This document shows, piece after piece, positions 1 through 64,000 of a stretch of 64,000 bases of DNA. The stretch is taken from IMG/VR virus record IMGVR_UViG_3300035670_000030, positions 1 through 64,000 of that record. One strand, written 5' to 3'. Made by a program: the position numbers and the translations under genes. The stretch is from a virus. Under the pieces are notes generated by a model. The model was not told where the DNA came from, made no database searches, and saw nothing but the letters and a program-made list of their open reading frames with translations. How positions within the stretch are numbered: position 1 is the first letter of the stretch; each line of letters starts with the position of its first letter.

Positions 1-110
1 ATTTGTGAATGATATCGCCCTTGAACTTTAAACCAATTTTTAATAGCGTCTTTTAACTGACGATTCTCTTTCTCAAGTTTTGCAATTTTATCTGTAAGTT
101 CTTGATTCAT
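1..110 (-). CDS. Small coiled-coil-like protein, partial at left edge
   Basis: The reading frame opens at an ATG at 110-108 and stays open to the window edge, giving MNQELTDKIAKLEKENRQLK followed by about 16 more residues. The heptad-like spacing of I, L and L with charged residues suggests an N-terminal coiled coil. A TTGACA-17-TATCCT promoter lies just upstream, which supports the start. The C-terminus is outside the window and the function is unknown. Confidence 0.6.
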   Translation of the reverse strand, partial: MNQELTDKIAKLEKENRQLKDAIKNWFKVQGRYHSQ

Positions 111-125
111 TAAAAAGGAAAATAT

Positions 126-154
126 AGGATATATTAATTTAATTTTTTTGTCAA
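126..154 (-). promoter_or_regulatory. Sigma-70-like promoter for the left-edge gene
   Basis: Read on the minus strand: TTGACA (154-149), 17 nt, TATCCT (131-126), with the ATG 15 nt beyond the -10 box. Confidence 0.55.
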
Positions 155-201
155 GGGAAAAAGCGTATTCCATGTGTAAGTATATGTAGGAAATAAGAAC
201 T

Positions 202-1104
202 ATGTACAAATATTATACTAAAGACGAAATAGAATTTATCAAAAATAATTATCCCAGTAAAGGTTCTGATTATTGCGCTTCAAAATTAAATAGAACACCT
301 AATGCAATCATAAAATGGTGCGTAAAAAATAATATTCGAGTTTCTGAAAAAAGATCCCGCGAAAGAATATTACAAAATATAAAAAAGGCACATGAAAAGT
401 CAAGAAATAAATCATATGATAAATTTAATATTAATCCTGAGTATTTTTTAAATCCTAAAACTAAAGAAGCTGCTTATATATTAGGGTTAATATGGGCTGA
501 TGGATGGATAAGAAATGAAGGTGTTGGATTAAGTAATTCAATTAATATATCCATGTGTAGTGAAGATTTAGATAATTTATTACCTATTTTTGATAAATCT
601 GGAAAATGGAATAAATATAAAATATCACAACCAAATCGGAAAATTCAAACCAAATTAGAAACGCAAAACCGAGTAATAGTAGAATTTTTAATAAAACATA
701 ATTATAATAATAAAAGTGGTGGTTCTCCAAATTCTATAATTAATTGTATTCCCAAAGATTTAATTCATTACTGGTTTCTTGGTTTGGTAGATGGGGACGG
801 ATGTTTTTATTATAATCGTGAATGTAACCAATTTTCAATTGTTTCAACTTATGATCAAGATTGGCAATTTATGATAGATTTGTTAGAGAAGCTGGGCGTT
901 AAAAAATATACAATTAAAAGACGCGAACAACTTAAACCAAACGGAGACATTCATCGTTCATCAATTATTCGAATTACTAATATCAATGATATTGTTACTT
1001 TTGGAAACTTTATATATCAAAATTATGAATTCGATAACATTGGATTATTAAGAAAATTTAATAAATTCAAATTAATACAATCAAAACGGATTGTTAGTAT
1101 TTGA
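202..1104 (+). CDS. LAGLIDADG homing endonuclease with N-terminal DNA-binding region
   Basis: 300 residues. Two LAGLIDADG helices are visible, AAYILGLIWADGWIR (about residue 90) and YWFLGLVDGDGCF (about 195), each ending in the acidic residue that binds the catalytic metal, so this is a monomeric two-motif enzyme. The first 60 residues (YTKDEIEFIKNNY, then TPNAIIKWC) look like a helix-turn-helix that aids target recognition. It is a free-standing plus-strand gene between minus-strand genes, and its last 24 nt overlap the 3' end of the phosphoesterase gene. That position suggests insertion as a mobile gene. The start is the first ATG, after a weak AGGA. Confidence 0.88.
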   Translation: MYKYYTKDEIEFIKNNYPSKGSDYCASKLNRTPNAIIKWCVKNNIRVSEKRSRERILQNIKKAHEKSRNKSYDKFNINPEYFLNPKTKEAAYILGLIWADGWIRNEGVGLSNSINISMCSEDLDNLLPIFDKSGKWNKYKISQPNRKIQTKLETQNRVIVEFLIKHNYNNKSGGSPNSIINCIPKDLIHYWFLGLVDGDGCFYYNRECNQFSIVSTYDQDWQFMIDLLEKLGVKKYTIKRREQLKPNGDIHRSSIIRITNINDIVTFGNFIYQNYEFDNIGLLRKFNKFKLIQSKRIVSI

Positions 1105-1761
1105 AGTATGATGGTCGGTTTTAAATTCACTTTTATTTTTAACCAGATTTATTACTTCACCATAGGTAAGTGGATAAGGAGCCGCTTCTACGGAAACTTC
1201 AAGTACGCGACCGCCTTTTTCAAGATACATACGACCAAGTTCACTATTTGAAAGTGAACCATGCACATGTGAAAATAGCATAATTGAATTTTTGCTGGCA
1301 CCGTTCCACGAAAGTAGCGGGTAATGACTGGCCACGATAGCTTGTCCATTAACATAAGCCTCTAGATAATTTGGTACAAAAATAACTTCTTTTTTATAGC
1401 CATTTAGATAAAGAGTATTATCTTTAGAGCTTTCAAATGCCTGTTTCCACCCCGCCTGATGGTTCCCGCTCATAACAAACACGCGAGAAAAATTAAGACG
1501 ATTCATTAGCTTAACAAATTCTTCTTCGCCACCATATCCGAACATAATATCACCAAGAAGAAAGCCGACAGTTTTTTCTGTTGCTTTGCTGTTCCAATTA
1601 CGAATAATGCCTTCATCGTGCTCAGTAGAAGATTCATAGCCGCGCCGCTTCCAGATGGGAACTTCCCACTTGGGATTGTGCCGATAGTGCAGACACCCCC
1701 AAAAAAGAACCTCATGGTTTTTGGCTTCAACACGAACTGGCTGATAGAATAGACCTTTCAT
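1081..1761 (-). CDS. Calcineurin-like metallophosphoesterase
   Basis: 226 residues. The metallophosphoesterase motif order is present: an altered first motif (FWGCLHYRHN), FLLGDIMFG (GD), VMSGNHQ (GNH), ASHYPL and LFSHVHG (H-x-H). The first motif has Cys where D-x-H is usual, so metal site 1 may be altered. The substrate is unknown; phage relatives are often phosphatases or phosphodiesterases. The -10 box of its promoter ends 6 nt before the ATG, so the mRNA is probably leaderless. Confidence 0.8.
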   Translation of the reverse strand: MKGLFYQPVRVEAKNHEVLFWGCLHYRHNPKWEVPIWKRRGYESSTEHDEGIIRNWNSKATEKTVGFLLGDIMFGYGGEEEFVKLMNRLNFSRVFVMSGNHQAGWKQAFESSKDNTLYLNGYKKEVIFVPNYLEAYVNGQAIVASHYPLLSWNGASKNSIMLFSHVHGSLSNSELGRMYLEKGGRVLEVSVEAAPYPLTYGEVINLVKNKSEFKTDHHTSNTNNPF

Positions 1762-1767
1762 CCCATC

Positions 1768-1796
1768 ATATTAAATGATTTTTATAAGTAAGTCAA
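1768..1796 (-). promoter_or_regulatory. Sigma-70-like promoter, leaderless type
   Basis: TTGACT (1796-1791), 17 nt, TAATAT (1773-1768). The A of the phosphoesterase ATG is the 7th nt after the -10 box, the expected transcription start. Confidence 0.75.
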
Positions 1797-2173
1797 TAAA
1801 GATTGTGTTCTTGAGCTATCTTTGTAAGCTCATCCAAGGCACTTTTCTGTTTAAAAATATTACCAACGACTTCAACAGATTCCCAATAATCAAGAAGTTC
1901 TTCCATTATTACGAAAGCGTTATCAACTGTAACACCAAACGATGCTCTATCGTTAAACCACCTTACATGACCAGTAAAAGTTGTTTTGGGAGTATAGGCA
2001 AAATTGATGAAGTCACCTTCATAAATCTCTTTCCCATCTTTGTCTTTAAGCCCTGTGTATTGTTGCGGGTGAGAAACTCCACCATAAATACCAGAAGGAT
2101 AATTATAAATATCAAAATGTATAAAACTTTTATTAAGATTATCCCAAACTCTAAATTTTAATTCACGACTCAT
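1793..2173 (-). CDS. YopX-family protein
   Basis: 126 residues from MSRELKFRVWDNLNKSFIHF, the typical YopX opening ([KR]-F-R-[VA]-W-D), followed by QQYTGLKDKDGKEIYEGDFI, the family hallmark. YopX proteins are small phage and plasmid proteins without an assigned biochemical role. This is one of three divergent copies in the window (others at 3182 and 6473). A longer frame starts upstream, but MSRELKF fits the family and overlaps the upstream stop by 11 nt. Confidence 0.85.
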   Translation of the reverse strand: MSRELKFRVWDNLNKSFIHFDIYNYPSGIYGGVSHPQQYTGLKDKDGKEIYEGDFINFAYTPKTTFTGHVRWFNDRASFGVTVDNAFVIMEELLDYWESVEVVGNIFKQKSALDELTKIAQEHNLY

Positions 2174-2561
2174 TTTTAGGTAAAACTTCCACTTTGACAG
2201 GAACAACTCCAGCTTTGGTCATTTCTATTTTCCGCGCTGCCGCAATGCTCAAATCAATAATTCGTCCTTTAATGTATGGGCCACGATTATTAATGCGAAC
2301 TACAACTGATTTATTATTACGCAAATTGGTAACACGTACTCTTGTATTAAATGGCAATGTTTTATGTGCGGCTGTAACATCATTGGCGCGATAGATTTCT
2401 CCATTAGCCGTCTTACGGCCAATCCATTTGCCATAATAATAGGATGCTTTGCCATGCAAAACTTTTGTAGGCTTTTCTACCGGAAGAATTTCTGGTTTTG
2501 ACTCTTTAGTTTCTGGAAAAAATGGCATTGCCATCGCCATGAATATTGATAGTATTTTCAT
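2163..2561 (-). CDS. Secreted RlpA-like double-psi beta-barrel protein
   Basis: 132 residues. An N-terminal hydrophobic stretch (ILSIFMAMAMPFF) is followed by the RlpA barrel: GKASYYYGKWIGRKTANGE, then FNTRVRVTNLRNNKSV, then VVRINNRGPYIKGRIIDLS. The R-G-P-(x4)-R-[IV]-[IV]-D-L-S element is the family signature. Cellular RlpA acts in the periplasm on peptidoglycan, as a lytic transglycosylase in Pseudomonas. In a phage, a wall-active or lysis-assisting role is plausible. It starts right after the zincin gene in a tight minus-strand operon. Confidence 0.88.
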   Translation of the reverse strand: MKILSIFMAMAMPFFPETKESKPEILPVEKPTKVLHGKASYYYGKWIGRKTANGEIYRANDVTAAHKTLPFNTRVRVTNLRNNKSVVVRINNRGPYIKGRIIDLSIAAARKIEMTKAGVVPVKVEVLPKNES

Positions 2562-2562
2562 A

Positions 2563-3201
2563 TTAATTAAATCGTTTTGCAGCGTATTTATAAATTTGAC
2601 TGTATTCTTTTAATTGTTTAAAATTAATACCCCTGTTGAATCTAGATTCTTCATATCCATATTGAAGATAGGCTTGGATCTCATCGTTTACAACTTTTGT
2701 AGCATACCCCATTGCAAGAATATTCTTTTTAAAAGCATCATAATATTTTTTGGGTAACCCTTTTGTAAGATCATCCATTTGTTTTTTATAATTTTTATTA
2801 GTATGATAAAGAGCGTGACAAATTTCGTGTTTAAAAGTGGTTCCTGTTGTATTTCCACATCCAATAACATATCCATTATTTGGCAAAATCTTGTTCAAAA
2901 TTTGGTCCATTACTTTATCGTATGGGGTTTCTATTTTGTTTAATTTTGTATAACATTCTTTTAAAACTGGAATGGGAATATTAAATCCCGACCAGTCGCC
3001 ACCATAACTAAAACCATGGCCATTTTGTTCGTGATACCACTTCATGTAATCCCAAATAGAAAATTCTTTACCACGAAATTTTCTACTTGGACTCTCATAA
3101 TATTCTTGTGCGCGACAAAAAAGCATGGCACGATCATACCTATCTTTGACAATGACCGCAAAGATATTTGGAATTACTTCTTTAAGCTGATACTTTATCA
3201 T
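2563..3201 (-). CDS. Predicted zincin-type metalloprotein
   Basis: 212 residues. An H-E-x-x-H helix is seen in TFKHEICHALYHTNKNY (about residue 125), followed about 40 residues later by VVNDEIQAYLQYG, which could supply the acidic third ligand as in gluzincins. The rest matches no family I can name. Two other small H-E-x-x-H proteins (36478, 41229) occur among the early genes. Activity is inferred from the motif only. Confidence 0.6.
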   Translation of the reverse strand: MIKYQLKEVIPNIFAVIVKDRYDRAMLFCRAQEYYESPSRKFRGKEFSIWDYMKWYHEQNGHGFSYGGDWSGFNIPIPVLKECYTKLNKIETPYDKVMDQILNKILPNNGYVIGCGNTTGTTFKHEICHALYHTNKNYKKQMDDLTKGLPKKYYDAFKKNILAMGYATKVVNDEIQAYLQYGYEESRFNRGINFKQLKEYSQIYKYAAKRFN

Positions 3202-3568
3202 ATTTTTCTAGATTGTTATGCCCAACGACCTCTAATGATTCTACATCTATTTTATCAAGAATTTGATGACCATCCTTGCCAAAGAAAAATCCGGCATATT
3301 CTTCATCATAATAAACTTCACAATTTTTATATTCGATTATGTCTGGATCACCAAGCTCAACAGTATAATTGCAAGAAAAATTAATCAAATCGCCTTCGTA
3401 GATTTCTTTACCATTCTTGTCGATCAATCCGGTAAATTGCTGTGGAACGAGAGTATCGAAATCTTTCTCGTCAAAAAGCTCGTCCACATAACCATTGTAT
3501 TTATAGTCATGCACGAATGCTTTCCCAGCGGGGCACCAAAAGCGAAATTTAATTGTTCTATTTTTCAT
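3182..3568 (-). CDS. YopX-family protein
   Basis: 128 residues. It opens with IKFRFWCPAGKAF and carries QQFTGLIDKNGKEIYEGDLI, the YopX core. Central residues are acidic (EYKNCEVYYDEEYAG). Its 3' end overlaps the zincin start by 20 nt and its start overlaps the 3558 gene, showing tight operon packing. Biochemical function unknown. Confidence 0.85.
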   Translation of the reverse strand: MKNRTIKFRFWCPAGKAFVHDYKYNGYVDELFDEKDFDTLVPQQFTGLIDKNGKEIYEGDLINFSCNYTVELGDPDIIEYKNCEVYYDEEYAGFFFGKDGHQILDKIDVESLEVVGHNNLEKYDKVSA

Positions 3569-3863
3569 TCTCTAAATATCCTGGGCCACACAATTCCCCA
3601 TTAGAAATTTTGCCGCCATATCTTTTAATAACGGCTTCGATTTCTTTTTGAATATCAAGCATACACCAGTTTTCAGTAAGATCTAGATCATACTGATACT
3701 TGGCCCATCCATCATCAAGAGTCATCACAAACTTGTGAGGTTCGCCAGATTTCAAATGCTTTTCTCTTTCAAATTGTTTCATGACGTAATCAGCAATTTT
3801 TTGCTTTTGCTGTCTTAAATCTTTTATTTCTTCTTCTGTTAAATCATATGGTAATTTTCTCAT
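3558..3863 (-). CDS. Conserved small phage protein of unknown function
   Basis: 101 residues, with a charged helical N-terminus (LTEEEIKDLRQQKQKIADYV) and a probable beta-rich C-terminal half. It overlaps both neighbours by 4-11 nt, which supports translation within the 4108-to-1793 minus-strand operon. I recognise no domain. Confidence 0.6.
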   Translation of the reverse strand: MRKLPYDLTEEEIKDLRQQKQKIADYVMKQFEREKHLKSGEPHKFVMTLDDGWAKYQYDLDLTENWCMLDIQKEIEAVIKRYGGKISNGELCGPGYLENEK

Positions 3864-4108
3864 TTAACAAAATCAGCATAATCAAGACCAGCTTCATTCA
3901 AAAATTCATCAAATGAAATAGTATTGTCGTCGCAATTATAGATATAGTCAAACAACCAGTTAGTGCCAGCTTCATCGAGCCGAAGGTCTTTTACCAGCTT
4001 TTCAAATTTGTTATTAACAATCTCGTTGATTTCACGGATAAACTCGCGCTCTTTATAGATAACGTCTTCGGGATGGCGGCCATCTTGGGTATAATAGCTT
4101 TTGTTCAT
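3860..4108 (-). CDS. Small acidic protein, first gene of an early operon
   Basis: 82 residues, acidic and mainly helical (REINEIVNNKFEKLVKDLRL). It is the first gene after a TTGACA-17-TAATAT promoter whose -10 box ends 6 nt before the ATG, so the transcript likely begins at the start codon. No recognised family. Confidence 0.65.
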   Translation of the reverse strand: MNKSYYTQDGRHPEDVIYKEREFIREINEIVNNKFEKLVKDLRLDEAGTNWLFDYIYNCDDNTISFDEFLNEAGLDYADFVK

Positions 4109-4114
4109 GATTGA

Positions 4115-4143
4115 ATATTAATGGATTTTAATAGATTTGTCAA
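4115..4143 (-). promoter_or_regulatory. Sigma-70-like promoter, leaderless type
   Basis: TTGACA (4143-4138), 17 nt, TAATAT (4120-4115). The ATG at 4108 begins at the 7th nt after the -10 box. It drives the 4108-to-1793 operon. Confidence 0.78.
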
Positions 4144-4172
4144 CAACTTTTATATTTTTCTCAAAAAAATAA

Positions 4173-4179
4173 GTGTAAT
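4173..4179 (+). promoter_or_regulatory. Late promoter box GTGTAAT
   Basis: GTGTAAT ends 10 nt before the ATG at 4190 of the leucine-rich-repeat gene. It matches the boxes before other virion-type genes. Confidence 0.6.
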
Positions 4180-4189
4180 AATACTGGAA

Positions 4190-5389
4190 ATGATTTTTAA
4201 AGGCGATAGTAGTGTAAATAATAAAATTAGTTTTAAAACTGGTACTGGGGCAAAAATTATCTTTACCAGTTCTGGGCCAATCGTTCCCGCTGTCGATCCA
4301 TATCTTTCTGTCTTTAATGATGATGGAAGCCTTTTTAATTTTTATGATGGAGAAACAGAAGTAATTGTTTCTTCAATGGCAGAATATAACTGCGATCCAG
4401 TTGGATTATCTGGAGGTTCTTCTGTAACAAATCTTTTGTTTTATAGTTGTGCGCCTAACACTCCATTTTCAATACTAGATACTTCTGACCTTACGGCTTT
4501 AACAAGTCTTGAATTTACGACTTGTGGGTTTCTTAGTAATTTTTCATTATTAGATACTTCAGGTCTTACATCTTTACAAAATCTTTTGTTTAGCAATTGT
4601 GGCTATGGTGGGTTTGTGTCTACTGGTGTATTCTCCCTACCAGATACTTCTGGTCTTACTGCTCTCACGAATCTTTCGTTTACGGCTTGCGGATTTAGTG
4701 ATTTTTCACTACCAGATACTTCTGGTCTTACGGCTCTAACAAACCTTTCATTTAATTCTTGTGGATATAGTATTTTTTCCTTGCCAGATACTTCAGGTCT
4801 TACGAGTCTTATAAATCTTTCGATTAATAATTGTGGGTATTATGGTAATTTTTCACTAGACACTTCTGGCCTTACAGCTTTAACAAGTCTTTATTTTGAA
4901 AACTGCGGGCTCAGTAATCTTAGCATATTCTCCCCGTTACCAGATACTTCTAGTCTTACTTCTCTTACAAATCTTTCGTTTATTAATTGTGGAAGTAACA
5001 GCTTTGAGTTTTCTGACACTTCTGGTCTTATAGCTTTAACAAGTCTTTCGTTTAATCAATGTAGTCTTAATGGTAGTTTTTCTATATCAGATACATCTGG
5101 TCTTACTTCTCTTACAAGTCTTTCGTTTAGTTACTGTGGATATTTTGGTACCTTTTCATTACCAAATACTGCCATAAAAGTAGGCACTCTAAGTTCTTTA
5201 ACTTCTTTATTAATTCAAAATTGCGGAGCAACCATTCAAGAAGCTGAAATTCTTTTAATACTTGAAGCTCTGGACACAGCAGGGAATTCAAACGGAACTG
5301 TTACTATTAACAGGATATCTGGTACAGACACTCTCGCTACAGTAATAGCAAGTCTAGAGGGCAAAGGTTGGACTATATCCATAACTTAA
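4190..5389 (+). CDS. Leucine-rich-repeat protein, probable virion or adhesion protein
   Basis: 399 residues from ATG 4190. That start is preferred over an in-frame ATG at 4121 because the latter lies inside the divergent promoter and the late box sits at 4173. After a 75-residue N-terminal region come about ten repeats of 23-28 residues with the core DTSGLTALTNLSFTACG: Leu positions spaced by three and a Cys-Gly turn, a solenoid pattern close to bacterial surface LRR proteins. No signal peptide is seen. The late box and plus strand suggest a virion surface role such as host contact. Catalytic function is unlikely. Confidence 0.75.
   Translation: MIFKGDSSVNNKISFKTGTGAKIIFTSSGPIVPAVDPYLSVFNDDGSLFNFYDGETEVIVSSMAEYNCDPVGLSGGSSVTNLLFYSCAPNTPFSILDTSDLTALTSLEFTTCGFLSNFSLLDTSGLTSLQNLLFSNCGYGGFVSTGVFSLPDTSGLTALTNLSFTACGFSDFSLPDTSGLTALTNLSFNSCGYSIFSLPDTSGLTSLINLSINNCGYYGNFSLDTSGLTALTSLYFENCGLSNLSIFSPLPDTSSLTSLTNLSFINCGSNSFEFSDTSGLIALTSLSFNQCSLNGSFSISDTSGLTSLTSLSFSYCGYFGTFSLPNTAIKVGTLSSLTSLLIQNCGATIQEAEILLILEALDTAGNSNGTVTINRISGTDTLATVIASLEGKGWTISIT
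4460..5170 (+). repeat. Tandem degenerate repeats encoding LRR units
   Basis: About ten copies of a roughly 72-84 bp unit built around CAGATACTTCTGGTCTTAC, a following CT-rich segment and TCTTTCGTTTA-like sequence. Copies differ in length and third positions. The array is open to slippage or recombination between units. Confidence 0.8.
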
Positions 5390-5425
5390 ATTTGATTTAT
5401 TATAAATTTTAAGTAAAATATATAG

Positions 5426-6220
5426 ATGAAAAAAGTACATTTTGTGTCCGGTTTACCCCGTTCTTGTTCTACGTTGCTTTGTAATCTTTTAGCTCAAAAT
5501 CCCAGAGTTCATAGTACTGGTTCTTCCCCTTTACATGAAATTGGTTATGTAGCAAGGAATGTCTTTAAAACTGATGAAGTTAAAGGTATGCAGCCCCTTG
5601 ATGCTGAAAAAATGTATTTAGATTACGTTAGGGGTGGTATTCAAAGTGCTTTTGATTCTTTAACTGACAGGCCCGTAGTAGTTGATAAGAATCGCTCATG
5701 GGTTGGGCATTTAGATCAGTTATTTAAAATATTTCCAGATGCGAAAGTTCTTGTTCCTGTAAGAGATGTTAGGGGCATTATCTCGTCAATGGAGAAAAAG
5801 TTCAGACAGCACCCATCCCCTATCAATGGTCCCGAAGGACAAAACCCTCAAACATGGACTACAGTAGAAAAAAGAGCACAGGCATGGCTTTCAAGTCCAC
5901 CCGTCGGTATTGCTATTGAAAGACTGCATGAAGCTGTTTCAAGATTTAAAGATAAATTATTATTCGTTCATGCTGAAGATTTGACCTCAGAACCAAAAGA
6001 AACTATGGAAAGAGTTTGGGAATATCTTGAAGAAAAACCTTTCAAACATGACTTCAACAATGTCGAACAATATACCATAGAACACGAAGTTGGTTGGCCT
6101 TATGGTGATCATAGAATTAGAAAAGAAGTAAAATCTTTAGAGAAAGATTGGCATGATATTTTGGGCAAACAATTTTCTGATGCTATTGGGCAAAAATTTG
6201 AGTGGATTCGTAACTTATAA
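5426..6220 (+). CDS. Sulfotransferase family protein
   Basis: 264 residues. The PAPS-binding P-loop-like motif is VSGLPRSCSTLLCNLL (residues 7-22), and the 3'-phosphate-binding region is VLVPVRDVRGIISSMEKKFR (about 108-127). The remainder matches small bacterial sulfotransferases in length and motif order. It would move sulfate from PAPS to a glycan or other acceptor. It stands alone among late genes, unlike the sulfotransferases of the 18-22 kb cassette. I see no exact late box upstream, only an AAGTAAAATATATAG stretch. Confidence 0.85.
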   Translation: MKKVHFVSGLPRSCSTLLCNLLAQNPRVHSTGSSPLHEIGYVARNVFKTDEVKGMQPLDAEKMYLDYVRGGIQSAFDSLTDRPVVVDKNRSWVGHLDQLFKIFPDAKVLVPVRDVRGIISSMEKKFRQHPSPINGPEGQNPQTWTTVEKRAQAWLSSPPVGIAIERLHEAVSRFKDKLLFVHAEDLTSEPKETMERVWEYLEEKPFKHDFNNVEQYTIEHEVGWPYGDHRIRKEVKSLEKDWHDILGKQFSDAIGQKFEWIRNL

Positions 6221-6227
6221 GTGTAAT
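6221..6227 (+). promoter_or_regulatory. Late promoter box GTGTAAT
   Basis: GTGTAATATATAAAAT is directly followed by the ATG at 6237 (9 nt after the box). Confidence 0.65.
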
Positions 6228-6236
6228 ATATAAAAT

Positions 6237-6476
6237 ATGGCAAATCCTATACAATTAGAAATTATTGAGCCACAACCAATTCCTGCGCCGCCAACACCGC
6301 CTGTAATGGCACGTTCTCAAATTAGTGCTGAACAATTAGGGGCATTAATTAATCTAATTGCCGCTGCTGATCCTGCTATTATTGTTTTGCCTTCTGGCAA
6401 ACAATTTTCAGACGTTAAAGGTTTTAATGTCGCAGTATTACCTAATGGTAATGGAATGGTTAATGTAAGATTTTAA
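6237..6476 (+). CDS. Small proline-rich late protein
   Basis: 79 residues. The N-terminal third is proline-rich (EPQPIPAPPTPPVMARSQ). The C-terminal part is compact and hydrophobic (DPAIIVLPSGKQFSDVKGF). The late box supports expression with the virion genes. It may be a minor structural or tail-assembly protein, but no family is recognised. Confidence 0.65.
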   Translation: MANPIQLEIIEPQPIPAPPTPPVMARSQISAEQLGALINLIAAADPAIIVLPSGKQFSDVKGFNVAVLPNGNGMVNVRF

Positions 6477-6868
6477 TTTATATTAATTTCAAATTCATTC
6501 TGCCTGTTAAGGCAAGCTACTAGATATTCTGCGTTCTCAAAAGAATTGCCAACAACTTCCACGTCACCGAATTTGTAAAAAACGTCATGGAACCACCAAA
6601 ATTTTAGCGTTGAAACATTTTCAAGTTTCCACAGCATATAAGATCCATAACGAAAACGAACAAGATAATTTTGGCCTTCATAATTGACAATATCACCAAC
6701 AAAAATATCCTGTAAATTCTTATCGCAAACTCCAGTGTATTCTTGTGGGGCGGTTGCATTAATTCCTTTAAGCGGATATCCTTCAAACATATCCCATTTG
6801 TAAAGTGTTTTGTCGTCGCGGTTAAATGCGCGAAAACGAACTAAATATCTTGTTTTATTCTGTTCCAT
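6473..6868 (-). CDS. YopX-family protein
   Basis: 131 residues. It keeps the YopX plan in a divergent form: RYLVRFRAFNRDDKTLYKWD at the N-terminus and PQEYTGVCDKNLQDIFVGDI in the core. It is the last gene of the 9113-to-6473 minus-strand operon, and its start overlaps the stop of the next gene upstream. Function unknown. Confidence 0.75.
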   Translation of the reverse strand: MEQNKTRYLVRFRAFNRDDKTLYKWDMFEGYPLKGINATAPQEYTGVCDKNLQDIFVGDIVNYEGQNYLVRFRYGSYMLWKLENVSTLKFWWFHDVFYKFGDVEVVGNSFENAEYLVACLNRQNEFEININ

Positions 6869-7077
6869 TATTTTCCTGATTTAACATTAGCAAATAGCAA
6901 ATTGCACAAAATATACAATACTGCTCCATCTACCCAGTCAATCCTTGTTAATCCAAACACTTTGGGACAAAACAAGTTCCAAAGCAATGAAACTGGAATT
7001 CCCATGATAAAAGAGGTTATAATGACAACCGCGACTCCAACTAAAAACGTCATACTTAATTCTACAAATGTTTTCAT
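6868..7077 (-). CDS. Small phage membrane protein
   Basis: 69 residues with two hydrophobic segments (about 8-30 and 50-64). The centre, PVSLLWNLFCPKVFGLTRID, resembles a short membrane protein common in tailed phages. The role is unknown. The start and stop overlap with the neighbour indicate co-translation. Confidence 0.7.
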   Translation of the reverse strand: MKTFVELSMTFLVGVAVVIITSFIMGIPVSLLWNLFCPKVFGLTRIDWVDGAVLYILCNLLFANVKSGK

Positions 7078-7081
7078 ATTA

Positions 7082-7330
7082 TTAAATCCACTTGTTTAAA
7101 TTAATGATTGTATCGTGCAACCATTTATTGCAGAAATCTTGAGCTTCTTTCAAATCATAAAAAACGATTGGAGCAATTGGGTAGTCTTCTCCATGTCCAT
7201 AATAAACATATGCTTGGTACTCACTTTTTGCAAGTTGCTCGATAGAAAATTGCCATCCTGTAGACTTAATTTCAGCCATCCAGAAGGTCAAATCATCATA
7301 TTTTTTCTTTTTCCAAGTTAGTTTTTTCAT
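7082..7330 (-). CDS. Hypothetical small protein
   Basis: 82 residues, basic at the N-terminus (KKLTWKKKKYDDLTFW) and aromatic overall. WQFSIEQLAKSEYQAYVYYG and a C-terminal helix (LKEAQDFCNKWLHDTI) suggest a compact alpha/beta fold. It abuts the 7330 gene. No family recognised. Confidence 0.6.
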   Translation of the reverse strand: MKKLTWKKKKYDDLTFWMAEIKSTGWQFSIEQLAKSEYQAYVYYGHGEDYPIAPIVFYDLKEAQDFCNKWLHDTIINLNKWI

Positions 7331-7683
7331 TATGATTCGAATGTGCTAATTTTAACTTTAAAACCACCAGCTTTACGATACTCTTCATTCGCCTCACCAA
7401 GTTCAAACCAAGAGTCTTCAAATTTTTGAGCAGAATTACTAAATTCTTGCATGTTAAGATCGTCTCCTTTAATTTTACTGAGTTGATCTGCTTGTTCAAA
7501 ATCTAAATCAATGGGCATGCCATCCCAAGTATCAAATCCTGCAATATAGTTAAGAAATTCTTCTTCACTATTTCCAGTATAAGGATTTTCTTCTAGATTA
7601 CGAAAAGCTTCATCATCAAGTTCTACAATATCACTTGATAGATAAAGAGTTACATTTTCACGTTTACGGATTTGGTATTTCAT
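7330..7683 (-). CDS. Hypothetical acidic phage protein
   Basis: 117 residues, strongly acidic in the middle (DDEAFRNLEENPYTGNSEEE). The pattern of short beta N-terminus (YQIRKRENVTLYLSSDIVEL) followed by an acidic helical region is seen in small phage regulators or inhibitors, but no specific family is recognised. It lies within the 9113-to-6473 operon. Confidence 0.6.
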   Translation of the reverse strand: MKYQIRKRENVTLYLSSDIVELDDEAFRNLEENPYTGNSEEEFLNYIAGFDTWDGMPIDLDFEQADQLSKIKGDDLNMQEFSNSAQKFEDSWFELGEANEEYRKAGGFKVKISTFES

Positions 7684-7692
7684 AAATTATAT

Positions 7693-8208
7693 TTATTTTT
7701 TAAAATCTTTCATATCAAGAAGTGCATTTTGTGGAACAAACCACGCTGGACGGACGACTCTTGGATTTTTATACATAGATTTAATTTTTTGTTCTGATCT
7801 AAAATATTCTTCTTTCATAACATCTTTTCCTTTTGACCAGCCAATTAACTTAACAGCTTTATAATCGACAGTACAAAAAATATATCTTCTTTCCGGATCA
7901 TCATTATCTCTTAAAATTAAATGCCCATCAAGTTTATTCGTTGCTCTTGATTCAACATCTTTTCCGGCATCTGCTACATTATGATAAGTATTAACCAATG
8001 GATCGGAATTAATATTCAAAAAATCTAAAACGGCCAACTCTCCAAGAACTCCAACTACTTCTTGCGTCATTCGTTCATTGAAATTTCTTTTATATGTCGT
8101 TGCATGATTTAAATTTTTCTTTTCGCTTTCGAACATTCGAATATAAGAATGTTCTACTGCTTTCATCATACGTTCAAAATTTAACTGCCATGAATAAGTT
8201 GTTTTCAT
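7693..8208 (-). CDS. PD-(D/E)XK-like nuclease fold protein
   Basis: 171 residues from MKTTYSWQLNF; an ATG five codons earlier is possible but overlaps the upstream gene. GVLGELAVLDFL (conserved Glu on helix 1), DAGKDVESRA (Asp and Glu on the core strand) and FCTVDYKAVKLIGW resemble the core of phage endonuclease-like proteins that are related to restriction enzymes. Cleavage has to be inferred. It could serve host DNA degradation or DNA processing. Confidence 0.55.
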   Translation of the reverse strand: MKTTYSWQLNFERMMKAVEHSYIRMFESEKKNLNHATTYKRNFNERMTQEVVGVLGELAVLDFLNINSDPLVNTYHNVADAGKDVESRATNKLDGHLILRDNDDPERRYIFCTVDYKAVKLIGWSKGKDVMKEEYFRSEQKIKSMYKNPRVVRPAWFVPQNALLDMKDFKK

Positions 8209-8621
8209 TACCCAATTGTACAAGTATCAAAATCAATTAATACTGGCTTTCCGTTTACTTTTCCCACATTGTCTCCAAAGAGATCATAAGTAGACCAACC
8301 CATTTTGGCAACATTATGCCTAATTTCTGCAAGCTCTTCTCGATTTACAACATTTTTACCTTGCACCGCGTGTTCAGTCACATAATAAAAATAATCTTTT
8401 TTCTTTCCTTTAAAAAGTGCTTTTGGGCCAAATCCTGCAAAATGTGCCGCACTTTGACGAAAGAAACATTCTTCCATAGCGCGCCGTTTTTTGTAAAATT
8501 TAACTCCATATTTGCCAGTAATTTGAACATAATAATGCACTGTTGCACTATAAGTTCTTTTATGCTTTCTAAAATTAATTTTAGAAATTAAATTAAGGAG
8601 TTTTTTGTGTGTTTTTTTCAT
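8208..8621 (-). CDS. Protein-kinase-like phage protein
   Basis: 137 residues. GKYGVKFYKKRRAMEECFF gives a candidate ATP-site Lys and helix-C Glu. STYDLFGDNVGKV followed by PVLIDFDTC resembles the kinase catalytic loop (D-x-x-x-x-N) and the metal-binding D-F-[DG] motif. It is much shorter than a complete kinase and appears to lack most of the C-lobe, so it may be a minimal or pseudo-kinase. It lies in an early operon, compatible with action on host proteins. Activity is inferred. Confidence 0.5.
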   Translation of the reverse strand: MKKTHKKLLNLISKINFRKHKRTYSATVHYYVQITGKYGVKFYKKRRAMEECFFRQSAAHFAGFGPKALFKGKKKDYFYYVTEHAVQGKNVVNREELAEIRHNVAKMGWSTYDLFGDNVGKVNGKPVLIDFDTCTIG

Positions 8622-8947
8622 TCTGTAATAAAAATAACTTTGTTTTTACCACTAAAATATTCTTCCACAGAAATGGGGGCATCTTTTAAATCATATTTTT
8701 TACCTGTCCATTTACAATCTCGATCATAGGCAGTAGCTTCTTCAAGAGAAGAATATTCTTCATAAATAAAATCTTCTCCGCAGCATTTACAGGTAACATT
8801 GTCAGGATCATGTTTAAACAATTCTTTAAAAGTACGAATCGCTTCTCCAATTGGCTCGTCGATATAGATATGAGTATATGGTGTTTTTAAATGTCCACCA
8901 CTATGCATATCCATAAAACGTGTTACTGGTTTATTTTTTATCTTCAT
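8618..8947 (-). CDS. Small protein with a Cys-rich knuckle
   Basis: 109 residues. VTCKCCGEDFIYEEY gives a C-x-C-C metal knuckle without an obvious second Cys pair, apart from a Cys in YDRDCKWTG. The N-terminal part (HSGGHLKTPYTHIYID) is His-rich. It could be a small zinc protein. It overlaps both operon neighbours. No family recognised. Confidence 0.6.
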   Translation of the reverse strand: MKIKNKPVTRFMDMHSGGHLKTPYTHIYIDEPIGEAIRTFKELFKHDPDNVTCKCCGEDFIYEEYSSLEEATAYDRDCKWTGKKYDLKDAPISVEEYFSGKNKVIFITE

Positions 8948-9113
8948 ATAGTATTTCTGTCTTTACAATTCTAAATTTTACTCCTAATTTGTGTTCTTTA
9001 TAGGAGTTTATTTCTTTTTGTGCCGATTGTAAAGAAGAATATTTATCAAAATTATGTGGAGACCATACTTTAAATAATTTATTTCGATAAAAAATTTGAT
9101 AATAAAGCTTCAT
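8931..9113 (-). CDS. Small basic protein, first gene of an early operon
   Basis: 60 residues, rich in Lys, Tyr and Phe (YYQIFYRNKLFKVW). It is the first gene downstream of the TTGGCT-17-TATGAT promoter. It overlaps the next gene by 17 nt. Function unknown. Confidence 0.6.
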   Translation of the reverse strand: MKLYYQIFYRNKLFKVWSPHNFDKYSSLQSAQKEINSYKEHKLGVKFRIVKTEILYEDKK

Positions 9114-9122
9114 AAGGTTCCT

Positions 9123-9151
9123 ATCATAGTATTTTTTTAAAAAAAAGCCAA
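9123..9151 (-). promoter_or_regulatory. Sigma-70-like promoter with homopolymeric spacer
   Basis: TTGGCT (9151-9146), a 17-nt spacer of T7 A7 TAC, then TATGAT (9128-9123). The ATG follows 9 nt after the -10 box. The A/T tract may bend the spacer. Confidence 0.6.
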
Positions 9152-9167
9152 TTTATTAATTAAATAT

Positions 9168-9174
9168 GTGTAAT
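9168..9174 (+). promoter_or_regulatory. Late promoter box GTGTAAT
   Basis: GTGTAAT followed by TTATAGT, then the ATG at 9182 (7 nt after the box). It faces away from the early promoter at 9123-9151. Confidence 0.65.
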
Positions 9175-9181
9175 TTATAGT

Positions 9182-9439
9182 ATGTTAACGCGCAACGACT
9201 ATCAAAAATTAGGACTTTCTTATGTAGATCAGTCTCAAGAAGTAGGCAGAATTAACCAATACGCAAATTCTTTATTTTCTAGAATAGAATCTTTACAATC
9301 TATTGTTCCATTTATAACTTCTGTTCCACAAGATTCTCAATCACCTGGCCAAGTTGGAAATATTGCTATAGACAGTGAATATTTTTATATTTGTACGGAG
9401 ATAAATAGTTGGAAAAGAATTCCATTAAACGAAATTTAA
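9182..9439 (+). CDS. Small virion-type protein with YxKLGL N-terminus
   Basis: 85 residues. The N-terminus MLTRNDYQKLGLSYVDQ resembles that of the fibre protein at 28157 (SPEDYRKLGLP), suggesting a shared docking segment. The C-terminal half (GQVGNIAIDSEYFYICTE) is a short beta element often seen at the end of fibre proteins. It opens the 9182-16039 late operon. It is probably a minor virion protein. Confidence 0.65.
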   Translation: MLTRNDYQKLGLSYVDQSQEVGRINQYANSLFSRIESLQSIVPFITSVPQDSQSPGQVGNIAIDSEYFYICTEINSWKRIPLNEI

Positions 9440-9442
9440 ATT

Positions 9443-10099
9443 ATGTTGTATAGTGGTAACAGAAGATTAGGAATTGTTGCTGTCGGTACGCCCGATATGA
9501 ATCCTATATATTCTGGAGTTGCCGCGATTGATTCTGGGTTTAATACTTTTACTTCAACATCATTAACTTCAAATTCTTTAATATCTATTGCAACTGGTAT
9601 TCCACGGGCCGAATCTGATTGGCCAAAACCTTGTGAATATTTTAATAGCGAAATTTTAGCTTCTGATTTTCCAGTAAATTTAGAAGGAGTTAATGAAATA
9701 GGTGTCTCAATACCATACATAGCGGGATCTGGAGTCGATGGGTACAATATAATTCAAAATATATTAAATACAAGTACTGGTTCTTCATTTACAATTGAAA
9801 ACAGTTTTATTGATAATAAAAATTATAAATTTGAAATAGAGGAAATATCAACCTCTGGAGAGTTGACTTACGTTGGTGGTAATATATTATTATTAAATCC
9901 TGATATACCAACATTTTTAGTTTCAAATCCTCAAGTAGTAGGAGGATTCTTGTTAGAATCCTCTGGTCAATTTAATAATCTAGAATTTATATTACGAAAC
10001 AATAATGGACAAATATATCAGATAACTTCATCTGAAAATAACCAATCATTAATATATCGTACAAATAACACGATACATATATGTGGAGGAAATATTTAA
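9443..10099 (+). CDS. Putative virion structural protein
   Basis: 218 residues, rich in Ser, Thr, Asn and Gly, with beta patterns throughout (GFNTFTSTSLTSNSLISIAT). Composition and position between late genes suggest a fibre or decoration protein. It starts 3 nt after the previous stop and ends just before the metzincin start. No enzymatic motif seen. Confidence 0.6.
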   Translation: MLYSGNRRLGIVAVGTPDMNPIYSGVAAIDSGFNTFTSTSLTSNSLISIATGIPRAESDWPKPCEYFNSEILASDFPVNLEGVNEIGVSIPYIAGSGVDGYNIIQNILNTSTGSSFTIENSFIDNKNYKFEIEEISTSGELTYVGGNILLLNPDIPTFLVSNPQVVGGFLLESSGQFNNLEFILRNNNGQIYQITSSENNQSLIYRTNNTIHICGGNI

Positions 10100-10100
10100 T

Positions 10101-11990
10101 ATGCAATCAAAACCTGGATCAAATAATGTTATTTATTTAAACTATGATGGTGAAACTATTATTGATAACTCCGTAATAGGTAATAATAATCTTGGAAATT
10201 ATTTTGGATGGGCTTGGCATGCAAATCAAAATGATATTGATGGAACACCAATCACAAAAGAAAATAAAATTTCCAATATTAAAGTTCCGCCAGCTGATCC
10301 TGGATTAGACCGTTTAAGTATATTCAAACAATTAGTTAATAAATTTGATATATTTGACGTAAATATTACAGATGAAAGAAGCGTTTACAATAACGCTAGT
10401 GGTTTTAAAACCATAGTTTTAATAACATCTAGACCAAGCCCTCAAGAATATAATGATCTAACAATAGCAAATAATAAGTCTGAAAATGGTCCATGGCCAT
10501 ACTCATATAGAAGACTTCTAAGATATACGGAATTAGATACAGAAACGAATATTTTAACTTACCCAATGTTTAGCGCGTCTGGGCTCGCTGGCCCAGTAAG
10601 CGGTTTTAGTAGAATTGTCGGCGGGTTAACACAATATGTTTTTGTTTGGACAAAATTATTTTTAGTAAAAGAAGACCCTAATGATAATAAAAATTTATAT
10701 TTAGTAAGGAATTCGGTTTCATTATCATCAAAATTAATTGCTCGTACAATTGCTCATGAAGTTGGTCATAAATTTGGTTTAATTCATGATGGACAGTTAC
10801 CACGCATAGAGTATTATGCAGGGCATAATGATTGGGTGCCTATTATGGGTGCGGATCGGGAATTACCAAGACCATTAGCCCAATGGAGTAAAGGGGAATA
10901 TAAATATGCTGCACATGTACAACCTGGATTACTAAATCCTTCTGCATTCTTTTTAGGGGATTTACAAGATGATTTAATTATAATTGGTAATACCTTAGGT
11001 TTTATAAAAACGCCAAAAGATAGTATTTCAAAAACACAAGTTCGTACAAAAGATTACGAAATGTATGAAAAAATAAAAAATCAGGATGGATGTTGGAAGA
11101 ACATGGGTGATCTAGGCGTTTATACTCGCGTAATTAGCCAATCAGATGTTATCACATTTAATAATAAAAAAGTAATAGAAGGTATGATTGGCTTCCCTGG
11201 AGATTTCGAAATAATAAAAATGTTATTACCTCATGGTAAATATGATTTTACAATAGATCCGGTTTGGCATAATCCAGAATCAATGTTAGATGTAAATATG
11301 TCAATTTTAAATTGCCATTGCCAAAGACCCAAAGAAAAATATCCAGTAAATTGTAATAAAAATGATTTGCCAACTCGTTATCCTGTAGATACACCATTAG
11401 AAAATTTTCAATGTATATCTTTTGATGACTGTTTAAATACAAGTCAATATGACAGTTATATAGCTCAAACTCCTAAGAATAATAAAGTTACTGGAATTAC
11501 TATAACACTAACTTTACCTTATACTCAAATTATTTATTTAATGGTAGCTGGTGATAAACAAGCACCTTTTGAAGATGGATGGTCAGTATATAGTTCTGTT
11601 GGTAAATATTATTTAGAAATAGTAAAAGATGGCAATAATAATCCAGAGTCATTTTTACAAACGTCTGATACTGCTCCATTGCCTGTATGTAATTGCGAAG
11701 AAATTTCAGTGTGCAAAGACGGAAAAATAGAAACAGTTTTATTATTTACACAAGAAGAAGGTGAACAACAAGGAACTCAAAATTTAATTGGTCCACATAT
11801 CCAAGAATATTCAATAGTCCTAAACGGCGAATCAAAAACTAAAAAATTTTTAGTTTATGGTCCGCCTATGAAAATTGATGAAGATTGCCCTAAAGGAAAA
11901 TTCTGTCTTGATGTCGTTGATAATGAAACTCAACAATGCGTAAAACAAGAATTTGTTGTAGCGTCAGACTTTGAAAAAAAGAAAGTCTAA
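10101..11990 (+). CDS. Metzincin-type metalloprotease, virion-associated
   Basis: 629 residues from ATG 10101. RTIAHEVGHKFGLIHDGQ (HEVGH about 219-223) is the metzincin zinc site H-E-x-x-H-x-x-G-x-x-H-D, and WVPIMG 25 residues later is the Met-turn. A Cys-rich C-terminal region follows (LNCHCQ, CNCEEISVC). The C-terminal domains are shared with the 14396 protein (GMIGFPGDFEIIK and FLVYGPPM against GMIGFPYDYDIIK and FLVIGYPL), so the two are paralogues. Its place in a late operon suggests a protease carried on the particle, acting on host surface proteins. No signal peptide. Confidence 0.78.
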   Translation: MQSKPGSNNVIYLNYDGETIIDNSVIGNNNLGNYFGWAWHANQNDIDGTPITKENKISNIKVPPADPGLDRLSIFKQLVNKFDIFDVNITDERSVYNNASGFKTIVLITSRPSPQEYNDLTIANNKSENGPWPYSYRRLLRYTELDTETNILTYPMFSASGLAGPVSGFSRIVGGLTQYVFVWTKLFLVKEDPNDNKNLYLVRNSVSLSSKLIARTIAHEVGHKFGLIHDGQLPRIEYYAGHNDWVPIMGADRELPRPLAQWSKGEYKYAAHVQPGLLNPSAFFLGDLQDDLIIIGNTLGFIKTPKDSISKTQVRTKDYEMYEKIKNQDGCWKNMGDLGVYTRVISQSDVITFNNKKVIEGMIGFPGDFEIIKMLLPHGKYDFTIDPVWHNPESMLDVNMSILNCHCQRPKEKYPVNCNKNDLPTRYPVDTPLENFQCISFDDCLNTSQYDSYIAQTPKNNKVTGITITLTLPYTQIIYLMVAGDKQAPFEDGWSVYSSVGKYYLEIVKDGNNNPESFLQTSDTAPLPVCNCEEISVCKDGKIETVLLFTQEEGEQQGTQNLIGPHIQEYSIVLNGESKTKKFLVYGPPMKIDEDCPKGKFCLDVVDNETQQCVKQEFVVASDFEKKKV

Positions 11991-11996
11991 AAAATT

Positions 11997-14390
11997 ATGA
12001 AACCAGTATACATAAAATATCAAAACTTAGGTAAAAGTCTTGTAAATAATGACTTTACGATTTATACTGATAAAGGTCTTGCCATCCCAAGCGGGCTAAG
12101 TTCAAATCAATTATTAAATGGTACGATTCTTCAATTACAAGATGATGCGAGTAAAGTTTTTATTGTTCCTAAAATTTATGATTTAATTGCTAGCGGTAAT
12201 TCTAATCCACAAATATCAGGATTAAAATTTTATAAAACAGATTTAATTTTCAATTCTAGCCCAATATATTACGATGAAACAGATACATATGCACTTTCAC
12301 GATTAGGTATATATAATTATTGGTTTTTATCGACTATTGATAGAATAAAAAGCACTGGAATAAATACAACTAGTCCCTCATCTGGGCTGTTAAAAACAGA
12401 TAATTTCTTAAGTCCAATTGGAAATTATCTTAGGGATTTTAGTAACGAACCAAGTGGTACTGGAACAAATGTTGGCCCCACAGGATTTATTAATATTTCA
12501 TCCTTATTTCAAGATGATGGTTCTAGTGGCGGAGGCATAAATACTGGCCCATTTGTAAATAAACTTCGCATATATAATACTCCAGGTATTACAGGTTTTG
12601 CTGGAACTTATATTAGTGGTATTTTTACATTAGGTGGAATTCCAAGAATTGGGTTCCGAAATGAACAGAATCCAAATTTTTATATTTACAAAAATAACCT
12701 CCCAAGTGTTTGGAGGGCTGTTGAAGATTTTTATAATGGGCCTTTTACATGGTATAGTAGAACTGGTAGACAAGGTGTTGATGAAGATCCTGGTGAATAT
12801 CCTCCTGTTTTTGGATGGGAATTAGGAGATAATTCATCAATGAATCCGCCTCCTGTTACAGATTTTGCTTTGCCACTTCCAGAAATGAATTTCGGCCATT
12901 GTGCTGGTAATAGTTTAGATTACCCAGTTTATATATATCAAGCAAATAGTGTTGATTCGTCTATAGATAATATAAAGTTTTATTCTGGCGGAATGTTAAG
13001 TTCTAGTGGAACAAGTGAATTGTTTCCACAAAATATTAATATATTAAATTTATTCCCAAATTTATATAATAAATATATAGATAGAAATTTTTATTACACA
13101 AATATTGTTCAAAATAATAGATTATTGTTATTCAGAATTATTAATAATGATTTCGATCAATTTATTATTACAAAAACAAATCAAAACTATAATAGCGGTT
13201 ATTATTACTGGATTTCAGATTATGATTATGTATTAAATAGTGGAAAAGACACGTTGCAACAAGCCCGTAAAGTTTTCGTCCCAGTAGGAAATAATACTGG
13301 TGATTTAAAAAATATTTCTATCGATATAAATGACATATTTTTAAATAAAAAAATTAATATAGAAAATTTAGATTTCAATAATATTACAACCGGAGATAGT
13401 ATTTACGTAACCATTGATAAACCAGTTAGTGGTATTAATATTAATGGTATCTATAATTTACAAACTATTAATAGTGGTATTTATAATGGTTTAAATGCTT
13501 TAATGGGAGATAGATATTTATTTGCAAGTCCAAAATTTTATGTTTCTGGAGTTACTTGTGGTAATCAAGCTTTTATATTAAATCCAACAGTAGGTGTGAT
13601 TAATCAACAAACAGGCTTTGTTAGATTTGTTAGAGCTACAGAAGGTTTTCAATATGAGGTACAATTTACTAGAAATCTATCGAGTGGCTGGAGCACGACA
13701 GGAGTAACATTAACTCCGTCTTTAAATCAATCTGGTGTTCCGTCTGGTTTTATACGGGAGGAATTTTATTTACCACTAAGTCAATTAGGTGGTGGTAATT
13801 TATTCTTTAGAATGAGTGGAACAAACGCAGTTTGGAAAGTATTAGATACCGAATTCAATTATGTTGGAATAAAAAATTGTTTATCAAGTTCAAATATCCT
13901 ACCATCAAAATATTGGTTTACTGGCCAATGGGATGGATTTGCATTCAGAGATTATTATGATTTTGGTTATACTAAATTATACTTATTAAATAAAACACTA
14001 ACTGGCATCGATAACTTTAATGATGATTATGTATTAGGATATAATAATAATTACGATTATACCCAATTTTCTGGTTATATAACTGGACAAAAAGCTAGTA
14101 ACTTAATTTTTAATTTACCAGATGGACAATCTTTAACGGGCTTAATAACATCAAAATCAAGTGGTTTTATTGGCGGCTTAATTAATAGTACAAGTAATAG
14201 AACTTTTGAATATGCAAATTTTGAAATACAAAGTTTAGACCAACCATCCGATTCCATAATTGGAAAATATTCATTATCAATTACTTATAACGATGTAAAT
14301 TATTCTATTGAGTATACTGGAGGTTCTTCTGCGACTTATATAAAATATTCAAATTCTCAATCTGAATACACATGTGGATTTAACATTTAA
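11997..14390 (+). CDS. Large virion structural protein between two metzincins
   Basis: 797 residues, rich in Asn, Ser, Gly and Tyr, with low charge and many short beta segments (GFAGTYISGIFTLGGIPRIG; LSSGWSTTGVTLTPS). The composition is typical of phage tail fibre or adhesin proteins. It lies 6 nt after the first metzincin and 5 nt before the second, so the three are surely co-translated. No catalytic motif is recognised. It may carry or present the proteases on the virion, which is inference. Confidence 0.6.
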   Translation: MKPVYIKYQNLGKSLVNNDFTIYTDKGLAIPSGLSSNQLLNGTILQLQDDASKVFIVPKIYDLIASGNSNPQISGLKFYKTDLIFNSSPIYYDETDTYALSRLGIYNYWFLSTIDRIKSTGINTTSPSSGLLKTDNFLSPIGNYLRDFSNEPSGTGTNVGPTGFINISSLFQDDGSSGGGINTGPFVNKLRIYNTPGITGFAGTYISGIFTLGGIPRIGFRNEQNPNFYIYKNNLPSVWRAVEDFYNGPFTWYSRTGRQGVDEDPGEYPPVFGWELGDNSSMNPPPVTDFALPLPEMNFGHCAGNSLDYPVYIYQANSVDSSIDNIKFYSGGMLSSSGTSELFPQNINILNLFPNLYNKYIDRNFYYTNIVQNNRLLLFRIINNDFDQFIITKTNQNYNSGYYYWISDYDYVLNSGKDTLQQARKVFVPVGNNTGDLKNISIDINDIFLNKKINIENLDFNNITTGDSIYVTIDKPVSGININGIYNLQTINSGIYNGLNALMGDRYLFASPKFYVSGVTCGNQAFILNPTVGVINQQTGFVRFVRATEGFQYEVQFTRNLSSGWSTTGVTLTPSLNQSGVPSGFIREEFYLPLSQLGGGNLFFRMSGTNAVWKVLDTEFNYVGIKNCLSSSNILPSKYWFTGQWDGFAFRDYYDFGYTKLYLLNKTLTGIDNFNDDYVLGYNNNYDYTQFSGYITGQKASNLIFNLPDGQSLTGLITSKSSGFIGGLINSTSNRTFEYANFEIQSLDQPSDSIIGKYSLSITYNDVNYSIEYTGGSSATYIKYSNSQSEYTCGFNI

Positions 14391-14395
14391 TAATT

Positions 14396-16039
14396 ATGAA
14401 ATCATTGCAAATAAGAATTTTAACAGGTGAAATTACCGTACCAAAAACGGCAAGATATAAAGAACTCTATAACAAAACAAAAAAATGGCGTCATGCTGAT
14501 GGTGCTCAAAACTATGATTATAATAAGGGCTGGAATAATGCCGCGCAATTTAACCAGGAACATTATTTAGATGAAGATACCGATACTGCTGATTTAATTT
14601 TCCCAGAGGCCAACATTAATCAAAATACTATAGAGCTCATTAACCAATTTTTCGAAATTTTTAATAAAGAGGTTTATAATACATCCTCTTTATCTCCAGG
14701 TTTTGATGATAAAAAATTTGTTTTATTTATAAAAAGAGAATACACCGATGTTAATTCTGATGCGTTTAAGAATTTAAGCAAAAAATTTTGGCCATTTAAA
14801 AGGTTAGTATGGTTTTTTATAAAAAGTGGATTTAGAGATGCCGCATTTAGTTTTCCACAGGGTCATGCAGATAAACATTGTGGAACTGCATTTATATGGA
14901 CGGAATCACCTTTAGACGAAGTTGTTAGCCATGAACTTGGGCATTTATATGGTTTAGACCATTGGGGGGATACAAGAGATCCTTTAAAATTAATAAATAA
15001 TAAAGCAAGTTATTATCAAAGAAATAACCAATGGGCTCCGATAATGGGCATTTCATTATTGAGTAGTCAAAATTCTCAATGGAGTAATGGAAATTACTTG
15101 CCAAAATGGCCAGGTTTTCAAGATGATATACTTACAATCTCAAAACATGGAAGTTTAATAAAACCACCAATTAAACAAACAAATTCAGTTTATTTTAATA
15201 ACGTACGTAATTTAAAAAATGCTAAAAAAATGGCAAGAATTTTAAATGAAAATTCTGCAACCGCCATTGGCATGATTGGTTTTCCATATGATTATGATAT
15301 TATTAAAGTAATTGTTCCAGCTGGAGCTAGTCTTTTAACAATAAAACCTGTTGAGACTAATAGTAAAATGCCAGATTTTGACTGTGATATTTTATACTGT
15401 GATTGCGAATTAGATAAAGATAAAGATAAAACTAATATGAGCGCTGATTTTGATACATATTGGGCTCCAGATGGTGAAGTAAATATTTTAAGAAAAATTG
15501 TTATAAATAATGACGATAAATATGTTAGTAGAAGTTTACATAATGATAATAGCAAAGAAATACAATTTGATTTTAATTTCGAATATACATCTTTAATTTA
15601 TTTAAGAATACGTGGAGATTTTATAGATCCAGTAAATAAGAAAAATGAAGAAGAACCAGTTCAAGAAGATAAAGGTCAAGATAGATATGGTTCTGTTGGA
15701 AAATATAGAATTAACGTAACAACAGATTCAACTGCTTTTAATGATGACATTCCTAATACACATTGTGAAAAATTCAATATATGTGTTAATGGCGAATATC
15801 AACAAATACCTTTATTTGTTCAAGATGAAAAAGATGAACAAATTGATGGCACTGAAGGTGGTGTTCATATATTTGAAACAGATGTATTGATTAATGGCGA
15901 AAAGAAAAAGAAAAGATTTTTAGTTATAGGATATCCATTAGATATGAATCAAAAAGAAATTGAGGGTAGATTCTATTTGCCAGTTATAATCAATAATGAA
16001 TGCAAAAAATATGCTTTCGTTAGAGGAATTTCAACATAA
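14396..16039 (+). CDS. Second metzincin-type metalloprotease
   Basis: 547 residues. VVSHELGHLYGLDHWGD (HELGH 179-183) is H-E-x-x-H-x-x-G-x-x-H, and WAPIMG supplies the Met-turn. The C-terminal half is homologous to that of the 10101 protein (GMIGFPYDYDIIK, YGSVGKYRI, FLVIGYPL). The N-terminal 150 residues differ, so the copies have diverged in the pro- or targeting region. Last gene of the late operon. Likely zinc endopeptidase activity; the target is unknown. Confidence 0.78.
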   Translation: MKSLQIRILTGEITVPKTARYKELYNKTKKWRHADGAQNYDYNKGWNNAAQFNQEHYLDEDTDTADLIFPEANINQNTIELINQFFEIFNKEVYNTSSLSPGFDDKKFVLFIKREYTDVNSDAFKNLSKKFWPFKRLVWFFIKSGFRDAAFSFPQGHADKHCGTAFIWTESPLDEVVSHELGHLYGLDHWGDTRDPLKLINNKASYYQRNNQWAPIMGISLLSSQNSQWSNGNYLPKWPGFQDDILTISKHGSLIKPPIKQTNSVYFNNVRNLKNAKKMARILNENSATAIGMIGFPYDYDIIKVIVPAGASLLTIKPVETNSKMPDFDCDILYCDCELDKDKDKTNMSADFDTYWAPDGEVNILRKIVINNDDKYVSRSLHNDNSKEIQFDFNFEYTSLIYLRIRGDFIDPVNKKNEEEPVQEDKGQDRYGSVGKYRINVTTDSTAFNDDIPNTHCEKFNICVNGEYQQIPLFVQDEKDEQIDGTEGGVHIFETDVLINGEKKKKRFLVIGYPLDMNQKEIEGRFYLPVIINNECKKYAFVRGIST

Positions 16040-16050
16040 AAAATTATAAT

Positions 16051-16200
16051 TTATTTTTCTAACAGTTTTAAAACTACAATCGTATCACTTGATTCAATAT
16101 CAAGATCATCAATAATTAATTCTTGATTTTCAAATTCAAAAACTACTTTTGCTTTTGGATTTTCTTCTTCAAGTAATTCAATTAAGTCTTTGATTTTCAT
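16051..16200 (-). CDS. Small acidic protein
   Basis: A 49-residue frame from ATG at 16200-16198: MKIKDLIELLEEENPKAKVV, then a short beta hairpin and VVLKLLEK. The spacing (3 nt after the 16204 gene) and well-formed amphipathic helices support a real gene. It fills the gap at the end of the minus-strand operon, converging on the metzincin gene. Function unknown. Confidence 0.6.
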   Translation of the reverse strand: MKIKDLIELLEEENPKAKVVFEFENQELIIDDLDIESSDTIVVLKLLEK

Positions 16201-16203
16201 AAA

Positions 16204-16437
16204 TTAAGGATTAACTTTCAAAATAACATGCCACAAACCATCTGCACTTTTTGTACTAGTTTGTTGACGAATTTTCATTCTGGAATTATTAGCAGCATTT
16301 ACTGCCATACGATGAGCTTCAAAATGTGAAGTACCAACCCCTGTAATAAAAGAAGTACCTTTATCATCTGCATTCAAATCAAAAATTAGATAGGCATTAA
16401 TTGCTACAATAAGGATATGTTTAATCATTTTTTTCAT
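16204..16437 (-). CDS. Small secreted protein
   Basis: 77 residues. An N-terminal signal-like segment, KKMIKHILIVAINAYLIFDL, precedes a short polar domain (TGVGTSHFEAHRMAVNAANN). It is exported or membrane-anchored by prediction. It overlaps the previous gene by 17 nt. Function unknown. Confidence 0.6.
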   Translation of the reverse strand: MKKMIKHILIVAINAYLIFDLNADDKGTSFITGVGTSHFEAHRMAVNAANNSRMKIRQQTSTKSADGLWHVILKVNP

Positions 16438-16705
16438 TTAATTTTTCTCCTTCTTTTAAGATAGACTCTTTCGAGTCTTCTATATTTTTAACATGATTTT
16501 TAATAATGTCAATAGATAAATATTTAGGAAAGAAATAAATTGAAATATCTTTTTTTGTTATTTTTTTGATTTCATCATAAAGAAACTTAATATCTTCTTT
16601 TTTAAAATCTTTTTTCTTCTCTTCGTCTATTTTCACTAAGATAGTATCGCCATCATTTATTTCAGATGTTTTAAATAAGTTAATTTCTAACGATTTTATA
16701 TCCAT
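16421..16705 (-). CDS. Hypothetical lysine-rich protein
   Basis: 94 residues from MDIKSLEINLF; an alternative start seven codons earlier overlaps the neighbour. Lys- and Glu-rich helices follow a beta N-terminus (GDTILVKIDEEKKKDF). No recognised family. Middle gene of a three- to four-gene operon. Confidence 0.55.
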   Translation of the reverse strand: MDIKSLEINLFKTSEINDGDTILVKIDEEKKKDFKKEDIKFLYDEIKKITKKDISIYFFPKYLSIDIIKNHVKNIEDSKESILKEGEKLNEKND

Positions 16706-16709
16706 AAAT

Positions 16710-16910
16710 TTAATTGTTAATTGCAAAATAATCTCTAGCGGCTTCTAAATATCCTTCGCTATCGAGGTATCGCCTTAAAGCTTGAAAGTCATCTCCAGAT
16801 AATGGTCCTTTTACTCGTACTTCGATATCATAACCATCACTACCAACAGGTTTTATTCCAACACTAAAATAGCGTCCTTTAAAATTTAATTTCGTATAAT
16901 ATATTGACAT
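16710..16910 (-). CDS. Hypothetical small protein
   Basis: 66 residues with a beta-beta-alpha pattern (YFSVGIKPVGSDGYDIEVRV, then DDFQALRRYLDSEGYL). First gene of the 16910-to-16051 operon. I find no clear promoter in the 42 nt upstream. Function unknown. Confidence 0.6.
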   Translation of the reverse strand: MSIYYTKLNFKGRYFSVGIKPVGSDGYDIEVRVKGPLSGDDFQALRRYLDSEGYLEAARDYFAINN

Positions 16911-16952
16911 TGCCTAATTTTATAGGCTAGAAAATAATTTATCTATTATTTT

Positions 16953-18092
16953 TCAACTGCATGCAGGATCTTTAATTGGGAACCCATCTGGGTTACAACG
17001 CGGCTCAACTTCAGGATCATCTGGGGTATAACCTTTTACATAACTATATTTAGATATTTCTATAGTTGCTACTGTTCCATTTTCAGCAATAAGACTGTCC
17101 TCACTGGAAAAAATAACATCTTGACATGTTGGGTTTTCAATAAATTGACTTGATTCCCATACATATTCTTTGACAGGAGACACTTCTTCTTCGCCTGATT
17201 TTTGCCATGATTTACAAGTTGTATCTGGATTACAATTTGTACCCGCTCCACTTCCACCACTTCCCGAGGATGGATCGCATGCCTGCCATACATAGTTTTG
17301 AACCTTTTTACGAATCCAAACTTTTAAATACCCAGTTTTAATTGGATCATGTTTAATTCTATATTTTACAAGTTGTTGATCTATTATTCCAACAGTCGGA
17401 GCGTCAAGATCTTTAGCTGTCGAGCTTCTTCCTTGTCCAGGTTGCAATGATGGTTGTTGATCACTACAACGTTCAATAAATTCTGGAAATCCTGGCATTG
17501 TCGCAGGGTAACAAGTATCGGGTGTAGGATCTGTATAAACATTTGTTGGGCATGTATTCATACCAACTCCACTACTATTTGGATCGCAATATGCTGGCTC
17601 GCCATTATCAGATGTTTTACATTCACATGGTCCAAGTGACGGACCAACAACACATTCTGTTGTTTCAACTCTTGCGGGTTCGCCGCCTAAACTAAAAACA
17701 TCTTGAATATTAATAGATATATTGCTATTTTCTTGGTTTTTGTCTAATAGATTATCAATTTCTTCGTTTTCTAATAATTTTAGAATATTTAACATTAATG
17801 CTGCATTTTGGCCCACTGTATAAGATGATGATAAAGGTGGCCAAATTGAAGAAGATGAAGAAGATGGTGGTGGCATTTGCCACGTTTTAGTTAATTTTAA
17901 ATAATGTTGTGGATAACATTTTTCATCTATTGTCCAATTGTCGAAATTTGGCTCGCAAGAATCGCCTTTGCAAGGAATCAACCCACAAGTGCTTTTTGAA
18001 CATTTCTGACTTTTAGATACGGCTTCTAAAACTGGCACTGCCGTTTCACAAGTACAAGTTATTAAAATTGGTAATTTTGGATCGAGGCTCAT
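16953..18092 (-). CDS. Cysteine-rich late protein
   Basis: 379 residues with more than 20 Cys in C-x-C and C-x(n)-C patterns (ITCTCE, CGLIPCKGDSCEP, GPCECKT). It has a Pro/Ser low-complexity linker (MPPPSSSSSSIWPPL) near residue 75 and a C-terminal beta-rich region. A GTGTAAT late box lies upstream, so a virion protein is likely. The spacing resembles the Cys-rich tails of the metzincins, but I see no protease motif. Cys pairs may bind metal or form disulfides outside the cell. Confidence 0.65.
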   Translation of the reverse strand: MSLDPKLPILITCTCETAVPVLEAVSKSQKCSKSTCGLIPCKGDSCEPNFDNWTIDEKCYPQHYLKLTKTWQMPPPSSSSSSIWPPLSSSYTVGQNAALMLNILKLLENEEIDNLLDKNQENSNISINIQDVFSLGGEPARVETTECVVGPSLGPCECKTSDNGEPAYCDPNSSGVGMNTCPTNVYTDPTPDTCYPATMPGFPEFIERCSDQQPSLQPGQGRSSTAKDLDAPTVGIIDQQLVKYRIKHDPIKTGYLKVWIRKKVQNYVWQACDPSSGSGGSGAGTNCNPDTTCKSWQKSGEEEVSPVKEYVWESSQFIENPTCQDVIFSSEDSLIAENGTVATIEISKYSYVKGYTPDDPEVEPRCNPDGFPIKDPACS

Positions 18093-18107
18093 TTTATTAT
18101 TATAATA

Positions 18108-18114
18108 ATTACAC
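18108..18114 (-). promoter_or_regulatory. Late promoter box GTGTAAT
   Basis: The minus strand reads GTGTAAT followed by TATTATAATAATAAA to the ATG at 18092 (15 nt, longer than usual). Confidence 0.5.
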
Positions 18115-18135
18115 TAAAAATTTAAATATTTTTTT

Positions 18136-19005
18136 TTATTGTATTAAAAAATTAAATATTTTATAAGCCCAAAAACTTCTTTTTAAATATTTTTCTTGAA
18201 TATCTGGTGGAAAAGATGCTAATGGTGGATTTTTTTTTGTGCTTTTATTTTTATATGGCTCGTAATGAGATTGTATTAATTTAATAAAATTATTTAATGA
18301 AATCCCATAACACGCTAAAAATATGTCACTCACAGCTTTATCTACATCTTTATATTGATAAATTGAAATATCTTTTAAAGCTTCTATTGTTTCTAAATAA
18401 TGTTTATCTGTTATAACTTGATCGTTTGATAAATTTGAAATTTCTCTAATTAACCAACTATCTTCTATAAAAGATGACTGTAAATAATCTTCAAAAGATA
18501 AATCTTTATAAGCCCCATGAGTAGATTCATGCTTAGATATTTCATTTTTTAAATAAAAATAATAAGAAGAATATTGTTCATAAGGATCTCTAATCAGCAT
18601 AAAAGATTTAAATCTTAAATTTGAAAAAAAATTAAAAAATTCTTTTATTTTTCTAAACCCGCGAGGCTCTATAACCATAGCATAAATATCAAATTTATTT
18701 ATTTTATCCATATGGGCACGATCTAATTTAAAAAAATTGCCATTTTCAGAAGCTCTTTTAAATAAAAGATTATTTTTTTGACATATCTTTTTAAAATCCA
18801 TTGCAATAATTCTAAAATATGTTAGATTTTCGTGAGTAATTTCGATACTAACCCTATTCTCTAAAAGAGCTATATAATCTTGAGATTTTAATCCTGGATA
18901 TTTTTTTTTTAAATAAACGATTAAGGAAAACCTCATCAACCATATTGCATAAGTTCCAGCACATCTAGGAATATGGTAAAATAAAGGGATATATGGATTA
19001 TTCAT
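18136..19005 (-). CDS. Sulfotransferase-like protein
   Basis: 289 residues. PLFYHIPRCAGTYAIWLM (residues 8-25) matches the sulfotransferase H-I-P-[KR]-x-[GA]-[GS]-T motif that binds PAPS. FKSFMLIRDPYEQYSSYYFY (about 133-152) is the R-D-P-x(n)-S segment that binds the 3'-phosphate. The middle is unusual and highly AT-rich. It is the last gene of a four-gene cassette (21899 to 18136) and probably sulfates a glycan made by its partners. Confidence 0.72.
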   Translation of the reverse strand: MNNPYIPLFYHIPRCAGTYAIWLMRFSLIVYLKKKYPGLKSQDYIALLENRVSIEITHENLTYFRIIAMDFKKICQKNNLLFKRASENGNFFKLDRAHMDKINKFDIYAMVIEPRGFRKIKEFFNFFSNLRFKSFMLIRDPYEQYSSYYFYLKNEISKHESTHGAYKDLSFEDYLQSSFIEDSWLIREISNLSNDQVITDKHYLETIEALKDISIYQYKDVDKAVSDIFLACYGISLNNFIKLIQSHYEPYKNKSTKKNPPLASFPPDIQEKYLKRSFWAYKIFNFLIQ

Positions 19006-19011
19006 AATTCT

Positions 19012-19596
19012 TTATTCATCAAATTTATATCCAAAATCAATATAATCTTGACCAAAATATTCTATTATTTTTCTAAGCTTTGGCGTATAAAAGTCCTTGT
19101 ATGGGGTATTTTTAGGGCGACTAACTGCATTATAATTCATTTTCGGCCAAGTCACATTATATTTGTTAAAAATAAAATTTACGTCTTTTTCATAGTTTTC
19201 GTAACGAACGATGTAATCAACATTTAATTTATTATCGTAATAAATAAATTTTTTCAAATTCAAAAAATTTTTTTTACACATATCATAAACAAATTTATCA
19301 AAGCTACAGTGAGATTCATTTATTTTTCCTGCGTATAGGTGGTGAAAATAATATGAAACGGTTAAATCCCATGGGTTTCTTATAGAAACAAATTTAAAAT
19401 AATTATTAGGATTTTCATTTAATTGTTTTAAAATCGTCATATGATCTTCCATGGTAGAATGTTTAGTTCTGGGAAAAAAATCTTTATATATTTTGTTTGG
19501 ATCACATGTCGGATGCCAACCAAAACCACCTTCTATTGTTGTTCCTCCGGTTTTGGGAGGATGTGCAAAAATAATTTTTCTATATATATCAATCAT
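19012..19596 (-). CDS. Sulfotransferase family protein
   Basis: 194 residues. KIIFAHPPKTGGTTIEGGFG (residues 7-26) carries the P-K-T-G-G-T PAPS loop, and KFVSIRNPWDLTVSYYFHHL the R-N-P-x-D-x-x-x-S-x-Y 3'-phosphate motif. This is the compact form typical of phage and bacterial carbohydrate sulfotransferases. It lies 6 nt before the next cassette gene. The acceptor is unknown. Confidence 0.87.
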   Translation of the reverse strand: MIDIYRKIIFAHPPKTGGTTIEGGFGWHPTCDPNKIYKDFFPRTKHSTMEDHMTILKQLNENPNNYFKFVSIRNPWDLTVSYYFHHLYAGKINESHCSFDKFVYDMCKKNFLNLKKFIYYDNKLNVDYIVRYENYEKDVNFIFNKYNVTWPKMNYNAVSRPKNTPYKDFYTPKLRKIIEYFGQDYIDFGYKFDE

Positions 19597-19605
19597 TTTA
19601 ACTGG

Positions 19606-20412
19606 CTATTTTTTTATTACATTTTGATTAGCTAGTAAACTTTTCGCAACCTCTTTCAACAAATATAGTCCATTCATATTTTGTTTATTTTTTATTATTT
19701 GCACGGCACATTCTATTATTTTTGTTCTAATTTCTTTAGAAGAGCGTACCTTATATTTACGGCATAATTTGCCACATCCATTATGAGAAAAATGAACTAA
19801 AGGAGATAATTCGAAATTTTCAATACTAGGATCACTTATAAAATTTTTGTTTATAGGTGTCATTTTACAATTATTTTTAATACCGACATTCAAGCGACCG
19901 AAATTTTCTACTATACTATATAATATGAGAAAATCTTGATCATGAAAAACTTTTAAATCCAATTCTTTAAATAGTTTAGTAAATTCTTCTATATGTTTTT
20001 CAGTGATTTCAAAAATTTGTTTAAAGAAATTATGGAACTGAGAAGGCTTACCACTCGCTAAGCATGGATTAGCGCCATTCATAAAATGTAATACATCATC
20101 TGGATCAATTGGAATAAAATTTAAGTTAATTACATCATAATCAGAAACATAAAATTTTTCTTCTTTTTGTGTCGAGTAAGCCAGCCATCTAAACCAACAT
20201 GAAAGCCCGTATTGATTTGTTGTTGAACCCATGAATTTTTTAGAATATTCTGGAGCCATATTTTTAAATTTTTCATACAATTCAGATTTCTTAGCATCTG
20301 ATTCGTTTAAAATAATAGGTTCAAAACCATGTTCTGACCAAGACTTTTCCCAAAGATCAAGCATCACCTTTTGATGTTCAAAAATATCTTCATAATATGT
20401 ATATATTTTCAT
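19606..20412 (-). CDS. Glycosyltransferase-like protein (GT-A fold)
   Basis: 268 residues. The start KIYTYYEDIFEHQKVMLDLW and the S-D-Y-D element in KFYVSDYDVINLNF (about 85-98) resemble small glycan-modifying transferases with a D-x-D metal site. Asn/His-rich loops follow. Its start overlaps the upstream stop (ATGA). Together with two sulfotransferases and a fusion protein it suggests a pathway building a sulfated glycan. Sugar donor unknown. Confidence 0.6.
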   Translation of the reverse strand: MKIYTYYEDIFEHQKVMLDLWEKSWSEHGFEPIILNESDAKKSELYEKFKNMAPEYSKKFMGSTTNQYGLSCWFRWLAYSTQKEEKFYVSDYDVINLNFIPIDPDDVLHFMNGANPCLASGKPSQFHNFFKQIFEITEKHIEEFTKLFKELDLKVFHDQDFLILYSIVENFGRLNVGIKNNCKMTPINKNFISDPSIENFELSPLVHFSHNGCGKLCRKYKVRSSKEIRTKIIECAVQIIKNKQNMNGLYLLKEVAKSLLANQNVIKK

Positions 20413-21899
20413 GTTAAATTTTTAAAATTTTTATTGATATCTTCGAAAATGTAATTTAATTTATCAATGGTATCAGATTTTAATAACTTCTTATGGAAAC
20501 CTGGGGTTAAAGAGTCTTTATAAAAATCTTTAGAAGGCCAATCCCATAAATTATATATGTCATATTTTGTGACATTTTGTTTAGTGTATCTAATTTGTTT
20601 TAAAAAATTAAAAATTATATCACAAATTTTTTCTTTATTATTTATAACTTCTTCATATTGAATTATTAAATAACTCGAATTTTTATTATCATTTATAATT
20701 TTAAAATAATTTTCTAATTCATTTTTTAAATTCGCAGATTCTATTAAAACAAACTCATCTACATCTAACATTTTATATTTATTTATTTTTTCATAATAAA
20801 GCTCTTTATTTAGATTAAATGGGATTTTTTTATTTTCATTTTGTACAAAATCCACATATCGAGAAACTAAAATATCATTTGGATGTCTAATAAAAAATAG
20901 ATTTTGACAATCTATTGAATTAATAGTTTGTTTATTATTGCCAAGTAATAAATATTGTTTATATGAATCGTTTGGATCTAAATAATTATTTGTATAAACT
21001 TTACCATTAATATAGTTAGCTCCAAATTGTTTTTGAATGTTAATTATATTTTTATAAATTAAATTTGATAATACTCCATAAGGGCAATATACCCGCATTA
21101 GCGGTATGGTCGATTCATGTGACCAATTGGTACAATCTATAAAATCTAATGTTTTTTCATAAGCGTTATACAGTGACCAACCTTCTCTTCCAGTTTTTTC
21201 TTGGATTATTTTAGGTATTGTTGCTTTTGTGTCTTGATCTGTTTTATATAAATTCTTATCAAAAATTGACATTGCATACGCTAAATCTTCTTTATTCCAA
21301 TTAAGCTCATGCGCTTCATGTAAAATATTTAAATTGAATTTTTCTACTTTATATGAAAAACCTATATCAATAAGTTTTAAAAATAACCAATAATCCCAAC
21401 CAGGAACACCTATTAAATATTCTGTATTTATTCCTTCGAAATATTTAAAAGTTCCACGCGGTATTTTAAATATATCTATGCCAAATGACTCAAAATAAAA
21501 AAATTTACTTTCTTCGTAATGAGTTCGAACCCCACAAATAAAACTTTTGTTGTCTTCTAATTTCCATTTTTCAGACCATTCTTTTAAAGAATAGTCTAAA
21601 TATATATCAGAATTAATAATTATTATATCAGAATATTTAGTGAAATTAATAAAATCCATTATATTTGGACAATGTGGCTTCGACCATTGGTAAGATTGTG
21701 GCGGTATAGTACTATTAACTATTTTTAATTCTGGATAATAATTTTTTAAAATTTTACTCTCTTTCTTTGATTGTATCAATATAATTTGATTAGTATATTG
21801 TTTCCAAGAATTAATACATTTATAATTATATTCGTTTGGCTCTTTCGGAGCAAAAGATGTAAAAAATGGACATTTATCTTGATTTATTTCAAAATTCAT
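20409..21899 (-). CDS. Glycosyltransferase-sulfotransferase fusion protein
   Basis: 496 residues from ATG 21899 (MNFEINQDKCPFF). The frame also runs upstream through the tRNA-Ser gene, so that longer version is rejected. The N-terminal half (about 1-240) has a GT-A-like pattern with SDIIIINSDIYLDY (N-S-D in the D-x-D position). The C-terminal half (about 260-496) resembles a sulfotransferase: LFFIRHPNDILVSRYVDFV, LIIQYEEVINNKEKICDIIF, and a terminal TPGFHKKLL. A textbook P-loop at the start of the second half is not visible. First gene of the cassette, just behind tRNA-Ser. Confidence 0.6.
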   Translation of the reverse strand: MNFEINQDKCPFFTSFAPKEPNEYNYKCINSWKQYTNQIILIQSKKESKILKNYYPELKIVNSTIPPQSYQWSKPHCPNIMDFINFTKYSDIIIINSDIYLDYSLKEWSEKWKLEDNKSFICGVRTHYEESKFFYFESFGIDIFKIPRGTFKYFEGINTEYLIGVPGWDYWLFLKLIDIGFSYKVEKFNLNILHEAHELNWNKEDLAYAMSIFDKNLYKTDQDTKATIPKIIQEKTGREGWSLYNAYEKTLDFIDCTNWSHESTIPLMRVYCPYGVLSNLIYKNIINIQKQFGANYINGKVYTNNYLDPNDSYKQYLLLGNNKQTINSIDCQNLFFIRHPNDILVSRYVDFVQNENKKIPFNLNKELYYEKINKYKMLDVDEFVLIESANLKNELENYFKIINDNKNSSYLIIQYEEVINNKEKICDIIFNFLKQIRYTKQNVTKYDIYNLWDWPSKDFYKDSLTPGFHKKLLKSDTIDKLNYIFEDINKNFKNLT

Positions 21900-21918
21900 A
21901 CTGCTATTTTTAAAAAAT

Positions 21919-22005
21919 TGGAAGAGATAGGATTCGAACCTACGGAAGCTTTTAGACTTCGAAGCTTTAGCAAAGCTCTGCCTTAAACCACTCAGCCACT
22001 CTTCC
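21919..22005 (-). tRNA. tRNA-Ser(GCT)
   Basis: Class II tRNA. Acceptor GGAAGAG with CTCTTCC and discriminator A; anticodon loop TTGCTAA, anticodon GCT (reads AGU/AGC); long variable arm (GAAG with CTTC); T-loop TTCGAAT. No CCA encoded. It begins 1 nt after the stop of the GMP reductase-like gene. Confidence 0.92.
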
Positions 22006-23001
22006 TTATTGTTTAATTTCAAAGACTCCATTCCCAATAAATTTTGTTAAATTTGGATACCCACTATAACTTACGGCGCTACTAATTCCACCCCATAAAT
22101 CTGATACAAGTTTATCTAAACTCTCAAGATTATCTGGATGAATATCTTTTTCTTTGCCTTCACTGTGTCTTTCTGCAACACCTTTAGAAAGAATTTGTTG
22201 AAATTCTGAAGCTCCACCCCAAAATTTATAAAGTTCATCAATTACATGCTGTGCTTCTTTAGCATGTGCAAAATATCCACCCATCATTACATAATCCGAA
22301 CCAGCGCCAAAAGCTTTCGCGGCACAAGCTGGGTTAGCAATACCACCATCTGCCACAAGAATTAAATTACTATTATTTTCTTCAATCCAGTTGGCACATT
22401 CTTGTATTTCTGTAATTTGCCCACGATTGTAACCAGTCATTCCTTTTGTATTGCAAACACTACCACTTGCGATACCACACCTAAAGTAAATTGGGATTCC
22501 AAAATAATCAGAAAGTGTTTGATATTCTGGGAGAATACTAGAGCTATGTATATTCCCAAGCATCATTTTTTTAATTTTTTTTCCAGATTTATGAAAAACT
22601 TGAGAAGCGAATTCTAGAACTTCTGACATATATCCATTAGCAACATCAATAATAATATTGTCAACGCCTTGGTTTACAATAGCTTCTATATATTCGAGAT
22701 CTTTTAATCCAATTGAAACCCAAAGTCGTTTTTTGTCCGTATTTGGTGATTTCATGTTCGCAAATACGTTATGTATTAAATCGAATCTTTCTTTTATTGT
22801 AGAATCGAAACGATGCAAGCAAACTGTCAGCCCCAAATCAATAGCTTTATTGGCAAATATTTGCCCAATAATTGATTGCATTGGACTAACAATAATCCTT
22901 TCTAATTCTTGAGGAATTTCTTTTCTAGATTTAATTTCGGTTGGTTGTGCAATCAAATTAACATCATCATAATAAATAGATTTAGAATTTAATAGTATCA
23001 T
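22006..23001 (-). CDS. GMP reductase / IMP dehydrogenase-like enzyme
   Basis: 331 residues, TIM-barrel type. YFRCGIASGSVCNTKGMTGY (Cys183) is the catalytic Cys loop of the IMPDH/GMPR family, and LILVADGGIANPACAAKAFGAGSDYVMMGG is split over the substrate-binding strands (D-G-G-I, then G-A-[GD]-x-V-M-x-G). No CBS domains, and the length suits GuaC better than IMPDH. It would act in purine interconversion with NADP(H). It ends directly at tRNA-Ser and overlaps the upstream 22998 gene. Confidence 0.83.
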   Translation of the reverse strand: MILLNSKSIYYDDVNLIAQPTEIKSRKEIPQELERIIVSPMQSIIGQIFANKAIDLGLTVCLHRFDSTIKERFDLIHNVFANMKSPNTDKKRLWVSIGLKDLEYIEAIVNQGVDNIIIDVANGYMSEVLEFASQVFHKSGKKIKKMMLGNIHSSSILPEYQTLSDYFGIPIYFRCGIASGSVCNTKGMTGYNRGQITEIQECANWIEENNSNLILVADGGIANPACAAKAFGAGSDYVMMGGYFAHAKEAQHVIDELYKFWGGASEFQQILSKGVAERHSEGKEKDIHPDNLESLDKLVSDLWGGISSAVSYSGYPNLTKFIGNGVFEIKQ

Positions 23002-23264
23002 AGAGATTTCATGGTAAGAAAATTATCATTCCACTTGACAAATTCATGAATTTCATCTGAAAGTTTTTGCTCAAAATGATCAATAAGCCATATTTCATTC
23101 TGGCCTTCTTTTTGCATTTTATTATGTGCAGCCAGCATTGAATCAGAAAGCTCTTCTTTGGGAATCGTAAGAAGCCAAAGAATTGCCTGATTATATTGTG
23201 AATCACCCAAATATCCAGACATTTGATGTTCTGTAATTTTAAATTTTTCTTTTTTATTTTTCAT
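22998..23264 (-). CDS. Hypothetical small protein upstream of the GMP reductase-like gene
   Basis: 88 residues, helical (QYNQAILWLLTIPKEELSDS; WLIDHFEQKLSDEIHEF). Start and stop overlap with the GMP reductase-like gene (ATGA) implies co-translation. It sits behind a TTGACT-17-TATTAT promoter. No family recognised. Confidence 0.6.
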   Translation of the reverse strand: MKNKKEKFKITEHQMSGYLGDSQYNQAILWLLTIPKEELSDSMLAAHNKMQKEGQNEIWLIDHFEQKLSDEIHEFVKWNDNFLTMKSL

Positions 23265-23285
23265 ACTACTTTAAAGATAATAATT

Positions 23286-23314
23286 ATAATACAATAATAT
23301 TGATATAAAGTCAA
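23286..23314 (-). promoter_or_regulatory. Sigma-70-like promoter
   Basis: TTGACT (23314-23309), 17 nt, TATTAT (23291-23286). It overlaps the divergent plus-strand promoter. The ATG at 23264 lies 21 nt away, so this transcript has a short leader. Confidence 0.65.
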
Positions 23315-23328
23315 TTATATATTAAAAT
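23300..23328 (+). promoter_or_regulatory. Sigma-70-like promoter for the phosphoribosyltransferase gene
   Basis: TTGATA (23300-23305), 17 nt, TAAAAT (23323-23328), with the ATG only 4 nt later. Confidence 0.5.
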
Positions 23329-23332
23329 ATTT

Positions 23333-24043
23333 ATGTCCAAATATTACAAATCAGATGAAGGATATTTTTTCTTAAAAAAGATAAATATAAAATCTGATAA
23401 AGATTTATATAAACAAGACTGCATTAACTTTTCATTTTTTAAATTTGGCGTAAAAAAGATTTTTAATTTTTATGTTAAACAGTTAGTTGGGATAATAAAG
23501 AAAGAAGTTTCTATAAATTCTGGCGAATGGGTTATTGTCTCACGCGCAAATTTTATTCATAATTATATTTCTGGTTCAATATCAGACGCGCTTACAAAAG
23601 AAATCGCTAAAAAATTAAATTTAAAACATGTTATTTCTTATCCTACAATTGATTTAAAAAATGATATTAATTATTCTAAACTAAATTCTTTTCAAGCAAG
23701 AAGTAAAGAAATTAATAAACGTAAATATTTATTACATTTTCCAGAAAACGTAAACTTAAAAAATAAAAATATAATTTTTATAGATGATATTATTAATACT
23801 GGAATTACTATTAAAACTATACATGAGTCTTTAAAAAAATACAATATTAAAAGATTTGAAGTCTTTACGATTGCAAAATTATTTACTTCGAATCCAGAGT
23901 TTGAATATAAACTATCCAGAGTAATTTTGGATAAAAAATTTAAAAATAAAAATTTAAAATTGTTAAAAAAATTATTCTCTAACTCGGAGTTAATTATAAC
24001 TCATAAATTTTTAAAAATTCTTAAAATAGAATTAAAATGGTAG
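23333..24043 (+). CDS. Phosphoribosyltransferase-fold protein
   Basis: 236 residues. NIIFIDDIINTGITIKTIHE (about 143-162) is the type I PRTase PRPP-binding motif (four hydrophobics, D-D, then T-G). The N-terminal 90 residues are unusual and Lys-rich. SYPTIDLKNDINYSKLNSFQ may be the substrate hood. With the GMP reductase-like gene next door, a nucleobase-salvage role is reasonable, but the base is unknown. Its TGG-TAG end is made from the encoded CCA and discriminator of the convergent tRNA-Leu. Confidence 0.72.
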   Translation: MSKYYKSDEGYFFLKKINIKSDKDLYKQDCINFSFFKFGVKKIFNFYVKQLVGIIKKEVSINSGEWVIVSRANFIHNYISGSISDALTKEIAKKLNLKHVISYPTIDLKNDINYSKLNSFQARSKEINKRKYLLHFPENVNLKNKNIIFIDDIINTGITIKTIHESLKKYNIKRFEVFTIAKLFTSNPEFEYKLSRVILDKKFKNKNLKLLKKLFSNSELIITHKFLKILKIELKW

Positions 24044-24123
24044 CGGAGGTGGGACTCGAACCCACACGGTCTTGCGACCAACGGATTTTAAGTCCGTTGT
24101 GGCTGCCATTACACCACTCCGCC
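24038..24123 (-). tRNA. tRNA-Leu(TAA), CCA encoded
   Basis: Class II tRNA. Acceptor GGCGGAG with CTCCGCT; anticodon loop CTTAAAA (anticodon TAA, reads UUA); variable arm with GGTC and GACC; T-loop TTCGAGT; discriminator A followed by encoded CCA at 24040-24038. The 3' end overlaps the end of the phosphoribosyltransferase gene. Confidence 0.93.
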
Positions 24124-24132
24124 ATATCTTTT

Positions 24133-24161
24133 AATGTACAAAAATTTGGCATCAAAGTCAA
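24133..24161 (-). promoter_or_regulatory. Sigma-70-like promoter for tRNA-Leu
   Basis: TTGACT (24161-24156), 17 nt, TACATT (24138-24133), 9 nt before the tRNA 5' end. Confidence 0.6.
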
Positions 24162-24162
24162 A

Positions 24163-24711
24163 TCAATTAATGAACTTTGAATAAAATTCCACATCATCAG
24201 AATCTATGTCACGACCATATTCAAATCCATTTTTTGGTTTTAAAAATTTATATGGTAGACGATACTTTATATTGAACTTATCAAAAGAAACTTCTTCATA
24301 TTTTGAATAGGAAAATTGATTTGTAACAATTATATCCATGATTTTATTTTTATCTTTTTTATCTCTAAAACTAAAAATAGGTGGATTATTTTGTAAAATT
24401 TTTCTCACAAATGCTGTAGGCTCATCTTCATATAATAAACCATAATTATTATTTAAAGCACGAACCCAATCTTTAAAATCTTTTCTTAAGATTATTAAAT
24501 CAATATCACTAATTGTACGATAAATTTTGCCAGTTTGAAAAACAAAAGCCCATGCTCCAGTTAATTTAAAATCAAGATTGTATTTTTGAGATAAAATACA
24601 AATATGTTTTAGTAAATATAAAAGATTTAAATTTAAATCATTATCTATAACATAATCTTTATATTTTACTTTTTCAATATCTTCATAAAATTTTTTAATT
24701 TCTAAACTCAT
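24163..24711 (-). CDS. Nucleotidyltransferase-fold protein within a tRNA cluster
   Basis: 182 residues from MSLEIKKFYED; an ATG six codons earlier touches tRNA-Arg and is less likely. DFKLTGAWAFVFQTGKIYRT followed by SDIDLIILRKDF (about 50-85) is the minimal nucleotidyltransferase core (G-G/A-x-A, R-x-T-x-D-[IL]-D). This pattern is shared with AbiEii-like and related NTases. NKIMDIIVTN may provide the third acidic residue. It lies between tRNA-Leu and tRNA-Arg. A role in tRNA end modification or phage defence is possible, but it is unproven. Confidence 0.62.
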   Translation of the reverse strand: MSLEIKKFYEDIEKVKYKDYVIDNDLNLNLLYLLKHICILSQKYNLDFKLTGAWAFVFQTGKIYRTISDIDLIILRKDFKDWVRALNNNYGLLYEDEPTAFVRKILQNNPPIFSFRDKKDKNKIMDIIVTNQFSYSKYEEVSFDKFNIKYRLPYKFLKPKNGFEYGRDIDSDDVEFYSKFIN

Positions 24712-24730
24712 TATATGTATTACAAACAAA

Positions 24731-24804
24731 CGTTCCCAGCAGGGATCGAACCTGCAACCTACAGCTTAGAAGGCTGTTGCTCTATCCAGTTGAGCTATGG
24801 GAAC
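24731..24804 (-). tRNA. tRNA-Arg(TCT)
   Basis: Acceptor GTTCCCA with TGGGAAC; anticodon arm ACAGC-CTTCTAA-GCTGT (anticodon TCT, reads AGA); T-loop TTCGATC; discriminator G. No CCA encoded. Confidence 0.95.
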
Positions 24805-25175
24805 AAAATCAAAATCATTCCATCGTGAATTTCTCTATGACAATTTGCACAAACCAAAATACATGGAGTATTATTTATTTCATTTTTATAATCTTCTAGT
24901 TTATTATCCCTTCCTATTCTAGAAAATTCCACAGTTTTTCCAGTTGGGTCAACATGATGAACTTCAAGCGCGGATGGACATTTATCATATCCACAACATT
25001 GACATTCGCCACCCATATATTCAATAAGCCAATATTTATTGTTGCGCCGAATGTCGCTTTTTCTCATGTTTTTACATATTTTACATTTATAATATTTTTT
25101 ATTATAAACGATTTTATTACATTCATGTTCAACTTTACCATGAATTTTACATATTTTATTTATAATTTTTTTCAT
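24795..25175 (-). CDS. HNH endonuclease
   Basis: 126 residues. LEVHHVDPTGKTVEFSRIGR and PCILVCANCHREIHDG form the HNH core (HH ... N-C-H). Zinc Cys pairs are at CKICKNM and CQCCGYDKC. The last 10 nt lie in the tRNA-Arg gene, as expected for a mobile gene inserted against a tRNA. It is probably a free-standing homing endonuclease or an HNH nicking enzyme. Confidence 0.85.
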   Translation of the reverse strand: MKKIINKICKIHGKVEHECNKIVYNKKYYKCKICKNMRKSDIRRNNKYWLIEYMGGECQCCGYDKCPSALEVHHVDPTGKTVEFSRIGRDNKLEDYKNEINNTPCILVCANCHREIHDGMILILFP

Positions 25176-25181
25176 AAAAAC

Positions 25182-25253
25182 CTGATGCGGTAGGATTCGA
25201 ACCTACAACCAAGAAATTAACAGTTTCTCGCTCTACCATTGAGCTACGCATCA
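25182..25253 (-). tRNA. tRNA-Asn(GTT)
   Basis: Acceptor TGATGCG with CGCATCA; anticodon arm AGAAA-CTGTTAA-TTTCT (anticodon GTT); T-loop TTCGAAT; discriminator G. No CCA encoded. It starts 3 nt after the stop of the membrane protein gene. Confidence 0.95.
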
Positions 25254-25256
25254 ATT

Positions 25257-26396
25257 CTACCTTACATTAACAATTTTTTTATGATTGTCAAGCTTTACAG
25301 TCGGTGGTTCATGAATTTCTTCTTGTTTTTCATGCTCTTCTTCTTTTTTATTTTTTGACCCGCGCATCATATAAACAATAACAGTATCTACAATTTCTAA
25401 AAGAACGGCAAGAGCAAAACAAATAACAGCAGTAATTTCCCAACGCATTAGTGCGCCAAAAGATAACTGAATAATATTTTCAGTTGAGAACTTTATGTAT
25501 TCAGGTTCTAATTTTAACTTCGAACTAATAACATTAATAGAACTATTTAAACGTATTAATGTTTCAGCTAGCTCATCAAAAGTCTGCGCTTTTGTAACTT
25601 CAACTACTATACCAGAATCTTTTCCTGTTTTTGTTAATTCATCAATAATAGTAATACCTTGTTCAAGAGATGCTTTTTCTGTTTCGTAATCTTTTGTAAT
25701 ACGATCAATTTCACGCTTTTTATTAGAATCTAATGTTTCTATAGATAAACTTGTTTCTGCTTGTTTTCTACGCCAATCAGCTTCTAATTCTTTTGCTTTA
25801 GGCCCAACTCCCATTTTACCACTTGTTGACCTGCCTTGAACTCCTTGTGTTTCATCAATAAAAGTTTGTTCTGCATCTAGAACTTGTTTATTTAATTCAG
25901 CTTTTTGATTGTTAAATTTTTGATCCGTTTGGACTAATTGTGCATTAAAATTTTGATTTAATTGAATAATATTTTTTGTAATACTATCGCGCGCCTCTTT
26001 ATCGAAGTAATTAATTTTTTCTAAAACCTCAAATTTTGTTTCCACAAGAGATTGCCTAACGCTAGTTTTGGCATAGAAACCAATAAAATCAAATATTGTT
26101 GGAAGAATACTAATAGCGATACAAAGATATGCCATTTTAAGAGTAAATTCTTTTCGTCCATAAAGAATAATTTTGACACAGTAAGGCAGGCCAACTACTG
26201 CCAGAGCTGCTAGAAAAGTCATTATCATTGGCCACCCGACAAGAATAAGACTTAAAGCGTAATATGCAAAAGCAATAGATACAGTCATTACAATACCATA
26301 AACAGTATTTAAAGCATTTGCTGCAAATTTATTATCTGTTTTAAAACCAAATAATGTAGGGAATTTTTCATCCCCCTCTTGATATGTATTAATCAT
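25257..26396 (-). CDS. Membrane protein with long coiled coil
   Basis: 379 residues. Hydrophobic segments lie at about 30-55, 56-76 and 85-105, then a charged helical region (about 115-310, FNAQLVQTDQKFNNQKAELN onward), and a last membrane segment near 330-355 (WEITAVICFALAVLLEIVDT). The arrangement resembles DUF4407-type membrane proteins. A GTGTAAT late box 7 nt before the ATG places it in the late class. Possible roles are infection-stage membrane remodelling or a lysis function; both are inference. Confidence 0.65.
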   Translation of the reverse strand: MINTYQEGDEKFPTLFGFKTDNKFAANALNTVYGIVMTVSIAFAYYALSLILVGWPMIMTFLAALAVVGLPYCVKIILYGRKEFTLKMAYLCIAISILPTIFDFIGFYAKTSVRQSLVETKFEVLEKINYFDKEARDSITKNIIQLNQNFNAQLVQTDQKFNNQKAELNKQVLDAEQTFIDETQGVQGRSTSGKMGVGPKAKELEADWRRKQAETSLSIETLDSNKKREIDRITKDYETEKASLEQGITIIDELTKTGKDSGIVVEVTKAQTFDELAETLIRLNSSINVISSKLKLEPEYIKFSTENIIQLSFGALMRWEITAVICFALAVLLEIVDTVIVYMMRGSKNKKEEEHEKQEEIHEPPTVKLDNHKKIVNVR

Positions 26397-26403
26397 TAAT
26401 ATA

Positions 26404-26410
26404 ATTACAC
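26404..26410 (-). promoter_or_regulatory. Late promoter box GTGTAAT, divergent pair
   Basis: The minus strand reads GTGTAAT, 7 nt before the ATG at 26396. Together with 26419-26425 it forms a near-palindromic pair 8 bp apart. Confidence 0.62.
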
Positions 26411-26418
26411 AAAATTAA

Positions 26419-26425
26419 GTGTAAT
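26419..26425 (+). promoter_or_regulatory. Late promoter box GTGTAAT, divergent pair
   Basis: GTGTAAT, 9 nt before the ATG at 26435. Confidence 0.62.
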
Positions 26426-26434
26426 TATGTGTTG

Positions 26435-26641
26435 ATGCCAACAATAAACGAAATATTATTATCTAATCCTCGTATATTATATACTGGAAATCAAAATTTT
26501 GAATCTGGTACTTTAGTAGGAGTATATGTTCAATTAACAGGAAGATATTCAAATAATATAGAAGAAAGACATCCTATTTTGAAAAATAATCTTACTATGG
26601 AAGGAAATTTACAATCAGGGGGATTTTCTTTTGGAAACTAA
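26435..26641 (+). CDS. Small late virion-type protein
   Basis: 68 residues from ATG 26435 (GTG and TTG codons directly before it are also possible). MPTINEILLSNPRILYTGNQ is followed by a beta-type segment (GTLVGVYVQLTGRYS). Its stop overlaps the TTG start of the protease gene by 11 nt. Probably a minor virion protein. Confidence 0.55.
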   Translation: MPTINEILLSNPRILYTGNQNFESGTLVGVYVQLTGRYSNNIEERHPILKNNLTMEGNLQSGGFSFGN

Positions 26642-28133
26642 TAACACTTTATTATCTGGCATAGTTGACTTACACTCTGGCACTCCAGATTCTGTGATTT
26701 CAGTTGGTTACGGAAAAAAAATTACTAATAACCGACGAACAAACACAAATTCAATTGTTTTTGGTGTAGAAAAAAAACTACCATTATCTGAACTTGTAGC
26801 AAGTGGTTTATATGTTGTTCCAGAAAAAATTACAATTGATGGTATTGAATATACTACAGATGTAGTTGAAACACAAGTTCCAACTTTTTTAAATTGTTCG
26901 AATTATAATCCAAGCGTCATAGGTAACGCTTTACCCCCAGAAATTTATAGACATAGAGTAAATACATCTCCTTTAAAAGGTGGTATTGTAATAAAACCAG
27001 GATCAGCTTCTTGGAGAGGAACGTTAGGTTTAATATGTGTTGATTCCGAAACAAAATGTTTTGTTGGTTTAACTAATGCGCATGTAGCTGTTTATCCAGA
27101 ACAATTTGTCTTTTATAATACTGGTTTTTATCAAACATCAAATATTTCTTGGAGATCTAAACAAGAAGTTTGTCAATTTACTGAATACCCAACACCATTT
27201 AATATTAATGGTGAATATAGTATAAATTCTATTGGTTATGTTAAAAAATTTTCTCCAGCTATTGATGGATATGTAGATTTTACAGACCAAGTCATACGTT
27301 ATCATTCGATTGATGCCGCAGTAATTTCATTAAATGAATGCGCTCCAGTAGGAAAAGGAGATCTCCCCACCCGTGGATCGCTCCCATGGAATGAAAAATA
27401 TAAAGTAATTGATTTCCAAGAATCTTTTAAACAGTTGGGTATTGATTATAATCAGCCAATGCCTTTCGCAACAACAGCTGAAATTAATTCTCTTATTGAT
27501 ATTCCAAGAAATATATACTCAGTCGGTAGAAGTACGGGAGTAAAGGGGTATGCAGGATGCAGAATAAGTATTAGTGATCTCTTTTTTGCTATTTGGGTTC
27601 AGGCTAGTCCAGAATTATATGGATATTTTTATGATTGTATTAAATATGTACCAGTTGATTCGGAATGGATTATTTATAGCGGAGACAGTGGTTCTATTTT
27701 AATAGCAGATTTTGATGGTACTTTTAAAATTATTGGATTAGTATTTGCTGGGGTAGATAGCGCAAATGGATATGGAGTAGCTTGTAGAATTGATCGGGTG
27801 GCTAGTCAATTAGGAATTGAAGCCTGGTCTAATCAAGAAAAATATTTTGCGAATAATAATGATATTAAAATTTTTGTGGAAGATTATTCCACTTTAACAG
27901 GGAACTTTAATCAATCCATTTTTGATTCTGATTGGCCTTTAAAAAAATCTATACCAAATAGTGGGGATTTTTGGTTTATGGGTTTAGCAAAAATTTCTGA
28001 TTTAACTGGGGTCGGAATTACCGGAGCGAAAACGTATGATTTTCAAAATATGGTTTCTGATCCCGTGTCTTTATCTTCTTTAGTCCAATATGAAAGCTCT
28101 TGCGCAAAAACAGATATTATATTTTCTAAATAA
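26631..28133 (+). CDS. Trypsin-like serine protease, virion-associated
   Basis: 500 residues from a TTG at 26631; no ATG lies near. The trypsin-fold triad is visible: LTNAHVAVY (His151), YHSIDAAVISL (Asp228) and IYSGDSGSILIAD (Ser353 in G-D-S-G). The N-terminal part (VDLHSGTPDSVISVGYGKK) resembles the N-terminus of the bacterial NAL1-like protease family. A C-terminal 120-residue tail without a recognised domain follows. It is coupled to the upstream late gene. Function could be virion maturation or cleavage of a host surface protein. Confidence 0.78.
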   Translation: METNNTLLSGIVDLHSGTPDSVISVGYGKKITNNRRTNTNSIVFGVEKKLPLSELVASGLYVVPEKITIDGIEYTTDVVETQVPTFLNCSNYNPSVIGNALPPEIYRHRVNTSPLKGGIVIKPGSASWRGTLGLICVDSETKCFVGLTNAHVAVYPEQFVFYNTGFYQTSNISWRSKQEVCQFTEYPTPFNINGEYSINSIGYVKKFSPAIDGYVDFTDQVIRYHSIDAAVISLNECAPVGKGDLPTRGSLPWNEKYKVIDFQESFKQLGIDYNQPMPFATTAEINSLIDIPRNIYSVGRSTGVKGYAGCRISISDLFFAIWVQASPELYGYFYDCIKYVPVDSEWIIYSGDSGSILIADFDGTFKIIGLVFAGVDSANGYGVACRIDRVASQLGIEAWSNQEKYFANNNDIKIFVEDYSTLTGNFNQSIFDSDWPLKKSIPNSGDFWFMGLAKISDLTGVGITGAKTYDFQNMVSDPVSLSSLVQYESSCAKTDIIFSK

Positions 28134-28142
28134 TAAAAATAA

Positions 28143-28149
28143 GTGTAAT
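28143..28149 (+). promoter_or_regulatory. Late promoter box GTGTAAT
   Basis: GTGTAATATAAAAT leads directly to the ATG at 28157, 7 nt after the box. Confidence 0.65.
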
Positions 28150-28156
28150 ATAAAAT

Positions 28157-30022
28157 ATGGGCTACTTATCACCAGAAGATTATAGAAAATTAGGCTTACC
28201 AATAGGAATTTTATCTTTCTCTGGAGATAGTTATACATATAGCGGGATTGATCAATTATCTGGAGATCTTATAACAACAAATTCGAACCTTGATATAACA
28301 GGCTCTACTCTTAGTAGTCAATTAAATCAACTTAACAACAAGATTTTTTCAGGGGTTCAGTCTCCTGAAATATTAATAACTGGAAATTCTTGGTATTCTG
28401 GAGTCGGAAATAGTTCATTAAATAGAAGTTGGGCGGCAATTGATTCTTCTCTTGATGGCTCATATGTATTAGCAACTGCAGAAAGTAGCACTTCTGGAGT
28501 ATTTGAAAGTTTTAATTCTGGAAAAAATTTTACTTATTTAAATTTAAGGCCAAATACTTTAAGTTTTCAACAAAACGGTGTCGCAGTTTCTGATGATGGA
28601 AACGTAGCTATTGTATCACATTCTACAGGATTATTTATAAAAAGAAATGGGGTATGGAACTCAACGCAAGCTGGGTCAAATCGTAGATGGAGAGCAGTAG
28701 ATATTTCTTCGGATGGTAAATATATGGTTGCCACTCAAGAGTTTAATACAAGTGGTTCGATTTGGATGAGCACAGATTCTGGGGTTTCTTGGTCTTTAAA
28801 ACTTAATAGGACAGGTTTACAATTTGGAACACCACCAGAAGTTTTAGCGCCAGAATTTAGATTAGTTTCAATTAGTGATGATGCAAAGTATCAATTAGTA
28901 GGTAATTATGTTAATGAAGTTTTAATAAGTCATGATTCTGGAAATAATTGGTTTGTTGCATCTGGTCTTGCAACTGCCAACTGGTATGATTCGGCAATTT
29001 CGGCAAATGGTCGCCATATGATGCTTGGAAGAGTATCACCTTTTCCACCATTAATACTCTGGCGAAGTGACGATTATGGAATAACGTGGGAGTATACCTC
29101 AAATCCAGATCCAGATCGTGTGAATATTGCATATGGAGTGTCCATGTCTAAGGATGCAAAAACCAGAGCTTTTGTTGGTCTAAGCTCTTTGGGAACAGAA
29201 ACTAATATATATCTTTCCTATGATTCTGGTAATAGCTGGACGAGAGAAACTGGGGCAATTGTTAATCAATATAAAATATTTACTTCTGTTTCTGATCGAC
29301 TAATTTCTGTCAACACTTCTTTTAATAATTTATGGTTTAAATCATATTTAAATCAAAGTGCTGGGGATGTACTACCAGCAAACCAAGATATTGTTTACAC
29401 AAAATATAATCAAACAATTAGTGGTGATAAAAATTTTACGGTAAGACCTACTGTTAATAATACGGGCGTATTGTTACAAGGTGAGGCTACTGCCGCTAAT
29501 ATTGAAAATGTTGTTTATACAACTGGAGAACAGACAATTAGCGGTAAAAAAACTTTTGCTGCTCAAAATTATATATTTTCTGGTGTTAATTTAACTTTAA
29601 AAAACGGTACAGTTTTAACTTCTGAAATCGGTTCGACTGGGATTTTTAATAGTGTAAATACTTTTACAGCAAATAATACTTTTACAGCAAATAATACTTT
29701 TAAAGGAGATACTACTTTTTCTGGAACTACTTATTTTAATGGATTTCCTTATGTTAAATATCCATCTGTAGGTTTTAGCACTGATCCTAATTTAGGAAAT
29801 GAGCAATGGTATCATGAATTTATTGCATCTCAAAATGGTGATATAACCTTTCAATATTTTAGTGGTTTATCTATCTACTCTGAGATAAGGGCTAATTTTA
29901 AAGAAGAAAATTTAATTAATACATCTGGAATAAGTTTAACAATTAGCGGAGTTTCTTACCCAATTAAGAAAGTATTAGGGATAGTTATTAACAACACAAA
30001 TTATCGACTTCCTTTATTCTAA
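28157..30022 (+). CDS. Tail-fibre-type protein with Asp-box (BNR) propeller
   Basis: 621 residues. N-terminal docking-like segment SPEDYRKLGLP, then a region of four Asp boxes (STDSGVSWS, SHDSGNNWF, RSDDYGITWE, SYDSGNSWT; about residues 195-380) that should fold as a beta-propeller. Next come fibre repeats with NQTISGDKNF, EQTISGKKTF and a tandem TFTANNTFTANNTF, ending in a beta-rich tip (WYHEFIASQNGDITFQYFSG). Asp-box propellers occur in sialidases and carbohydrate-binding proteins, so it is probably the receptor-binding fibre. Late box upstream. Confidence 0.78.
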   Translation: MGYLSPEDYRKLGLPIGILSFSGDSYTYSGIDQLSGDLITTNSNLDITGSTLSSQLNQLNNKIFSGVQSPEILITGNSWYSGVGNSSLNRSWAAIDSSLDGSYVLATAESSTSGVFESFNSGKNFTYLNLRPNTLSFQQNGVAVSDDGNVAIVSHSTGLFIKRNGVWNSTQAGSNRRWRAVDISSDGKYMVATQEFNTSGSIWMSTDSGVSWSLKLNRTGLQFGTPPEVLAPEFRLVSISDDAKYQLVGNYVNEVLISHDSGNNWFVASGLATANWYDSAISANGRHMMLGRVSPFPPLILWRSDDYGITWEYTSNPDPDRVNIAYGVSMSKDAKTRAFVGLSSLGTETNIYLSYDSGNSWTRETGAIVNQYKIFTSVSDRLISVNTSFNNLWFKSYLNQSAGDVLPANQDIVYTKYNQTISGDKNFTVRPTVNNTGVLLQGEATAANIENVVYTTGEQTISGKKTFAAQNYIFSGVNLTLKNGTVLTSEIGSTGIFNSVNTFTANNTFTANNTFKGDTTFSGTTYFNGFPYVKYPSVGFSTDPNLGNEQWYHEFIASQNGDITFQYFSGLSIYSEIRANFKEENLINTSGISLTISGVSYPIKKVLGIVINNTNYRLPLF

Positions 30023-30026
30023 AAAT

Positions 30027-30097
30027 TGCGGGATGTCGGAATCGAACCGACGACTTGACTTTGGAAGAGTCCAGTTTTACCACTAAACTAATCCCGC
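30027..30097 (-). tRNA. tRNA-Gly(TCC)
   Basis: Acceptor GCGGGAT with ATCCCGC; anticodon arm with loop CTTCCAA (anticodon TCC, reads GGA); T-loop TTCGATT; discriminator A. The first anticodon-stem pair is a G-A mismatch. It ends 4 nt after the fibre gene stop on the other strand. Confidence 0.93.
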
Positions 30098-30098
30098 T

Positions 30099-30128
30099 AA
30101 AAAAATAGCAGACCATTGCTAGCCTGCT
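30099..30128 (-). terminator. Rho-independent terminator before tRNA-Gly
   Basis: On the minus strand AGCAGGC pairs with GTCTGCT (7 bp including a G-U, loop of 8), followed by ATTTTTTT. It ends the lipoprotein transcript immediately before the tRNA-Gly 5' end. Confidence 0.65.
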
Positions 30129-30154
30129 ACTTCTGTTTATGCTTTTAAATTAAT

Positions 30155-30262
30155 TTATTTAACAGCGCAAACAGTTGTTTTGCCGCAAGGCTGGCAGGGC
30201 TTTTTAGAAGCACATGCCGTCAATGCAACCACAACAAGGATTGATAGAATAATATGTTTCAT
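30155..30262 (-). CDS. Tiny lipoprotein
   Basis: A 35-residue frame: MKHIILSILVVVALTACASK, then KPCQPCGKTTVCAVK. It has a lysine-containing N-region, a hydrophobic core and the lipobox L-T-A-C with Cys17, so it should be an outer- or inner-membrane lipoprotein of only 19 mature residues, with a C-x-x-C pair. It has a consensus TTGACA-17-TATAAT promoter upstream and a terminator downstream, so it is a monocistronic, probably strongly expressed gene. Lysis or superinfection exclusion are possible roles. Confidence 0.8.
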   Translation of the reverse strand: MKHIILSILVVVALTACASKKPCQPCGKTTVCAVK

Positions 30263-30270
30263 AGTCTACT

Positions 30271-30299
30271 ATTATAGTGAAGATTTAAATAAATGTCAA
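30271..30299 (-). promoter_or_regulatory. Consensus sigma-70 promoter
   Basis: TTGACA (30299-30294), 17 nt, TATAAT (30276-30271). A perfect match to the consensus boxes. The ATG lies 8 nt after the -10 box. Confidence 0.85.
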
Positions 30300-30475
30300 T
30301 TATTTTTCTTTCTTTCTTTCACCCATTTACTTTTAAATTTCATTGTCCAATCCATTAAAGCATAAGCAAACCCAACATCACGCCCAGCACGTTCGCTTTC
30401 ATACCATTTATGTTTCATTACTTCTTCTTTCTGAGCTAAGAACTCTTTATATATAGAGGTCTTTTCAATATTCAT
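30296..30475 (-). CDS. Small late protein
   Basis: 59 residues from ATG 30475 (a GTG just before is possible). MNIEKTSIYKEFLAQKEEVM is followed by a W-x(n)-A-G-R-D-V-G-F-A-Y-A-L-x-D-W segment, a pattern I associate with small tailed-phage proteins. The GTGTAAT box 11 nt upstream suggests late expression. Function unknown. Confidence 0.65.
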   Translation of the reverse strand: MNIEKTSIYKEFLAQKEEVMKHKWYESERAGRDVGFAYALMDWTMKFKSKWVKERKKNN

Positions 30476-30486
30476 CACATTTATAT

Positions 30487-30493
30487 ATTACAC
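30487..30493 (-). promoter_or_regulatory. Late promoter box GTGTAAT
   Basis: The minus strand reads GTGTAATATATAAATGTG before the ATG at 30475 (11 nt). Confidence 0.6.
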
Positions 30494-30506
30494 ATAAATA
30501 TAAAAA

Positions 30507-30597
30507 TACTGGGTGCTGGAATCGAACCAGCGCTCGGCCCTCATCTAGGGCACCACGGGTATAAGCCGTGCGGTGCTTCCAGTTACACTAACCCAGT
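30507..30597 (-). tRNA. Class II tRNA with anticodon TAT (nominally Ile)
   Basis: 91 nt. Acceptor ACTGGGT with ACCCAGT and discriminator A; D arm GTGT with GCAC; anticodon arm CACGG-CTTATAC-CCGTG (anticodon TAT, reads AUA); T arm GCTGG-TTCGATT-CCAGC. A 22-nt variable region with a perfect GCCCT/AGGGC stem makes this class II, which is normal only for Leu, Ser and Tyr tRNAs. Amino-acid identity is therefore uncertain. Confidence 0.8.
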
Positions 30598-30599
30598 TT

Positions 30600-30794
30600 T
30601 TAAAATTCAAATCTGAAAGTAGGTTTATTTACAACCATTTCCTGCAAAAATTTTTGATTAAAAAGTAAATGCAATTCATCAATTTGAGTTTGCAATTTTT
30701 TATTTTCCTTGTTAACTGAAACGATAGCTAAAATGCAAATCATAAAGCCAAGTGACATAATAAACGCAAAATAAATATTGATATTATCTTTCAT
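30600..30794 (-). CDS. Small single-pass membrane protein
   Basis: 64 residues from ATG 30794 (MKDNINIYFAF). One membrane segment (about 6-27, ending MICILAIVSV) is followed by a coiled-coil-like region (NKENKKLQTQIDELHLLFNQ). The longer frame would start within the promoter and is rejected. Layout resembles small phage inner-membrane (spanin- or Rz-like) proteins, but the evidence is only topological. Confidence 0.6.
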   Translation of the reverse strand: MKDNINIYFAFIMSLGFMICILAIVSVNKENKKLQTQIDELHLLFNQKFLQEMVVNKPTFRFEF

Positions 30795-30801
30795 AATAGA
30801 A

Positions 30802-30830
30802 ATGTTATAATTTTTTGAATAAAAAGTCAA
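30802..30830 (-). promoter_or_regulatory. Sigma-70-like promoter
   Basis: TTGACT (30830-30825), 17 nt, TAACAT (30807-30802). ATG 7 nt after the -10 box. Confidence 0.68.
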
Positions 30831-30838
30831 CTTAAAAG

Positions 30839-30909
30839 CTGCCCCCCAACGACTCGAACGTTGAAAAATTCCTCCAAAGGGAACCGTGATACCATTTCAC
30901 CAGAGGGCA
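30839..30909 (-). tRNA. tRNA-Gln(TTG)
   Basis: Acceptor TGCCCTC with GGGGGCA; anticodon arm GTTCC-CTTTGGA-GGAAT (anticodon TTG, reads CAA); T arm CAACG-TTCGAGT-CGTTG; discriminator G. Confidence 0.92.
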
Positions 30910-30915
30910 ATCAAA

Positions 30916-31182
30916 TTAATTTACATCAGAATAATTTTTAAGCGCCCTGCCAAGAGCGATACGATTGCCCAATTTACGATTCCATTGATCTTTTTTACTA
31001 CAGTTAGCAACGCCAAAAGAATCTTTACCATCAGGACTCGTTAATTCGATACGAGTATAACGATCAAACAGTGCTTCATCATTTTCATATTTACCATGAA
31101 TCACGCGCACTTTCCATCCAGCGCGCCGCAGTTGATGAATTGTAGGAATATTACGACTATTAATATCAATTGTGTTATTCAT
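30916..31182 (-). CDS. Conserved small phage protein
   Basis: 88 residues. IHQLRRAGWKVRVIHGKYEN and CSKKDQWNRKLGNRIALGRA resemble a short protein common in tailed phages, whose R-K-L-G-[NR]-x-I-A-x-[GN]-R-A ending recurs. The biochemical role is unknown. The -10 box of its promoter ends 7 nt before the ATG. It sits between tRNA-Met and tRNA-Gln. Confidence 0.75.
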   Translation of the reverse strand: MNNTIDINSRNIPTIHQLRRAGWKVRVIHGKYENDEALFDRYTRIELTSPDGKDSFGVANCSKKDQWNRKLGNRIALGRALKNYSDVN

Positions 31183-31189
31183 GTTTTTG

Positions 31190-31218
31190 ATATTATCGGA
31201 ATTTTAAGAAAGAGTCAA
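31190..31218 (-). promoter_or_regulatory. Sigma-70-like promoter, near-leaderless type
   Basis: TTGACT (31218-31213), 17 nt, TAATAT (31195-31190), ATG 7 nt after the -10 box. It lies just behind tRNA-Met. Confidence 0.78.
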
Positions 31219-31226
31219 ATAAAAAA

Positions 31227-31299
31227 TAGCAGGAGTGAGATTTGAACTCACGCATGGTAGGTTATGAGCCTACTGACTTAACCTCTTGTCGATCCTGCA
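31227..31299 (-). tRNA. Initiator-type tRNA-Met(CAT)
   Basis: 73 nt, anticodon arm GTAGG-CTCATAA-CCTAC. Initiator features: no Watson-Crick pair at 1-72 (U1-U72), G2-C71 and C3-G70, A11-U24 in the D stem, T-loop TTCAAAT, and G30-C40 and G31-C39 in the anticodon stem. The third pair is A29-U41, not G-C; AU/GC/GC variants are known in some initiator tRNAs (rhizobia, mycoplasmas). I therefore prefer fMet to elongator Met or lysidine-modified Ile. Confidence 0.8.
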
Positions 31300-31308
31300 A
31301 TTAAAATT

Positions 31309-31661
31309 TGGTGTTTTTATCGCACTTTGGACCAGATCAGAGTTGCGCCTCTGCTGGCATTGTCTAACAACCTGTTAGACTCAGAACACCTAACCATTTA
31401 ACAGCGGTTTTAGCCCATCTAGCTTTGGATAACCCAGAACCCACGCTCTTCTTTTTTGACTATCAACTATAGTAGTCTTATTCACTGTGGAACTCTATAT
31501 GTCTAGCCAGAACACGGACACGTATCCGTTATATAGAGAGGTAGAGTTGCATACCTTAATTAAAGGCGATCCCGATTTTAATGGTTGTACATCGCCACAC
31601 CACCATTTATTAGCATCTCTGCTCCTATCGAGCGGTTTGCTAATAAAATTTTTCAAAGAAC
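31309..31661 (-). ncRNA. Structured noncoding RNA, about 350 nt, family not recognised
   Basis: No convincing reading frame, but dense helices and more G+C than the flanks. Minus-strand order: 10-bp perfect stem 31647-31638/31615-31606 capped by GCUC/GAGC; GGCGAU/AUCGCC (31596-31591/31570-31565); 8-bp 31538-31531/31500-31493 with an inner ACGGA hairpin; GACUA/UAGUC (31477-31473/31462-31458). The 3' domain is a three-way junction closed by GGUGUUC/GAAACACC-like pairing (31390-31384/31316-31310) with a 7-bp GUCUAAC hairpin (31380-31362) and a 9-bp CCAG/CAGAG hairpin (31357-31332). A TTGACA-17-TATATA promoter fixes the 5' end near 31661. The 3' end probably comes from processing at tRNA-Met. Confidence 0.72.
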
Positions 31662-31667
31662 TATTTT

Positions 31668-31696
31668 TATATACACTTATTTTATTACTTTGTCAA
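31668..31696 (-). promoter_or_regulatory. Sigma-70 promoter for the structured RNA
   Basis: TTGACA (31696-31691), 17 nt, TATATA (31673-31668). The predicted start is near 31661, a few bases before the first long stem. Confidence 0.75.
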
Positions 31697-31702
31697 CTGT
31701 TT

Positions 31703-31966
31703 TTAAAATAAAATTTCTAATCCAGTTTCTCCGTAATCGGGCATACCTACATCCATAGAATGACTACTAATATATGGTTGAGCTACTTTGCCTTTAATAT
31801 TTACTCTTTCTGAAATAGGATATGTCGCAGAAATAATATGTTTGCCTTTAATAAATTGTTGGCTACTATATCTTGTTCCAGTGACCTCACCTTTTACTTG
31901 AATTTTGTCAAGATGTTCGCAACTACTGGTTAGTAACAATATCGGGATTATCAATATTTTTTTCAT
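31703..31966 (-). CDS. Small lipoprotein
   Basis: 87 residues. KKILIIPILLLTSSCEHLDK gives a signal peptide with lipobox L-T-S-S-C (Cys16). The mature part is beta-rich (IQVKGEVTGTRYSSQQF, VNIKGKVAQPYISSH). It is translated after the small 31923-32087 gene, with 44 nt overlap in another frame. Probably an envelope lipoprotein; role unknown. Confidence 0.72.
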   Translation of the reverse strand: MKKILIIPILLLTSSCEHLDKIQVKGEVTGTRYSSQQFIKGKHIISATYPISERVNIKGKVAQPYISSHSMDVGMPDYGETGLEILF

Positions 31967-32087
31967 TTTCTTTTTCTTTTTTATTCCAATTTATGGCATC
32001 ATAATTATCACGATATTTTTGTGAGAAACAATTTCTTGGTTTATCACCTTTACCAGCGCCACAAGAATTATTATTTTGGCAGTCCAT
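31923..32087 (-). CDS. Very small GKGDKPR protein
   Basis: 54 residues: MDCQNNNSCGAGKGDKPRNC, then FSQKYRDNYDAINWNKKEKE. The G-K-G-D-K-P-R-(x)n-Y-R-x-N-Y-D-x-I-x-W pattern recurs in tiny tailed-phage proteins. The ATG is the 7th nt after a TAATAT -10 box, so the mRNA is probably leaderless. Function unknown. Confidence 0.7.
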   Translation of the reverse strand: MDCQNNNSCGAGKGDKPRNCFSQKYRDNYDAINWNKKEKENEKNIDNPDIVTNQ

Positions 32088-32093
32088 ATTTAG

Positions 32094-32122
32094 ATATTAT
32101 TATTATTTATATAAAAAGTCAA
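32094..32122 (-). promoter_or_regulatory. Sigma-70-like promoter, leaderless type
   Basis: TTGACT (32122-32117), 17 nt, TAATAT (32099-32094), ATG at the 7th nt. It is back-to-back with the tmRNA promoter; the two -35 boxes are 6 bp apart. Confidence 0.78.
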
Positions 32123-32128
32123 TTTTAT

Positions 32129-32157
32129 TTGACAATCATATAAAATTATTGTAATAA
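32129..32157 (+). promoter_or_regulatory. Sigma-70 promoter for tmRNA
   Basis: TTGACA (32129-32134), 17 nt, TAATAA (32152-32157). The predicted start is about 15 nt before the mature tmRNA 5' end. Confidence 0.8.
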
Positions 32158-32178
32158 TATATTATTCTTTGAAATTTA

Positions 32179-32636
32179 GGGCGTGTACTGGTTTCGACAT
32201 TTGGTTGAAATTAAAAACGCATGTCGAGGTTAATCGATGGCCTCGTAAAAAATCGATTAAAAAATTAAAAGCAGAAGATAATACTGCCGATATCTTGGCT
32301 GAAGCCGAGTATATCTTTAACAATGCTTCCGAGTTCCTCGGTGGTGTTGAAGAAGAGTATCTCTTAGCAGCCTAAGGTCTTTATAACCAGATCCTCTAAG
32401 GTTATATCGATAAACAGAGGATGTCAGATTGTTGGTAGTTCTGATGTAATAATAAAATATCAACCGTTTATAGATTGCGATAATGTCTATAGGCAGACTG
32501 TAAACTCGGTTAGTATCACCAAGCAGCCTAAAGTCTTCGCTACCGTATGGTAGCTGAAATGCTAAAGACACTTAAACATGTAGACTTTTTAACGTAAATT
32601 AAATGGACAGGAGTTCAACTCTCCTCACGTCCACCA
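32179..32636 (+). ncRNA. ssrA: tmRNA (transfer-messenger RNA), 458 nt
   Basis: Acceptor GGGCGUG pairs with CACGUCC (7 bp including G-U), followed by encoded ACCA. The 5' domain reads UACUGGUUUCGAC, as in E. coli tmRNA. The GAGG ... GGCCUCGUAAAAA element forms pseudoknot 1, with a perfect 9-bp UUAAUCGAU/AUCGAUUAA partner helix. The 3' part has AACAUGUAGA and T arm AGGAG-UUCAACU-CUCCU. One-piece form. It rescues stalled ribosomes and tags nascent peptides, with the host SmpB. It is about 95 nt longer than E. coli tmRNA, mostly because of the tag region. No SmpB is seen in this window. Confidence 0.96.
32271..32375 (+). other. tmRNA tag reading frame, 34 codons
   Basis: The resume codon is GCA at 32271, 10 nt after the pseudoknot 1 helix, the same place as in E. 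coli (11 nt). The tag begins AEDNTADILAEAEYIF, continues NNASEFLGGV and ends EEEYLLAA, then TAA (32373-32375). The hydrophobic L-L-A-A end is a ClpXP-type degradation signal. Most bacterial tags are 8-15 codons, and few exceed 30. Confidence 0.8.
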
Positions 32637-33239
32637 TATATCACATACATCTATAGCACCAATTTCTGGATATTCGTTTATATGATATAACAAAAATTTT
32701 GAAAAATCTTGTACATGCATTGTTCCAACTCCCACTTTTGAATTATTAGATTTCCAATAGTAATTATTGTCTTTTTTATAAAATCTATTAGTATAATCAT
32801 CATCCCCATAAATAGCACATGGGCGAATAATTAAACAATTATTAATTTTATTTTGATTAATATATTCTTCAATTAAAAATTTATCTACACAATACCTATC
32901 ATAACTATTGGTCAAGTTTGGGCTGTTGATAATATTTTTTTCGTGAATCGACATTGTCGATATATAAATATATTTTTTATATTTTAAATATTTATAAGTA
33001 TTTTTAAATTGATTAACTGTATAACAAGAAAAATCAATAACAATATCAAAATTATAATTAGAAAGGGTTTTACAAGAATCTTCTACATTTCTGTCAAGTT
33101 TGATTAATGGGATATTTGAAAATAGATTTGGATTTGTTATTCCACGATTTGCTAATGCAATATTAAAATTATTATTAATTAGTAATTTAGTAAAATCTTT
33201 ACCAAGCATTTGAGTACCACCCAAAATTAATATTTTCAT
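32625..33239 (-). CDS. NAD-dependent epimerase/dehydratase-like protein, C-terminally short
   Basis: 204 residues. KILILGGTQMLGKDFTKLLI is the Rossmann G-G-T-x-x-x-G NAD(P) motif. YIYISTMSIHEKN and SYDRYCVDKFLIEEY (Y-x-x-x-K) are the SDR catalytic residues, and CLIIRPCAIYGD the typical R-P-x-x-[IV]-Y-G. Extended SDRs usually have 300 or more residues; here the frame ends inside the tmRNA 3' end, with the last residues WWT encoded by the CCA and acceptor sequence. It may be a truncated nucleotide-sugar enzyme. Confidence 0.68.
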   Translation of the reverse strand: MKILILGGTQMLGKDFTKLLINNNFNIALANRGITNPNLFSNIPLIKLDRNVEDSCKTLSNYNFDIVIDFSCYTVNQFKNTYKYLKYKKYIYISTMSIHEKNIINSPNLTNSYDRYCVDKFLIEEYINQNKINNCLIIRPCAIYGDDDYTNRFYKKDNNYYWKSNNSKVGVGTMHVQDFSKFLLYHINEYPEIGAIDVCDIWWT

Positions 33240-33240
33240 G

Positions 33241-34134
33241 CTAACTATTTAATACTTCTTCAAATGGCTTATCAAAATTATTCCAATAATCTGGATGTTG
33301 TTCTATATTCCAAAGATCATTTTTTTTCCATCTTTCGAAGATAAAATGCGAACTTTTCCATTGTTGTTTAAATTGTTCTAAATGTTTTTTAACAATATAA
33401 ATTGGGTCGCTATGGAACCATTGTACAACCGCACTTCTATCAAACTTAGCCCCTACGAAAGCATGATAAGAAATAGGGCTGATTTCAAAAGCAAAAAGTC
33501 TATTATTAATTGGTAATATAGTTTCAGCGCGATCATGAATATTATAACTATTACAAACAGCAGTTCCACCACCATCTTCTATTTTAGGATTTTCTATATT
33601 ATTTAAATAAAATAAATTGGCGACACTTCTTATAATTTTTTTCGTAAATATCTGGCTATTACTGTCATCTGCGTATTCACAATCATCAATATTTTTAATG
33701 TCTTTATGTGGGTCTTCCATTGCTGAACATATTGATAAATCTTTATGTACCCAGCCACTTTTAGATGGTTGTTCTGGAGAACCTTTATGAAAGTGAGCCG
33801 AACAAGTTACATGTTGATTAAATTCGATATTTAAAATTTCAGACAAATAATCTTTCCAAAAAGTATCTATAAAAAACTCAAATCCATTCACATAATCATT
33901 AGATTTAAAACCATAAATAATAGCATTATAAATATTATTTGGATTGTCTCCTACTTGACCATGAGAGTAGTTTTTTCTAGAAATATATTCTGGGAATTGA
34001 TTAGATAATTTGGTATAAATTTCTGGCTTAAACAAATTATCAATTACTAAATATTTAAAAGGTTCCTGATACAAATTTACTACAACATTTTCAGAAACAT
34101 ATGGATGCTGTTTTAATTTCTCAATTAATGTCAT
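33241..34134 (-). CDS. 2-oxoglutarate/Fe(II) oxygenase-like protein
   Basis: 297 residues from ATG 34134 (a TTG two codons earlier also fits). SGWVHKDLSICSAM has H-x-D, and SYHAFVGAKFDRSAVVQWFH gives the distal His and an Arg that could hold 2-oxoglutarate. FHKGSPEQPSKS lies between. This motif layout matches phage 2OG oxygenases. Together with the SDR behind it, a sugar- or amino-acid-modifying role is likely. The start overlaps the small 34121 gene. Confidence 0.66.
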   Translation of the reverse strand: MTLIEKLKQHPYVSENVVVNLYQEPFKYLVIDNLFKPEIYTKLSNQFPEYISRKNYSHGQVGDNPNNIYNAIIYGFKSNDYVNGFEFFIDTFWKDYLSEILNIEFNQHVTCSAHFHKGSPEQPSKSGWVHKDLSICSAMEDPHKDIKNIDDCEYADDSNSQIFTKKIIRSVANLFYLNNIENPKIEDGGGTAVCNSYNIHDRAETILPINNRLFAFEISPISYHAFVGAKFDRSAVVQWFHSDPIYIVKKHLEQFKQQWKSSHFIFERWKKNDLWNIEQHPDYWNNFDKPFEEVLNS

Positions 34135-34279
34135 TTTCAATTATCTTTTTTTCTATTTGTTCTCCTTGATATTCGAAAACAGCTATTTTTTCTCCTTCTT
34201 TATTTGTATAAGTATAAAGATATTCCATATCTGTTACTTGAATTTGTTTACCATTAATTTCTGTAAAGTCTAATTTCAT
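34121..34279 (-). CDS. Hypothetical small protein
   Basis: 52 residues from MKLDFTEINGKQIQV (a longer frame upstream overlaps the next gene). A short beta-type sequence (YLYTYTNKEGEKIAVFEYQG). Overlaps neighbours by 1-14 nt. No recognised family. Confidence 0.55.
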   Translation of the reverse strand: MKLDFTEINGKQIQVTDMEYLYTYTNKEGEKIAVFEYQGEQIEKKIIENDIN

Positions 34280-34869
34280 TACAAATATTTTACTAAAAAC
34301 CAATATAGCTTATCTAATAATTTTTTTAAAAAATTAATTGGTTTAAGAATAATTTTATTTTTTATGAATCTCCAATATTTAGTATAAAATATATATTTAT
34401 TATACCAACGTTTTCGGCGCTCTTCATGCTCTTCCATCGTATTTTTTAATTTAATAATACGAACTGTAGCATCTATTATTTCATAAGAAAGTATTTCTAT
34501 ATTTTCAAGTTTTCCATTCGTAAATTTAGCAAGATAATCAATAGATATATCTTTAGCTTTGTCAGAAGATTCATCTTCGTGAATTGTTTCGTAGCAATAA
34601 AAATTTAAAATACCATGAAAATTTATCGGTACAATTTCTTCGCTAATGACATCCATATATCCTTTAAAAAAGGCACTGTCATCATCAACCCATTCATATT
34701 GACGTTTGCGCCAATTTAGAGTGCCATCTTCTTTCAAATAATAAAGATCCAACAAATTTTCTAAATCTTTAGTTTGGAATTCTTGATCGTAAGGATCGGG
34801 TAAAATATCTATAACTTCCAACGGAAGTGGAAGTGGATAGTCACATTGAATTGAATCAAACATTCCCAT
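34279..34869 (-). CDS. Conserved phage protein of the MGMFDxIxC type
   Basis: 196 residues from MGMFDSIQCDYPLPLPL, an N-terminus that I recognise in a widespread but uncharacterised tailed-phage family. The middle has FQTKDLENLLDLYYLKEDG, and the C-terminus is basic with aromatic residues (ERRKRWYNKYIFYTKYWRFI). Start at 34869 fits the ATGA overlap with the 34869 gene. Confidence 0.72.
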   Translation of the reverse strand: MGMFDSIQCDYPLPLPLEVIDILPDPYDQEFQTKDLENLLDLYYLKEDGTLNWRKRQYEWVDDDSAFFKGYMDVISEEIVPINFHGILNFYCYETIHEDESSDKAKDISIDYLAKFTNGKLENIEILSYEIIDATVRIIKLKNTMEEHEERRKRWYNKYIFYTKYWRFIKNKIILKPINFLKKLLDKLYWFLVKYL

Positions 34870-35036
34870 TATTGTTCGTCCTCCCATTTGGGTAATTCAA
34901 CATTTTCAATTGGTGCAAAATATTGGTCAATTTTATTTTCAATTCTAGAAAAACGAAATTCATTAGAAATTAATACTCCTAGTTGAATAATTAGAATCGA
35001 CAAAATTGCAAACATTGTTACGCGGTCTTCTTTCAT
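34869..35036 (-). CDS. Small single-pass membrane protein
   Basis: 55 residues from MKEDRVTMFAILSILIIQLG. One membrane segment (about 8-25), then a polar tail ending in PKWEDEQ. The start overlaps or abuts the 35038 gene. Function unknown. Confidence 0.6.
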   Translation of the reverse strand: MKEDRVTMFAILSILIIQLGVLISNEFRFSRIENKIDQYFAPIENVELPKWEDEQ

Positions 35037-35037
35037 A

Positions 35038-35322
35038 TTAATTAGCTCCATTATTTTTATGATTTGAAGGGTCTTTAATTTCTAGTACTTCTTCCCTATC
35101 ATTTTCAAGATCATTTTCTACAAAATCTAAATGTGCATTTTCTGGCAAAACAAAACCAATACTTTGAAGAAAACGCTCAAAAGCATAAAGATGTTCTTCT
35201 ATGGTTGCGTCTTCTCCTATTTCCATAGTTACTACGGGAAAATTGCTATTAGAAAAATCATTCATATTCTGAACGACTTTATAGCTATGAAACCAGTATA
35301 AATCTTTATTTTTCTTTATCAT
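35038..35322 (-). CDS. Conserved small phage protein
   Basis: 94 residues from MIKKNKDLYWFHSYKV. TMEIGEDATIEEHLYAFERF followed by GFVLPENAHLDFVE is a pattern seen in small phage proteins near early operons. Acidic C-terminus. No biochemical role known. It overlaps the 35306 gene by 17 nt. Confidence 0.65.
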   Translation of the reverse strand: MIKKNKDLYWFHSYKVVQNMNDFSNSNFPVVTMEIGEDATIEEHLYAFERFLQSIGFVLPENAHLDFVENDLENDREEVLEIKDPSNHKNNGAN

Positions 35323-35599
35323 TGTTATCAATAAAATTTAAAAGTGTTTCGTTAATTATTTCATTTACTGAAATATCTCTATCGCAAGACTCTCCAACAA
35401 GAAATTCAAGAATTTCACGTGGCCACTCACTAATTTCAATTTCCATTTTTACATATGGCTGAAGAGTAATACTTTTCGTTTCTTCATCAAATTTGAAAGA
35501 AAGTTTTTGGCCTTCTTTCCACCCAAGCTCCTGCATTTCTTCTTCAGAAAATTGTATATAGAGTTCTTTTTTTTCTTGGATTTTTTTATATTTTTCCAT
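35306..35599 (-). CDS. AbrB-like small protein, first gene of an early operon
   Basis: 97 residues. ELYIQFSEEEMQELGWKEGQ and KLSFKFDEETKSITLQPY look like the SpoVT/AbrB swapped-hairpin (L-G-[WL]-x-x-G-[DQ]-x-[VL]), and the C-terminal 45 residues form a second helical segment. In antitoxins this fold binds DNA; phage versions may be regulators. First gene of the operon running from 35599 down. Confidence 0.6.
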   Translation of the reverse strand: MEKYKKIQEKKELYIQFSEEEMQELGWKEGQKLSFKFDEETKSITLQPYVKMEIEISEWPREILEFLVGESCDRDISVNEIINETLLNFIDNNDKEK

Positions 35600-35604
35600 A
35601 CTTT

Positions 35605-35633
35605 ATTATCTATTAATTTTGTTTATCTGTCAA
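35605..35633 (-). promoter_or_regulatory. Sigma-70-like promoter
   Basis: TTGACA (35633-35628), 17 nt, GATAAT (35610-35605), ATG 5 nt after the -10 box. It lies at the end of the 35613 gene. Confidence 0.7.
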
Positions 35634-35972
35634 TAAATTTTTATCACTAATTTGAATTTTATAATACTTATAAAAATATAGAGTTTCTTTTATATCTAAT
35701 TGATTATGAATGTCTTGCCAAATTAAATCAATTAAAAGAGCCGCGACATCTTCATAAAGAAAATACCTATCTGATAAAAGAACGGGCTCAAGTCCCATGT
35801 TTTGATTGGCAATTCGTTGTAAATATTTTTCGATATTTTGCCTCGCCGTTTTCCACTTCGGGTCAAGTGATTCAATTTTTGTTTCTTTTTGGAGTTGGTT
35901 TTTAAAATTTTGGTCGATTGCATTTTTTAAATTATTTAGTATTTGTTGATACAGATTTATTGTTTGTTCCAT
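35613..35972 (-). CDS. Hypothetical helical protein
   Basis: 119 residues, mostly helical (MEQTINLYQQILNNLKNAID; WKTARQNIEKYLQRIA). An aromatic C-terminal region follows (WQDIHNQLDIKETLYFYKYY). No recognised family. Its coding end holds the -35 region of the downstream promoter. Confidence 0.6.
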   Translation of the reverse strand: MEQTINLYQQILNNLKNAIDQNFKNQLQKETKIESLDPKWKTARQNIEKYLQRIANQNMGLEPVLLSDRYFLYEDVAALLIDLIWQDIHNQLDIKETLYFYKYYKIQISDKNLLTDKQN

Positions 35973-36132
35973 ATTTGAATTTTCCTATTTCAATAATAAA
36001 CCTCCCAATATATAAACTATATTTTTGATACATTCTATTATTTATTTTTATTAATTTAAATTCGGATTGTATATTCCACCATACTAGAATATGATAGTTA
36101 AAAATATCTATATGTTTAAGATTAACTATCAT
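35932..36132 (-). CDS. Small protein, overlapping reading frame
   Basis: 66 residues from ATG 36132 (MIVNLKHIDIFNYHILVWWN). YSLYIGRFIIEIGKFKYG looks like a beta-rich fold. It fills an otherwise empty 150-nt gap and its start overlaps the previous stop, but 41 nt overlap the next gene. Moderate confidence that it is translated. Confidence 0.45.
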   Translation of the reverse strand: MIVNLKHIDIFNYHILVWWNIQSEFKLIKINNRMYQKYSLYIGRFIIEIGKFKYGTNNKSVSTNTK

Positions 36133-36481
36133 AATCAGAAGGTAAAAGATATCTATAAAGTTCAATACAGTTATAAAAATGGTCGCATGATTCCCAATCA
36201 CGCACATTCATATTTTCTTGATAATATTCTTCATGCTGTTCTAGCTTATTCTTTAGTTCATTGATCTTACCTTCTGATAAATTCATTCTAATAAAATCTA
36301 AGACATGCTCAGCTTCTTGATCTGTTAGATGAAATTCAACTCTTCCACCATCAAACTTTGAACCATAATTAAATTCAAATTTAATTTCTACATCTGGATC
36401 GAATGACCCAAAAGACTTATCACTAAAATCAGAAAAATATTCTGCTTTTTCTTCTCGTTTGGGTTCTGTTATTTTTTTCAT
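36122..36481 (-). CDS. Hypothetical acidic phage protein
   Basis: 119 residues, acidic. VEIKFEFNYGSKFDGGRVEF is followed by HLTDQEAEHVLDFIRMNLSE, a helix pattern seen in phage immunity or inhibitor proteins without firm annotation. It overlaps the upstream zincin gene by 4 nt. Confidence 0.6.
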   Translation of the reverse strand: MKKITEPKREEKAEYFSDFSDKSFGSFDPDVEIKFEFNYGSKFDGGRVEFHLTDQEAEHVLDFIRMNLSEGKINELKNKLEQHEEYYQENMNVRDWESCDHFYNCIELYRYLLPSDYDS

Positions 36482-37062
36482 AGAAAGTATTGAAAGTCTT
36501 TACTATTTATATCAAAATATTCATTAACCGTCAAGAACTTTATAGGCATATGGTTATAAATTTTTGGATTTTCGTATGGTTTGGGGTACCAAGCTTTATT
36601 AAGAAAGGCGTATGTATAAGAAAAAAGATATGAATTAGCTTTCTGTATATATTGTTTTTTATTAAAACGAATACCATATTTTTGCATTTTGGCTACTGTT
36701 CTTTTTTCACAGTCAAGTTCAAGAGCGATTGTATTTTTAAAACCACTCTCTAGTTTTTTCTTTGGAATATTTTTTCCATGAATCCATCCTTCGACTATGA
36801 ATAAAGTATTTTCATCGGACATCCAAACTTTAGGGCCAGCTAAAAATTGATCTAAATGACAAGATTCATGAACAAGAATATCTAACCAGTCTTGCATTTT
36901 TTCTTTTTTAGTTGCTACGGCGAGCGTTTGTTCGTCAAAATATCCACTACATGGAATATTCTCTTGATCAACTTGATCGGTATATTCTAAACGAAAATTA
37001 ATTCCGTTTTTAATACATTTTGTCATTATATCAGATATTAATTTTTGTATATTTTTATTCAT
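36478..37062 (-). CDS. Predicted zincin-type metalloprotein
   Basis: 194 residues. DWLDILVHESCHLDQFLAGP (about residue 60-79) has H-E-x-x-H, and FKNTIALELDCEKRTVAKMQ supplies Glu residues 45 residues later, as in gluzincins. LFIVEGWIHGKNI lies between. The layout matches other phage-encoded putative zinc peptidases. Substrate unknown. Confidence 0.65.
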   Translation of the reverse strand: MNKNIQKLISDIMTKCIKNGINFRLEYTDQVDQENIPCSGYFDEQTLAVATKKEKMQDWLDILVHESCHLDQFLAGPKVWMSDENTLFIVEGWIHGKNIPKKKLESGFKNTIALELDCEKRTVAKMQKYGIRFNKKQYIQKANSYLFSYTYAFLNKAWYPKPYENPKIYNHMPIKFLTVNEYFDINSKDFQYFL

Positions 37063-37847
37063 CGAATTTTATATGTTGTTAAACGGCCATTACGAATAAT
37101 TGCGTAATCTTTAAGATTAGTATCAAGATTCCAACTTTCATATTCAGTATTTAATGCGGTAGCAGTTGGTTCTGGAACATAACTATGCCCGAAAACTTGC
37201 TTACCAATATCTGGAGAAGCATGAAATTCGTTATAATAATCAAGCCAAAGAAGGCTACCTGTATTATCTTGACCTCCGCGAGCAACACCAACTGCTGAAA
37301 TTAATGCATTTTGACGGTAAGCTATATTTCTAAAATTAAGCCAAACATCCGGCAAAATTTCATCAATTACTTGATCGACAGTCATACCATATGGTATTTG
37401 ACGATTTACCATACCAGCATGAGAAAAAATCCATCCTTGGGAACGATGGGCAATTTTAAAATTTTTAATAAACCAGTCATCTTTCAAACCTTTATCATAA
37501 AATACTTGACGAAAAGTTGAAATTTTACTTTTAGTTACTCCAGAACACCAATATGTAATACTTGGATGAACAGTTCTATATCCACCAGACTTATTATTAT
37601 AGATATAAGCAAGATCATGGTTTCCAACAAGAAAAACTATTTTACCAGTTTTTTCGTTTTCCGAAACAAGGTCACGCAAAAACAGGCAAGTGTCTTTAAA
37701 GCTTGCAACTCTTGGGAATTCATGAAAAGAATCAAACCAATCACCAAGAAAAATTATTTCATCAAAGGATTCTAATTTCTCAACTTCAAAAATCTTTTTA
37801 ATACCAGCTATATCTTGATGTACATCTGGTATAACAAGAGTTTTCAT
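37059..37847 (-). CDS. Calcineurin-like metallophosphatase
   Basis: 262 residues with the complete motif set: LVIPDVHQD (D-x-H), FLGDWFD (G-D), FLVGNHDLAY (G-N-H-D), WIFSHAGM and VFGHSYVPE (G-H). It resembles phage serine/threonine- or tyrosine-type phosphatases and bacterial Ser/Thr phosphatases of the PPP class. Its promoter -10 box is 6 nt from the ATG, so the mRNA is probably leaderless. Likely early; target may be host proteins. Confidence 0.87.
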   Translation of the reverse strand: MKTLVIPDVHQDIAGIKKIFEVEKLESFDEIIFLGDWFDSFHEFPRVASFKDTCLFLRDLVSENEKTGKIVFLVGNHDLAYIYNNKSGGYRTVHPSITYWCSGVTKSKISTFRQVFYDKGLKDDWFIKNFKIAHRSQGWIFSHAGMVNRQIPYGMTVDQVIDEILPDVWLNFRNIAYRQNALISAVGVARGGQDNTGSLLWLDYYNEFHASPDIGKQVFGHSYVPEPTATALNTEYESWNLDTNLKDYAIIRNGRLTTYKIR

Positions 37848-37853
37848 TGTTAT

Positions 37854-37882
37854 ATTATATAAAAGAATTATCTACTTGTCAA
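37854..37882 (-). promoter_or_regulatory. Consensus sigma-70 promoter, leaderless type
   Basis: TTGACA (37882-37877), 17 nt, TATAAT (37859-37854). The ATG at 37847 begins at the 7th nt after the -10 box. Confidence 0.85.
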
Positions 37883-38276
37883 TTTCTTTATCCCAAAGAA
37901 AAACAACATTATCATAATGTGAAAAATGTTTTTCTAATCCAGGTTTGAGAACTTTTTCCCATATTTTATATCTATTTGCTAGGCCACCACCTAGTTGAGA
38001 AATATAAAAAGTTTTATCCATATTTTTTTCAATAAAAAGTTGTAATTCCACCGCATACGCTAAAAAATCTACATTATAACTTTCTGGACGATAAAAAGAT
38101 TCATCCATATTATCGGGATTTTTTTTGGTTATAAATCCATAAGTTTGAGGATGGTCTCTTAAAGCTGCTGCGCCACCATAGCCCACACGACGAAGATTAT
38201 CACCAAAGATAAATATAGCATTTGGATTTTCATCTAAAAACTTTTTCGTAACAATAAAATTTTCGTATTTAGCCAT
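37872..38276 (-). CDS. Conserved phage protein with FIFGDNxxRxGxGGAA motif
   Basis: 134 residues from MAKYENFIVTKKFLDENPNA. IFIFGDNLRRVGYGGAAALR and YISQLGGGLANRYKIWEKVL are glycine-rich loops that recall nucleotide- or ADP-ribose-binding folds. The family is widespread in phages, but its chemistry is unknown to me. A macro-like fold is possible but would need a structure prediction. Confidence 0.6.
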   Translation of the reverse strand: MAKYENFIVTKKFLDENPNAIFIFGDNLRRVGYGGAAALRDHPQTYGFITKKNPDNMDESFYRPESYNVDFLAYAVELQLFIEKNMDKTFYISQLGGGLANRYKIWEKVLKPGLEKHFSHYDNVVFLWDKEIDK

Positions 38277-38277
38277 A

Positions 38278-38655
38278 TTATCCAATACCAAAGTTAATTA
38301 CACCTTTAAAATTTTTTGGCTTTTTAATTTCTTTCCATTTCATTGTTTCGAAATCTGCTTCAAACCATGATTCTTCAAATTCGTCTGACATTCCATAAAT
38401 ACCTTCAGACACTTTTTCAATAACTAAATATTTAAATACCCCTCCTTCATCAAGACCATTGATACCAAACTTTTCTATAAAATGCAATGCGTCACTATAT
38501 CGAGTGTAAAAACCAACACAACGACAGCGCTCTCCAGATTTTTCTGGAACTACTGTAATTGTATAAATTGATTCAGATTTATTATCAAATTGACGAGTTT
38601 CTAAAAGAGTATTGTGATTGTAAAGAACTTCGTATTTAGGAGAATCTTCGATCAT
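38278..38655 (-). CDS. Hypothetical phage protein
   Basis: 125 residues. A beta-rich start (YEVLYNHNTLLETRQFDN), YSDALHFIEKFGINGLDEGG in the middle, and ESWFEADFETMKWKEIKKP near the end. No recognised family. Overlaps the upstream gene by 4 nt. Confidence 0.6.
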   Translation of the reverse strand: MIEDSPKYEVLYNHNTLLETRQFDNKSESIYTITVVPEKSGERCRCVGFYTRYSDALHFIEKFGINGLDEGGVFKYLVIEKVSEGIYGMSDEFEESWFEADFETMKWKEIKKPKNFKGVINFGIG

Positions 38656-39308
38656 GTCCAGAAATATTGTCTATATTTTACGACTTCTGTCAAGATTTTA
38701 GTATCAGTTTTGTTGATCAAAGTCTCAATACGATGAACTTCCGCATAATCCTGTTCATATGTATTCCGATTGATCTCTGTAAGACGTTTAGAAGTCAAAG
38801 GTGGATAAGCCGCATCTAAATCTTTTTGAAGTTGTGGTCTTTCGACAGTTACATAATGATAGGCTTTTTCTAACCATTTTGCAAATTTTGAACATTCTTT
38901 ACCACTAGCTTCCCAATCTACGATACCACTTTTATATTCATCTTCATAAAACCCTTTAATGAAAGCGAAATTTACATCTTCAATAAGAACGCAAACATCA
39001 ACCCATGTATTAGGGATTGCAGCACGATATTTTTTGCCATAAGGTTTAAAAAAGCATTTAAATTCGTACCAAGCATCACGAATTTGATATGGAATATAAA
39101 GCTCCATATCTTTTTTGAACATATACCATTTAAGCCAAATATTAATATTAAACCAAGTTTTCCAAGTAGATTTATAGTCAACAGGGTTAACAATATTAAT
39201 TTTTTTCGTACTTGCAGTAAAATCTTTTACATCTGTTTTCATCTTCTCAATTTTACGAGAAGATTTAACTTTTTTATTTGGTTTAATTTTTACTTGCTTA
39301 TTTTTCAT
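38652..39308 (-). CDS. Hypothetical basic phage protein
   Basis: 218 residues. A very basic N-terminus (MKNKQVKIKPNKKVKSSRKI) leads into a Trp/Tyr-rich central part (WFNINIWLKWYMFKKDMELY) and a helical C-terminus (LQKDLDAAYPPLTSKRLTEI). The WYEFKCFFKPYGK stretch resembles phage proteins of unknown function. Overlaps the AAA ATPase gene by 4 nt. Confidence 0.6.
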   Translation of the reverse strand: MKNKQVKIKPNKKVKSSRKIEKMKTDVKDFTASTKKINIVNPVDYKSTWKTWFNINIWLKWYMFKKDMELYIPYQIRDAWYEFKCFFKPYGKKYRAAIPNTWVDVCVLIEDVNFAFIKGFYEDEYKSGIVDWEASGKECSKFAKWLEKAYHYVTVERPQLQKDLDAAYPPLTSKRLTEINRNTYEQDYAEVHRIETLINKTDTKILTEVVKYRQYFWT

Positions 39309-40456
39309 GGCCTAAATCCTATTTTTGGTTTTTCAAGAGTTTTGATATTTCCAATAAGTTCTTCATCACTTTTTGCATAATAAATATCAGCTAGAGTCAT
39401 ATTATCTTCCGGTTTGATATCAATGTCAAGTTTTTTAATAAGTTTTGCCGCCTGTTCTTTCGGAAGCCCTTGGAATGAATATTCGGCTTTTAAACGACCT
39501 TTTCTTAGAAGAGCTTCATCAATATCTTGACGATCACAATTGTAAGTAACAATGACATTTAATTTAAGAACATCTCCAAGAATACCATCTGTCATATTAA
39601 GAAGCGTTGAGACTAGAGAGGGTTGATCAGAAAGACTACGCTTGGTTAGAGCTTTTTCAGCGTCTTCAAGGATCATAACACAATCAGTTTTCTTTTTCAA
39701 TAAACTTAAAATTGATGGATTAGTAATCTCGTCAACAAAAGAAGTTGGAAAGAAAATAACATCTTTTTTAAGAACTGATGCTAGATACCTAATATAAGTT
39801 GTTTTGCCAGTTCCAGGAACCCCGTGAAGCATGTAAAGCCCCGAAGAGTTTTCGTGAAGAGATTTAATCATCTTATCACTAACTTTTTTAAATTCTTCTC
39901 CATAGTTTAATTCAAGATCAAAAGTCTCTGGCAAATTAATATTAAATTTAGAAAAATTAAAATTACCATAGTCTTGATTAACCATAAAAATATTTGGACG
40001 TTTATCAATATCCATGAATTCTAAAAATTCACTATCAACACAATTTCTACTAGTTGGATAATAAAATGTTAATCTACATTTATCTTTTTCTTTACTATTT
40101 TCGGAACTTATATGAATAAAATTATCTTTATAAAAAAAGATACTACCTTCTTCATAATCTAGGTTGGGTAAAATAATTTCACCACCAATAATAAATGGTT
40201 CTTCTTCATCTTCCAAATCTTCAAGGGATTTAGAAATTAAAACCTCTTCCCCAGTTTGTACTAACTGTGCATTATTTTTATTTAAATATTCAATGATCTT
40301 ATCTTTAAAAAAGTTTTCACGATATCTTTTATATGATGGAATTTCGCCATCTGATAATGACATTATCAATGACATTGGATTAATAAACTCAGAATGAAAA
40401 AGTCCTACAAGAGTAAGATCGGGCAGTTTAGATTTTGGAATTTTATAAGAGTTCAT
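39305..40456 (-). CDS. AAA-family ATPase, BCS1-like
   Basis: 383 residues. The N-terminal 200 residues are unrecognised. The AAA core has Walker A GVPGTGKTTYIRYLA (212-226), Walker B CVMILEDAEKAL (about 253), sensor 1 LNVIVTYNCDRQDI and an Arg-finger region ALLRKGRLKAEYSF. The S-x-G-R-[IL] style arrangement matches BCS1/AFG3-type AAA proteins. It may act on a protein complex or in virion assembly. Order in the operon: 40646 protein, then ATPase. Confidence 0.8.
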   Translation of the reverse strand: MNSYKIPKSKLPDLTLVGLFHSEFINPMSLIMSLSDGEIPSYKRYRENFFKDKIIEYLNKNNAQLVQTGEEVLISKSLEDLEDEEEPFIIGGEIILPNLDYEEGSIFFYKDNFIHISSENSKEKDKCRLTFYYPTSRNCVDSEFLEFMDIDKRPNIFMVNQDYGNFNFSKFNINLPETFDLELNYGEEFKKVSDKMIKSLHENSSGLYMLHGVPGTGKTTYIRYLASVLKKDVIFFPTSFVDEITNPSILSLLKKKTDCVMILEDAEKALTKRSLSDQPSLVSTLLNMTDGILGDVLKLNVIVTYNCDRQDIDEALLRKGRLKAEYSFQGLPKEQAAKLIKKLDIDIKPEDNMTLADIYYAKSDEELIGNIKTLEKPKIGFRP

Positions 40457-40457
40457 A

Positions 40458-40646
40458 TTAAAAAGGATCTAAATCAAAAATTTCAGATAAAACTACTTCT
40501 ACGCATGCTTGTTTATGTAAACGAGAATTTAGTGCGATATACAATCGATTATGATATTCATAGTTTTTATCTTTTTTATAAAACTTAACTAAAAGTTCTG
40601 CCATTCGTTTAATTTCTTTTTTGGTTGGTTTTTTGAATTTGCTCAT
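40458..40646 (-). CDS. Small basic protein upstream of the AAA ATPase
   Basis: 62 residues from MSKFKKPTKKEIKRMAELLV (a TTG 13 codons earlier also opens the frame). Helical and basic, with CVEVVLSEIFDLD at the end. It stops 2 nt before the ATPase gene, so it is probably co-expressed. Confidence 0.6.
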   Translation of the reverse strand: MSKFKKPTKKEIKRMAELLVKFYKKDKNYEYHNRLYIALNSRLHKQACVEVVLSEIFDLDPF

Positions 40647-40674
40647 AAGAGAACTTGCTTCACACGCTTTATTT

Positions 40675-40702
40675 ATTATACCCAAATTTATTAATTAATC
40701 AA
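40675..40702 (-). promoter_or_regulatory. Sigma-70-like promoter
   Basis: TTGATT (40702-40697), 16 nt, TATAAT (40680-40675). The ATG lies 28 nt downstream, so this mRNA would have a leader. Confidence 0.5.
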
Positions 40703-40710
40703 GAAGAAAG

Positions 40711-40792
40711 TGCTGATGATAGGAGTCGAACCTACACTTCCGAAGAAAACAGATCCTAAGTCTGTCGCGGCTGCCAATTACGCCACATCAGC
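40711..40792 (-). tRNA. tRNA-Leu(TAG)
   Basis: Class II tRNA. Acceptor GCTGATG with CATCAGC; anticodon arm ACAGA-CTTAGGA-TCTGT (anticodon TAG, reads CUA); variable arm TTC with GGAA; T-loop TTCGACT; discriminator A. Confidence 0.93.
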
Positions 40793-40795
40793 ATT

Positions 40796-40868
40796 TGGAG
40801 GTGACAGGGCTCGAACCTGCTACCTTGACCTTGCAAAGGTCCTGCTCTACCAGATGAGCTACACCCCC
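40796..40868 (-). tRNA. tRNA-Ala(TGC)
   Basis: Acceptor GGGGGTG with CACCTCC; anticodon loop TTTGCAA (anticodon TGC); T arm GCAGG-TTCGAGC-CCTGT; discriminator A. The first anticodon-stem pair is G-A. Confidence 0.93.
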
Positions 40869-40874
40869 GTAAAA

Positions 40875-40946
40875 TGCGCGATGAGAGGATTGAACTCCCG
40901 ACCTTGTCCGTGTAAAGGACCTGCTCTACCGCTAAGCTAATCGCGC
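40875..40946 (-). tRNA. tRNA-Val(TAC)
   Basis: Acceptor GCGCGAT with ATCGCGC; anticodon loop TTTACAC (anticodon TAC); T arm GGGAG-TTCAATC-CTCTC; discriminator A. Confidence 0.93.
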
Positions 40947-40962
40947 TATAATTTTCAAAAAA

Positions 40963-41232
40963 CTATTTATGATTAAATTTAAACCATGCATAAACAAGTA
41001 TTATACACATTATAAACCCAACTGAATAATTGGCAAACCACCAAATTCCAAACTGAGTTAAAAACATATAAACCATTCCTGATATGTAACCACAAATTGA
41101 CATCAGTATCAAGCCTAAAGATACATCTTTAGATGAACGATTTTTAAAAATTTTTAAAATTTGAGGTATATAACAAAACATAAAACTAATTGTCATTATG
41201 ATACCGAATATTTGTGCCAAATTTTCTTTCAT
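40963..41232 (-). CDS. SemiSWEET / PQ-loop small transporter-like protein
   Basis: 89 residues with three membrane segments. MFCYIPQILKIFKNRSSKDVSL is split around the P-Q motif and S-x-[KR] element of SemiSWEET proteins (about 17-38). Three helices and roughly 90 residues match bacterial SemiSWEETs, which dimerise to move small sugars. A phage copy is unusual. It is co-transcribed with a zinc-protein gene (overlap of 4 nt). Confidence 0.78.
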   Translation of the reverse strand: MKENLAQIFGIIMTISFMFCYIPQILKIFKNRSSKDVSLGLILMSICGYISGMVYMFLTQFGIWWFANYSVGFIMCIILVYAWFKFNHK

Positions 41233-41651
41233 TTGTATATTCTGGGTAATTTGAATTTCTTTTCAAACCATTTTATTAATTTTTTTCTCTCGCTTTTTAA
41301 ATAGGCGAAACGATATTGACCAAAAAATTTTCTCATCCCCCATGCGTCCCATTCTCGTTTTGCCCAATGCTCGACCCAATTTTCGGCTTTAAAAGATTTA
41401 ATAGCAGAATAATCATGCTCCTTATGGAATTTTTTCCATATCCCTTTTCTAGCACAATAAATATGCCCTAATTCATGAAATACAGCTTCTGCCATAGCTT
41501 TTCTTGGTAATTTTTTATCTATATAAATTATTTCATTTTCAGTATCCGCTTCTCCATCTAATTCTTTATTAAAACGAGTACGAAATACAACTTTGACTTC
41601 ATATTGAAGACAAATTTGCCTTAAAAATCGTATAGTTTTTTCTCTGTTCAT
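41229..41651 (-). CDS. Predicted zinc metalloprotein, ImmA/SprT-like
   Basis: 140 residues. AEAVFHELGHIYCARKGIWK (about 53-72) is H-E-x-x-H. WVEHWAKREWDAWGMRKFFG offers an acidic third ligand (E-x-x-A-K-x-E-x-D-A-W). The motif spacing is close to small IrrE/ImmA- or SprT-like peptidases. A protease role is inferred. It overlaps the SemiSWEET-like gene. Confidence 0.65.
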   Translation of the reverse strand: MNREKTIRFLRQICLQYEVKVVFRTRFNKELDGEADTENEIIYIDKKLPRKAMAEAVFHELGHIYCARKGIWKKFHKEHDYSAIKSFKAENWVEHWAKREWDAWGMRKFFGQYRFAYLKSERKKLIKWFEKKFKLPRIYK

Positions 41652-41692
41652 TTTATTATTTTAATTTTTAAAATTAAAACTATCCATTTTAT

Positions 41693-41699
41693 GTGTAAA
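41693..41699 (+). promoter_or_regulatory. Late promoter box GTGTAAA
   Basis: GTGTAAATAAAATAA leads to the ATG at 41708 (8 nt after the box). Confidence 0.55.
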
Positions 41700-41707
41700 T
41701 AAAATAA

Positions 41708-42046
41708 ATGAATCCGTCTTTAATTAAAACAGAATATTTGGCTACTGGACAATCCGCACCTTTTACTGGTGAATGGACAAATACAGCTCTTTGTAAAAAT
41801 GGTTTTATTGTGGTTTATGCAAGTGGTTCGAGTGTCGATATTAATCTACAAGCTAAAACACAATTAAATCAAAACCCAATGTTTTTGGAAGGCGGCTCCG
41901 CAGAGGCTGTTACTTTTTATACAGCAACAGGAGTTGGGGCTGGATATGGAGATCCTATTTTCTTTGATTCTCCTATTGCTAATATAAGATTAACCGCAAG
42001 TAATGGTAGCGCCCCAGTATTTGCTTATATAACTTATCAAAATTAA
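41708..42046 (+). CDS. Small virion-type protein
   Basis: 112 residues, beta-rich and Ser/Thr/Gly-rich (GSSVDINLQAKTQLNQNPMF; ANIRLTASNGSAPVFAYITY). The late box and composition suggest a capsid-decoration or fibre protein. No family recognised. Its stop overlaps the end of the convergent 42043 gene. Confidence 0.62.
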   Translation: MNPSLIKTEYLATGQSAPFTGEWTNTALCKNGFIVVYASGSSVDINLQAKTQLNQNPMFLEGGSAEAVTFYTATGVGAGYGDPIFFDSPIANIRLTASNGSAPVFAYITYQN

Positions 42047-42261
42047 TCTTCTGATTCATCCTCTCTAGGAGGTCGAGGTTTAAATCCAGTTTTTCTTTTA
42101 TTAATATAAGCCATATTCGGCTGAAGTTTATACTCCGGATGGTCTGAATGGACTTGTGAATCTTCTACTGTCCACATTCCCATAAATGTCCATTTCATTT
42201 TTTTATCAAGCTTTTTCCAAAGCTCACTACTTTTTAATACTTGCATAGATGGCCAATACAT
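42043..42261 (-). CDS. Hypothetical small protein
   Basis: 72 residues. A short helical N-terminus (MQVLKSSELWKKLDKKMKWT) and a basic, acidic-ended C-terminus (FKPRPPREDESED). No recognised family. Its last 4 nt overlap the convergent virion gene. Confidence 0.55.
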   Translation of the reverse strand: MYWPSMQVLKSSELWKKLDKKMKWTFMGMWTVEDSQVHSDHPEYKLQPNMAYINKRKTGFKPRPPREDESED

Positions 42262-42269
42262 AATGTTTA

Positions 42270-42755
42270 TTATCCTAAAAATTTTTTAAAAAGTCCAGTT
42301 TTTTTATTCTGACTTTCAATAAATAAATTAAAGTAATCAAAAATTCCTTTATTCCAAACTAGTAAATAATCAAAAGCTTCGATAGCTGGCATCATTCCCA
42401 TGCTCATTATTTCTTCATTAATAATTCTTTCATGGTCTTCAAAGTTATCCATAAAATCATATAAATAATTTAGGACTTCTTGTTTTTCTTCAAAAACTGC
42501 TGAATCTACCATTACTTCAGAAAACCATTGTCCATCAATTTTCTTCTTTGAAGATTTGAAAACACTTGTAAAAACAATATATTGATTTGATTCTTTCAAA
42601 TAAACTCCAAATATTATGTAAAATAAATTTTTATTTTTACGTTTATTAAATTTTTTTGAAATATCTGATATTAGACGTTTCGGTACGGCCCCAAACATTA
42701 CATCAAGATGTAAACCTTTTAATTGTTGAGCATTTAAAATTTGTTCTAAATCCAT
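42270..42755 (-). CDS. Hypothetical phage protein
   Basis: 161 residues. MDLEQILNAQQLKGLHLDVM, then FYIIFGVYLKESNQYIVFTS, and an acidic helix (FEEKQEVLNYLYDFMDNFED). A mixed alpha/beta protein without known motifs. It starts 80 nt before the decoration gene on the other strand. Confidence 0.58.
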   Translation of the reverse strand: MDLEQILNAQQLKGLHLDVMFGAVPKRLISDISKKFNKRKNKNLFYIIFGVYLKESNQYIVFTSVFKSSKKKIDGQWFSEVMVDSAVFEEKQEVLNYLYDFMDNFEDHERIINEEIMSMGMMPAIEAFDYLLVWNKGIFDYFNLFIESQNKKTGLFKKFLG

Positions 42756-42820
42756 TATTATAAGCTATTATAATAATGTAAGTATTAAATATATAAAAAA
42801 GTAGATAATTTATTTTTTTA

Positions 42821-42827
42821 GTGTAAT
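42821..42827 (+). promoter_or_regulatory. Late promoter box GTGTAAT
   Basis: GTGTAATATTAATAT, then ATG 42836 (8 nt after the box). Confidence 0.65.
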
Positions 42828-42835
42828 ATTAATAT

Positions 42836-43417
42836 ATGCCAAACTTACTTCCATTTAGGGATTACAGCGAACATGAAGTTCTCAACTTTTTTGCTTGTAC
42901 AGCTATCGTAAATAAAGGAACGCTTGTTAAACCAAAAAGAAGCTGGAAATCTGTTGGCGCAACAGATAAAATGACTGCTGGCCCATTAGATCTAGGCGCA
43001 TCTGCCCCTGGGGCTTTATATCCAAATACGGTTACAAATAATTTTGAATTAGTTGGCCAAGTTGAACCAATTGTTAATTATGACGACGTTCCTACGGCTA
43101 TTGGGGTTTTATTAAAAGATGTTGCTGAATTTAATGAATACGGAGAAAAATACGTATTTAATCCACGCGAAGCTGCTGAAATGGATGTTATTATTAAAGA
43201 TATCCAAGCGGTTCCAATTTTAACTAGAGGAGTTATTCTTGTAAATGAGATAGACACAACGAATCGTGGCGGTGGCGGTGGTAATCCAGATATTGGAGAT
43301 GCCGCTTATGTTGGTGGAAATGGTAGAATTGGTACAGATGGTATTGTTGTTATTGGTAAGTTCCTTAGTCGTTTAGATGAAAATGGTTATGCTTTAGTTA
43401 AGATAAGCATACCATAA
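42836..43417 (+). CDS. Capsid decoration/head-fibre-like protein
   Basis: 193 residues. FRDYSEHEVLNFFACTAIVN and KGTLVKPKRSW, then AAEMDVIIKDIQAVPILTRG and a Gly-rich loop (NRGGGGGNPDIGDAAYVGGN). The R-D-Y-x-E-H-[ED]-V-[LI]-N opening occurs in phage head or minor capsid proteins. With the late box, a capsid-surface protein is likely. Confidence 0.68.
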   Translation: MPNLLPFRDYSEHEVLNFFACTAIVNKGTLVKPKRSWKSVGATDKMTAGPLDLGASAPGALYPNTVTNNFELVGQVEPIVNYDDVPTAIGVLLKDVAEFNEYGEKYVFNPREAAEMDVIIKDIQAVPILTRGVILVNEIDTTNRGGGGGNPDIGDAAYVGGNGRIGTDGIVVIGKFLSRLDENGYALVKISIP

Positions 43418-43430
43418 TAATCAATTATTA

Positions 43431-43706
43431 TTAGTAATTTATAGAATTTTCTAAATATAGTTTATCCCATAGAATTTGATATTTATTTATAAATACATAT
43501 GGATCTTCCATATTTTCAATGTTATCTATATATTCTAATTTAAAATCAATATTATAAATATCAAAATTATTCATTAAACGTAAGTATAATAATATTTTAA
43601 CTAGTTTTATATCATTTGTTTCAAATATAAAATATTTATATTGTGAGAAATAAAAATTATTATTAACAAATTTTGTATTAAATAAATGATTAGTTAATTT
43701 TATCAT
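43431..43706 (-). CDS. Hypothetical AT-rich small protein
   Basis: 91 residues, Asn/Tyr/Phe/Ile-rich (FNTKFVNNNFYFSQYKYF; EYIDNIENMEDPYVFINK). Very AT-rich, as in the glycan genes of the 18-22 kb cassette. It is the only candidate in the gap before the glycosyltransferase. No family recognised. Confidence 0.45.
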   Translation of the reverse strand: MIKLTNHLFNTKFVNNNFYFSQYKYFIFETNDIKLVKILLYLRLMNNFDIYNIDFKLEYIDNIENMEDPYVFINKYQILWDKLYLENSINY

Positions 43707-43752
43707 ACTAAAGTTATTATAATTTATAATTCTAAATAACTATAATATAAAT

Positions 43753-44553
43753 ATGAAAATCATATTTAGTAATTTGTGCATGTCAAGATTCAAAAGTAAT
43801 ATTACCGAAAGAAGACTAAAAAACAATATTGAAATGGCAAAACTTTCGAATTTTTTAATTCAAAATCACGGATTTGAAACTTATTTTTATGGTGATCAAG
43901 ATTCTTTAAATTATTTTAAAGATGTAAATTATAATAAATTTTATGAACTCGAAGATCCTAGAATAGGAGAGATACCAGAACAAATATGGAGTATTGGTAA
44001 ATTATTTGCTATGCTCCAAATTAACGAACCATTTATTCATATTGATTCAGATATTTTTTTATTTAAAAAATTTAATGAAGATTTTTTGAAAAAAAATATT
44101 ATATTCTACCATAACGAATTTCATATGGATAAAGAGACAAAAAAATATCAAGATTTTTTTGAAATACGTCCTCAGAATACTAAATCTTTCAGATGTCGTT
44201 CTTATAATTGTGCTTTATTTGGTGGTCAAAATTTTAAGTTAATACATAATATTTGTAATGAAATTATTGATTTTATTATCGATAATAAACAAAAAATAGA
44301 ACAAAATTTAAATAAAAAAGAAAGTTTAAATTTCGAATCTTTTTGGCCAGCAGTCTTAATAGAACAAGTTTGGATATTTCAATTATTAAAATATTATAAA
44401 GAAGAATTTACTCCATATTTACATCGTACTGAAAATTTATATATTATTGGTAAAGAAGCATACGTTAAAAATATATGCCATTTACAAGGAGCTAAGTACA
44501 ATCCAATAGTGTATAAAAATATTTTATCTATGAATAAATTTTTTGGTATTTAG
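43753..44553 (+). CDS. Glycosyltransferase-like protein
   Basis: 266 residues. EPFIHIDSDIFLFKKFN (about 92-108) is the D-x-D metal site of a GT-A glycosyltransferase, and SYNCALFGGQNFKLIHNICN and FESFWPAVLIEQVWIFQLL follow. The length matches small phage or bacterial family enzymes that act on nucleotide sugars. It directly precedes a late box. Role may be virion or host-surface glycan modification. Confidence 0.65.
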   Translation: MKIIFSNLCMSRFKSNITERRLKNNIEMAKLSNFLIQNHGFETYFYGDQDSLNYFKDVNYNKFYELEDPRIGEIPEQIWSIGKLFAMLQINEPFIHIDSDIFLFKKFNEDFLKKNIIFYHNEFHMDKETKKYQDFFEIRPQNTKSFRCRSYNCALFGGQNFKLIHNICNEIIDFIIDNKQKIEQNLNKKESLNFESFWPAVLIEQVWIFQLLKYYKEEFTPYLHRTENLYIIGKEAYVKNICHLQGAKYNPIVYKNILSMNKFFGI

Positions 44554-44559
44554 TGTAAT
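44553..44559 (+). promoter_or_regulatory. Late promoter box GTGTAAT
   Basis: GTGTAATAATATGT, then GTG start at 44567 (7 nt after the box). It overlaps the stop of the glycosyltransferase. Confidence 0.58.
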
Positions 44560-44566
44560 AATATGT

Positions 44567-45475
44567 GTGATTAAAAAATATTTACTACCTGGAGATCAAA
44601 TTATTGAGACTGGGGATATTGTAACTTTATCAGATATTATAGATTGGGGAGTAATTGATATTGATGTTCCAAAATTATGGAATAAAAATAAAGGTGAAAA
44701 TATCTCTGTTATGGTATGTGATACCGGAATAATTGACCATGAAGATTTAAAAGATAATATAGATTTTGATAAAGCTAAAAGTTTTATAAAAAATGAAGAT
44801 TATATAGATCATCAAGGTCATGGCACTTCTGTAGCAGGAGTCATAGCAGCAAAAGATTCGGGTTTTGGAGTTATTGGTGTAGCCCCACATTCAAAAATAA
44901 TTCCAGTCAAAACATTATCAAATAAAGGTTTTGCTTACAATAATAGTCTAGAATCTTCTTTAAGATATGCTTTAGAAATCAAACCAGATATTGTTAATAT
45001 GTCTTTAGGTGGCAAGTCTCCTCAGGGACCAGTTTTTCATGATTTAATTAAGGAATTATATAAAATTAACATTCCTGTAATTTGTGCTATGGGAAATTAT
45101 GGAGAGAACTATTCTTGTTTTCCAGCAGATTATCCTGAAACCATTGGGGTAACTTCTTATAAAAAAGATCGCAATATATCTAATTTTTCTTCTAGAAGTG
45201 TTGATGCTGATTTTGCGCTTCCTGGGGAAAATATTTTAACAACAACTTTAAATAATCAATATTCAATTGTAAATGGCACGAGTTTTGCAGCGCCATTTTT
45301 ATCTGGTTTGGTGGCAATTATTCTTTCAGAGGCAAAGAAGAAAAATATTAATTATACGATAGATCAATTAAAAAATATCTTAATACAAAGCTGTGAAGAT
45401 TATGGTCCAGCTGGAAAAGATAATTTATTTGGTTATGGTATACTTAATATAAGTAAATTAGATGCTTTAATTTAA
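44567..45475 (+). CDS. Subtilisin-like serine protease
   Basis: 302 residues from GTG 44567; the late box spacing fits this start. Full S8 triad: VMVCDTGIIDHEDL (Asp52), HQGHGTSVAGVIAA (His85), VNGTSFAAPFLSGL (Ser239), with oxyanion Asn in CAMGNYGE. No signal peptide or long propeptide, so it resembles intracellular or virion-carried subtilases. It is the fourth protease among late genes in this window. Confidence 0.9.
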   Translation: MIKKYLLPGDQIIETGDIVTLSDIIDWGVIDIDVPKLWNKNKGENISVMVCDTGIIDHEDLKDNIDFDKAKSFIKNEDYIDHQGHGTSVAGVIAAKDSGFGVIGVAPHSKIIPVKTLSNKGFAYNNSLESSLRYALEIKPDIVNMSLGGKSPQGPVFHDLIKELYKINIPVICAMGNYGENYSCFPADYPETIGVTSYKKDRNISNFSSRSVDADFALPGENILTTTLNNQYSIVNGTSFAAPFLSGLVAIILSEAKKKNINYTIDQLKNILIQSCEDYGPAGKDNLFGYGILNISKLDALI

Positions 45476-45494
45476 AAAATTAAACCTTATTTAA

Positions 45495-46118
45495 TTAATA
45501 ACCGAATGCTTTTAGAGTATATTTAAAAGGTCTATTTTCTATAGACTTAACCGCATGTGCCATTTGTTTAGCAACATCTTGAATTTCTTTTTGCGCATTA
45601 TCATTATCACGCAACTTTAAAAAGTTTGCAAAACTACGCATATTAAACATAACATCTGCCTCAATTTGAGTATTATAAGTTCTAAAAAATCTTGCTGATT
45701 CTTTTGCGCGCTTTCTATCTATTCCATAGGAATTAGTAAGACTTTCAACACATTCATGATATAATTTTAATCCTTGAGATGTATAATCCTCTAATTTATC
45801 AATCCATTCAATAGGCCAATCATAAGGAATGTAATATTTATCTTCTTTTAATTCTTTGTAACGCGCCGATTCCGCGTTAATACTTGAGATGCGGTGTTTA
45901 AGTAAATGAATATGTGTTGCAATATCAGTGTTAACTAAAAAATGAACAACACCTTTTTCAAATGGCGTCTCATGACCATTTGACCATAACATATTAATTA
46001 AGTTTTCAATTCGGTTACGTTTTTCTTCACTTAAGTCTCTAGATGTCGAAGTCCATGCTGAACAAGCAATTATTTCATCTGACCCATAGTATCCAAGTAA
46101 TGTTACAGTATTATTCAT
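45495..46118 (-). CDS. thyX: Flavin-dependent thymidylate synthase
   Basis: 207 residues. LLKHRISSINAESARYKELK (about 73-92) matches the ThyX motif R-H-R-x(2)-S-x-N-x(2)-S-x-R, with Lys in place of the first Arg. NGHETPFEKGVVHFLV and YIPYDWPIEWID also match. It makes dTMP from dUMP using methylene-THF and FADH2. With the dCMP deaminase and dNMP kinase it supports dTTP synthesis. An AT-only hairpin at 45478-45496 followed by TTTT may terminate the transcript. Confidence 0.93.
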   Translation of the reverse strand: MNNTVTLLGYYGSDEIIACSAWTSTSRDLSEEKRNRIENLINMLWSNGHETPFEKGVVHFLVNTDIATHIHLLKHRISSINAESARYKELKEDKYYIPYDWPIEWIDKLEDYTSQGLKLYHECVESLTNSYGIDRKRAKESARFFRTYNTQIEADVMFNMRSFANFLKLRDNDNAQKEIQDVAKQMAHAVKSIENRPFKYTLKAFGY

Positions 46119-46170
46119 AATAATAATTATTATAACTTAATATTATGACTATTTTAATTTATAATCAATA

Positions 46171-46734
46171 TTAATATTGTTTTTCTTCGTATGTGTAATC
46201 GTAATATTCAATATCGTCTTTATATATATCTGTAACTATTTCTCTTGCCTCTTGATCGTAGAAACTACTATAATGTGCTCGTGGAAGCCATGCTCCAAAT
46301 CGAGGTAATATTATCGATTCAACACCAATTATTTTACAAACAAGACTGAAATCAGTTTGTAAGTTTTCATATCTTCCAATAAAATCTACGCTTCTATCTA
46401 TCCACCATTTAATTGGTCTGAAATGTATTCTAAAAGAATCTCTTAAAATATTTTTAACAAATTTTTTAAAATCTTTTGGTATTGTTCTTCCGTATTCTAT
46501 ATCTTTTCCGTTTCCAAGTCCGTTTATTAAATATTGATGAGCGCTAACAATTCTATCGTACGGATTTCTTACAAAAGTAAACGTAAAATAATTTTTGTGA
46601 TCAATATGTTCGAACTCAGCAGCCCTGCTATGTTTAATAATATTTTTATGATCAAAATGGTGTTTAAGTGCAAATTGTATTGATCGCCCTCCTGTTTTGG
46701 GAATATGAATGAATAATGGAGTTTTTTTACACAT
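46171..46734 (-). CDS. Sulfotransferase family protein
   Basis: 187 residues from ATG 46734 (a TTG two codons earlier is possible). PLFIHIPKTGGRSIQFALKH (residues 5-24) is the PAPS P-loop type, and FTFTFVRNPYDRIVSAHQYL (about 52-71) the 3'-phosphate element. The C-terminal DFIGRYENLQTDF is also typical. Close to the 19012 protein in plan. It lies in a group with a WcbI-like gene, so the acceptor may be a glycan. Confidence 0.88.
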   Translation of the reverse strand: MCKKTPLFIHIPKTGGRSIQFALKHHFDHKNIIKHSRAAEFEHIDHKNYFTFTFVRNPYDRIVSAHQYLINGLGNGKDIEYGRTIPKDFKKFVKNILRDSFRIHFRPIKWWIDRSVDFIGRYENLQTDFSLVCKIIGVESIILPRFGAWLPRAHYSSFYDQEAREIVTDIYKDDIEYYDYTYEEKQY

Positions 46735-46741
46735 AAACAAA

Positions 46742-46903
46742 TTATTTATCTAATTCAGTAGTTTTATAATTATGATATCTTGACTTTTCTCCATACTTAG
46801 CCTCAAATTCTTCTGGATGAAAAGTTTCGATCTCGCTTTTGATACAGTCTTCAATATATTGATCAAATTCTTCTTGTGTCATGTTATATGTTTCTGGTCT
46901 CAT
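46742..46903 (-). CDS. Small acidic protein
   Basis: 53 residues: MRPETYNMTQEEFDQYIEDC, then IKSEIETFHPEEFEAKYGEK. It fills the gap between the WcbI-like gene (20-nt overlap) and the sulfotransferase (7 nt). Acidic and helical. It is probably translated, but its function is unknown. Confidence 0.6.
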   Translation of the reverse strand: MRPETYNMTQEEFDQYIEDCIKSEIETFHPEEFEAKYGEKSRYHNYKTTELDK

Positions 46904-47774
46904 TTGTTTTTTGTAAAAATTCAGTAATTGCGGCTTCTATCGGTATTTCATTTTTAAACCCCGTAAATTCTAAATTAGGAAAGTAGTTATTAAAAAACTT
47001 AAATTTTTTAGAATTTACCATTGGTTGGCCATAACCAGCCGCTTCAATATCTTCTTCTTTTATGTCTATGTCTTTTAAAGATAAAGAATTTAAGATTTTA
47101 GATATGAGTCCTATATAGTATTTTTTACTAGGATGATTATGCTGATAAGCTAAAAGAGTCGTTTTATAATTTTCTTTCACAAAACTTTCCATGCAAATAT
47201 AATTATTATATTTTACTGAATCCTCTTTTGCTCTTAACGCGTTTTCATTTCTATATCGTTCAAAATCTGTGCATATCGGATAGTCTCTTTCTAAAATATT
47301 TATTAACCCTGTATCATCAGAATCTCTAATGAAAGATGCTATCTCATTGATATTATTTTTGTCTTTTACTTTTGTTCTTGCATATTCTATATATGGTTTT
47401 AAGGATACCCAGTCACTGCAATATAAAAATAAACGTACATTTGGAAGACAAATGTTCATACCACTGGAGATATTTTCACATAAATATTCTGTTTTAAGTT
47501 CTGTTATAGGTGTGATCTCTGTAGAGGTAAATATAAAGATATCCGCCTGCTTTAATTTTTCATGCACAGATTTATAAATTTCTTTTTGTATTGGCTGATT
47601 TTCTTTTGTCCATACAGCAAAGTTTGTTTTATCGCCCCTCCAAATATTCATTGGAGCACAACTTTCATCACATTTAATAATCTCAAATGATTCTTTTAAT
47701 TTTTCGTTTTTTGAAAAAAAACGGGAGACCGTCCCAGTCTGGCAGTTACCATAAAATAATATTTTAAGTTTCAT
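46884..47774 (-). CDS. WcbI-like polysaccharide-modifying protein
   Basis: 296 residues. ILFYGNCQTGTVSRFF (residues 5-20) carries the G-N-C-Q motif of the WcbI family, which includes a Burkholderia capsule acetyltransferase. FVKENYKTTLLAYQHNHPSK and YYIGLISKILNSL give the His-rich C-terminal part. It would modify a surface polysaccharide. Together with the sulfotransferase downstream it suggests glycan decoration. Confidence 0.7.
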   Translation of the reverse strand: MKLKILFYGNCQTGTVSRFFSKNEKLKESFEIIKCDESCAPMNIWRGDKTNFAVWTKENQPIQKEIYKSVHEKLKQADIFIFTSTEITPITELKTEYLCENISSGMNICLPNVRLFLYCSDWVSLKPYIEYARTKVKDKNNINEIASFIRDSDDTGLINILERDYPICTDFERYRNENALRAKEDSVKYNNYICMESFVKENYKTTLLAYQHNHPSKKYYIGLISKILNSLSLKDIDIKEEDIEAAGYGQPMVNSKKFKFFNNYFPNLEFTGFKNEIPIEAAITEFLQKTNETRNI

Positions 47775-47778
47775 TTAA

Positions 47779-48435
47779 TTATTTATCTTTATTTTGCTCA
47801 AACTGGTAAAAATAAAGTTCTTCTTCTCCAGCAAACCAACGGCTTCCAGTTTGTTCACAAGAAAATTCTTTATTAAAAACCATCCATTTTTCATGGCCTT
47901 TTAATTCAGAACCTATCCAGGCACCACCATCACGCCAAACTACACGATTTCCAGGTTGAATAAAATATTGCCCACCCTCACCTATCAATAAATGTCCTTG
48001 TTTATGGCCACCAGGGTTTTCACTTTGACCAGTCCTAAATTCTGGGCCATAAATCCAATCAAATGTCATTAAATATGTTGCATTATGCCAAGTTTTATCT
48101 TTTAAAACAATTTTACAAGCACTATTTTTTAAATATTCATATTTAATACACGATACGTATGGGGAGAAACTATCCCATAACTCAAGCCAATCAAGAGGAA
48201 AATTACTTAAACCTTCTTCTGGTAATTTATTATTTAGATAATGTATAGGGACTCTAGTATGAATACTACCCATTTCAGTCATTACAGAAAAAAGGCCGCA
48301 TCTTCTATTAATAGAAGTGAATCCAAATACTTCTACTGGAATAAATTCTTCTGTTTCTCTGGGTTTTTTATTATATAAAAAACTTGTATCTAAATAAGAT
48401 GTAAAAATTGGAATATCTGTATTAATATAAGACAT
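47779..48435 (-). CDS. Conserved hypothetical phage protein
   Basis: 218 residues. A beta-rich, Trp- and Tyr-containing protein: VEVFGFTSINRRCGLFSVMT, SENPGGHKQGHLLIGEGGQY and FIQPGNRVVWRDGGAWIG. The His-Gly-rich loops could bind metal or ligand. No firm family recognised. The 37 nt upstream hold an AT-rich TGTAATATATATATAAG stretch that may be a degenerate late promoter. Confidence 0.58.
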   Translation of the reverse strand: MSYINTDIPIFTSYLDTSFLYNKKPRETEEFIPVEVFGFTSINRRCGLFSVMTEMGSIHTRVPIHYLNNKLPEEGLSNFPLDWLELWDSFSPYVSCIKYEYLKNSACKIVLKDKTWHNATYLMTFDWIYGPEFRTGQSENPGGHKQGHLLIGEGGQYFIQPGNRVVWRDGGAWIGSELKGHEKWMVFNKEFSCEQTGSRWFAGEEELYFYQFEQNKDK

Positions 48436-48439
48436 TTAG

Positions 48440-48446
48440 GTGTAAT
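48440..48446 (+). promoter_or_regulatory. Possible late promoter box GTGTAAT, unusual spacing
   Basis: GTGTAAT, but 26 nt before the ATG at 48473, longer than in other cases. Confidence 0.35.
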
Positions 48447-48472
48447 TCTTATATATATATTACATTTTTAAT

Positions 48473-48811
48473 ATGCTTACTTCCAATAAAAATAAGAAAA
48501 AAATTGTTGCAAACAATCCTAAACCCATTCATTTGTCAGATTTTTTGTCATTTGATAATATATGGAAATTAGCTATTTTAGCATTCATGATAGCTAGTTT
48601 ATATTTGCAAAATAATTTTATTACCAAATCAGAGTATAACAAAACTTCTGAAAAAGTACAAAGAATAGAGTTAATTCTAGGCCAGTTAGAAATAAAAAAT
48701 CAAGTTGATATTTCTCAAACTAAAACATTAGAACTAATTGAAATAAGATTGAGACAATTAGAACAAATGGTAGCTATTTTGGAATCTAGGCGTAATGAAA
48801 AAGAGAACTAA
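48473..48811 (+). CDS. Single-pass membrane protein with coiled coil
   Basis: 112 residues. One membrane segment (about 30-48, LAILAFMIASLYLQNNF), then a coiled coil (YNKTSEKVQRIELILGQLEI; IEIRLRQLEQMVAILESR). It overlaps the next membrane gene. The pair could be lysis proteins, for example spanin or holin partners, but only topology supports this. Confidence 0.6.
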   Translation: MLTSNKNKKKIVANNPKPIHLSDFLSFDNIWKLAILAFMIASLYLQNNFITKSEYNKTSEKVQRIELILGQLEIKNQVDISQTKTLELIEIRLRQLEQMVAILESRRNEKEN

Positions 48812-49007
48812 AAAAATAATAAAAATATGCATTCAGTCAATGCTTATTTTATCTATTGTTTTATTGGGGGTTGCATTTTGTTTAATTTCTGTACGGCTAG
48901 GATTAGGTTTTAAATTAGACCCACCTTTTTGTTGGGCATCATTTTTACAAATGGGATTACTGATGTTAACAGGATGGGCATTTAATAAGGAATTATTTTA
49001 TTATTAA
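48795..49007 (+). CDS. Small membrane protein, holin-like topology
   Basis: 70 residues with a basic N-terminus (KKRTKKIIKICIQ) and two membrane segments (about 12-33 and 45-62). Overlaps the coiled-coil gene by 17 nt and converges on the MoxR gene by 4 nt. Holin-like, but no family is recognised. Confidence 0.55.
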   Translation: MKKRTKKIIKICIQSMLILSIVLLGVAFCLISVRLGLGFKLDPPFCWASFLQMGLLMLTGWAFNKELFYY

Positions 49008-50035
49008 AAATAAGTAATATTACCAACTTGTTTTAGAGCATGGTTTATCATGCGAATATCATCTTTACTCACTGACTTCAAATTAGAAATTTCTTCCAAT
49101 GCTGGTTTAAAATATGGAGCATGTTCAAGAATAAAAGTTTTAAATTTATTATCACTAAAAAATAATGATGTGATACGTTCGTTATCAATTGTTGGCAAAA
49201 AGAATTTCATATAATCATCTTTTCTTTTGATAATAGGAAGGGCTGCTTGAAAGTTATTTTCGTCTTCAAAAAACTTTTGGGCTTTTTGTGCGTCTTTTGT
49301 TTTAAAAAGACTTTTGATTTTATCTTCAAGGCTACCAAGTTTAAGTGTCGCTACTAATTTTGTTGGATTTGTTTCGAGTGGTAAAACATCAAATACATCA
49401 CCACCCTCTTTATGAATTTCTAGAGCATAATCAAGCCTTCTTGGAGAAACAATTTTTTTAGCTTTGTCTGGAATTCCATTCCACCATTCAAGTGCAGATT
49501 TGGCCCAGTCTTTACCAAATTTATCTTCAAAATATTCGATATCTGGAATAAATGGAACTTTAATACGAATTTGAAAACGATCTATTTGAGCGCCATCAAG
49601 TTCTTCTACGTCATATTCTTCTTCATCATCACTTGGATTAATAGCTACCCAAACAACCTTAAGATTGGGAAATTTACGACCATTAATACTTTTAAATTGA
49701 ATAAGCTCCATTGTAGCATTACGAATTTTCTTATGGCTACGGTTATATTCATCAATAAAAATAGCTTCTACAGTATCATCTGACATTTTTTCCGGAAGAA
49801 CAAATGAAAGAACATAATCATTTCCTTTCTTAATTTCTTTGGGAACGCCTACAAAATCAACCCACGGATCAAGAGTTGATCCAGAAAAATAAAGCCAATT
49901 TTTACAATTTTTATTAAATATTTCTGTAATTAAACTTGTTTTACCAGTCCCATGACGACCTTCCAATAGGACATTTTTATTTAATTTAAAATAATGTTCT
50001 AATTTATTTTTAATTGTATTCAAATCATTTGCCAT
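49004..50035 (-). CDS. MoxR-type AAA ATPase
   Basis: 343 residues. Walker A EGRHGTGKTSLI (about 25-36), Walker B VEAIFIDEYNRSHKKIRN with D-E, sensor 1 VWVAINPSDDE and a P-R-R-L-D segment near the sensor 2 helix. MoxR ATPases work as chaperones with VWA-domain partners to activate metal enzymes or complexes. It is the last gene of the 52362-to-49004 operon, which includes a VWA protein. Confidence 0.85.
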   Translation of the reverse strand: MANDLNTIKNKLEHYFKLNKNVLLEGRHGTGKTSLITEIFNKNCKNWLYFSGSTLDPWVDFVGVPKEIKKGNDYVLSFVLPEKMSDDTVEAIFIDEYNRSHKKIRNATMELIQFKSINGRKFPNLKVVWVAINPSDDEEEYDVEELDGAQIDRFQIRIKVPFIPDIEYFEDKFGKDWAKSALEWWNGIPDKAKKIVSPRRLDYALEIHKEGGDVFDVLPLETNPTKLVATLKLGSLEDKIKSLFKTKDAQKAQKFFEDENNFQAALPIIKRKDDYMKFFLPTIDNERITSLFFSDNKFKTFILEHAPYFKPALEEISNLKSVSKDDIRMINHALKQVGNITYF

Positions 50036-50077
50036 GACTTAATATTAAAATGATTTTATAAAAAAAACAAGAAACTT

Positions 50078-50371
50078 TTAAAGAAATTTATGCAAAAATT
50101 TATATAAGAAGCATGCGAATAAATGTGTGATTAATCCACAACAAATATTTGTTAAAAATATAATATTTAAGTCTAGAACTAAAGGATTGTATAAAAATGA
50201 AACAAATAAACCAATCCAAAAACTACTACATTCTGGACATAATAATGGTCTCCTAACGTATGGGATTTTGGCAACAAAATTTCTTATTGGTACAAAAATA
50301 TCCGCAAAACTCCACATGTATGAAAAACTTAGGCTAATACATATATAATATAGTAAATCAAAAAAGTACAT
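50078..50371 (-). CDS. Small DUF1360-like membrane protein
   Basis: 97 residues with three hydrophobic segments. RRPLLCPECSSFWIGLFVSF has C-x-x-C followed by F-W, the pattern of DUF1360-like membrane proteins. Role unknown. It lies between the MoxR gene and the 50376 gene. Confidence 0.7.
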   Translation of the reverse strand: MYFFDLLYYICISLSFSYMWSFADIFVPIRNFVAKIPYVRRPLLCPECSSFWIGLFVSFLYNPLVLDLNIIFLTNICCGLITHLFACFLYKFLHKFL

Positions 50372-50375
50372 AATG

Positions 50376-50813
50376 TTATAAAAAGTAAATATGCAATTTA
50401 CCTTCTGGACTTATTGCTGTAGAAAAATTTCTAAATTGTGCGCGATCTTTATTAACAAAATCCATAAATTCTTTAAATTTTTCTTCTGTATTTTCAATTA
50501 CAAACATTTTTCCATAATAAGGTTTTGGAGTTAATGCGGCGTAATCAATATTTAAAACTGATTGTATTTTATCTAAGTTTTCTTTATTGGATAAATAATT
50601 ATTTAATAAATTTAAAGATTTATCTTTATTATTAAGTAGTTCTGTTTCAACTTTTTTTACACAACTACAATTTGGATTCGTAGATGCACTTTGAATATCT
50701 GCATAAATATTTGGAAATTCTGATTGTAAAATTGATTTAAAATCATCAGATATTCGAATCAGATTTAAAATAATTTTTTGAAAATATGCTTCTTTTTCTT
50801 TAGGGATACTCAT
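50376..50813 (-). CDS. Hypothetical phage protein
   Basis: 145 residues. A helical N-terminus with SCVKKVETELLNNKDKSLNL, NPNCSCV (C-x-C) and a C-terminal GKMFVIENTEEKFKEFMDFV. No recognised domain. It is inside the VWA/MoxR operon. Confidence 0.58.
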   Translation of the reverse strand: MSIPKEKEAYFQKIILNLIRISDDFKSILQSEFPNIYADIQSASTNPNCSCVKKVETELLNNKDKSLNLLNNYLSNKENLDKIQSVLNIDYAALTPKPYYGKMFVIENTEEKFKEFMDFVNKDRAQFRNFSTAISPEGKLHIYFL

Positions 50814-50839
50814 GTTATATATTAATTTATATATGGTAA

Positions 50840-52078
50840 TTATTCAAAATTTTTTAATTGATGAACTTTACATCCTTCGGGGATATAAGCTGTTGTTCCA
50901 TCATCGGTTAAAAACCAATTCCATTTTTTTCTCTGTTCTTCTGGAATTTGTGCGCCATACCCCCAACCATCTGTAAGAACCCATACAAATGGTTTTATTT
51001 TATGTTTATTATAGATAAAATCAGTAATACAACGAAAACTCGTTCCACCACCACCATCAAGTTTTTGTTTTTTTAAATCTACTTCGTATACCATTGTATC
51101 AAAAGCAAAATATTTCACATCAAATTTTTCTGGATCTAAACTTTTTGCCGCATGAAAAAATCGTGGAGCTAATCCCCAACATGAACCACTAGTATCCATA
51201 AAAAACCAAGTAGCAACTTTTTCGCTTTCTGTTTTTCTTAACGTCTGTTCAATATCAGATGGTAAAAAAATATTAAAATTAAGATTGTAAAGACGACGAT
51301 CTTTCATTATCCAGTGAGATTCTAGTCCTTCATCTTTAGACATTTTCTTTTCAAAACGTCTGATAATACTTTCCCATTTCTTTTTATATTGAGTTGGTTT
51401 ATTTTCAATTTTTTGAATTAGACCACCTTTAGTATTACCAATAGATTTATCGTCATTTTTTCGCGCATTTTTTTCAGCATCTTCGGTAATATTTTTAAGG
51501 CTTTCAGCTTCTTCTTCAGAAAGATTATTTATAATTTGTTGTACCGAATCTTCTGGAAAGTCTCCAAGACCACTATGATCATTAATAAGTTGTTTATTTT
51601 TTACAAACTTTGCATCTTTTAAAAGCCTATTATAATAATATTCAAAGTTATTCCATGGTAGAATATTCGGATCATTATCAAATGAATTATCCATCCAATA
51701 ATATTCAGTTTTAGGGTCTATTTCTTGGCGGTTAAATTTAAAATATTTAACAAGACTTTCATTAACAACAATATCCATTGCTTGATTAGCCAAATTTGAC
51801 ATCTTTTTGCCAGCACGTTTGCCATGAGAATTAATTACGTGAAGGCATTCATGAGCAATAATAAACTTTTTATTATGATCGCTTTGTTTGTCCCAAAACT
51901 TTTTATTAATTAAAAATTCAATGCAGTTACCTTCTTTATTAAATCCCACGCATGCAGTATCAATGGAATTGCTGAAAATAGGCTTAACCAAACGCCAAAA
52001 CTGATAAAATACTCCATGATGCTCAAGAAGCGACTCCAAAATTTGGCGGTATTCTTCATATGTAAGATTCTGGTTCAC
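50840..52078 (-). CDS. VWA protein with zinc-peptidase-like N-terminus
   Basis: 412 residues. KFIIAHECLHVINSHGKRAG (about 71-90) is H-E-x-x-H as in DUF2201-type proteins, and the C-terminal VWA domain has WFFMDTSGSCWG (MIDAS D-x-S-x-S), GGGGTSFR and WVLTDGWGYG. Paired with the MoxR ATPase 800 nt downstream, this is the classic MoxR-VWA chaperone module. In tailed phages such pairs are uncommon and their targets are unknown. Confidence 0.82.
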   Translation of the reverse strand: MNQNLTYEEYRQILESLLEHHGVFYQFWRLVKPIFSNSIDTACVGFNKEGNCIEFLINKKFWDKQSDHNKKFIIAHECLHVINSHGKRAGKKMSNLANQAMDIVVNESLVKYFKFNRQEIDPKTEYYWMDNSFDNDPNILPWNNFEYYYNRLLKDAKFVKNKQLINDHSGLGDFPEDSVQQIINNLSEEEAESLKNITEDAEKNARKNDDKSIGNTKGGLIQKIENKPTQYKKKWESIIRRFEKKMSKDEGLESHWIMKDRRLYNLNFNIFLPSDIEQTLRKTESEKVATWFFMDTSGSCWGLAPRFFHAAKSLDPEKFDVKYFAFDTMVYEVDLKKQKLDGGGGTSFRCITDFIYNKHKIKPFVWVLTDGWGYGAQIPEEQRKKWNWFLTDDGTTAYIPEGCKVHQLKNFE

Positions 52079-52362
52079 AAAAATTCTTTTTCTGCAGCAT
52101 TTTTTAATTCTTCAGCATCTTGATAGTAACCAGCATTGGCCAAAATTTTAGGAGCAAATATGATCCAATGTTCTCCCTCGTCTTTCATTTTATTATGAAA
52201 TACTCTAAGTATTGCACCAAATTGGATAGAATCTTCTTCTGTTTTTAAAGACTCTAAAATTAGCTCTACTCCACGAGTTGCAATTTCGGAAGGGTCGGAG
52301 TCAATACTCGCTTTTATATTTTTTGACCAATCGACACCTTCTACTGTCCATGTTACTATCAT
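52075..52362 (-). CDS. Small protein, first gene of the VWA/MoxR operon
   Basis: 95 residues: IVTWTVEGVDWSKNIKASID, then helices (IATRGVELILESLKTEEDSI) and EGEHWIIFAPKILANAGYYQ. It overlaps the VWA gene start by 4 nt. A TTGACT-17-TATCAT promoter lies directly upstream. Function unknown. Confidence 0.62.
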   Translation of the reverse strand: MIVTWTVEGVDWSKNIKASIDSDPSEIATRGVELILESLKTEEDSIQFGAILRVFHNKMKDEGEHWIIFAPKILANAGYYQDAEELKNAAEKEFL

Positions 52363-52371
52363 ATAATCAAT

Positions 52372-52400
52372 ATGATAGAACTTCTTTATTAATTAGTCAA
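52372..52400 (-). promoter_or_regulatory. Sigma-70-like promoter of the VWA/MoxR operon
   Basis: TTGACT (52400-52395), 17 nt, TATCAT (52377-52372), ATG 9 nt after the -10 box. Confidence 0.68.
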
Positions 52401-52406
52401 TAAGAT

Positions 52407-53609
52407 TTACCAAGCCTTACAAGACCAATATCTTGCTTTCCATTTTGGTCCAGGATTATCGCAATTATGTCTTGCGCGAAAGCTTTTTCTTCTTTCTGGA
52501 ATATTCTTTTTAATCTTCATATTCGGGTCACCGAATCTTACAATTACAACATTACCACTCTCATTCTTTGTATATACCGCAAATTTTTTAGGACCGCCTG
52601 GGGTTCTAAATGGTTTATTCAGGGTGACTTTTCTACCTTGGTATTCAGCACCCTGAGCTTTTTTCCAAGCTTCTGGTGATGGACGATCTTTGTCTCCAGG
52701 TTTTGCTGGTTTATAATTTTTGCCTTCTCTTTGTTTTTTTCTTCTTATATTTTCCCAAAGACCAGGTCTTTCTTTAGCAATGTCAATTTCTACAACATCA
52801 CTTTCATCAAATGCAACTTCTTCTGCTGAAACGTACTCAGACTCCTCTGGAATATAAAGATTATCTACAGTAAGATCTTCTGCAGCGGCATCTACTTCAG
52901 ACTCTTCATAATCTTCGTTTTCTTCAACAAACATTACATAGTTATGTATAGTGAGCATGTAATCTTCAGTAATAGCAATTTTACCTTGTAACCAAGATTC
53001 GGTTAAATTTTCTTTAACCATGGGAGTCTCTAATGATTCTAAAATATTTTCGGCGTGTTTTTTAATAGAATTTAAAGAACCCACGGACATATTGAAAAAG
53101 TCTTGTTTATATTCTTCTAAAGATTCCGAAGCTTGAGCTTGTTCTTCCATTTTTTCTTCAACTTTTTCTTCAACCATTTTTTCGATCATTTTCTTTTGAA
53201 GAAAATTTGGATCCTGTTTCTTTTTTAGCTCATGTTGATCCATTTTTAATTTAATCATTGCTTCGGCCTCATTTCGATTTGTAAAACAATATTCTAATTT
53301 TGCTTCATCCTCTTCCATTTCTACAACTGCAAATGGACAGTCTTTATAATTTTCTACAATAATATATGATTTATCTGAAGCTATTAATTTATTATTATCA
53401 CACTCTTTACATTCAGAAATAATTAAAACTTCATTATCTCCTTCTCCAACTGAAGCTGTTGCGCTAGCTTTTGCTTTTTGCCATTGCGAATAACAAACTG
53501 CGACACGCTGTTTCGTATCTTTAAAATCTTTATTCATTGTTTCATTCCCAGCACAACGTGAAATAAAATCACCTTGTTTTTCATTCTTTTTCGGCATCGG
53601 TAAAGGCAT
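52407..53609 (-). CDS. Prohead-type structural/assembly protein
   Basis: 400 residues. The opening DFISRCAGNETMNKDFKDTK followed by QRVAVCYSQWQKAK, and the end RRKSFRARHNCDNPGPKWKA then RYWSCKAW, are short motifs that I associate with phage head-assembly proteins. The middle is acidic and helical (EKMVEEKVEEKMEEQAQASE), as in scaffold or prohead core proteins. A late box stands 9 nt before the ATG. Whether it is scaffold, protease substrate or minor capsid protein is not clear. Confidence 0.65.
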   Translation of the reverse strand: MPLPMPKKNEKQGDFISRCAGNETMNKDFKDTKQRVAVCYSQWQKAKASATASVGEGDNEVLIISECKECDNNKLIASDKSYIIVENYKDCPFAVVEMEEDEAKLEYCFTNRNEAEAMIKLKMDQHELKKKQDPNFLQKKMIEKMVEEKVEEKMEEQAQASESLEEYKQDFFNMSVGSLNSIKKHAENILESLETPMVKENLTESWLQGKIAITEDYMLTIHNYVMFVEENEDYEESEVDAAAEDLTVDNLYIPEESEYVSAEEVAFDESDVVEIDIAKERPGLWENIRRKKQREGKNYKPAKPGDKDRPSPEAWKKAQGAEYQGRKVTLNKPFRTPGGPKKFAVYTKNESGNVVIVRFGDPNMKIKKNIPERRKSFRARHNCDNPGPKWKARYWSCKAW

Positions 53610-53618
53610 AATATATAA

Positions 53619-53625
53619 TTTACAC
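53619..53625 (-). promoter_or_regulatory. Late promoter box GTGTAAA
   Basis: The minus strand reads GTGTAAATTATATATT and then the ATG at 53609 (9 nt after the box). It lies between the polymerase gene and this late gene. Confidence 0.62.
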
Positions 53626-53641
53626 CTAAGAATTTGATAAT

Positions 53642-56176
53642 TTACTTCAAATCTCTCATATTTTTGTATATTTTACAATCCTGTTTAACAATTTCATCGG
53701 CAAAAATAGCATCAGTTCCTTTAATACGACCTTTAACAATAACAATGTCGTTTTCTTCTGGGAATTGTCCACCATTCTTCGCTTTACAATCTTCAAAAAG
53801 ACCGAAGCGACCATCAAATAATAATACTGAAACTTTACCAGTATCATCAGATACAGTAGCTTTATAAAATTTATTGCCATTTCTAGACTTGGATTGTCTA
53901 GGCGTTTCGGTAATTTCACCAATAATCAAGACTCTATCGTTATCTTCTCGTGTCTCAAAAGCGTCTTTGATGGTAATGAAGTTATGATTACCCTGTTTAA
54001 AAATACTTGTAAGATTTTCACTATAACTAAATCCTAAACAGTTCTTTTCATAGAAGTAATTTGTAAGCGCAACATTACGACTATTTAATTCATAAATCTG
54101 ACGATAAGGTGCATATTTTTTCTTAAATGTCTCAAAACGAGACTCTTTGATTTGCTTTTTATCTACAAGTAATTGGATAATAGTAAGAATATTTTTATTT
54201 TCACCTTCATCATGTAACGTTTTAACAAGGCGTTTTTCTTTATCGGTCAGGATATTAAAAGCTTGTGCTTGCAATACCAAATGCGGTCTAGATGAACCAA
54301 GGTCATCCAATGCTCCAGCTTGAATTAATGCAGATAGAATACCAATATTTAATCCAGCTTGTTTAGCCGCTAAGAAGCAATCAATTTTATGATCATATTC
54401 ACCGCGAAATTTGATAAGTTTTTCGATTGAGCTATCTGAAACTCCTTTAATCGCGCTTAACCCATATCTAATATTTTCACCCTCTACAGTGAATCCTATA
54501 TCTGATTTCAACAAACTCGGCGGAAGCAATTTTATATTAAAATAAGGTAGCTCTCGCTCAATCTGTCTGATCTCATCCATTGGATCGGGAAGCTTTTGGA
54601 TTGCATTAAGACAAGCTGTAAAAAATTGAAGTGGATATTTATATTTAAGATAAACAGTCAAAGCCCCAAGATAGGCCACGCAATATGAGTGAGATTTATT
54701 AAATGAATAATCTGCAGAATCCAACATGACTTTCCAAATAGCTTCTGCCACTTGTTCTCCAAAACCATTTGTTTCACAAATTTCGAATACCTTATCTTTC
54801 CACTTTGGCATTTCATCACGTTTCTTTTTACCAATAATACGACGAATATATTCAGACTCGTCAGCAGTAAAACCGACTGTAACAAGAGCTTGAATTAATT
54901 GTTCTTGATAAAGAGGGAGATTACGTGTTTCTGCAAATACTGGAGCAAGTTTTTCATGTGGAGCTTCGCCACTAAAATTAATATAATCTTTTTCGTAAGC
55001 CAAAGCCCCAGGTCGGGCAATAGCATTTACGTCACTCAAATGTGCAATATTTGCTGGTCGAATATTTTTACAAACACGATAGGCACAATCAGCACTAATT
55101 TGATAAAGACCATATGGAAGTAAATCTTCGCGCTGAAGATGTGTATAAACTTCTTCGTTATCATCAAGATTAATGTCTTCAAATTTTTCTGGAATTAATT
55201 CAAATACATTTTTGATAATCTCATTACTAATAAGACCAAGAAGATCAAGTTTAATACCAAACTTGGCAGCAGTATTCATTTCATATGAAATAGTAAGCTC
55301 ACCCTCTTTATTAATTTCAACTGGCACAAATTTATCAAGTGGATAATAAGATAGAAAATATCCACTAGCATGTGTTGATTTACCACGAATAAGACCACGA
55401 AGTTTTAAGGCAATCTGATATGTTTCTGGATAACGATCAGCCCAATCACGAAATTTTTCACTATTTTTGTAAGAATCCTCAATATCCTCAACGACTCCGA
55501 AATGCTTTCCGATAGTATCTGCCAAGTGACTGGCATCTTCTTCAGAAGCTTCATTAACAATTTTATAAACATCTTTAACAAGAATCTTTCCAGAAAAAGT
55601 AGATACAGAAGAAATCTTACATACTTTATTTGGATAACATTTCTTTAACCATTCGATAATCTCATCACGCACTCCACCCAAATTAATATCAACATCTGGA
55701 GCAAGATCTCCTTGAATGTACGTTACGCCATCAATAACTTCTTTTTTAGCGCGAGTTTTTGAAATAAAACGCGTAAAGAAAAGGTTCTTATCAATTGGAT
55801 CAACACCAGTTACTCCAATCAAATAGAAAATAAGACTACCAGCCGCAGAACCACGACCCCAATCAATAAACGCCCCAAGCTGACGAGCCTTATTGATAAC
55901 ACGCCAGACAAGAAGAAAATAATCAATAAACCCTAAGTCTTTAACAATTTCAAATTCTTCTTTGATACGATCAAGATAAATTTTCTTTTTATGTTCGGGA
56001 ATTTTATCACGAAATTTTTTCCAGCCCTCATTAACAAGTTGCTGAAGAAACTGTTCATTACTTTCAGCTTTATCTGCAAGAACTCCTTTTTCTTCTTTTG
56101 TAAAAGAAATATTCGGCAACCTAACAAGGTTGACATTCTTCATTTCAATATTTTTAAATTGTTCTAAAAATTTCAT
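53642..56176 (-). CDS. DNA polymerase III alpha-type polymerase, PHP domain missing
   Basis: 844 residues. Polymerase core of the C family: FIDWGRGSAAGSLIFYLIGV (palm), LAPDVDINLGG (catalytic D-x-D near 161-163), RGLIRGKSTHASGYFLS, EQLIQALVTVGFTADESEYI and NKSHSYCVAYLGALTVYLKY. The C-terminus has a helix-hairpin-helix region and an OB fold (RVLIIGEITETPRQSKSRNG). The usual N-terminal PHP domain is absent and is encoded by a separate gene (56795-57547); the exonuclease gene lies between. It is the replicative polymerase of the phage. Confidence 0.92.
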   Translation of the reverse strand: MKFLEQFKNIEMKNVNLVRLPNISFTKEEKGVLADKAESNEQFLQQLVNEGWKKFRDKIPEHKKKIYLDRIKEEFEIVKDLGFIDYFLLVWRVINKARQLGAFIDWGRGSAAGSLIFYLIGVTGVDPIDKNLFFTRFISKTRAKKEVIDGVTYIQGDLAPDVDINLGGVRDEIIEWLKKCYPNKVCKISSVSTFSGKILVKDVYKIVNEASEEDASHLADTIGKHFGVVEDIEDSYKNSEKFRDWADRYPETYQIALKLRGLIRGKSTHASGYFLSYYPLDKFVPVEINKEGELTISYEMNTAAKFGIKLDLLGLISNEIIKNVFELIPEKFEDINLDDNEEVYTHLQREDLLPYGLYQISADCAYRVCKNIRPANIAHLSDVNAIARPGALAYEKDYINFSGEAPHEKLAPVFAETRNLPLYQEQLIQALVTVGFTADESEYIRRIIGKKKRDEMPKWKDKVFEICETNGFGEQVAEAIWKVMLDSADYSFNKSHSYCVAYLGALTVYLKYKYPLQFFTACLNAIQKLPDPMDEIRQIERELPYFNIKLLPPSLLKSDIGFTVEGENIRYGLSAIKGVSDSSIEKLIKFRGEYDHKIDCFLAAKQAGLNIGILSALIQAGALDDLGSSRPHLVLQAQAFNILTDKEKRLVKTLHDEGENKNILTIIQLLVDKKQIKESRFETFKKKYAPYRQIYELNSRNVALTNYFYEKNCLGFSYSENLTSIFKQGNHNFITIKDAFETREDNDRVLIIGEITETPRQSKSRNGNKFYKATVSDDTGKVSVLLFDGRFGLFEDCKAKNGGQFPEENDIVIVKGRIKGTDAIFADEIVKQDCKIYKNMRDLK

Positions 56177-56805
56177 ATTTCGATTGTCAAAATTTGTTTC
56201 TTAAAAATCTCAAGACACTTTTCATTATCATAAACAGCATCATGTGCTTTCAGATCATTATATTCAATATCGTAAAGACCACAAAGATGTTTAACAGAGG
56301 TCTTCACTCCCTTTTTAACATAATGATACATTTGGTATTGCCAAGCAGTTCGATTTTCTGGAACTGTTTTCAATCCCATATATATACCTTTTTGAATACA
56401 TTGTATATCTAAAACACGATCAAGATATGAAAAATCTGATTTTAAACCTAAGATTCGGCGCAAAGTATTGATTACATAAATATCAAAACCAAAAAGATTT
56501 GCCCCAACAATAAGATACTCTGGATTATAGAGATAATTTTCAAAGAGTTGTAGAATTTCTTTCGGATCTTCAGATTTTTCTTTCCAATTATTGTAATCAA
56601 ATCTTGTAATTCTAGCTGCATCAGCAGAAATATTTAGGTCTTTCCAATAAAGCATATGATCTTCATTTTTTACAATTTTATGGTCCTCATATACTAACCA
56701 AGAAAGCTGCCAAGGCCGAGTTAAAGCCAAGGCCAAAGATTCTGTCTCAGTATCAAAAACAATATATTTTTGTTTTTTGTTAAAACGTAAAAGATTACTC
56801 TGCAT
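56173..56805 (-). CDS. DnaQ-like 3'-5' exonuclease
   Basis: 210 residues from MQSNLLRFNKKQKYIVF. Exo I: YIVFDTETESLAL (D-x-E). Exo II: LIVGANLFGFDIYVIN. Exo III: DLKAHDAVYDNEKCLEIF (H-x-A-x-x-D). It probably proofreads for the polymerase encoded 3 nt downstream. In Gram-positive PolC the exonuclease is inserted in the PHP domain; here the order PHP, exonuclease, polymerase repeats that plan as three genes. The upstream start would overlap the PHP gene further. Confidence 0.9.
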   Translation of the reverse strand: MQSNLLRFNKKQKYIVFDTETESLALALTRPWQLSWLVYEDHKIVKNEDHMLYWKDLNISADAARITRFDYNNWKEKSEDPKEILQLFENYLYNPEYLIVGANLFGFDIYVINTLRRILGLKSDFSYLDRVLDIQCIQKGIYMGLKTVPENRTAWQYQMYHYVKKGVKTSVKHLCGLYDIEYNDLKAHDAVYDNEKCLEIFKKQILTIEI

Positions 56806-57547
56806 TTTCTTTCCAAGCCTCCATACAAAATTCTTGACTACCAAAATGTCTTAATTCTGGTTTTTGAAAAGTAGTTCTATTAAGAATACAACGATATGTC
56901 ATATAAGCCTTAAAATCTTTACGATCACGATAATAGATTGTTTTTGTAGGAATAATTTCATGATCTTTAATTGTTTCTTTAATATGGTTAATTAAAAGTC
57001 CATCGAAAGGCAATCCGTTATCTTCAGTAAAATAAGATGTGTCAGTAAAATCTAATTCGGGAACACATTGACGACCATACAAAAGATTGTAATAAACATA
57101 TGAATCATAAAACGGAACAACTAGCGCAAGATTCTTACTCCAGTTTTCCTTAAGAGTTTTAAAATCAAGTCTTGGGCGACTATTATAAATACCATCTGTT
57201 GTAGAAATATTATGAAGTTTAATTAAGTCTTTAAACGAACTTTGCGTTGCAAAAATAATAAATTTACTTTCAGTAATTTCTGATTCTGGAGTTTTATCTG
57301 TAATATCTCTACAAACGCTAACTCTATAGCCAAATCTTAAATTAAGATTTGCTTTCTTTGCATTCTCATATGCTTCAACAAGCCCTGTTAGAGTATTGTC
57401 TACAATAAATACATCTTGCAAACCGTAATCATTACAAATATCAAAAATAGAATCTGGTTGATTAGATAAACGATTTTCTTTATCTACTGGGGCTTCTAAT
57501 GTCAATACAGAAGTCAAAGAATAATTTGATCTAAAAATAGGTAGCAT
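56795..57547 (-). CDS. PHP domain of DNA polymerase III alpha, separate and degenerate
   Basis: 250 residues from ATG 57547 (a TTG six codons earlier also fits). The N-terminus PIFRSNYSLTSVLTLEAPVD takes the place of the V-H-[ST]-x-[YF]-S-x-L-D PHP opening but lacks the metal-binding His. ICNDYGLQDVFIVDNTLTGL, NLNLRFGYRVSVC and FIIFATQSSFKDLIKLHNIS keep the fold. It is probably an inactive, structural PHP domain that binds the polymerase in trans. It precedes the exonuclease by an 11-nt overlap. Confidence 0.72.
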   Translation of the reverse strand: MLPIFRSNYSLTSVLTLEAPVDKENRLSNQPDSIFDICNDYGLQDVFIVDNTLTGLVEAYENAKKANLNLRFGYRVSVCRDITDKTPESEITESKFIIFATQSSFKDLIKLHNISTTDGIYNSRPRLDFKTLKENWSKNLALVVPFYDSYVYYNLLYGRQCVPELDFTDTSYFTEDNGLPFDGLLINHIKETIKDHEIIPTKTIYYRDRKDFKAYMTYRCILNRTTFQKPELRHFGSQEFCMEAWKENAE

Positions 57548-57573
57548 CAATTCGAAGAATACCAATACTTTTT

Positions 57574-58563
57574 TTAAAAGTCAAAATCATTATTTGATTT
57601 TTTCCAGGCTGGACATCCAGAATATTCTCTTATCTCAATACGATACTCTGGCTTTAAATCTTTTTCTTTAAATTCTTCATTTGCAAAAATTGATTTAATA
57701 ATTTTACCGTCTTTATCTATAAGTACTTTGTATTGAAATGGGTCTAAATATGGACAACGCCATCCAGATTTTGTTTGACACATCCATTTTTTGCTAAATT
57801 GATTGGCAGCAAAATTAGAACGAGCTTTCTTCTCATCAAAATTTTTAAGATATTCACTAATATATTCAAGATAGTGCTCAAATCCAATTAGCTCTTCTTC
57901 ACTAAAATGTGGACATTCACGTTCTGGGTCGTCTGGGTATCTTAAAAATAAGAATCGTACTAAAATATCTTTTTGTTTTTTATATTTCTTACGAAGAGCA
58001 AGTGAATACATCATACCCTGCAAATTGCTTTCTAGTTCCTCGCCTTTAAAAGCTTTCTTGCTAGATTTAAAATCTCTAATGATCATCTGCTTTTTATCTT
58101 TAAAAATTCTGTCAACAAATCCGCCAATTCGATACTTTGGTTCTTTATTAGTAATATCAAACTCCCATTCCGAACCAATAAGTTTATAATCTCCAATAAA
58201 ATCAAATTTTAATCCCACAAGAATCATTTCATCTATACATTTAAGATTAGTAATTTCTGTACCACTTTTCTTTAGTGGCGGAACCATTTCATCTAGATCC
58301 AGTCCTTCACGTTTAGCGGCCTTCATAATTAATCTAAAAATCGCTTTGTGCTTCAGACATGTTCTGTTTTTTACAATTTGTTTAACGTAATGCTCGTGGC
58401 GAGGATTAGCTAATACTTCAAAGATTAAATGTGCTACTGTCCCACGCATAGCCCCAGAATTGTTTTTCTGTGGCAATTTAAGATTATAATTGCAATAGTA
58501 CATCCAAGAACATGATTGTAATGTCTTGATTCTACTAGCTGATAATTTGACTAACTCACTCAT
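57574..58563 (-). CDS. PD-(D/E)XK nuclease, Cas4/RecB-like
   Basis: 329 residues from ATG 58563. KLSASRIKTLQSCSWMYYCN at the start, GGFVDRIFKDKKQMIIRDFK and SSKKAFKGEELESNLQGMMY in the core (G-x-[VI]-D-R ... D-[FY]-K-[ST]-x-K), and WMCQTKSGWRCPYLDP near the end. The Cys pairs at both ends could bind a Fe-S cluster, as in Cas4 and AddB. Role probably in phage recombination or DNA-end processing. Start overlaps the deaminase stop. Confidence 0.85.
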   Translation of the reverse strand: MSELVKLSASRIKTLQSCSWMYYCNYNLKLPQKNNSGAMRGTVAHLIFEVLANPRHEHYVKQIVKNRTCLKHKAIFRLIMKAAKREGLDLDEMVPPLKKSGTEITNLKCIDEMILVGLKFDFIGDYKLIGSEWEFDITNKEPKYRIGGFVDRIFKDKKQMIIRDFKSSKKAFKGEELESNLQGMMYSLALRKKYKKQKDILVRFLFLRYPDDPERECPHFSEEELIGFEHYLEYISEYLKNFDEKKARSNFAANQFSKKWMCQTKSGWRCPYLDPFQYKVLIDKDGKIIKSIFANEEFKEKDLKPEYRIEIREYSGCPAWKKSNNDFDF

Positions 58564-58979
58564 AAAGGATATGTTGGATCTACTTGGCGGCAAGATATTC
58601 CATAAAATTTAAAAATATCTATAGACTTTGTATCTCTATTATAAATATCTTTAAAAATAACATGTTTAATTCCATAAGCTGCTATATTTGTAGCACATGA
58701 GGAACATGGTAAAAGAGTACAAGCCAAGAGTTTACCTTCACCCATTTTGATTCTTGCTAAAGCATTACTTTCCGCATGAATCATGTACGGTCTTCTTGCG
58801 TCACGATCTTTCCAAAATTCTTGAGTTACATTTACTCCGGCAGCAAGCCCATTATAAGCAACCGCAAGAACTTCGTTATGGTGACCTAACACACATGCGC
58901 CAACTTGTTGATACGGATCTTCTGATCGGCGCATTGCAATAGCTGCTAAATTCATAGCATGTTCTTCCCAAGTACTTCT
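58560..58979 (-). CDS. dCMP deaminase-like protein
   Basis: 139 residues from ATG 58979. Zinc sites IHAESNALARIK (H-A-E) and LLPCSSCATNIA (P-C-x-x-C), with YQQVGACVLGHHNEVLAVAY before. It matches the ComEB/dCMP deaminase family, giving dUMP for ThyX. Its start overlaps the stop of the primase gene by 1 nt; a start six codons upstream is less likely. Confidence 0.9.
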   Translation of the reverse strand, partial: RSTWEEHAMNLAAIAMRRSEDPYQQVGACVLGHHNEVLAVAYNGLAAGVNVTQEFWKDRDARRPYMIHAESNALARIKMGEGKLLACTLLPCSSCATNIAAYGIKHVIFKDIYNRDTKSIDIFKFYGISCRQVDPTYPL

Positions 58980-59872
58980 CATAGCTGTGAATACCACTCT
59001 TTATTTTCTGCTACTGTTTGGTCACCAAAATCATTCTTAAAGGGATGAAAGATATGAATTTGGGCGGGGTCAAAAAACTCTACAAACGTTGAGCGTATTT
59101 TTGTAGCCGCTTTTTGCCCCGCCCTGTTTTCGTCATTGTTGGTCGCAATGACTATTTGATCGGGATCAAGGCGAATAATCGCTTTTAATAAACCTCCACC
59201 AGCCTCAGTCCCGAAAGTTATTCCTGTATTTTTAATACCACTTTCCCAAAGAGAAAGCATATCTCCAATACTTTCAACCAGAATTATTTGTTTTTTCTCT
59301 TTGATAAATTGATGGTTAAATAGAAATGGATAAGCCCATTCATTTTTACGCCCAATATGTTTCCATTTGATTTTGGATTTACCAGTTACATCGCGCCCAG
59401 AAAATCCTTGAATTTTTTTACGAGCATCAAAAATAGGAAAAACATATCTTTGATACATTTTACCAACTTCACATAAGCCTCCTTGAAAAACTTTTAATGT
59501 TTCATCGCTAACTCCGCGCCGATTCCAATAAGAACCATCCGGTTTCAAATCAACAATATCTTCATTTGAATAATATTTAGCAGTTTTATTAAATGGGTCT
59601 TCGACATCATTATTGAATCCTGTGTAATATTTTGCTTTATCTTCAAGAATTTGTTCTACCTGTTTAATATCTTTTAATTTGAGCGTAAGCTTTAAAAACT
59701 CTTCTAAAGAAAAAACATGACCTGTAACAAAATCTTTAACAATATTATTCTGTAAATAAATACCTACTGATCCAGGATCATCACCACCACGATACCGAGC
59801 AGTACAAGTAAGATAAGTACCATAATTCCTAGGATTACACCCAGCATCTTTTAAAAGTTCTAAAAGTCTCAT
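58979..59872 (-). CDS. TOPRIM primase, DnaG-type, no complete zinc finger
   Basis: 297 residues. N-terminal LTCTARYRGGDDPGSVGIYL and NNIVKDFVTGHVFSLEEFL resemble a DnaG zinc-binding domain without its full Cys set. RYVFPIFDARKKIQGFSGRD is the RNA-polymerase-type core. TOPRIM elements are QIILVESIGDMLSLWESG (Glu200) and IVIATNNDENRAGQKAA (D-x-N-R-A-G). It is encoded just downstream of the helicase (4-nt overlap), as in T7/T4-type replisomes. Confidence 0.88.
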   Translation of the reverse strand: MRLLELLKDAGCNPRNYGTYLTCTARYRGGDDPGSVGIYLQNNIVKDFVTGHVFSLEEFLKLTLKLKDIKQVEQILEDKAKYYTGFNNDVEDPFNKTAKYYSNEDIVDLKPDGSYWNRRGVSDETLKVFQGGLCEVGKMYQRYVFPIFDARKKIQGFSGRDVTGKSKIKWKHIGRKNEWAYPFLFNHQFIKEKKQIILVESIGDMLSLWESGIKNTGITFGTEAGGGLLKAIIRLDPDQIVIATNNDENRAGQKAATKIRSTFVEFFDPAQIHIFHPFKNDFGDQTVAENKEWYSQL

Positions 59873-61341
59873 AGAATTTCTTCTTGTGGTTCGTTGTTAG
59901 GCCGATCAAAAATATTAACATTCACACCATTTTGATGATTAACAATATCTTGTAAAGTTCCTTTTTCTTCTACATGAAAGTTATCAACATTAAATGAAAT
60001 AAAGTTTTTACGATAAACTGGACGGTTATTTTCAATAACACGAACAAGATCATTATGACCGTGAGCATGTTGACCTTGATAACGTGACGCCAGTTCAATC
60101 ATTTTATGAGTGCCAAATTGAGCACCATCTTCAGCTTGTTCTTCAAGAGTTTTACGCCTAAAAATACCAACATATGCAGCAAACCACTGAAGACGATCTG
60201 ATTGAGCAATAGCGCTAGAATCATCTGCCCCAGCTTCTGCGCTACGATTTAATTGACATGCTGTAAGAATCGGGATATTCATTCGAACAGAAAGTTCTTT
60301 CAAACGATCAACTTTATCACCGATAAGTTGGTATTCCTGTTTACCTTTTTCTATTTCTCCAGTTAGTTTAATATAGTCATAAACAACAATTGCAGGATTA
60401 CCACGACCAACTTGCCCAAGGTACCAACGTTGAATAATCGATTCAATTTCTGCAATAGGTTTACCAGCAACTTGTAAGTGTTTTACTTTACCTTGTGCTT
60501 TTGCAAGTTCTGATTTTTTACTATTCCATTTGGCAAGCAATTCTTTATTATTCTTAAATTGCCCCGTCTCAAGCCACCACATCGGAATACCAGTAATGCT
60601 ACTTGCTATACGAAAACGAATAACATTTGTTTGCATTTCTGTATCTAAAATCAATGCTTGCATATTTGGATTAATCAAACTTGCTTTAGAACAAATATCA
60701 CTAAGAATAGTTGATTTTCCGTGCTTTGGACGACTAACCCACGCGTAAAGTTCTCCAGGCCTTAAACCTCCATACATTTTATTAAATAGCTTGTATGGAG
60801 TTAAATATCCAGTTTCACTAATAGGATTATTGGCTCTCTCTTCGACCATTCGCTCGATATCTTGAAAAAGGTCTTCTGGATTTGCTTCTAGATCATAAGC
60901 AGTTACACGATCATTATACATTTTATCCGCCAATGAAATAATCTCATCTGGAGATTTGTCGCCAGAATTTTCCATAGCTTCTGCAATCAGAGAAGCTGTT
61001 TCTGCTACTTCACGACGAATTGTAATTGTTTTTAAATTTTTACAAGCATCAATAAGAGATTTTTGGCTAATTTTAAGAAAAGCAAGGCTTTCGATGTAAT
61101 CAAAAATATTAAAATCTTGTTTAAAATTAATACCAAGATTTTTAATTTTCTCCCCAATAATTACAGGGTCAAGAGGTTGGCTTTTCATGATTTGACCTTT
61201 GATCACGCTAAAAATAGTTTTATGACCATTAGAAAAATCATTCTCATTAATGAAATGAGAAACTTCAAAATATACTTGTGGATATTTAAGAAATCCAGCG
61301 AGAACGTGTTTTTCTATTTGTACGCTACGAATAGAATTCAT
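59869..61341 (-). CDS. DnaB-type replicative helicase
   Basis: 490 residues. N-terminal DnaB domain (QIEKHVLAGFLKYPQVYFEV), RecA core with Walker A YAWVSRPKHGKSTILSDI (203-211), Walker B NPAIVVYDYIKLTG, TACQLNRSAEAGADD and an Arg finger region. Length fits bacterial-type DnaB. It unwinds DNA for the polymerase together with the primase encoded next. First gene of the replication set after the dNMP kinase. Confidence 0.92.
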   Translation of the reverse strand: MNSIRSVQIEKHVLAGFLKYPQVYFEVSHFINENDFSNGHKTIFSVIKGQIMKSQPLDPVIIGEKIKNLGINFKQDFNIFDYIESLAFLKISQKSLIDACKNLKTITIRREVAETASLIAEAMENSGDKSPDEIISLADKMYNDRVTAYDLEANPEDLFQDIERMVEERANNPISETGYLTPYKLFNKMYGGLRPGELYAWVSRPKHGKSTILSDICSKASLINPNMQALILDTEMQTNVIRFRIASSITGIPMWWLETGQFKNNKELLAKWNSKKSELAKAQGKVKHLQVAGKPIAEIESIIQRWYLGQVGRGNPAIVVYDYIKLTGEIEKGKQEYQLIGDKVDRLKELSVRMNIPILTACQLNRSAEAGADDSSAIAQSDRLQWFAAYVGIFRRKTLEEQAEDGAQFGTHKMIELASRYQGQHAHGHNDLVRVIENNRPVYRKNFISFNVDNFHVEEKGTLQDIVNHQNGVNVNIFDRPNNEPQEEIL

Positions 61342-61342
61342 A

Positions 61343-61939
61343 TTAAATTTTATCTTTGATTACTGCGTGAAAAGCTTTTTCTGCAAACTCTCTCATATTC
61401 TCTTGCTTGTTGTCGTCAGTAAAAGTAGGCCAAAGAATTTTGTAGTCCGCACTGTTTTGAATAATTGAATCGTTAATAGTCTCATCCATATTTGCTGGTG
61501 GAACTATTTCACCATTAATTGCAATTCTTTGCAAGTGAATAAGTATATTATTTGATTTTGCTTTTAACCAGCTCACCTCATCTTGTTCATACTGCTGATA
61601 ACGAATATCTGGAATAATACAAATATCTGGTTGATATTGTTTTACTCTTTCATCCAATAAATTTGTCCAATATTTTCCTTCTGTTTGTTGACGTTTTACT
61701 TTGCCATACCAAACTAAAAATTCACGAAAAGTTGCTTTTTCTTCATTATTGTCTGTAAATACATTTAATCCAAGATATTGTTTAATAAAATCTTTACAGT
61801 CCTCTTTAAGAGGTTGTGCCAAAGAAGTTCTATAGATTGTTTTTCCTTTGTGTGATCTAATTAGATTTTCAATTTCTAGTGCAAGACTATCTTTGCCAGA
61901 TCTGGCAACACCAGCTATACCAATATACAATACGCTCAT
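61343..61939 (-). CDS. Deoxynucleoside monophosphate kinase
   Basis: 198 residues. P-loop GIAGVARSGKDSLALEIE (residues 7-24), KTIYRTSLAQPLKEDCKDFI, and ICIIPDIRYQQYEQDEVSWL, which match T4 gp1-like dNMP kinases (D-[IV]-R). With ThyX and the deaminase it feeds the dNTP pool. It ends 1 nt before the helicase gene. Confidence 0.84.
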   Translation of the reverse strand: MSVLYIGIAGVARSGKDSLALEIENLIRSHKGKTIYRTSLAQPLKEDCKDFIKQYLGLNVFTDNNEEKATFREFLVWYGKVKRQQTEGKYWTNLLDERVKQYQPDICIIPDIRYQQYEQDEVSWLKAKSNNILIHLQRIAINGEIVPPANMDETINDSIIQNSADYKILWPTFTDDNKQENMREFAEKAFHAVIKDKI

Positions 61940-61975
61940 ACATATATGATATCTAAACTTAATTTGATATTCAAG

Positions 61976-62389
61976 CTAAATTTCTATATCAAATTTTTCT
62001 TTTATCCATTCTTGAGATAACAAGTGAATTTCATTTTCAAAAATTTCAATAACTTTAAAATTATTCATTTCTAACCAAGAGTACTTTTGTAGGTCTCTTT
62101 TAACACTATTTTTAAATCCCGTTTTTGTTCTATGAAAATGTTTGACAAACTTATCATGTTGCAACCCATGTGTTTCTACGGCAATTTTTTTTGTAAAATT
62201 AATAAGATCACATCTCATTCTTGTTCCAAATACTGGAAACTCTTCCACTACCACATGGGTACCCCAGTATGTTTCAAAAAATTTTTTTACATTAAATTGA
62301 ACTTTACTTTTGCAAGCTTTGTCCCAATCAACTAAAAATTTGTTAATATTTTTATTAACTTCTTTCCCAAAGATATTTTTAAATTTCAT
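61976..62389 (-). CDS. PD-(D/E)XK endonuclease-like protein
   Basis: 137 residues. VFGTRMRCDLINFTKKIAVE followed by THGLQHDKFVKHFH gives the D-x(n)-[ED]-x-[KH] core with a V-E-x-H-G-x-Q-H element, similar to the VSR/DUF559-type nuclease fold. WLEMNNFKVIEIFENEI and the end YWLS-type helices match. It may be a nicking or repair nuclease. It lies between the glycan cluster and the replication genes. Confidence 0.72.
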   Translation of the reverse strand: MKFKNIFGKEVNKNINKFLVDWDKACKSKVQFNVKKFFETYWGTHVVVEEFPVFGTRMRCDLINFTKKIAVETHGLQHDKFVKHFHRTKTGFKNSVKRDLQKYSWLEMNNFKVIEIFENEIHLLSQEWIKEKFDIEI

Positions 62390-63218
62390 TTAAACTTTCG
62401 ATTGATTTAATTATAAATTGAACTACACCAATTTTGGAGGTAATATTTTTAAAATAAGTATCTACATATTGTTTTTTAGTTTCATATTCAGAAATTAAGT
62501 GTTGTATTAAATCATCATTGATGTCATTCCATGAATTTATTGCATAAGCCAAAGGATTTTGCTTTTCAAAGAAAAGAGAATGATAGTCATTTTTAGGATA
62601 TATAGCAATGTTTCTACAATATAGAGATTCAAAATATCTATAAGATGTTGTATGCAAACCTCCAGCTGGACATAGCATAATTTTTGAATTTATGGCTATA
62701 TTTAAATAGTCTTCTGGTGCTAAATCCTGTTCAAAAGATTGAAGGTTGTTTCCAGTTGTAAAATGAAAATAATTATTTCCATTTAATTTTTTAATAGCAT
62801 TTACAAATTCAAATCTTGAAGGATGTATGAAACCAGCAAAAAAACAATCATACTTACGCTCATTAAATGGAATGAAATCTAATCCCTTTTTTATTGTTTT
62901 ATTAACAAACTTATTTAGCCCCAATGGAAAAGGTAAATATCTTTTATCGGGAGAATTAATTAAAAAATTACTAAAACATAATAAAAAATTATCTGTATTT
63001 AATTTCGTTCTAGCTTCGCTACCACTTAAAAAAATAATGTTATTTTGTGTTTCTGGTTGAAAGTCGGTCTTATTGGTGACATAAAAATTATATTTTGAAT
63101 GAGAAAAATAGTCGGCAACAAATTCCACTATCTCTAATAGATAATCCATCTCATCTGGAATGATTGATCCGCCTCCAAGATAATCAGCATAATAATTATA
63201 TAAATTTGTTAATTTCAT
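62379..63218 (-). CDS. Exostosin/GT47-like glycosyltransferase
   Basis: 279 residues. CFFAGFIHPSRFEFVNAIKK, YLNIAINSKIMLCPAGGLHT and TSYRYFESLYCRNIAIYPKN match the conserved C-terminal region of exostosin-like glycosyltransferases (S-x-[FY]-x-L-x-P-x-G-x(n)-R-x-[FY]-E-[AS]). The donor is unknown. It starts the right-edge glycan group and overlaps the nuclease start by 11 nt. Confidence 0.7.
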   Translation of the reverse strand: MKLTNLYNYYADYLGGGSIIPDEMDYLLEIVEFVADYFSHSKYNFYVTNKTDFQPETQNNIIFLSGSEARTKLNTDNFLLCFSNFLINSPDKRYLPFPLGLNKFVNKTIKKGLDFIPFNERKYDCFFAGFIHPSRFEFVNAIKKLNGNNYFHFTTGNNLQSFEQDLAPEDYLNIAINSKIMLCPAGGLHTTSYRYFESLYCRNIAIYPKNDYHSLFFEKQNPLAYAINSWNDINDDLIQHLISEYETKKQYVDTYFKNITSKIGVVQFIIKSIESLNEI

Positions 63219-63220
63219 TT

Positions 63221-63751
63221 TTATTTATAGAAAATTACGCTATTATATTCATTCTTGATCTTATCTCTTAAATCTATAATATTAAAATCTGAAAATTCTT
63301 GTTTTAATACTTCAAAAGCTTTTGAATATACATCTTCTAAGATTATAAGAGAATCTGAATCCTTTAACAATAACGGATAATTTTTTAAAAAAAATTGTTG
63401 GGTTTCTAAGGTGTGCGGTCCATCATCAATAATTATATCAAATTTTCCAAAAGCTTCTTGAACTTTATTAATAAATTCTAAAGAATATGCATTTCCAAAA
63501 ATAATCTTGACTCTTTCTCCGAAAGAGTGCTCAATAATATTTTGAATATCGATACCAAAAATTTCAGCATTTGGAAAATATTCTTCCCATAACTTAAGTG
63601 AATGCCCTTGTAAAATACCTATTTCTAATATTTTGATTTTTTTATCTTTGAAAGGTTTAAATTTTTCATTATAAAAATTTGAAATATAAGTATGTGTTCT
63701 CTCTTTATCAGAGTCATTTTTTGTTTTCCTATATAATTCTATTAAATCCAT
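63221..63751 (-). CDS. Class I SAM-dependent methyltransferase
   Basis: 176 residues. KILEIGILQGHSLKLWEEYF (motif I E-I-G-x-x-x-G-x-S), IFGIDIQNIIEHS (acidic residue after strand 2), and FDIIIDDGPHTLETQQFFLK (motif IV). The I-D-D-[GA]-x-H element is common in small sugar- or peptide-modifying methyltransferases, including cephalosporin hydroxylase-like proteins. Likely part of glycan tailoring with its neighbours. Confidence 0.83.
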   Translation of the reverse strand: MDLIELYRKTKNDSDKERTHTYISNFYNEKFKPFKDKKIKILEIGILQGHSLKLWEEYFPNAEIFGIDIQNIIEHSFGERVKIIFGNAYSLEFINKVQEAFGKFDIIIDDGPHTLETQQFFLKNYPLLLKDSDSLIILEDVYSKAFEVLKQEFSDFNIIDLRDKIKNEYNSVIFYK

Positions 63752-63756
63752 ATATT

Positions 63757-64000
63757 TTATTTTATTGCGATTTTATTGAACGGCAGGGAATTATATATTT
63801 TATATCCGTGAGATTCTAATTTTCTTTCCAATGCTTCTCCAATTGGTCCAAAATTATGAGTTCCGTCTGAATGAATATATTCATATTCTATAAAAGAAAT
63901 ATTAAATCTATTTAAATCCAAAGAATTTAAAATTTTACAATCTAATCCTTCAGTATCAATATACAATCTATCAAGATTAAATATCTGGTGTTTTTCTAAA
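63757..64000 (-). CDS. FkbM-type methyltransferase, C-terminal part (partial)
   Basis: The frame is open from the stop at 63757 to the right edge. LYIDTEGLDCKILNSLDLNR, FNISFIEYEYIHSDGTHNF and the C-terminus HGYKIYNSLPFNKIAIK match the second half of FkbM methyltransferases ([IV]-D-[TV]-E-G). The N-terminal SAM-binding half lies beyond the window. A TTG at 63966-63964 should not be taken as the real start. Role probably O-methylation of a sugar. Confidence 0.78.
   Translation of the reverse strand, partial: LEKHQIFNLDRLYIDTEGLDCKILNSLDLNRFNISFIEYEYIHSDGTHNFGPIGEALERKLESHGYKIYNSLPFNKIAIK

Follow-up and report, generated by a model that had tools for sequence, protein, structure and literature searches.

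The window, by which we mean the whole stretch of 64,000 nucleotides analysed here, is the first 64 kb of an IMG/VR record of 143,730 bases; its GC content is 31.4% and it carries 11 tRNAs, with no tRNA found by ARAGORN in the remaining 80 kb of the same record. At 30507-30597 on the minus strand, ARAGORN called a tRNA-Ile(tat) of 91 nt, and on this interval and strand the Rfam tRNA model RF00005 scored 44.9 bits, well above its gathering score of 29. The length, the TAT anticodon, the 5-bp anticodon stem and the 22-nt variable region are all as an earlier sequence-only reading had described them, and its view of the gene as a genuine class II tRNA bearing an isoleucine anticodon was upheld by both tools and by covariation far beyond chance. 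The intact sequence folds as a cloverleaf (-35.6 kcal/mol, z -2.10), and the family model R1 gave it 90.9 bits, the window copy being among the 40 sequences from which that model was built.

All parts of the gene lie on the minus strand. The discriminator is A at 30507, and CCA is unencoded in the window copy. The acceptor stem joins a 5' strand ACUGGGU (30591-30597), all seven pairs of which vary on both sides across the family, to a 3' strand ACCCAGU (30508-30514); this strand and the T arm GCUGG-UUCGAUU-CCAGC (30515-30531) were placed by the Rfam model and family covariation. The D arm, GUGU-AACUGGAA-GCAC, occupies 30573-30588, and three of its four pairs do not vary across the family alignment. 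Nucleotides 26/26a (CG, 30571-30572) form a junction helix with 30535-30536 of the 3' variable-arm linker, as judged from pairing and covariation in the family. The decoding anticodon arm (30554-30570) has a covarying 5-bp stem, CACGG/CCGUG, and the loop CUUAUAC, within which ARAGORN placed the anticodon UAU at 30561-30563. The variable-arm hairpin GCCC-UAGAUGA-GGGC (30537-30551), our proposed GAU surrogate anticodon arm, covaries at all four stem pairs, carries GAU at positions 3-5 of its 7-nt loop (30543-30545), where an anticodon would stand, and is followed by a 5-nt 3' linker CGAGC (30532-30536) that corresponds to the variable loop of class I tRNAs. The variable helix had originally been drawn as GCCCT/AGGGC with a 5-nt loop; comparison across the family favours a 4-bp stem and a 7-nt loop (GCCC/TAGATGA/GGGC).

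Two further RNA features were observed nearby. The stretch at 31310-31391 (minus strand), adjoining a tRNA-Met gene, is tRNA-like, starting with GGTGTT and ending with AACACC, and no tool calls it a tRNA. A tmRNA missed by ARAGORN lies at 32179-32636 on the plus strand (Rfam RF00023, 133.8 bits); its reading frame from 32271 would encode an unusually long tag of 34 residues, AEDNTADILAEAEYIFNNASEFLGGVEEEYLLAA. Stenotrophomonas phage DLP6 likewise has a tmRNA call, in that case from ARAGORN.

The tRNA belongs to a family of class II tRNA(UAU) genes. Starting from the DNA polymerase III alpha gene of the phage, we reached 40 related viral loci; four related records carry an orthologous class II TAT tRNA, at 92% or 76-78% identity. 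A search with a variable-arm pattern returned 33 viral contigs and a wider pattern search at least 120, and after a structural scan the family stood at 86 or more distinct sequences from IMG/VR viral contigs. Three carriers are cultured: DLP6, whose copy is annotated as tRNA-Ile-TAT, and Synechococcus phages S-CRM01 and S-SRM01, whose copies are unannotated in the records used. Since UAU was set by the search pattern in the wider set, its conservation there is no evidence, and it is the search with an anticodon-free body pattern that counts. This pattern matched 40 stretches, of which 36 tRNAs and the window copy all have TTATA, so the anticodon is fixed in this tRNA body; the four other stretches were chance matches with no tRNA there. 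With the anticodon fixed in 37/37, a recently mutated Leu tRNA was rejected as an origin. The discriminator in the family is A in 80 members, T in eight and C in one (n = 89), CCA is encoded in many copies, and the genes frequently sit among other tRNA genes.

Two exact patterns gave no match in GTDB genome contigs, and these patterns cover the window's subfamily only, so that absence from bacteria does not follow. A BLASTN search of phages with the window tRNA, an exact pattern of its anticodon arm and a plasmid search likewise returned no match. BLAST of other family members mostly matched the T arm of unrelated phage tRNAs, and a 17-nt variable-arm match in Vibrio phages was rejected as chance, there being no tRNA at those sites. 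The family has so far been found only in viral sequences, and in the open-licence literature we found no account of a phage class II tRNA(UAU) family or of any dual-anticodon tRNA. It is a new viral tRNA family, previously undescribed in that literature and marked by a distinctive junction helix. Other viral contigs (L261-L309) hold class I tRNA(UAU) genes, an alternative viral solution for AUA.

Comparison of 40 diverse members establishes the structure at the level of sequence. Paired bases fill 97.0% of pair cells, versus 62.7% after shuffling and 37-42% with partners slid, and the covariation score is 0.835 versus 0.179 shuffled. Covariation extends to all six helices, the junction helix included; compensated change is free in the acceptor, anticodon and variable stems and in three of five T-stem pairs, and the D stem is nearly fixed. 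In the junction helix, nucleotides 26/26a pair with the first two nucleotides 3' of the variable stem, an arrangement unseen in Leu, Ser and Tyr class II tRNAs. Both junction positions are paired in all 61 members with a two-nucleotide linker, through five pair combinations (CG:CG, GA:UU, AG:CU, GG:UC and AA:UU), and the junction is paired in only 18 of the 24 members with a one-nucleotide linker.

The variable loop is as distinctive as the junction. It is 7 nt long with the consensus YAGAUNR, and GAU stands at positions 3-5 in 88/90 class II Ile-UAU tRNAs. Among class II Leu, Ser and Tyr tRNAs from these loci the figure is 1/148, and a choice of the best 7-nt hairpin made blind to sequence still gives 85/89 for the family. 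The 3' linker is 5 nt in 70/90 members, compared with mostly 1 nt in Leu, mostly 1 nt in Ser and mostly 3 nt in Tyr tRNAs, so that the family departs from the short linker and mostly 3-6 nt loop of those classes. Two phage tRNA-Ile(GAT) genes have CTGATTA as their anticodon loop, and the variable loop of four family members has exactly this sequence. At the U33-equivalent of the GAU loop, however, 82/89 members have A, and position 37 is U or G, not A; this lack of U33 and A37 is an argument against full anticodon mimicry.

The family does not coincide with any tRNA kind to which we compared it. Canonical bacterial tRNA-Ile is class I with a variable loop of 4-5 nt, whereas the window copy has a 22-nt variable region. 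The tRNA-Ile2(CAU) with lysidine, of which one is vibriophage-encoded (PMC13191261), likewise gives AUA as isoleucine, but it is class I, has CAU in the gene and needs modification by the host TilS, and the window gene has TAT. Class I tRNA-Ile(UAU) of Mycoplasma, Bifidobacterium and lactobacilli reads as isoleucine without lysidine (PMC8450103; references in PMC9976931); those tRNAs are cellular and have a short variable loop, whereas the phage family is viral and class II. The nematode nev-tRNA-Ile(UAU) (PMC4033280, PMC4300185) shares the long variable arm and the UAU anticodon. That tRNA is eukaryotic, has class II-like recognition elements in its variable arm and is leucylated in vitro, whereas the phage family has a GAU variable loop, a different junction and AUA as isoleucine, and its variable arm differs from the Leu arms of the same loci, unlike the Leu-type arm of nev-tRNA. 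Bacterial allo-tRNAs of the 8/4 type (PMC7609411) are also non-canonical class II tRNAs known from metagenomes, often with UAU; they have an 8-bp acceptor stem, a 4-bp T stem and SerRS-type features, and this identity is ruled out by the 7-bp acceptor and 5-bp T stems of the A73-bearing phage tRNAs, pairing that is supported across the family. The window tRNA also has A73, not the G73 of class II tRNA-Ser.

The rule that long arms mark Leu, Ser and bacterial Tyr tRNAs, on which the sequence-only reading had relied, holds only in part in phages, where class I is common among Leu tRNAs and some of the Gln, Lys and Thr tRNAs belong to class II. Against the textbook rule, class I tRNA-Leu with a short variable loop was common in viral loci (for example L077:1095-1170, L117, L210 and L216), making up about half of Leu-TAA and most of Leu-CAA in the loci examined. 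Class II tRNAs also turned up sporadically with other anticodons, namely Gln(TTG), Lys(TTT), Thr(TGT), Met(CAT), Trp and Asn; their variable loops are small and ordinary, and some of these calls may be parsing artefacts.

AUA is frequent in the window, as the sequence-only reading had stated, with 904 codons (23.7 per 1000). To assign its meaning we took protein homologues sharing at most 85% identity from related viral loci, left the AUA codons of those homologues out of account, and compared 202 AUA columns of the window phage with amino-acid profiles. Isoleucine was the best profile in 2000/2000 bootstraps, and the same procedure assigned 59/59 control codons correctly. The AUA columns (I.417, L.138, V.133) resemble the AUU/AUC columns (I.425, L.131, V.171) and not the leucine profile (L.602), and an earlier tally by identity band agrees. 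Because the AUA columns match the isoleucine profile, AUA is read as isoleucine in the phage proteome, with the genetic code unchanged, and the gene behaves as a tRNA-Ile in the functional sense that its codon is translated as isoleucine. Low-level ambiguity at AUA may occur.

The earlier suggestion that AUA is read as Leu or Ser, or recoded, thus did not survive the alignment test that had been proposed for it, and recoding of AUA to Leu/Ser was rejected on the column profiles. Charging with Leu, Ser or Tyr, and insertion of that residue at AUA fully or ambiguously as with the nematode nev-tRNA-Ile(UAU), is in our view improbable. The long variable arm would fit it, A73 would suit Leu or Tyr, the next best window matches of the family model are two Leu tRNAs (53.2 and 44.4 bits), and the nematode tRNA is leucylated in vitro (PMC4300185); yet isoleucine exceeds leucine by 124 log units at AUA columns (95% interval 97-151), the variable-arm geometry is unlike that of Leu, Ser and Tyr tRNAs, and G73 predominates among Ser tRNAs of the same data set. 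Isoleucine and leucine are equal in mass and inseparable by plain mass spectrometry (PMC4300185).

That the RNA is a decoy or regulator and no translation tRNA seems to us extremely unlikely. It is the sole tRNA detected in two large contigs (157 and 91 kb), and AUA is rare near the gene in some carriers, for example DLP6, S-CRM01 and S-SRM01, both of which would suit such a role; the constrained anticodon loop, the predominance of A73, the CCA encoded in many copies, the covarying cloverleaf and the frequent siting among other tRNA genes all argue for a working tRNA.

The organization of the variable arm points to a second fold within the same molecule. When the UAU arm and its linker were removed in silico, for analysis only, ARAGORN called the remainder tRNA-Ile(gat) in 81/89 sequences. 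The same removal on class II controls gave calls in 0/63 Leu, 4/54 Ser (none of them Ile) and 0/30 Tyr tRNAs, that is, 0/147 Ile calls; control loops were mostly shorter than 7 nt, so this control shows that ordinary variable arms are no anticodon-arm mimic and does not cover random 7-nt loops. Once its UAU arm is taken away, the window sequence adopts a class I cloverleaf at z -3.87, versus -2.10 when intact. In members with a two-nucleotide linker, the variable stem together with 26/26a is as long as a canonical anticodon stem with the 26:44 pair added, and is fully paired in 53/61. By sequence and predicted folding, one tRNA holds two nested cloverleaves. In the first, the UAU arm serves as anticodon arm, with the GAU hairpin as variable arm; in the second, the GAU hairpin stands where a class I tRNA-Ile(GAU) has its anticodon arm, 26/26a pair with the nucleotides that follow the hairpin, a variable loop of 5 nt comes next, and the UAU arm is inserted near nucleotide 27. 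The family resembles class I tRNA-Ile(GAU) in this body and differs from it in the inserted arm and in a GAU loop mostly without U33 and A37.

The nested fold might be taken to mean that decoding falls to the GAU hairpin, which would read AUU/AUC, and that the UAU hairpin is an accessory or intron-like insertion. The tRNA-Ile(gat) calls and good folding of the arm-less sequences would fit, but we regard this as very improbable, given that the UAU arm has U33, A37, a covarying stem and a 7-nt loop, that TTATA is present in 37/37 body relatives from the anticodon-free search, and that U33 and A37 are mostly missing from the GAU loop.

We therefore lean, with modest confidence, towards an isoleucine tRNA that reads AUA, is charged by IleRS through the GAU arm and is used by the ribosome through the UAU arm. 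The stricter formulation, one tRNA with two anticodon arms and divided tasks, GAU for loading by the synthetase and UAU for decoding, is offered more tentatively, as a serious possibility. We arrived at GAU mimicry only once the variable loop had been seen. We infer that the gene is transcribed and its product isoleucylated: host IleRS, an anticodon reader, would recognise the GAU arm and load isoleucine, and the ribosome would then read AUA through the UAU arm. U34 is poorly handled by E. coli-type IleRS, and UAU is accepted by the Mycoplasma mobile enzyme. Showing GAU to IleRS would circumvent the synthetase's dislike of U34, and the phage would gain an AUA-reading tRNA without the need for lysidine at C34. 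The strong isoleucine determinants are the discriminator and the anticodon, with modified L34 required in tRNA-Ile2 and t6A37 a strong determinant for bacterial-type IleRS (PMC9976931); E. coli IleRS does not isoleucylate tRNA-Ile2 with unmodified C34 (PMC11938285).

Charging should fall to the host, since no class Ia synthetase match was found in 25 of the 26 phages tested, the window phage included; pieces were present in one contig, and a phage-encoded class Ia synthetase was set aside as the charging partner. A 208-kb carrier of the family's class II tRNA (record G039, L225-L227) has class Ia synthetase matches in three places, two of them neighbouring and possibly one split gene.

Several observations count against charging through GAU. 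The variable loop lacks equivalents of U33 and A37 while t6A37 matters for bacterial-type IleRS, the minor E. coli isoleucine determinants C4-G69 and C29-G41 are unconserved in the family, AUA is scarce around the gene in carriers such as DLP6, S-CRM01 and S-SRM01, and the junction is incompletely paired among single-nucleotide-linker members. A possible, though rather unlikely, alternative is that host IleRS charges this AUA isoleucine tRNA via UAU itself together with A73, and that the variable arm and its GAU loop serve another purpose, for instance making the tRNA more stable, evading host defences that cut tRNAs or preventing AUG misreading. Besides the missing U33/A37 equivalents, this would be consistent with AUA as isoleucine, with A73 in 80/89, with A37 throughout the UAU arms of the family (partly set by the search pattern), and with UAU tRNAs standing in for tRNA-Ile2 in some bacteria (PMC8450103). 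The class I tRNA(UAU) genes in viral contigs also imply that the extra arm is not the sole route and that some hosts can use UAU without it. Direct charging through UAU would, however, leave unexplained why 88/90 members carry GAU precisely where a 7-nt loop would hold its anticodon, and why the remainder forms a class I tRNA-Ile(GAU) cloverleaf in 81/89.

Whether or not the mechanism holds, public phage genomes contain a widespread tRNA family, hitherto undescribed and with a distinctive junction helix. If charging through GAU and decoding through UAU is true, this would be a natural tRNA whose amino acid identity and decoding are taken from two different anticodons, a separation sought by genetic-code engineers, for example as a scaffold for codon reassignment. 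It would also explain how phages of several bacterial groups decode AUA without the host's essential lysidine step, through a phage-made bypass of both lysidine and the synthetase's dislike of U34.

Follow-up and report, generated by a model that had tools for sequence, protein, structure and literature searches.

A phage initiator-type tRNA with A29:U41 in its anticodon stem, compared with viral and cellular initiators

Why should a phage bring its own, less canonical initiator tRNA? The question is raised by a CAU tRNA gene in the window, the 64,000-base stretch of DNA analysed here, which comprises bases 1-64000 of a 143,730-base IMG/VR virus record. The presence of an initiator-type tRNA in a phage is ordinary, as many isolated phages have one, and phage tRNA-fMet genes have already been annotated, for instance in Caulobacter phage CcrSC and in Erwinia phage pEa_SNUABM_47 (PMC7760394). 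Initiator tRNAs from every domain of life are described as strongly conserving three G:C pairs of the anticodon stem, and a 1:72 mismatch, G2:C71, C3:G70 and A11:U24 aid formylation (PMC7949028). The role of the three G:C pairs is known mostly through E. coli mutants.

The gene was detected on the minus strand by both ARAGORN and the Rfam model RF00005, the latter with a score of 55 bits against a gathering threshold of 29 (Table 1). Its sequence is parsed as TGCAGGA TC GACA AGAGGTTA AGTC A GTAGG CTCATAA CCTAC CATGC GTGAG TTCAAAT CTCAC TCCTGCT A. In Sprinzl numbering, the acceptor strands TGCAGGA and TCCTGCT leave U1:U72 unpaired and form the two formylation-linked pairs G2:C71 and C3:G70, followed by A4:U69 and G5:C68; the D-stem pair 11:24 is A:U, the anticodon loop is CTCATAA and the T-loop TTCAAAT. 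The anticodon-stem pairs 29:41, 30:40 and 31:39 are A:U, G:C and G:C (AU/GC/GC), thus two of three G:C pairs, the discriminator is A73, and the 3' CCA is not encoded. The parsed structure contains every feature listed in the preliminary description (U-U at 1-72, G2-C71, C3-G70, A11-U24, TTCAAAT and the stem with two G-C pairs), as well as two that it did not mention: an A13:A22 mismatch that closes the D stem, and A26, a position occupied by G26 in 112 of the 114 cellular initiators among the matches listed in the survey described below. The metZWV/metY-type tRNA-fMet of E. coli shares with it the CAU anticodon, the unpaired 1:72, G2:C71, C3:G70, A11:U24, G30:C40, G31:C39 and A73, but differs in having G29:C41 instead of A29:U41 and C:A instead of U:U at 1:72; A26, the A13:A22 mismatch and the unencoded CCA are further points in which the window tRNA is unlike its E. 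coli counterpart.

Table 1. RNA genes and associated elements around the initiator-type tRNA of the window
Feature	Position	Strand	Evidence
tRNA-fMet, initiator-type (CAU)	31227..31299	-	ARAGORN; RF00005; parsed structure; kept in relatives
Putative promoter of sigma70 type (TTGACA-N19-TATAAA), ahead of the RNA leading into the tRNA	31666..31696	-	sequence; kept in G016, G004 and G015
boxA-like TTCTTTGAA, directly downstream of the promoter	31652..31660	-	sequence
Candidate structured non-coding RNA, ~340 nt, from promoter to tRNA-fMet	31310..31651	-	19 compensated pairs, 4 phages
tmRNA, 133.8 bits	32179..32636	+	Rfam; kept in nine phages of this lineage; same translation gene cluster
tRNA-Gln (TTG), downstream of tRNA-fMet	30838..30909	-	ARAGORN
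tRNA-Ile (TAT)	30507..30597	-	ARAGORN
tRNA-Gly (TCC)	30027..30097	-	ARAGORN; Rfam

Related phages were identified through the phage DnaE-like DNA polymerase, which matched 40 virus loci, 19 of them at 74-97% amino-acid identity and the others near 38-40%, and their tRNA-bearing stretches were compared. The CAU tRNA of G016 and G004 is letter-identical to that of the window, and in other relatives it is conserved with covarying stems, and hence the window tRNA is not a chance occurrence. In an alignment of ten related genes, the pairs 2:71, 3:70, 10:25 and 11:24 are invariant, compensatory changes are found at 11 of the 19 predicted pairs, and 1:72 is mismatched throughout while its letters switch among U:U, C:C and A:C. 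The initiator of G007 has U:U at 1:72 and an AU/GC/UG stem, and an AU/CG/GC stem is found both in G014 and G019 (A:C at 1:72) and in G010, G011 and G018 (C:C). C30:G40 thus occurs naturally in five relatives, always together with A29:U41; initiators of C30:G40 relatives are located at L126 5463-5534, L128 1661-1732 and L125 9084-9156. In three relatives (G004, G015 and G010) there is a second, elongator-type tRNA-Met gene, in which 1:72 is paired and 11:24 is C:G. At the initiator locus, G015 contains an initiator-like CAU tRNA with a 19-base, hairpin-capable variable arm. Between 14 and 20 tRNA genes covering most amino acids, plus a tmRNA, were counted in each of G004, G007, G010, G011, G015, G016, G018 and G019. 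Overall, the relatives provide strong comparative evidence that an initiator identity is maintained.

We consider the gene to be a working phage tRNA-fMet in a lineage that carries a large tRNA set and a tmRNA, with a probability of roughly 0.85. Comparison with the relatives makes the initiator identity well supported at the sequence level and agrees with the preliminary proposal that the phage supplies its own initiator tRNA, given that the determinants named there are all present and kept in relatives and that the hallmarks of elongator Met and Ile2 tRNAs are absent. Positions outside the hallmarks and search patterns were scored by log-odds trained on 103 distinct cellular initiators and 44 distinct other CAU tRNAs (elongator or Ile2), with leave-out scores of at least +5.5 for initiators and at most -6 for non-initiators. 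The window tRNA scored -1.1, between both ranges. Away from the hallmarks it thus differs from cellular initiators (A26, A29:U41 and a short D stem), and it is the hallmarks, together with their retention in relatives, that identify it. The initiator-type tRNAs of the relatives scored from -13 to +10, and phage elongators from -41 to -52.

The neutral score outside the hallmark positions could also speak for an elongator tRNA-Met that lost its 1:72 pair by chance, as could the CAU anticodon and an AU/GC/GC stem short of the full initiator signature. We rejected this explanation as quite improbable, since 1:72 is an unpaired U:U and 11:24 is A:U rather than Y11:R24, the mismatch is retained in nine relatives though its letters change, and the distinct elongator Met tRNAs of the relatives have the very low scores given above. 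The CAU anticodon is also common to tRNA-Ile2, in which C34 is converted to lysidine and AUA is decoded. In cellular CAU tRNAs other than initiators, 1:72 is G:C and 11:24 is C:G, and E. coli tRNA-Ile2 has C4:G69 and C5:G68, whereas the window tRNA has U1:U72, A11:U24, A4:U69 and G5:C68 and shows none of the Ile2 hallmarks; as the phage moreover already encodes a tRNA-Ile (UAU), an Ile2 identity is hardly credible and was rejected. A neutral, decaying tRNA gene would account for the A13:A22 mismatch, the unencoded CCA and the variable anticodon stem among the relatives, but the same letters in three phages, the invariant hallmark pairs and the compensatory changes among relatives render decay highly improbable.

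The anticodon stems of viral and cellular initiators were surveyed on viral contigs and GTDB genomes with the same settings and a pattern that required G2, C3, U8, A11-U24 and the CTCATAA loop and left the anticodon stem free. The matches listed include 101 viral and 114 cellular initiator-type tRNAs, counted without phylogenetic weighting and, for the viral contigs, without identified hosts. Among these matches, GC/GC/GC was found in 13/101 viral versus 97/114 cellular tRNAs (Fisher p = 2.5e-28), and a 31:39 pair other than G:C in 44/101 versus 1/114 (p = 2e-16). AU/GC/GC was the commonest viral class among the matches listed (23/101) and was present in 14 of the 114 cellular tRNAs; the stem of the window tRNA is therefore less odd than it seemed, as it occurs in cells and tops the viral classes. 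For background, we used the remaining tRNAs at those viral loci, with counts derived from rounded fractions. Against this background, the viral initiators among the matches listed more often had G30:C40 (93/101 versus about 69%, p = 3e-7) and G31:C39 (57/101 versus about 16%, p = 7e-17), while 29:41 was at background level with no enrichment of G29:C41. This order of retention, 30:40 > 31:39 > 29:41, agrees with the strong contact between A1339 and 30:40 seen by cryo-EM (PMC11497404).

The survey pattern cannot match 9-base D loops, and two phyla were therefore sampled again with a more permissive gap (N{1,4}). This pattern matched 85 of 100 Pseudomonadota genomes; judged by the 5' strand of the stem, 21 of the 85 have AU/GC/GC, and two have a copy in which position 31 is C. 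Among Bacteroidota, it matched 74 of 99 genomes, and the 5' strand of the stem reads GGG in every match. The preliminary description had stated that AU/GC/GC initiators exist in some rhizobia and mycoplasmas. Their existence in cells was seen directly in genomes, but the attribution to these two groups was not found in the literature searched. The cellular AU/GC/GC initiators (part of Pseudomonadota, some Bacteroidales and others) have the three stem pairs of the window tRNA and differ from it at most other positions. The stem of the window tRNA is thus shared with some cells, whereas the broader loosening of the rule is largely a viral trait. Among the matches listed, substitutions at 31:39 or 30:40, such as the C30:G40 of the relatives, are almost exclusively viral.

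Phage-borne initiator-type tRNAs with A11:U24, usually with an unpaired or A-U 1:72 and often with a non-canonical stem, are also found in Caulobacter phages CcrSC and phiCbK, Mycobacterium phage Myrna, Gordonia phage GodonK, Cellulophaga phage phi4:1 and others. These isolated phages are unrelated to the window phage, and a search of the isolate-phage collection with the window tRNA gave no DNA match. Deviations from GC/GC/GC were seen in 15 of 20 initiator-type tRNAs of isolated or named phages, a fraction that is not unbiased, as the tRNAs were retrieved with just two queries, an E. coli sequence and an invented consensus. Variable arms of 17-20 nt were observed on initiator-like CAU tRNAs in 6/101 viral and 0/114 cellular cases among the matches listed, with one more in G015 (loci with long arms: L119 6661-6750; L169, L175, L200, L201, L221 and L222). 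The literature searched contained no account of a relaxed anticodon stem as a general property of viral initiators, although this does not prove the trend to be new.

The tRNA gene lies in a stretch rich in RNA genes. Eleven tRNA genes were found in the window by ARAGORN and eleven in the whole record by Rfam, all of the latter inside the window. The candidate structured RNA may be co-transcribed with the tRNA-fMet; it folds with a z-score of -2.9, compared with -5.3 for the complementary strand, and an Rfam search of the RNA at 31310-31670 gave no match. The motif TTCTTTGAA, which we take to be boxA-like because it resembles the antiterminators of rRNA leaders, is found ahead of the tmRNA in G000, G016, G015 and G007; in the window, this motif and the tmRNA span 32165-32636 on the plus strand. 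The tag predicted for the tmRNA is long, with 32-34 aa, e.g. AEDNTADILAEAEYIFNNASEFLGGVEEEYLLAA.

The preliminary description had connected the initiator tRNA with leaderless transcripts, which is plausible from the sequence of the start regions. A Shine-Dalgarno signal was present at 5 of 121 phage start regions, compared with 2 in the control window. GTGTAAT is overrepresented in front of start codons, and at about nine genes the box ends 7-11 bases before the ATG; the motif (often AAGTGTAAT) was noted 7-15 nt before start codons, at 4173, 6221, 9168, 28143 and 42821 on the plus strand, at 18114 and 26410 on the minus strand, and elsewhere. As a -10 element, GTGTAAT would imply very short leaders, and it is probably a phage promoter, which would give rise to leaderless or near-leaderless mRNAs. 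Two proteins of the G000 record match a sigma-70/ECF NCBIfam model and are possible phage sigma factors for GTGTAAT promoters. The absent Shine-Dalgarno signal suggested a Bacteroidota host, but Bacteroidota-type promoter motifs are not enriched, in contrast to TTGACA/TATAAT-type sites (31 versus 15-22 in shuffles), and no host is therefore claimed. A search for a close isolate relative of the window phage found none.

We propose that the tRNA-fMet would be transcribed leftward through the structured RNA, perhaps from the TTGACA/TATAAA promoter, trimmed by host RNases and completed at its 3' end by the host CCA-adding enzyme. Host MetRS would charge it via the CAU anticodon, and the host formyltransferase would read the unpaired 1:72 together with G2:C71, C3:G70 and A11:U24. 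Neither Fmt nor deformylase domains were found in 12 related records, which implies reliance on host enzymes. The open 1:72 would keep EF-Tu off, and IF2 would bring the tRNA to the P site. There, A1339 and G1338 of 16S rRNA dock on 30:40 and 29:41, respectively, as observed by cryo-EM, and the C30:G40 swap of the E. coli laboratory variant M1 loosens the P-site grip and lowers start-codon discrimination (PMC11497404); an initiator mutated to UA/CG/AU is reported to have no activity in E. coli (PMC10486304). The M1 swap is natural in five relatives, while the window tRNA retains G30:C40. From the published E. coli work, the window tRNA should be formylatable and should retain the stronger of the two 16S contacts: G30:C40 would be gripped by A1339, and A29:U41 may weaken the G1338 side of the grip relative to canonical initiators. 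During infection, the phage tRNA would top up or replace the host initiator.

Apart from supply, the gene might be kept mainly against VapC-type host defence nucleases, with the altered stem resisting cleavage. Phage tRNAs can evade tRNA-cutting defences, and initiator tRNA is cut by VapC enzymes according to work cited in the same paper (PMC10264068); the differences from cells, furthermore, sit in anticodon-stem pairs near the anticodon loop. However, the window tRNA and most of its relatives have an unaltered CTCATAA loop (the survey pattern itself required this loop), phages generally avoid tRNA-fMet if its anticodon is targeted (PMC10264068), and no VapC-type nuclease is known for the phage's host. 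We regard a mainly protective role as unlikely.

Beyond the window gene as a working tRNA-fMet, we tentatively suggest, with more doubt than confidence, that phage initiators form a distinct functional class in which the formylation determinants and G30:C40 are selected, while 29:41 and 31:39 (sometimes 30:40) are released or retuned or a long variable arm is added, so that P-site grip and start-site stringency differ from those of the host initiator. If true, such initiators may favour phage, possibly leaderless, mRNAs or escape initiator-targeting nucleases. Viruses appear to hold many natural initiators that break the rule, with 29:41 freely exchanged, 31:39 half kept and 30:40 nearly fixed. 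These natural viral alleles would offer a test of the role of each stem pair and make the rule of three G-C pairs testable in nature.

Follow-up and report, generated by a model that had tools for sequence, protein, structure and literature searches.

A probably functional, uncatalogued structured RNA with a boxA-like 5' element in uncultured phages

The RNA locus and its promoter

The window, i.e. the whole stretch of 64,000 nucleotides analysed here, is part of a 143,730-bp IMG/VR virus record. Its minus strand carries a structured noncoding RNA of ~357 nt at 31305..31661, delimited by conservation among homologues and by covariation, with a 5' end at 31661-31664 and a predicted 3' end. Upstream lies a gene for an 87-aa lipoprotein-like protein (31703..31966, minus strand), which is syntenic in G004, G015, G016, G044 and G007 and forms the left flank of the RNA cassette described below. 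Downstream, ARAGORN located a tRNA-Met(CAT) on the same strand (31226..31300), with 9 nt between it and the final paired base of the RNA. A preliminary description of this DNA had the RNA run into an initiator-like tRNA-Met; the tRNA-Met is indeed there and, with a mismatched 1-72 pair, is a candidate initiator.

A sigma70-type promoter is predicted from the sequence at 31668..31696 on the minus strand (TTGACA at 31696-31691, a 17-nt spacer and TATATA at 31673-31668), and promoter-like hexamers are found at the equivalent position in the homologues, the weakest being those of L055. TATATA is followed by 6 nt, then by the boxA-like element GTTCTTTGAAA (31651..31661, minus strand) and then by ~350 nt of RNA. 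The promoter had been recognised previously, yet it had been placed 7 nt before the first helices. The first conserved helix actually starts ~20 nt past the -10 box, and the boxA-like element in this gap (31661-31651) had been missed.

The G+C content of the RNA stretch is 41.6% compared with 30.3% for the window, and only 0.6% of the 353-nt segments are equally rich, in agreement with the local rise noticed earlier. The RNA strand folded better than 100 of 100 dinucleotide shuffles (z ~ -3). Because the opposite strand also folded well (z of -4.8), folding energy alone cannot set the strand; this is done by the covariation reported below. No reading frame was found to be kept among the homologues, and a protein-coding function was rejected in view of stops and frame-breaking changes in length across them. 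Together with the homologues and their covariation this upholds the original view of a structured noncoding RNA in place of a gene.

Homologues, covariation and domain layout

Among 40 further records that are DNA-polymerase relatives of the window phage the RNA was present in three, G016, G015 and G004, at 84, 82 and 79% identity, each time followed by tRNA-Met. A scan with the motif AAGGTATGCAACTCTACC and an independent scan with a 3' motif agreed in the additional phage contigs that they returned. In total there are ten distinct versions, i.e. those of the window, L056, L061, L064, L059, L057, L058, L060, L066 and L055, the last being very divergent; all are on metagenomic contigs. They span 324-602 nt, most being 324-417 nt and L055 602 nt long. 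The polymerase of the L059-type phages is only 44% identical to that of the window phage, and no homologue of the latter was detectable in the records of L055, L057, L058, L060 and L066, some of which are fragments. Scattered homologous genes around the RNA are common to different groups, which suggests that the carriers branch from a single broad group of phages. The comparison of neighbourhoods yielded neither an interaction partner nor a neighbouring protein that all four phage groups have in common.

BLASTN of 31200-31720 against 50,697 isolate phage genomes showed no homologue among the matches listed, which were only those to tRNA-Met and a 44-nt A+T-rich match in Flavobacterium phages (L005:2501-2545, MN812206.1); the latter is 84% identical over promoter and boxA and lies in the short spacer that separates the terminase gene from the portal gene. 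We rejected this match as a homologue and regard it as probably an A+T-rich coincidence, though the boxA there could be real. The motif search likewise found no copy of the RNA in isolate phages. In the genomes of ~85,000 bacterial and archaeal species the 3' motif matched twice, both times by chance, so the RNA looks phage-specific. Further motif matches (L070 and L072-L079) were dismissed as chance since they lie mostly in coding sequence or are clearly unrelated.

Only the four close relatives went into the two covariance models, R1, which covers the 3' three-way junction, and R2, which covers the helices H1, H2 and H4. R1 recovered L059 (8e-22), L055 (1e-10) and L057 (2e-7); scores for L058, L060 and L066 were weak (5e-4 to 4e-3), probably because the arm H8 is longer there. 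R2 recovered L058 (7e-18), L060 and L057 (both near 2e-13), L066 (2e-12), L055 (7e-8) and L059 (8e-7). The chance-match controls were missed by both models, save for a borderline R2 score of L070 (E=0.011), which arises because L070 contains the search motif. In the resulting alignments 96% (R1) and 95% (R2) of the cells were paired, and two-sided changes affected 10 of 22 pairs in R1 and 15 of 24 in R2. Fitting the alignments to the models somewhat favours the structure, and ten sequences are a modest number. The covariation score was 0.43 for R1 against a shuffled mean of 0.13 and 0.40 for R2 against 0.16, values that were reached by none of 500 shuffles. When partners were slid by 1-3 columns pairing fell to 20-50%, and no slid register attained the covariation. 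It is these shuffle and slide tests that serve as proof, because a helix table compiled by eye has 100% pairing by construction. G-U cells exceeded A-C cells by 27 to 3, which identifies the minus strand as the RNA strand.

The 3' core is common to all ten versions. It includes the hairpin H1 (31540..31555, minus strand like all following elements; GGTA-UGCAACUC-UACC), which is identical in all homologues and thus offers no covariation test. The branched stem H2 (31493..31538) comprises an outer stem (31531-31538/31493-31500) and two inner arms (31525-31529/31514-31518 and 31509-31511/31502-31504); the outer stem and the first inner arm show two-sided changes in 9 of 13 pairs and are 97-100% paired. 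A single-stranded segment, UUCCACAGUGAAUAA (31478..31492), is conserved in nearly all versions including L055, and is followed by the hairpin H4 (31458..31477, GACTA/TAGTC), where all five pairs changed on both sides. The middle domain (31391..31457) is conserved in sequence and contains a small hairpin (31422-31424/31412-31414) and a tentative GGGU/ACYC helix; covariation is limited here and the structure partly solved. On the 3' side there is a three-way junction (31310..31390) formed by a stem (31385-31390/31310-31315), the variable arm H7 (31374-31380/31362-31368), in which every pair has a two-sided change just as in H4, and the arm H8 (31349-31357/31332-31342) with a GCGCAA loop. The 8-bp stem and the three-way junction of the preliminary description thus exist and are backed by covariation.

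The 5' domain is swapped between lineages. In the window it consists of the hairpin P2 and a candidate pseudoknot. P2 (31609..31644, ATTAGCA/TGCTAAT with an apical GCTC/GAGC) is kept, with compensatory change, in close relatives; the 10-bp stem previously described at 31606-31615/31638-31647 exists, and 6-8 bp of it are kept in these relatives. P2 is cleanly missing in L059 and replaced by a different hairpin in the large-phage group. The candidate H-type pseudoknot (31565..31606) would combine ATGGT+TGT/ACA+ACCAT with pairing of the loop GGCGAT to ATCGCC. It is tentative with little covariation, its pairing being seen directly in close relatives and in L059, which has the pseudoknot only. L057, L058, L060 and L066 have a different pair of hairpins, with or without a different pseudoknot; that of L058, L060 and L066 is unrelated but similar in layout. 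L055 carries ~320 nt of other structure. Support for both P2 and the pseudoknot is weaker than for the helices of the 3' core.

Taken together, the earlier observation is confirmed and stronger than could be known from one sequence, while its interpretation is partly supported. The recurrence of the RNA in different groups of uncultured phages, its conserved complex fold and its own promoter and boxA signal indicate that it is probably a real working RNA. We conclude that the minus strand from 31661 to 31305 probably encodes an uncatalogued structured phage RNA.

The cassette and its boxA-like element

G007, whose polymerase is 84% identical, has the same flanking lipoprotein gene and tRNA-Met, but ~25 nt apart instead of ~400. 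Promoter, boxA and RNA are all missing, i.e. the whole ~390-bp cassette. The RNA is thus separable and dispensable, and the tRNA can do without it. This bears on the idea that the RNA is a leader which regulates in cis how the downstream tRNA(s) are expressed. Such a leader would be consistent with the co-directional tRNA-Met, located at a distance of 9 nt in four phages with no clear terminator in between. Yet the adjacency to a tRNA, correctly noted for the window, is not general. It is interrupted by a second structured RNA before a tRNA-Asn in L057, L058, L060 and L066, while in L059 and L055 no tRNA directly follows. Since what follows the RNA varies from group to group, and G007 has an otherwise matching site but no RNA, we regard a role as cis leader as unlikely.

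The second structured RNA, of ~185 nt (L057:5574-5757, plus strand), also occurs in L058, L060, L066, L062, L068, L069 and L071. In phages of 195-211 kb it is situated between the RNA described here and tRNA-Asn and displays apparent compensatory changes (CTGT/ACAG to CTGG/CCAG). It had no match in Rfam and is absent from G000 and from isolate phages. A third RNA of ~250 nt, probably noncoding and with a promoter-like site of its own (L102:2821-3070, plus strand; L060:1204-1369; L122:11136-11296), had no Rfam match at E<=10; its identity among phages that are distant within the group is 73-79%.

The clean presence or absence between identical flanks might also suggest a selfish or mobile intron-like cassette of no benefit to the phage, the more so as these phages have group I introns close to or within their tmRNA. 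On the other hand, a promoter and a boxA come with the RNA, no gene is interrupted by it, the intron models did not match, and its position is syntenic in two phage groups, which renders this origin highly improbable. As to the introns themselves, a tmRNA match in G015 (L053:4634-5279, plus strand) directly abuts or overlaps a group I intron, which may lie in the 3' end of the tmRNA. In G004, L050:1311-1544 (minus strand, near 130730) is a group I intron (Rfam E=1e-17) whose start lies at most a few dozen nucleotides from a promoter plus boxA (GTTCTTTAAAA).

In rRNA operons boxA and the Nus factors form an antitermination system by which RNA polymerase withstands Rho while making untranslated RNA. 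The boxA-like element reads GTTCTTT[G/A]AAA across versions (GATCTTTGAAA in L055) and is located just 3' of the promoter-like site in 10 of 10 distinct homologues. Compared with the consensus GYTCTTTAANA (PMC5725501) the window version agrees at 10 of 11 positions, L059 at 11, the others at 10 or 11 and L055 at 9. The boxA survey in PMC5725501 left noncoding RNAs out of consideration. In the 64-kb window only two boxA-like strings are found behind a promoter, namely that of this RNA and that of the phage tmRNA (32129-32636, plus strand), which has a TTGACA promoter-like site and the boxA-like ATTCTTTGAAA at 32164 just before its 5' end. A promoter plus boxA also precedes the tmRNA in G016, G007, G041, G042 and G043, but not in G044. 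The boxA-like element common to tmRNA and this RNA suggests that the phages employ the rRNA antitermination machinery for stable RNAs. By analogy with rRNA, the element would let RNA polymerase resist Rho on untranslated phage RNA.

Since every version has the boxA-like element at its 5' end, the transcript might alternatively act mainly as a decoy that titrates NusB/S10 and so shuts down host rRNA synthesis. A decoy could do without the many covarying helices of a conserved 3' core, and before the tmRNA, where the same boxA is found, antitermination is the simpler explanation. We therefore consider a decoy very doubtful.

We think it quite likely that the locus encodes a discrete, independently transcribed and trans-acting structured RNA of a broad large-phage group, a new RNA class that uses rRNA-like antitermination. 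RNA polymerase would start at the promoter at 31696-31668, and boxA within the first nucleotides of the transcript may recruit the antitermination complex of host NusB and NusE (S10). The long untranslated transcript could thereby escape Rho as rRNA does, and fold so that a 5' domain typical of the lineage precedes the conserved 3' core. In the window phage and its group, RNase P cleavage at the downstream tRNA-Met would probably free the 3' end. During infection the mature and presumably abundant RNA would most likely act on the translation/tRNA system, either as a scaffold or by sequestration, as has been proposed for GOLLD and ROOL. The carriers have many tRNA genes, all 10 tested have a tmRNA, and GOLLD reportedly binds ribosomes in pull-downs (work cited in PMC12286853), which makes such a role the most economical guess, by analogy only. 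Relatives that lack the RNA (G007, G010, G011, G018 and G040) have a tmRNA as well. More tentatively, the RNA may represent a categorically new class of phage noncoding RNA with a biochemical activity of its own as scaffold, cage or catalyst, among several structured RNAs that are expressed with tmRNA and tRNAs, partly by a shared boxA module. If true, this would amount to a phage-encoded programme for making stable RNAs.

Comparison with known RNAs

In Rfam 15 at E<=10 the window RNA matched nothing but the tRNA and, on the other strand, one meaningless weak entry, so that the search for known families proposed in the preliminary description turned up none. RNase P, 6S, OLE, group I/II introns, tmRNA and riboswitches gave no overlapping match at or above the gathering cut-off in the window or the homologues; an RNase P-like RNA was rejected since no model matched. 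No described RNA class matching this RNA was found in the literature searched (open-licence papers).

The preliminary description had inferred a new or distant member of the class of GOLLD and ROOL. A new structured RNA with its own promoter in tRNA-rich phages was borne out, kinship with these families was not. A distant, sequence-diverged GOLLD or ROOL forming the same kind of RNA nanocage would be expected to be phage-borne, located among tRNA genes and elaborately branched, as is the case here. It would also share the plan of a conserved 3' and a less conserved 5' region known for GOLLD (PMC12286853). However, the models of GOLLD (RF02032) and ROOL (RF03087) did not match at E<=10 in three divergent members. 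In 11 carrier phages neither gave anything above the cut-off; with the GOLLD model control genomes likewise yielded no positive above the cut-off, and the ROOL model was run without a positive control. Moreover, most versions are 324-417 nt long compared with ~660 nt for ROOL and >800 nt for many GOLLD RNAs (PMC12286853). Because family models and size range both failed, we did not file the RNA under GOLLD or ROOL, membership being improbable. It resembles them in niche and layout; judged by sequence, common ancestry is not supported.

Among known systems, the rRNA operon offers the likeness of GTTCTTTGAAA right after a promoter and before a long untranslated structured RNA; the difference is that the element is found here, at the level of sequence, on a phage noncoding RNA and phage tmRNA. 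Phage tmRNA (RF00023) is encoded by the same phages, in many with the same arrangement of promoter and boxA, and in the window lies ~0.5 kb away in divergent orientation. Yet the RNA has neither a tRNA-like domain nor a tag reading frame and is unrelated to tmRNA in sequence and fold. ROOL is similar as a phage or prophage RNA with a large branched fold near tRNA islands, but differs in the covariance model and in length. GOLLD is similarly phage-encoded, close to tRNA genes and elaborately folded, and its plan of conserved 3' and variable 5' regions recurs here as an analogy only, the sequences being different; the present RNA does not match its model, has at most about half its length, possesses a boxA leader and contains no tRNA. 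GOLLD and ROOL are often near phage tRNA genes, whereas for this RNA the carriers are tRNA-rich but direct adjacency is not constant. The function of these large phage RNAs is a long-standing puzzle, to which the present RNA adds a third class from the same niche that is shorter and looks unrelated. With its clear core, natural swaps of the 5' domain, a natural empty site and the boxA leader it provides a compact system for asking what such RNAs do.
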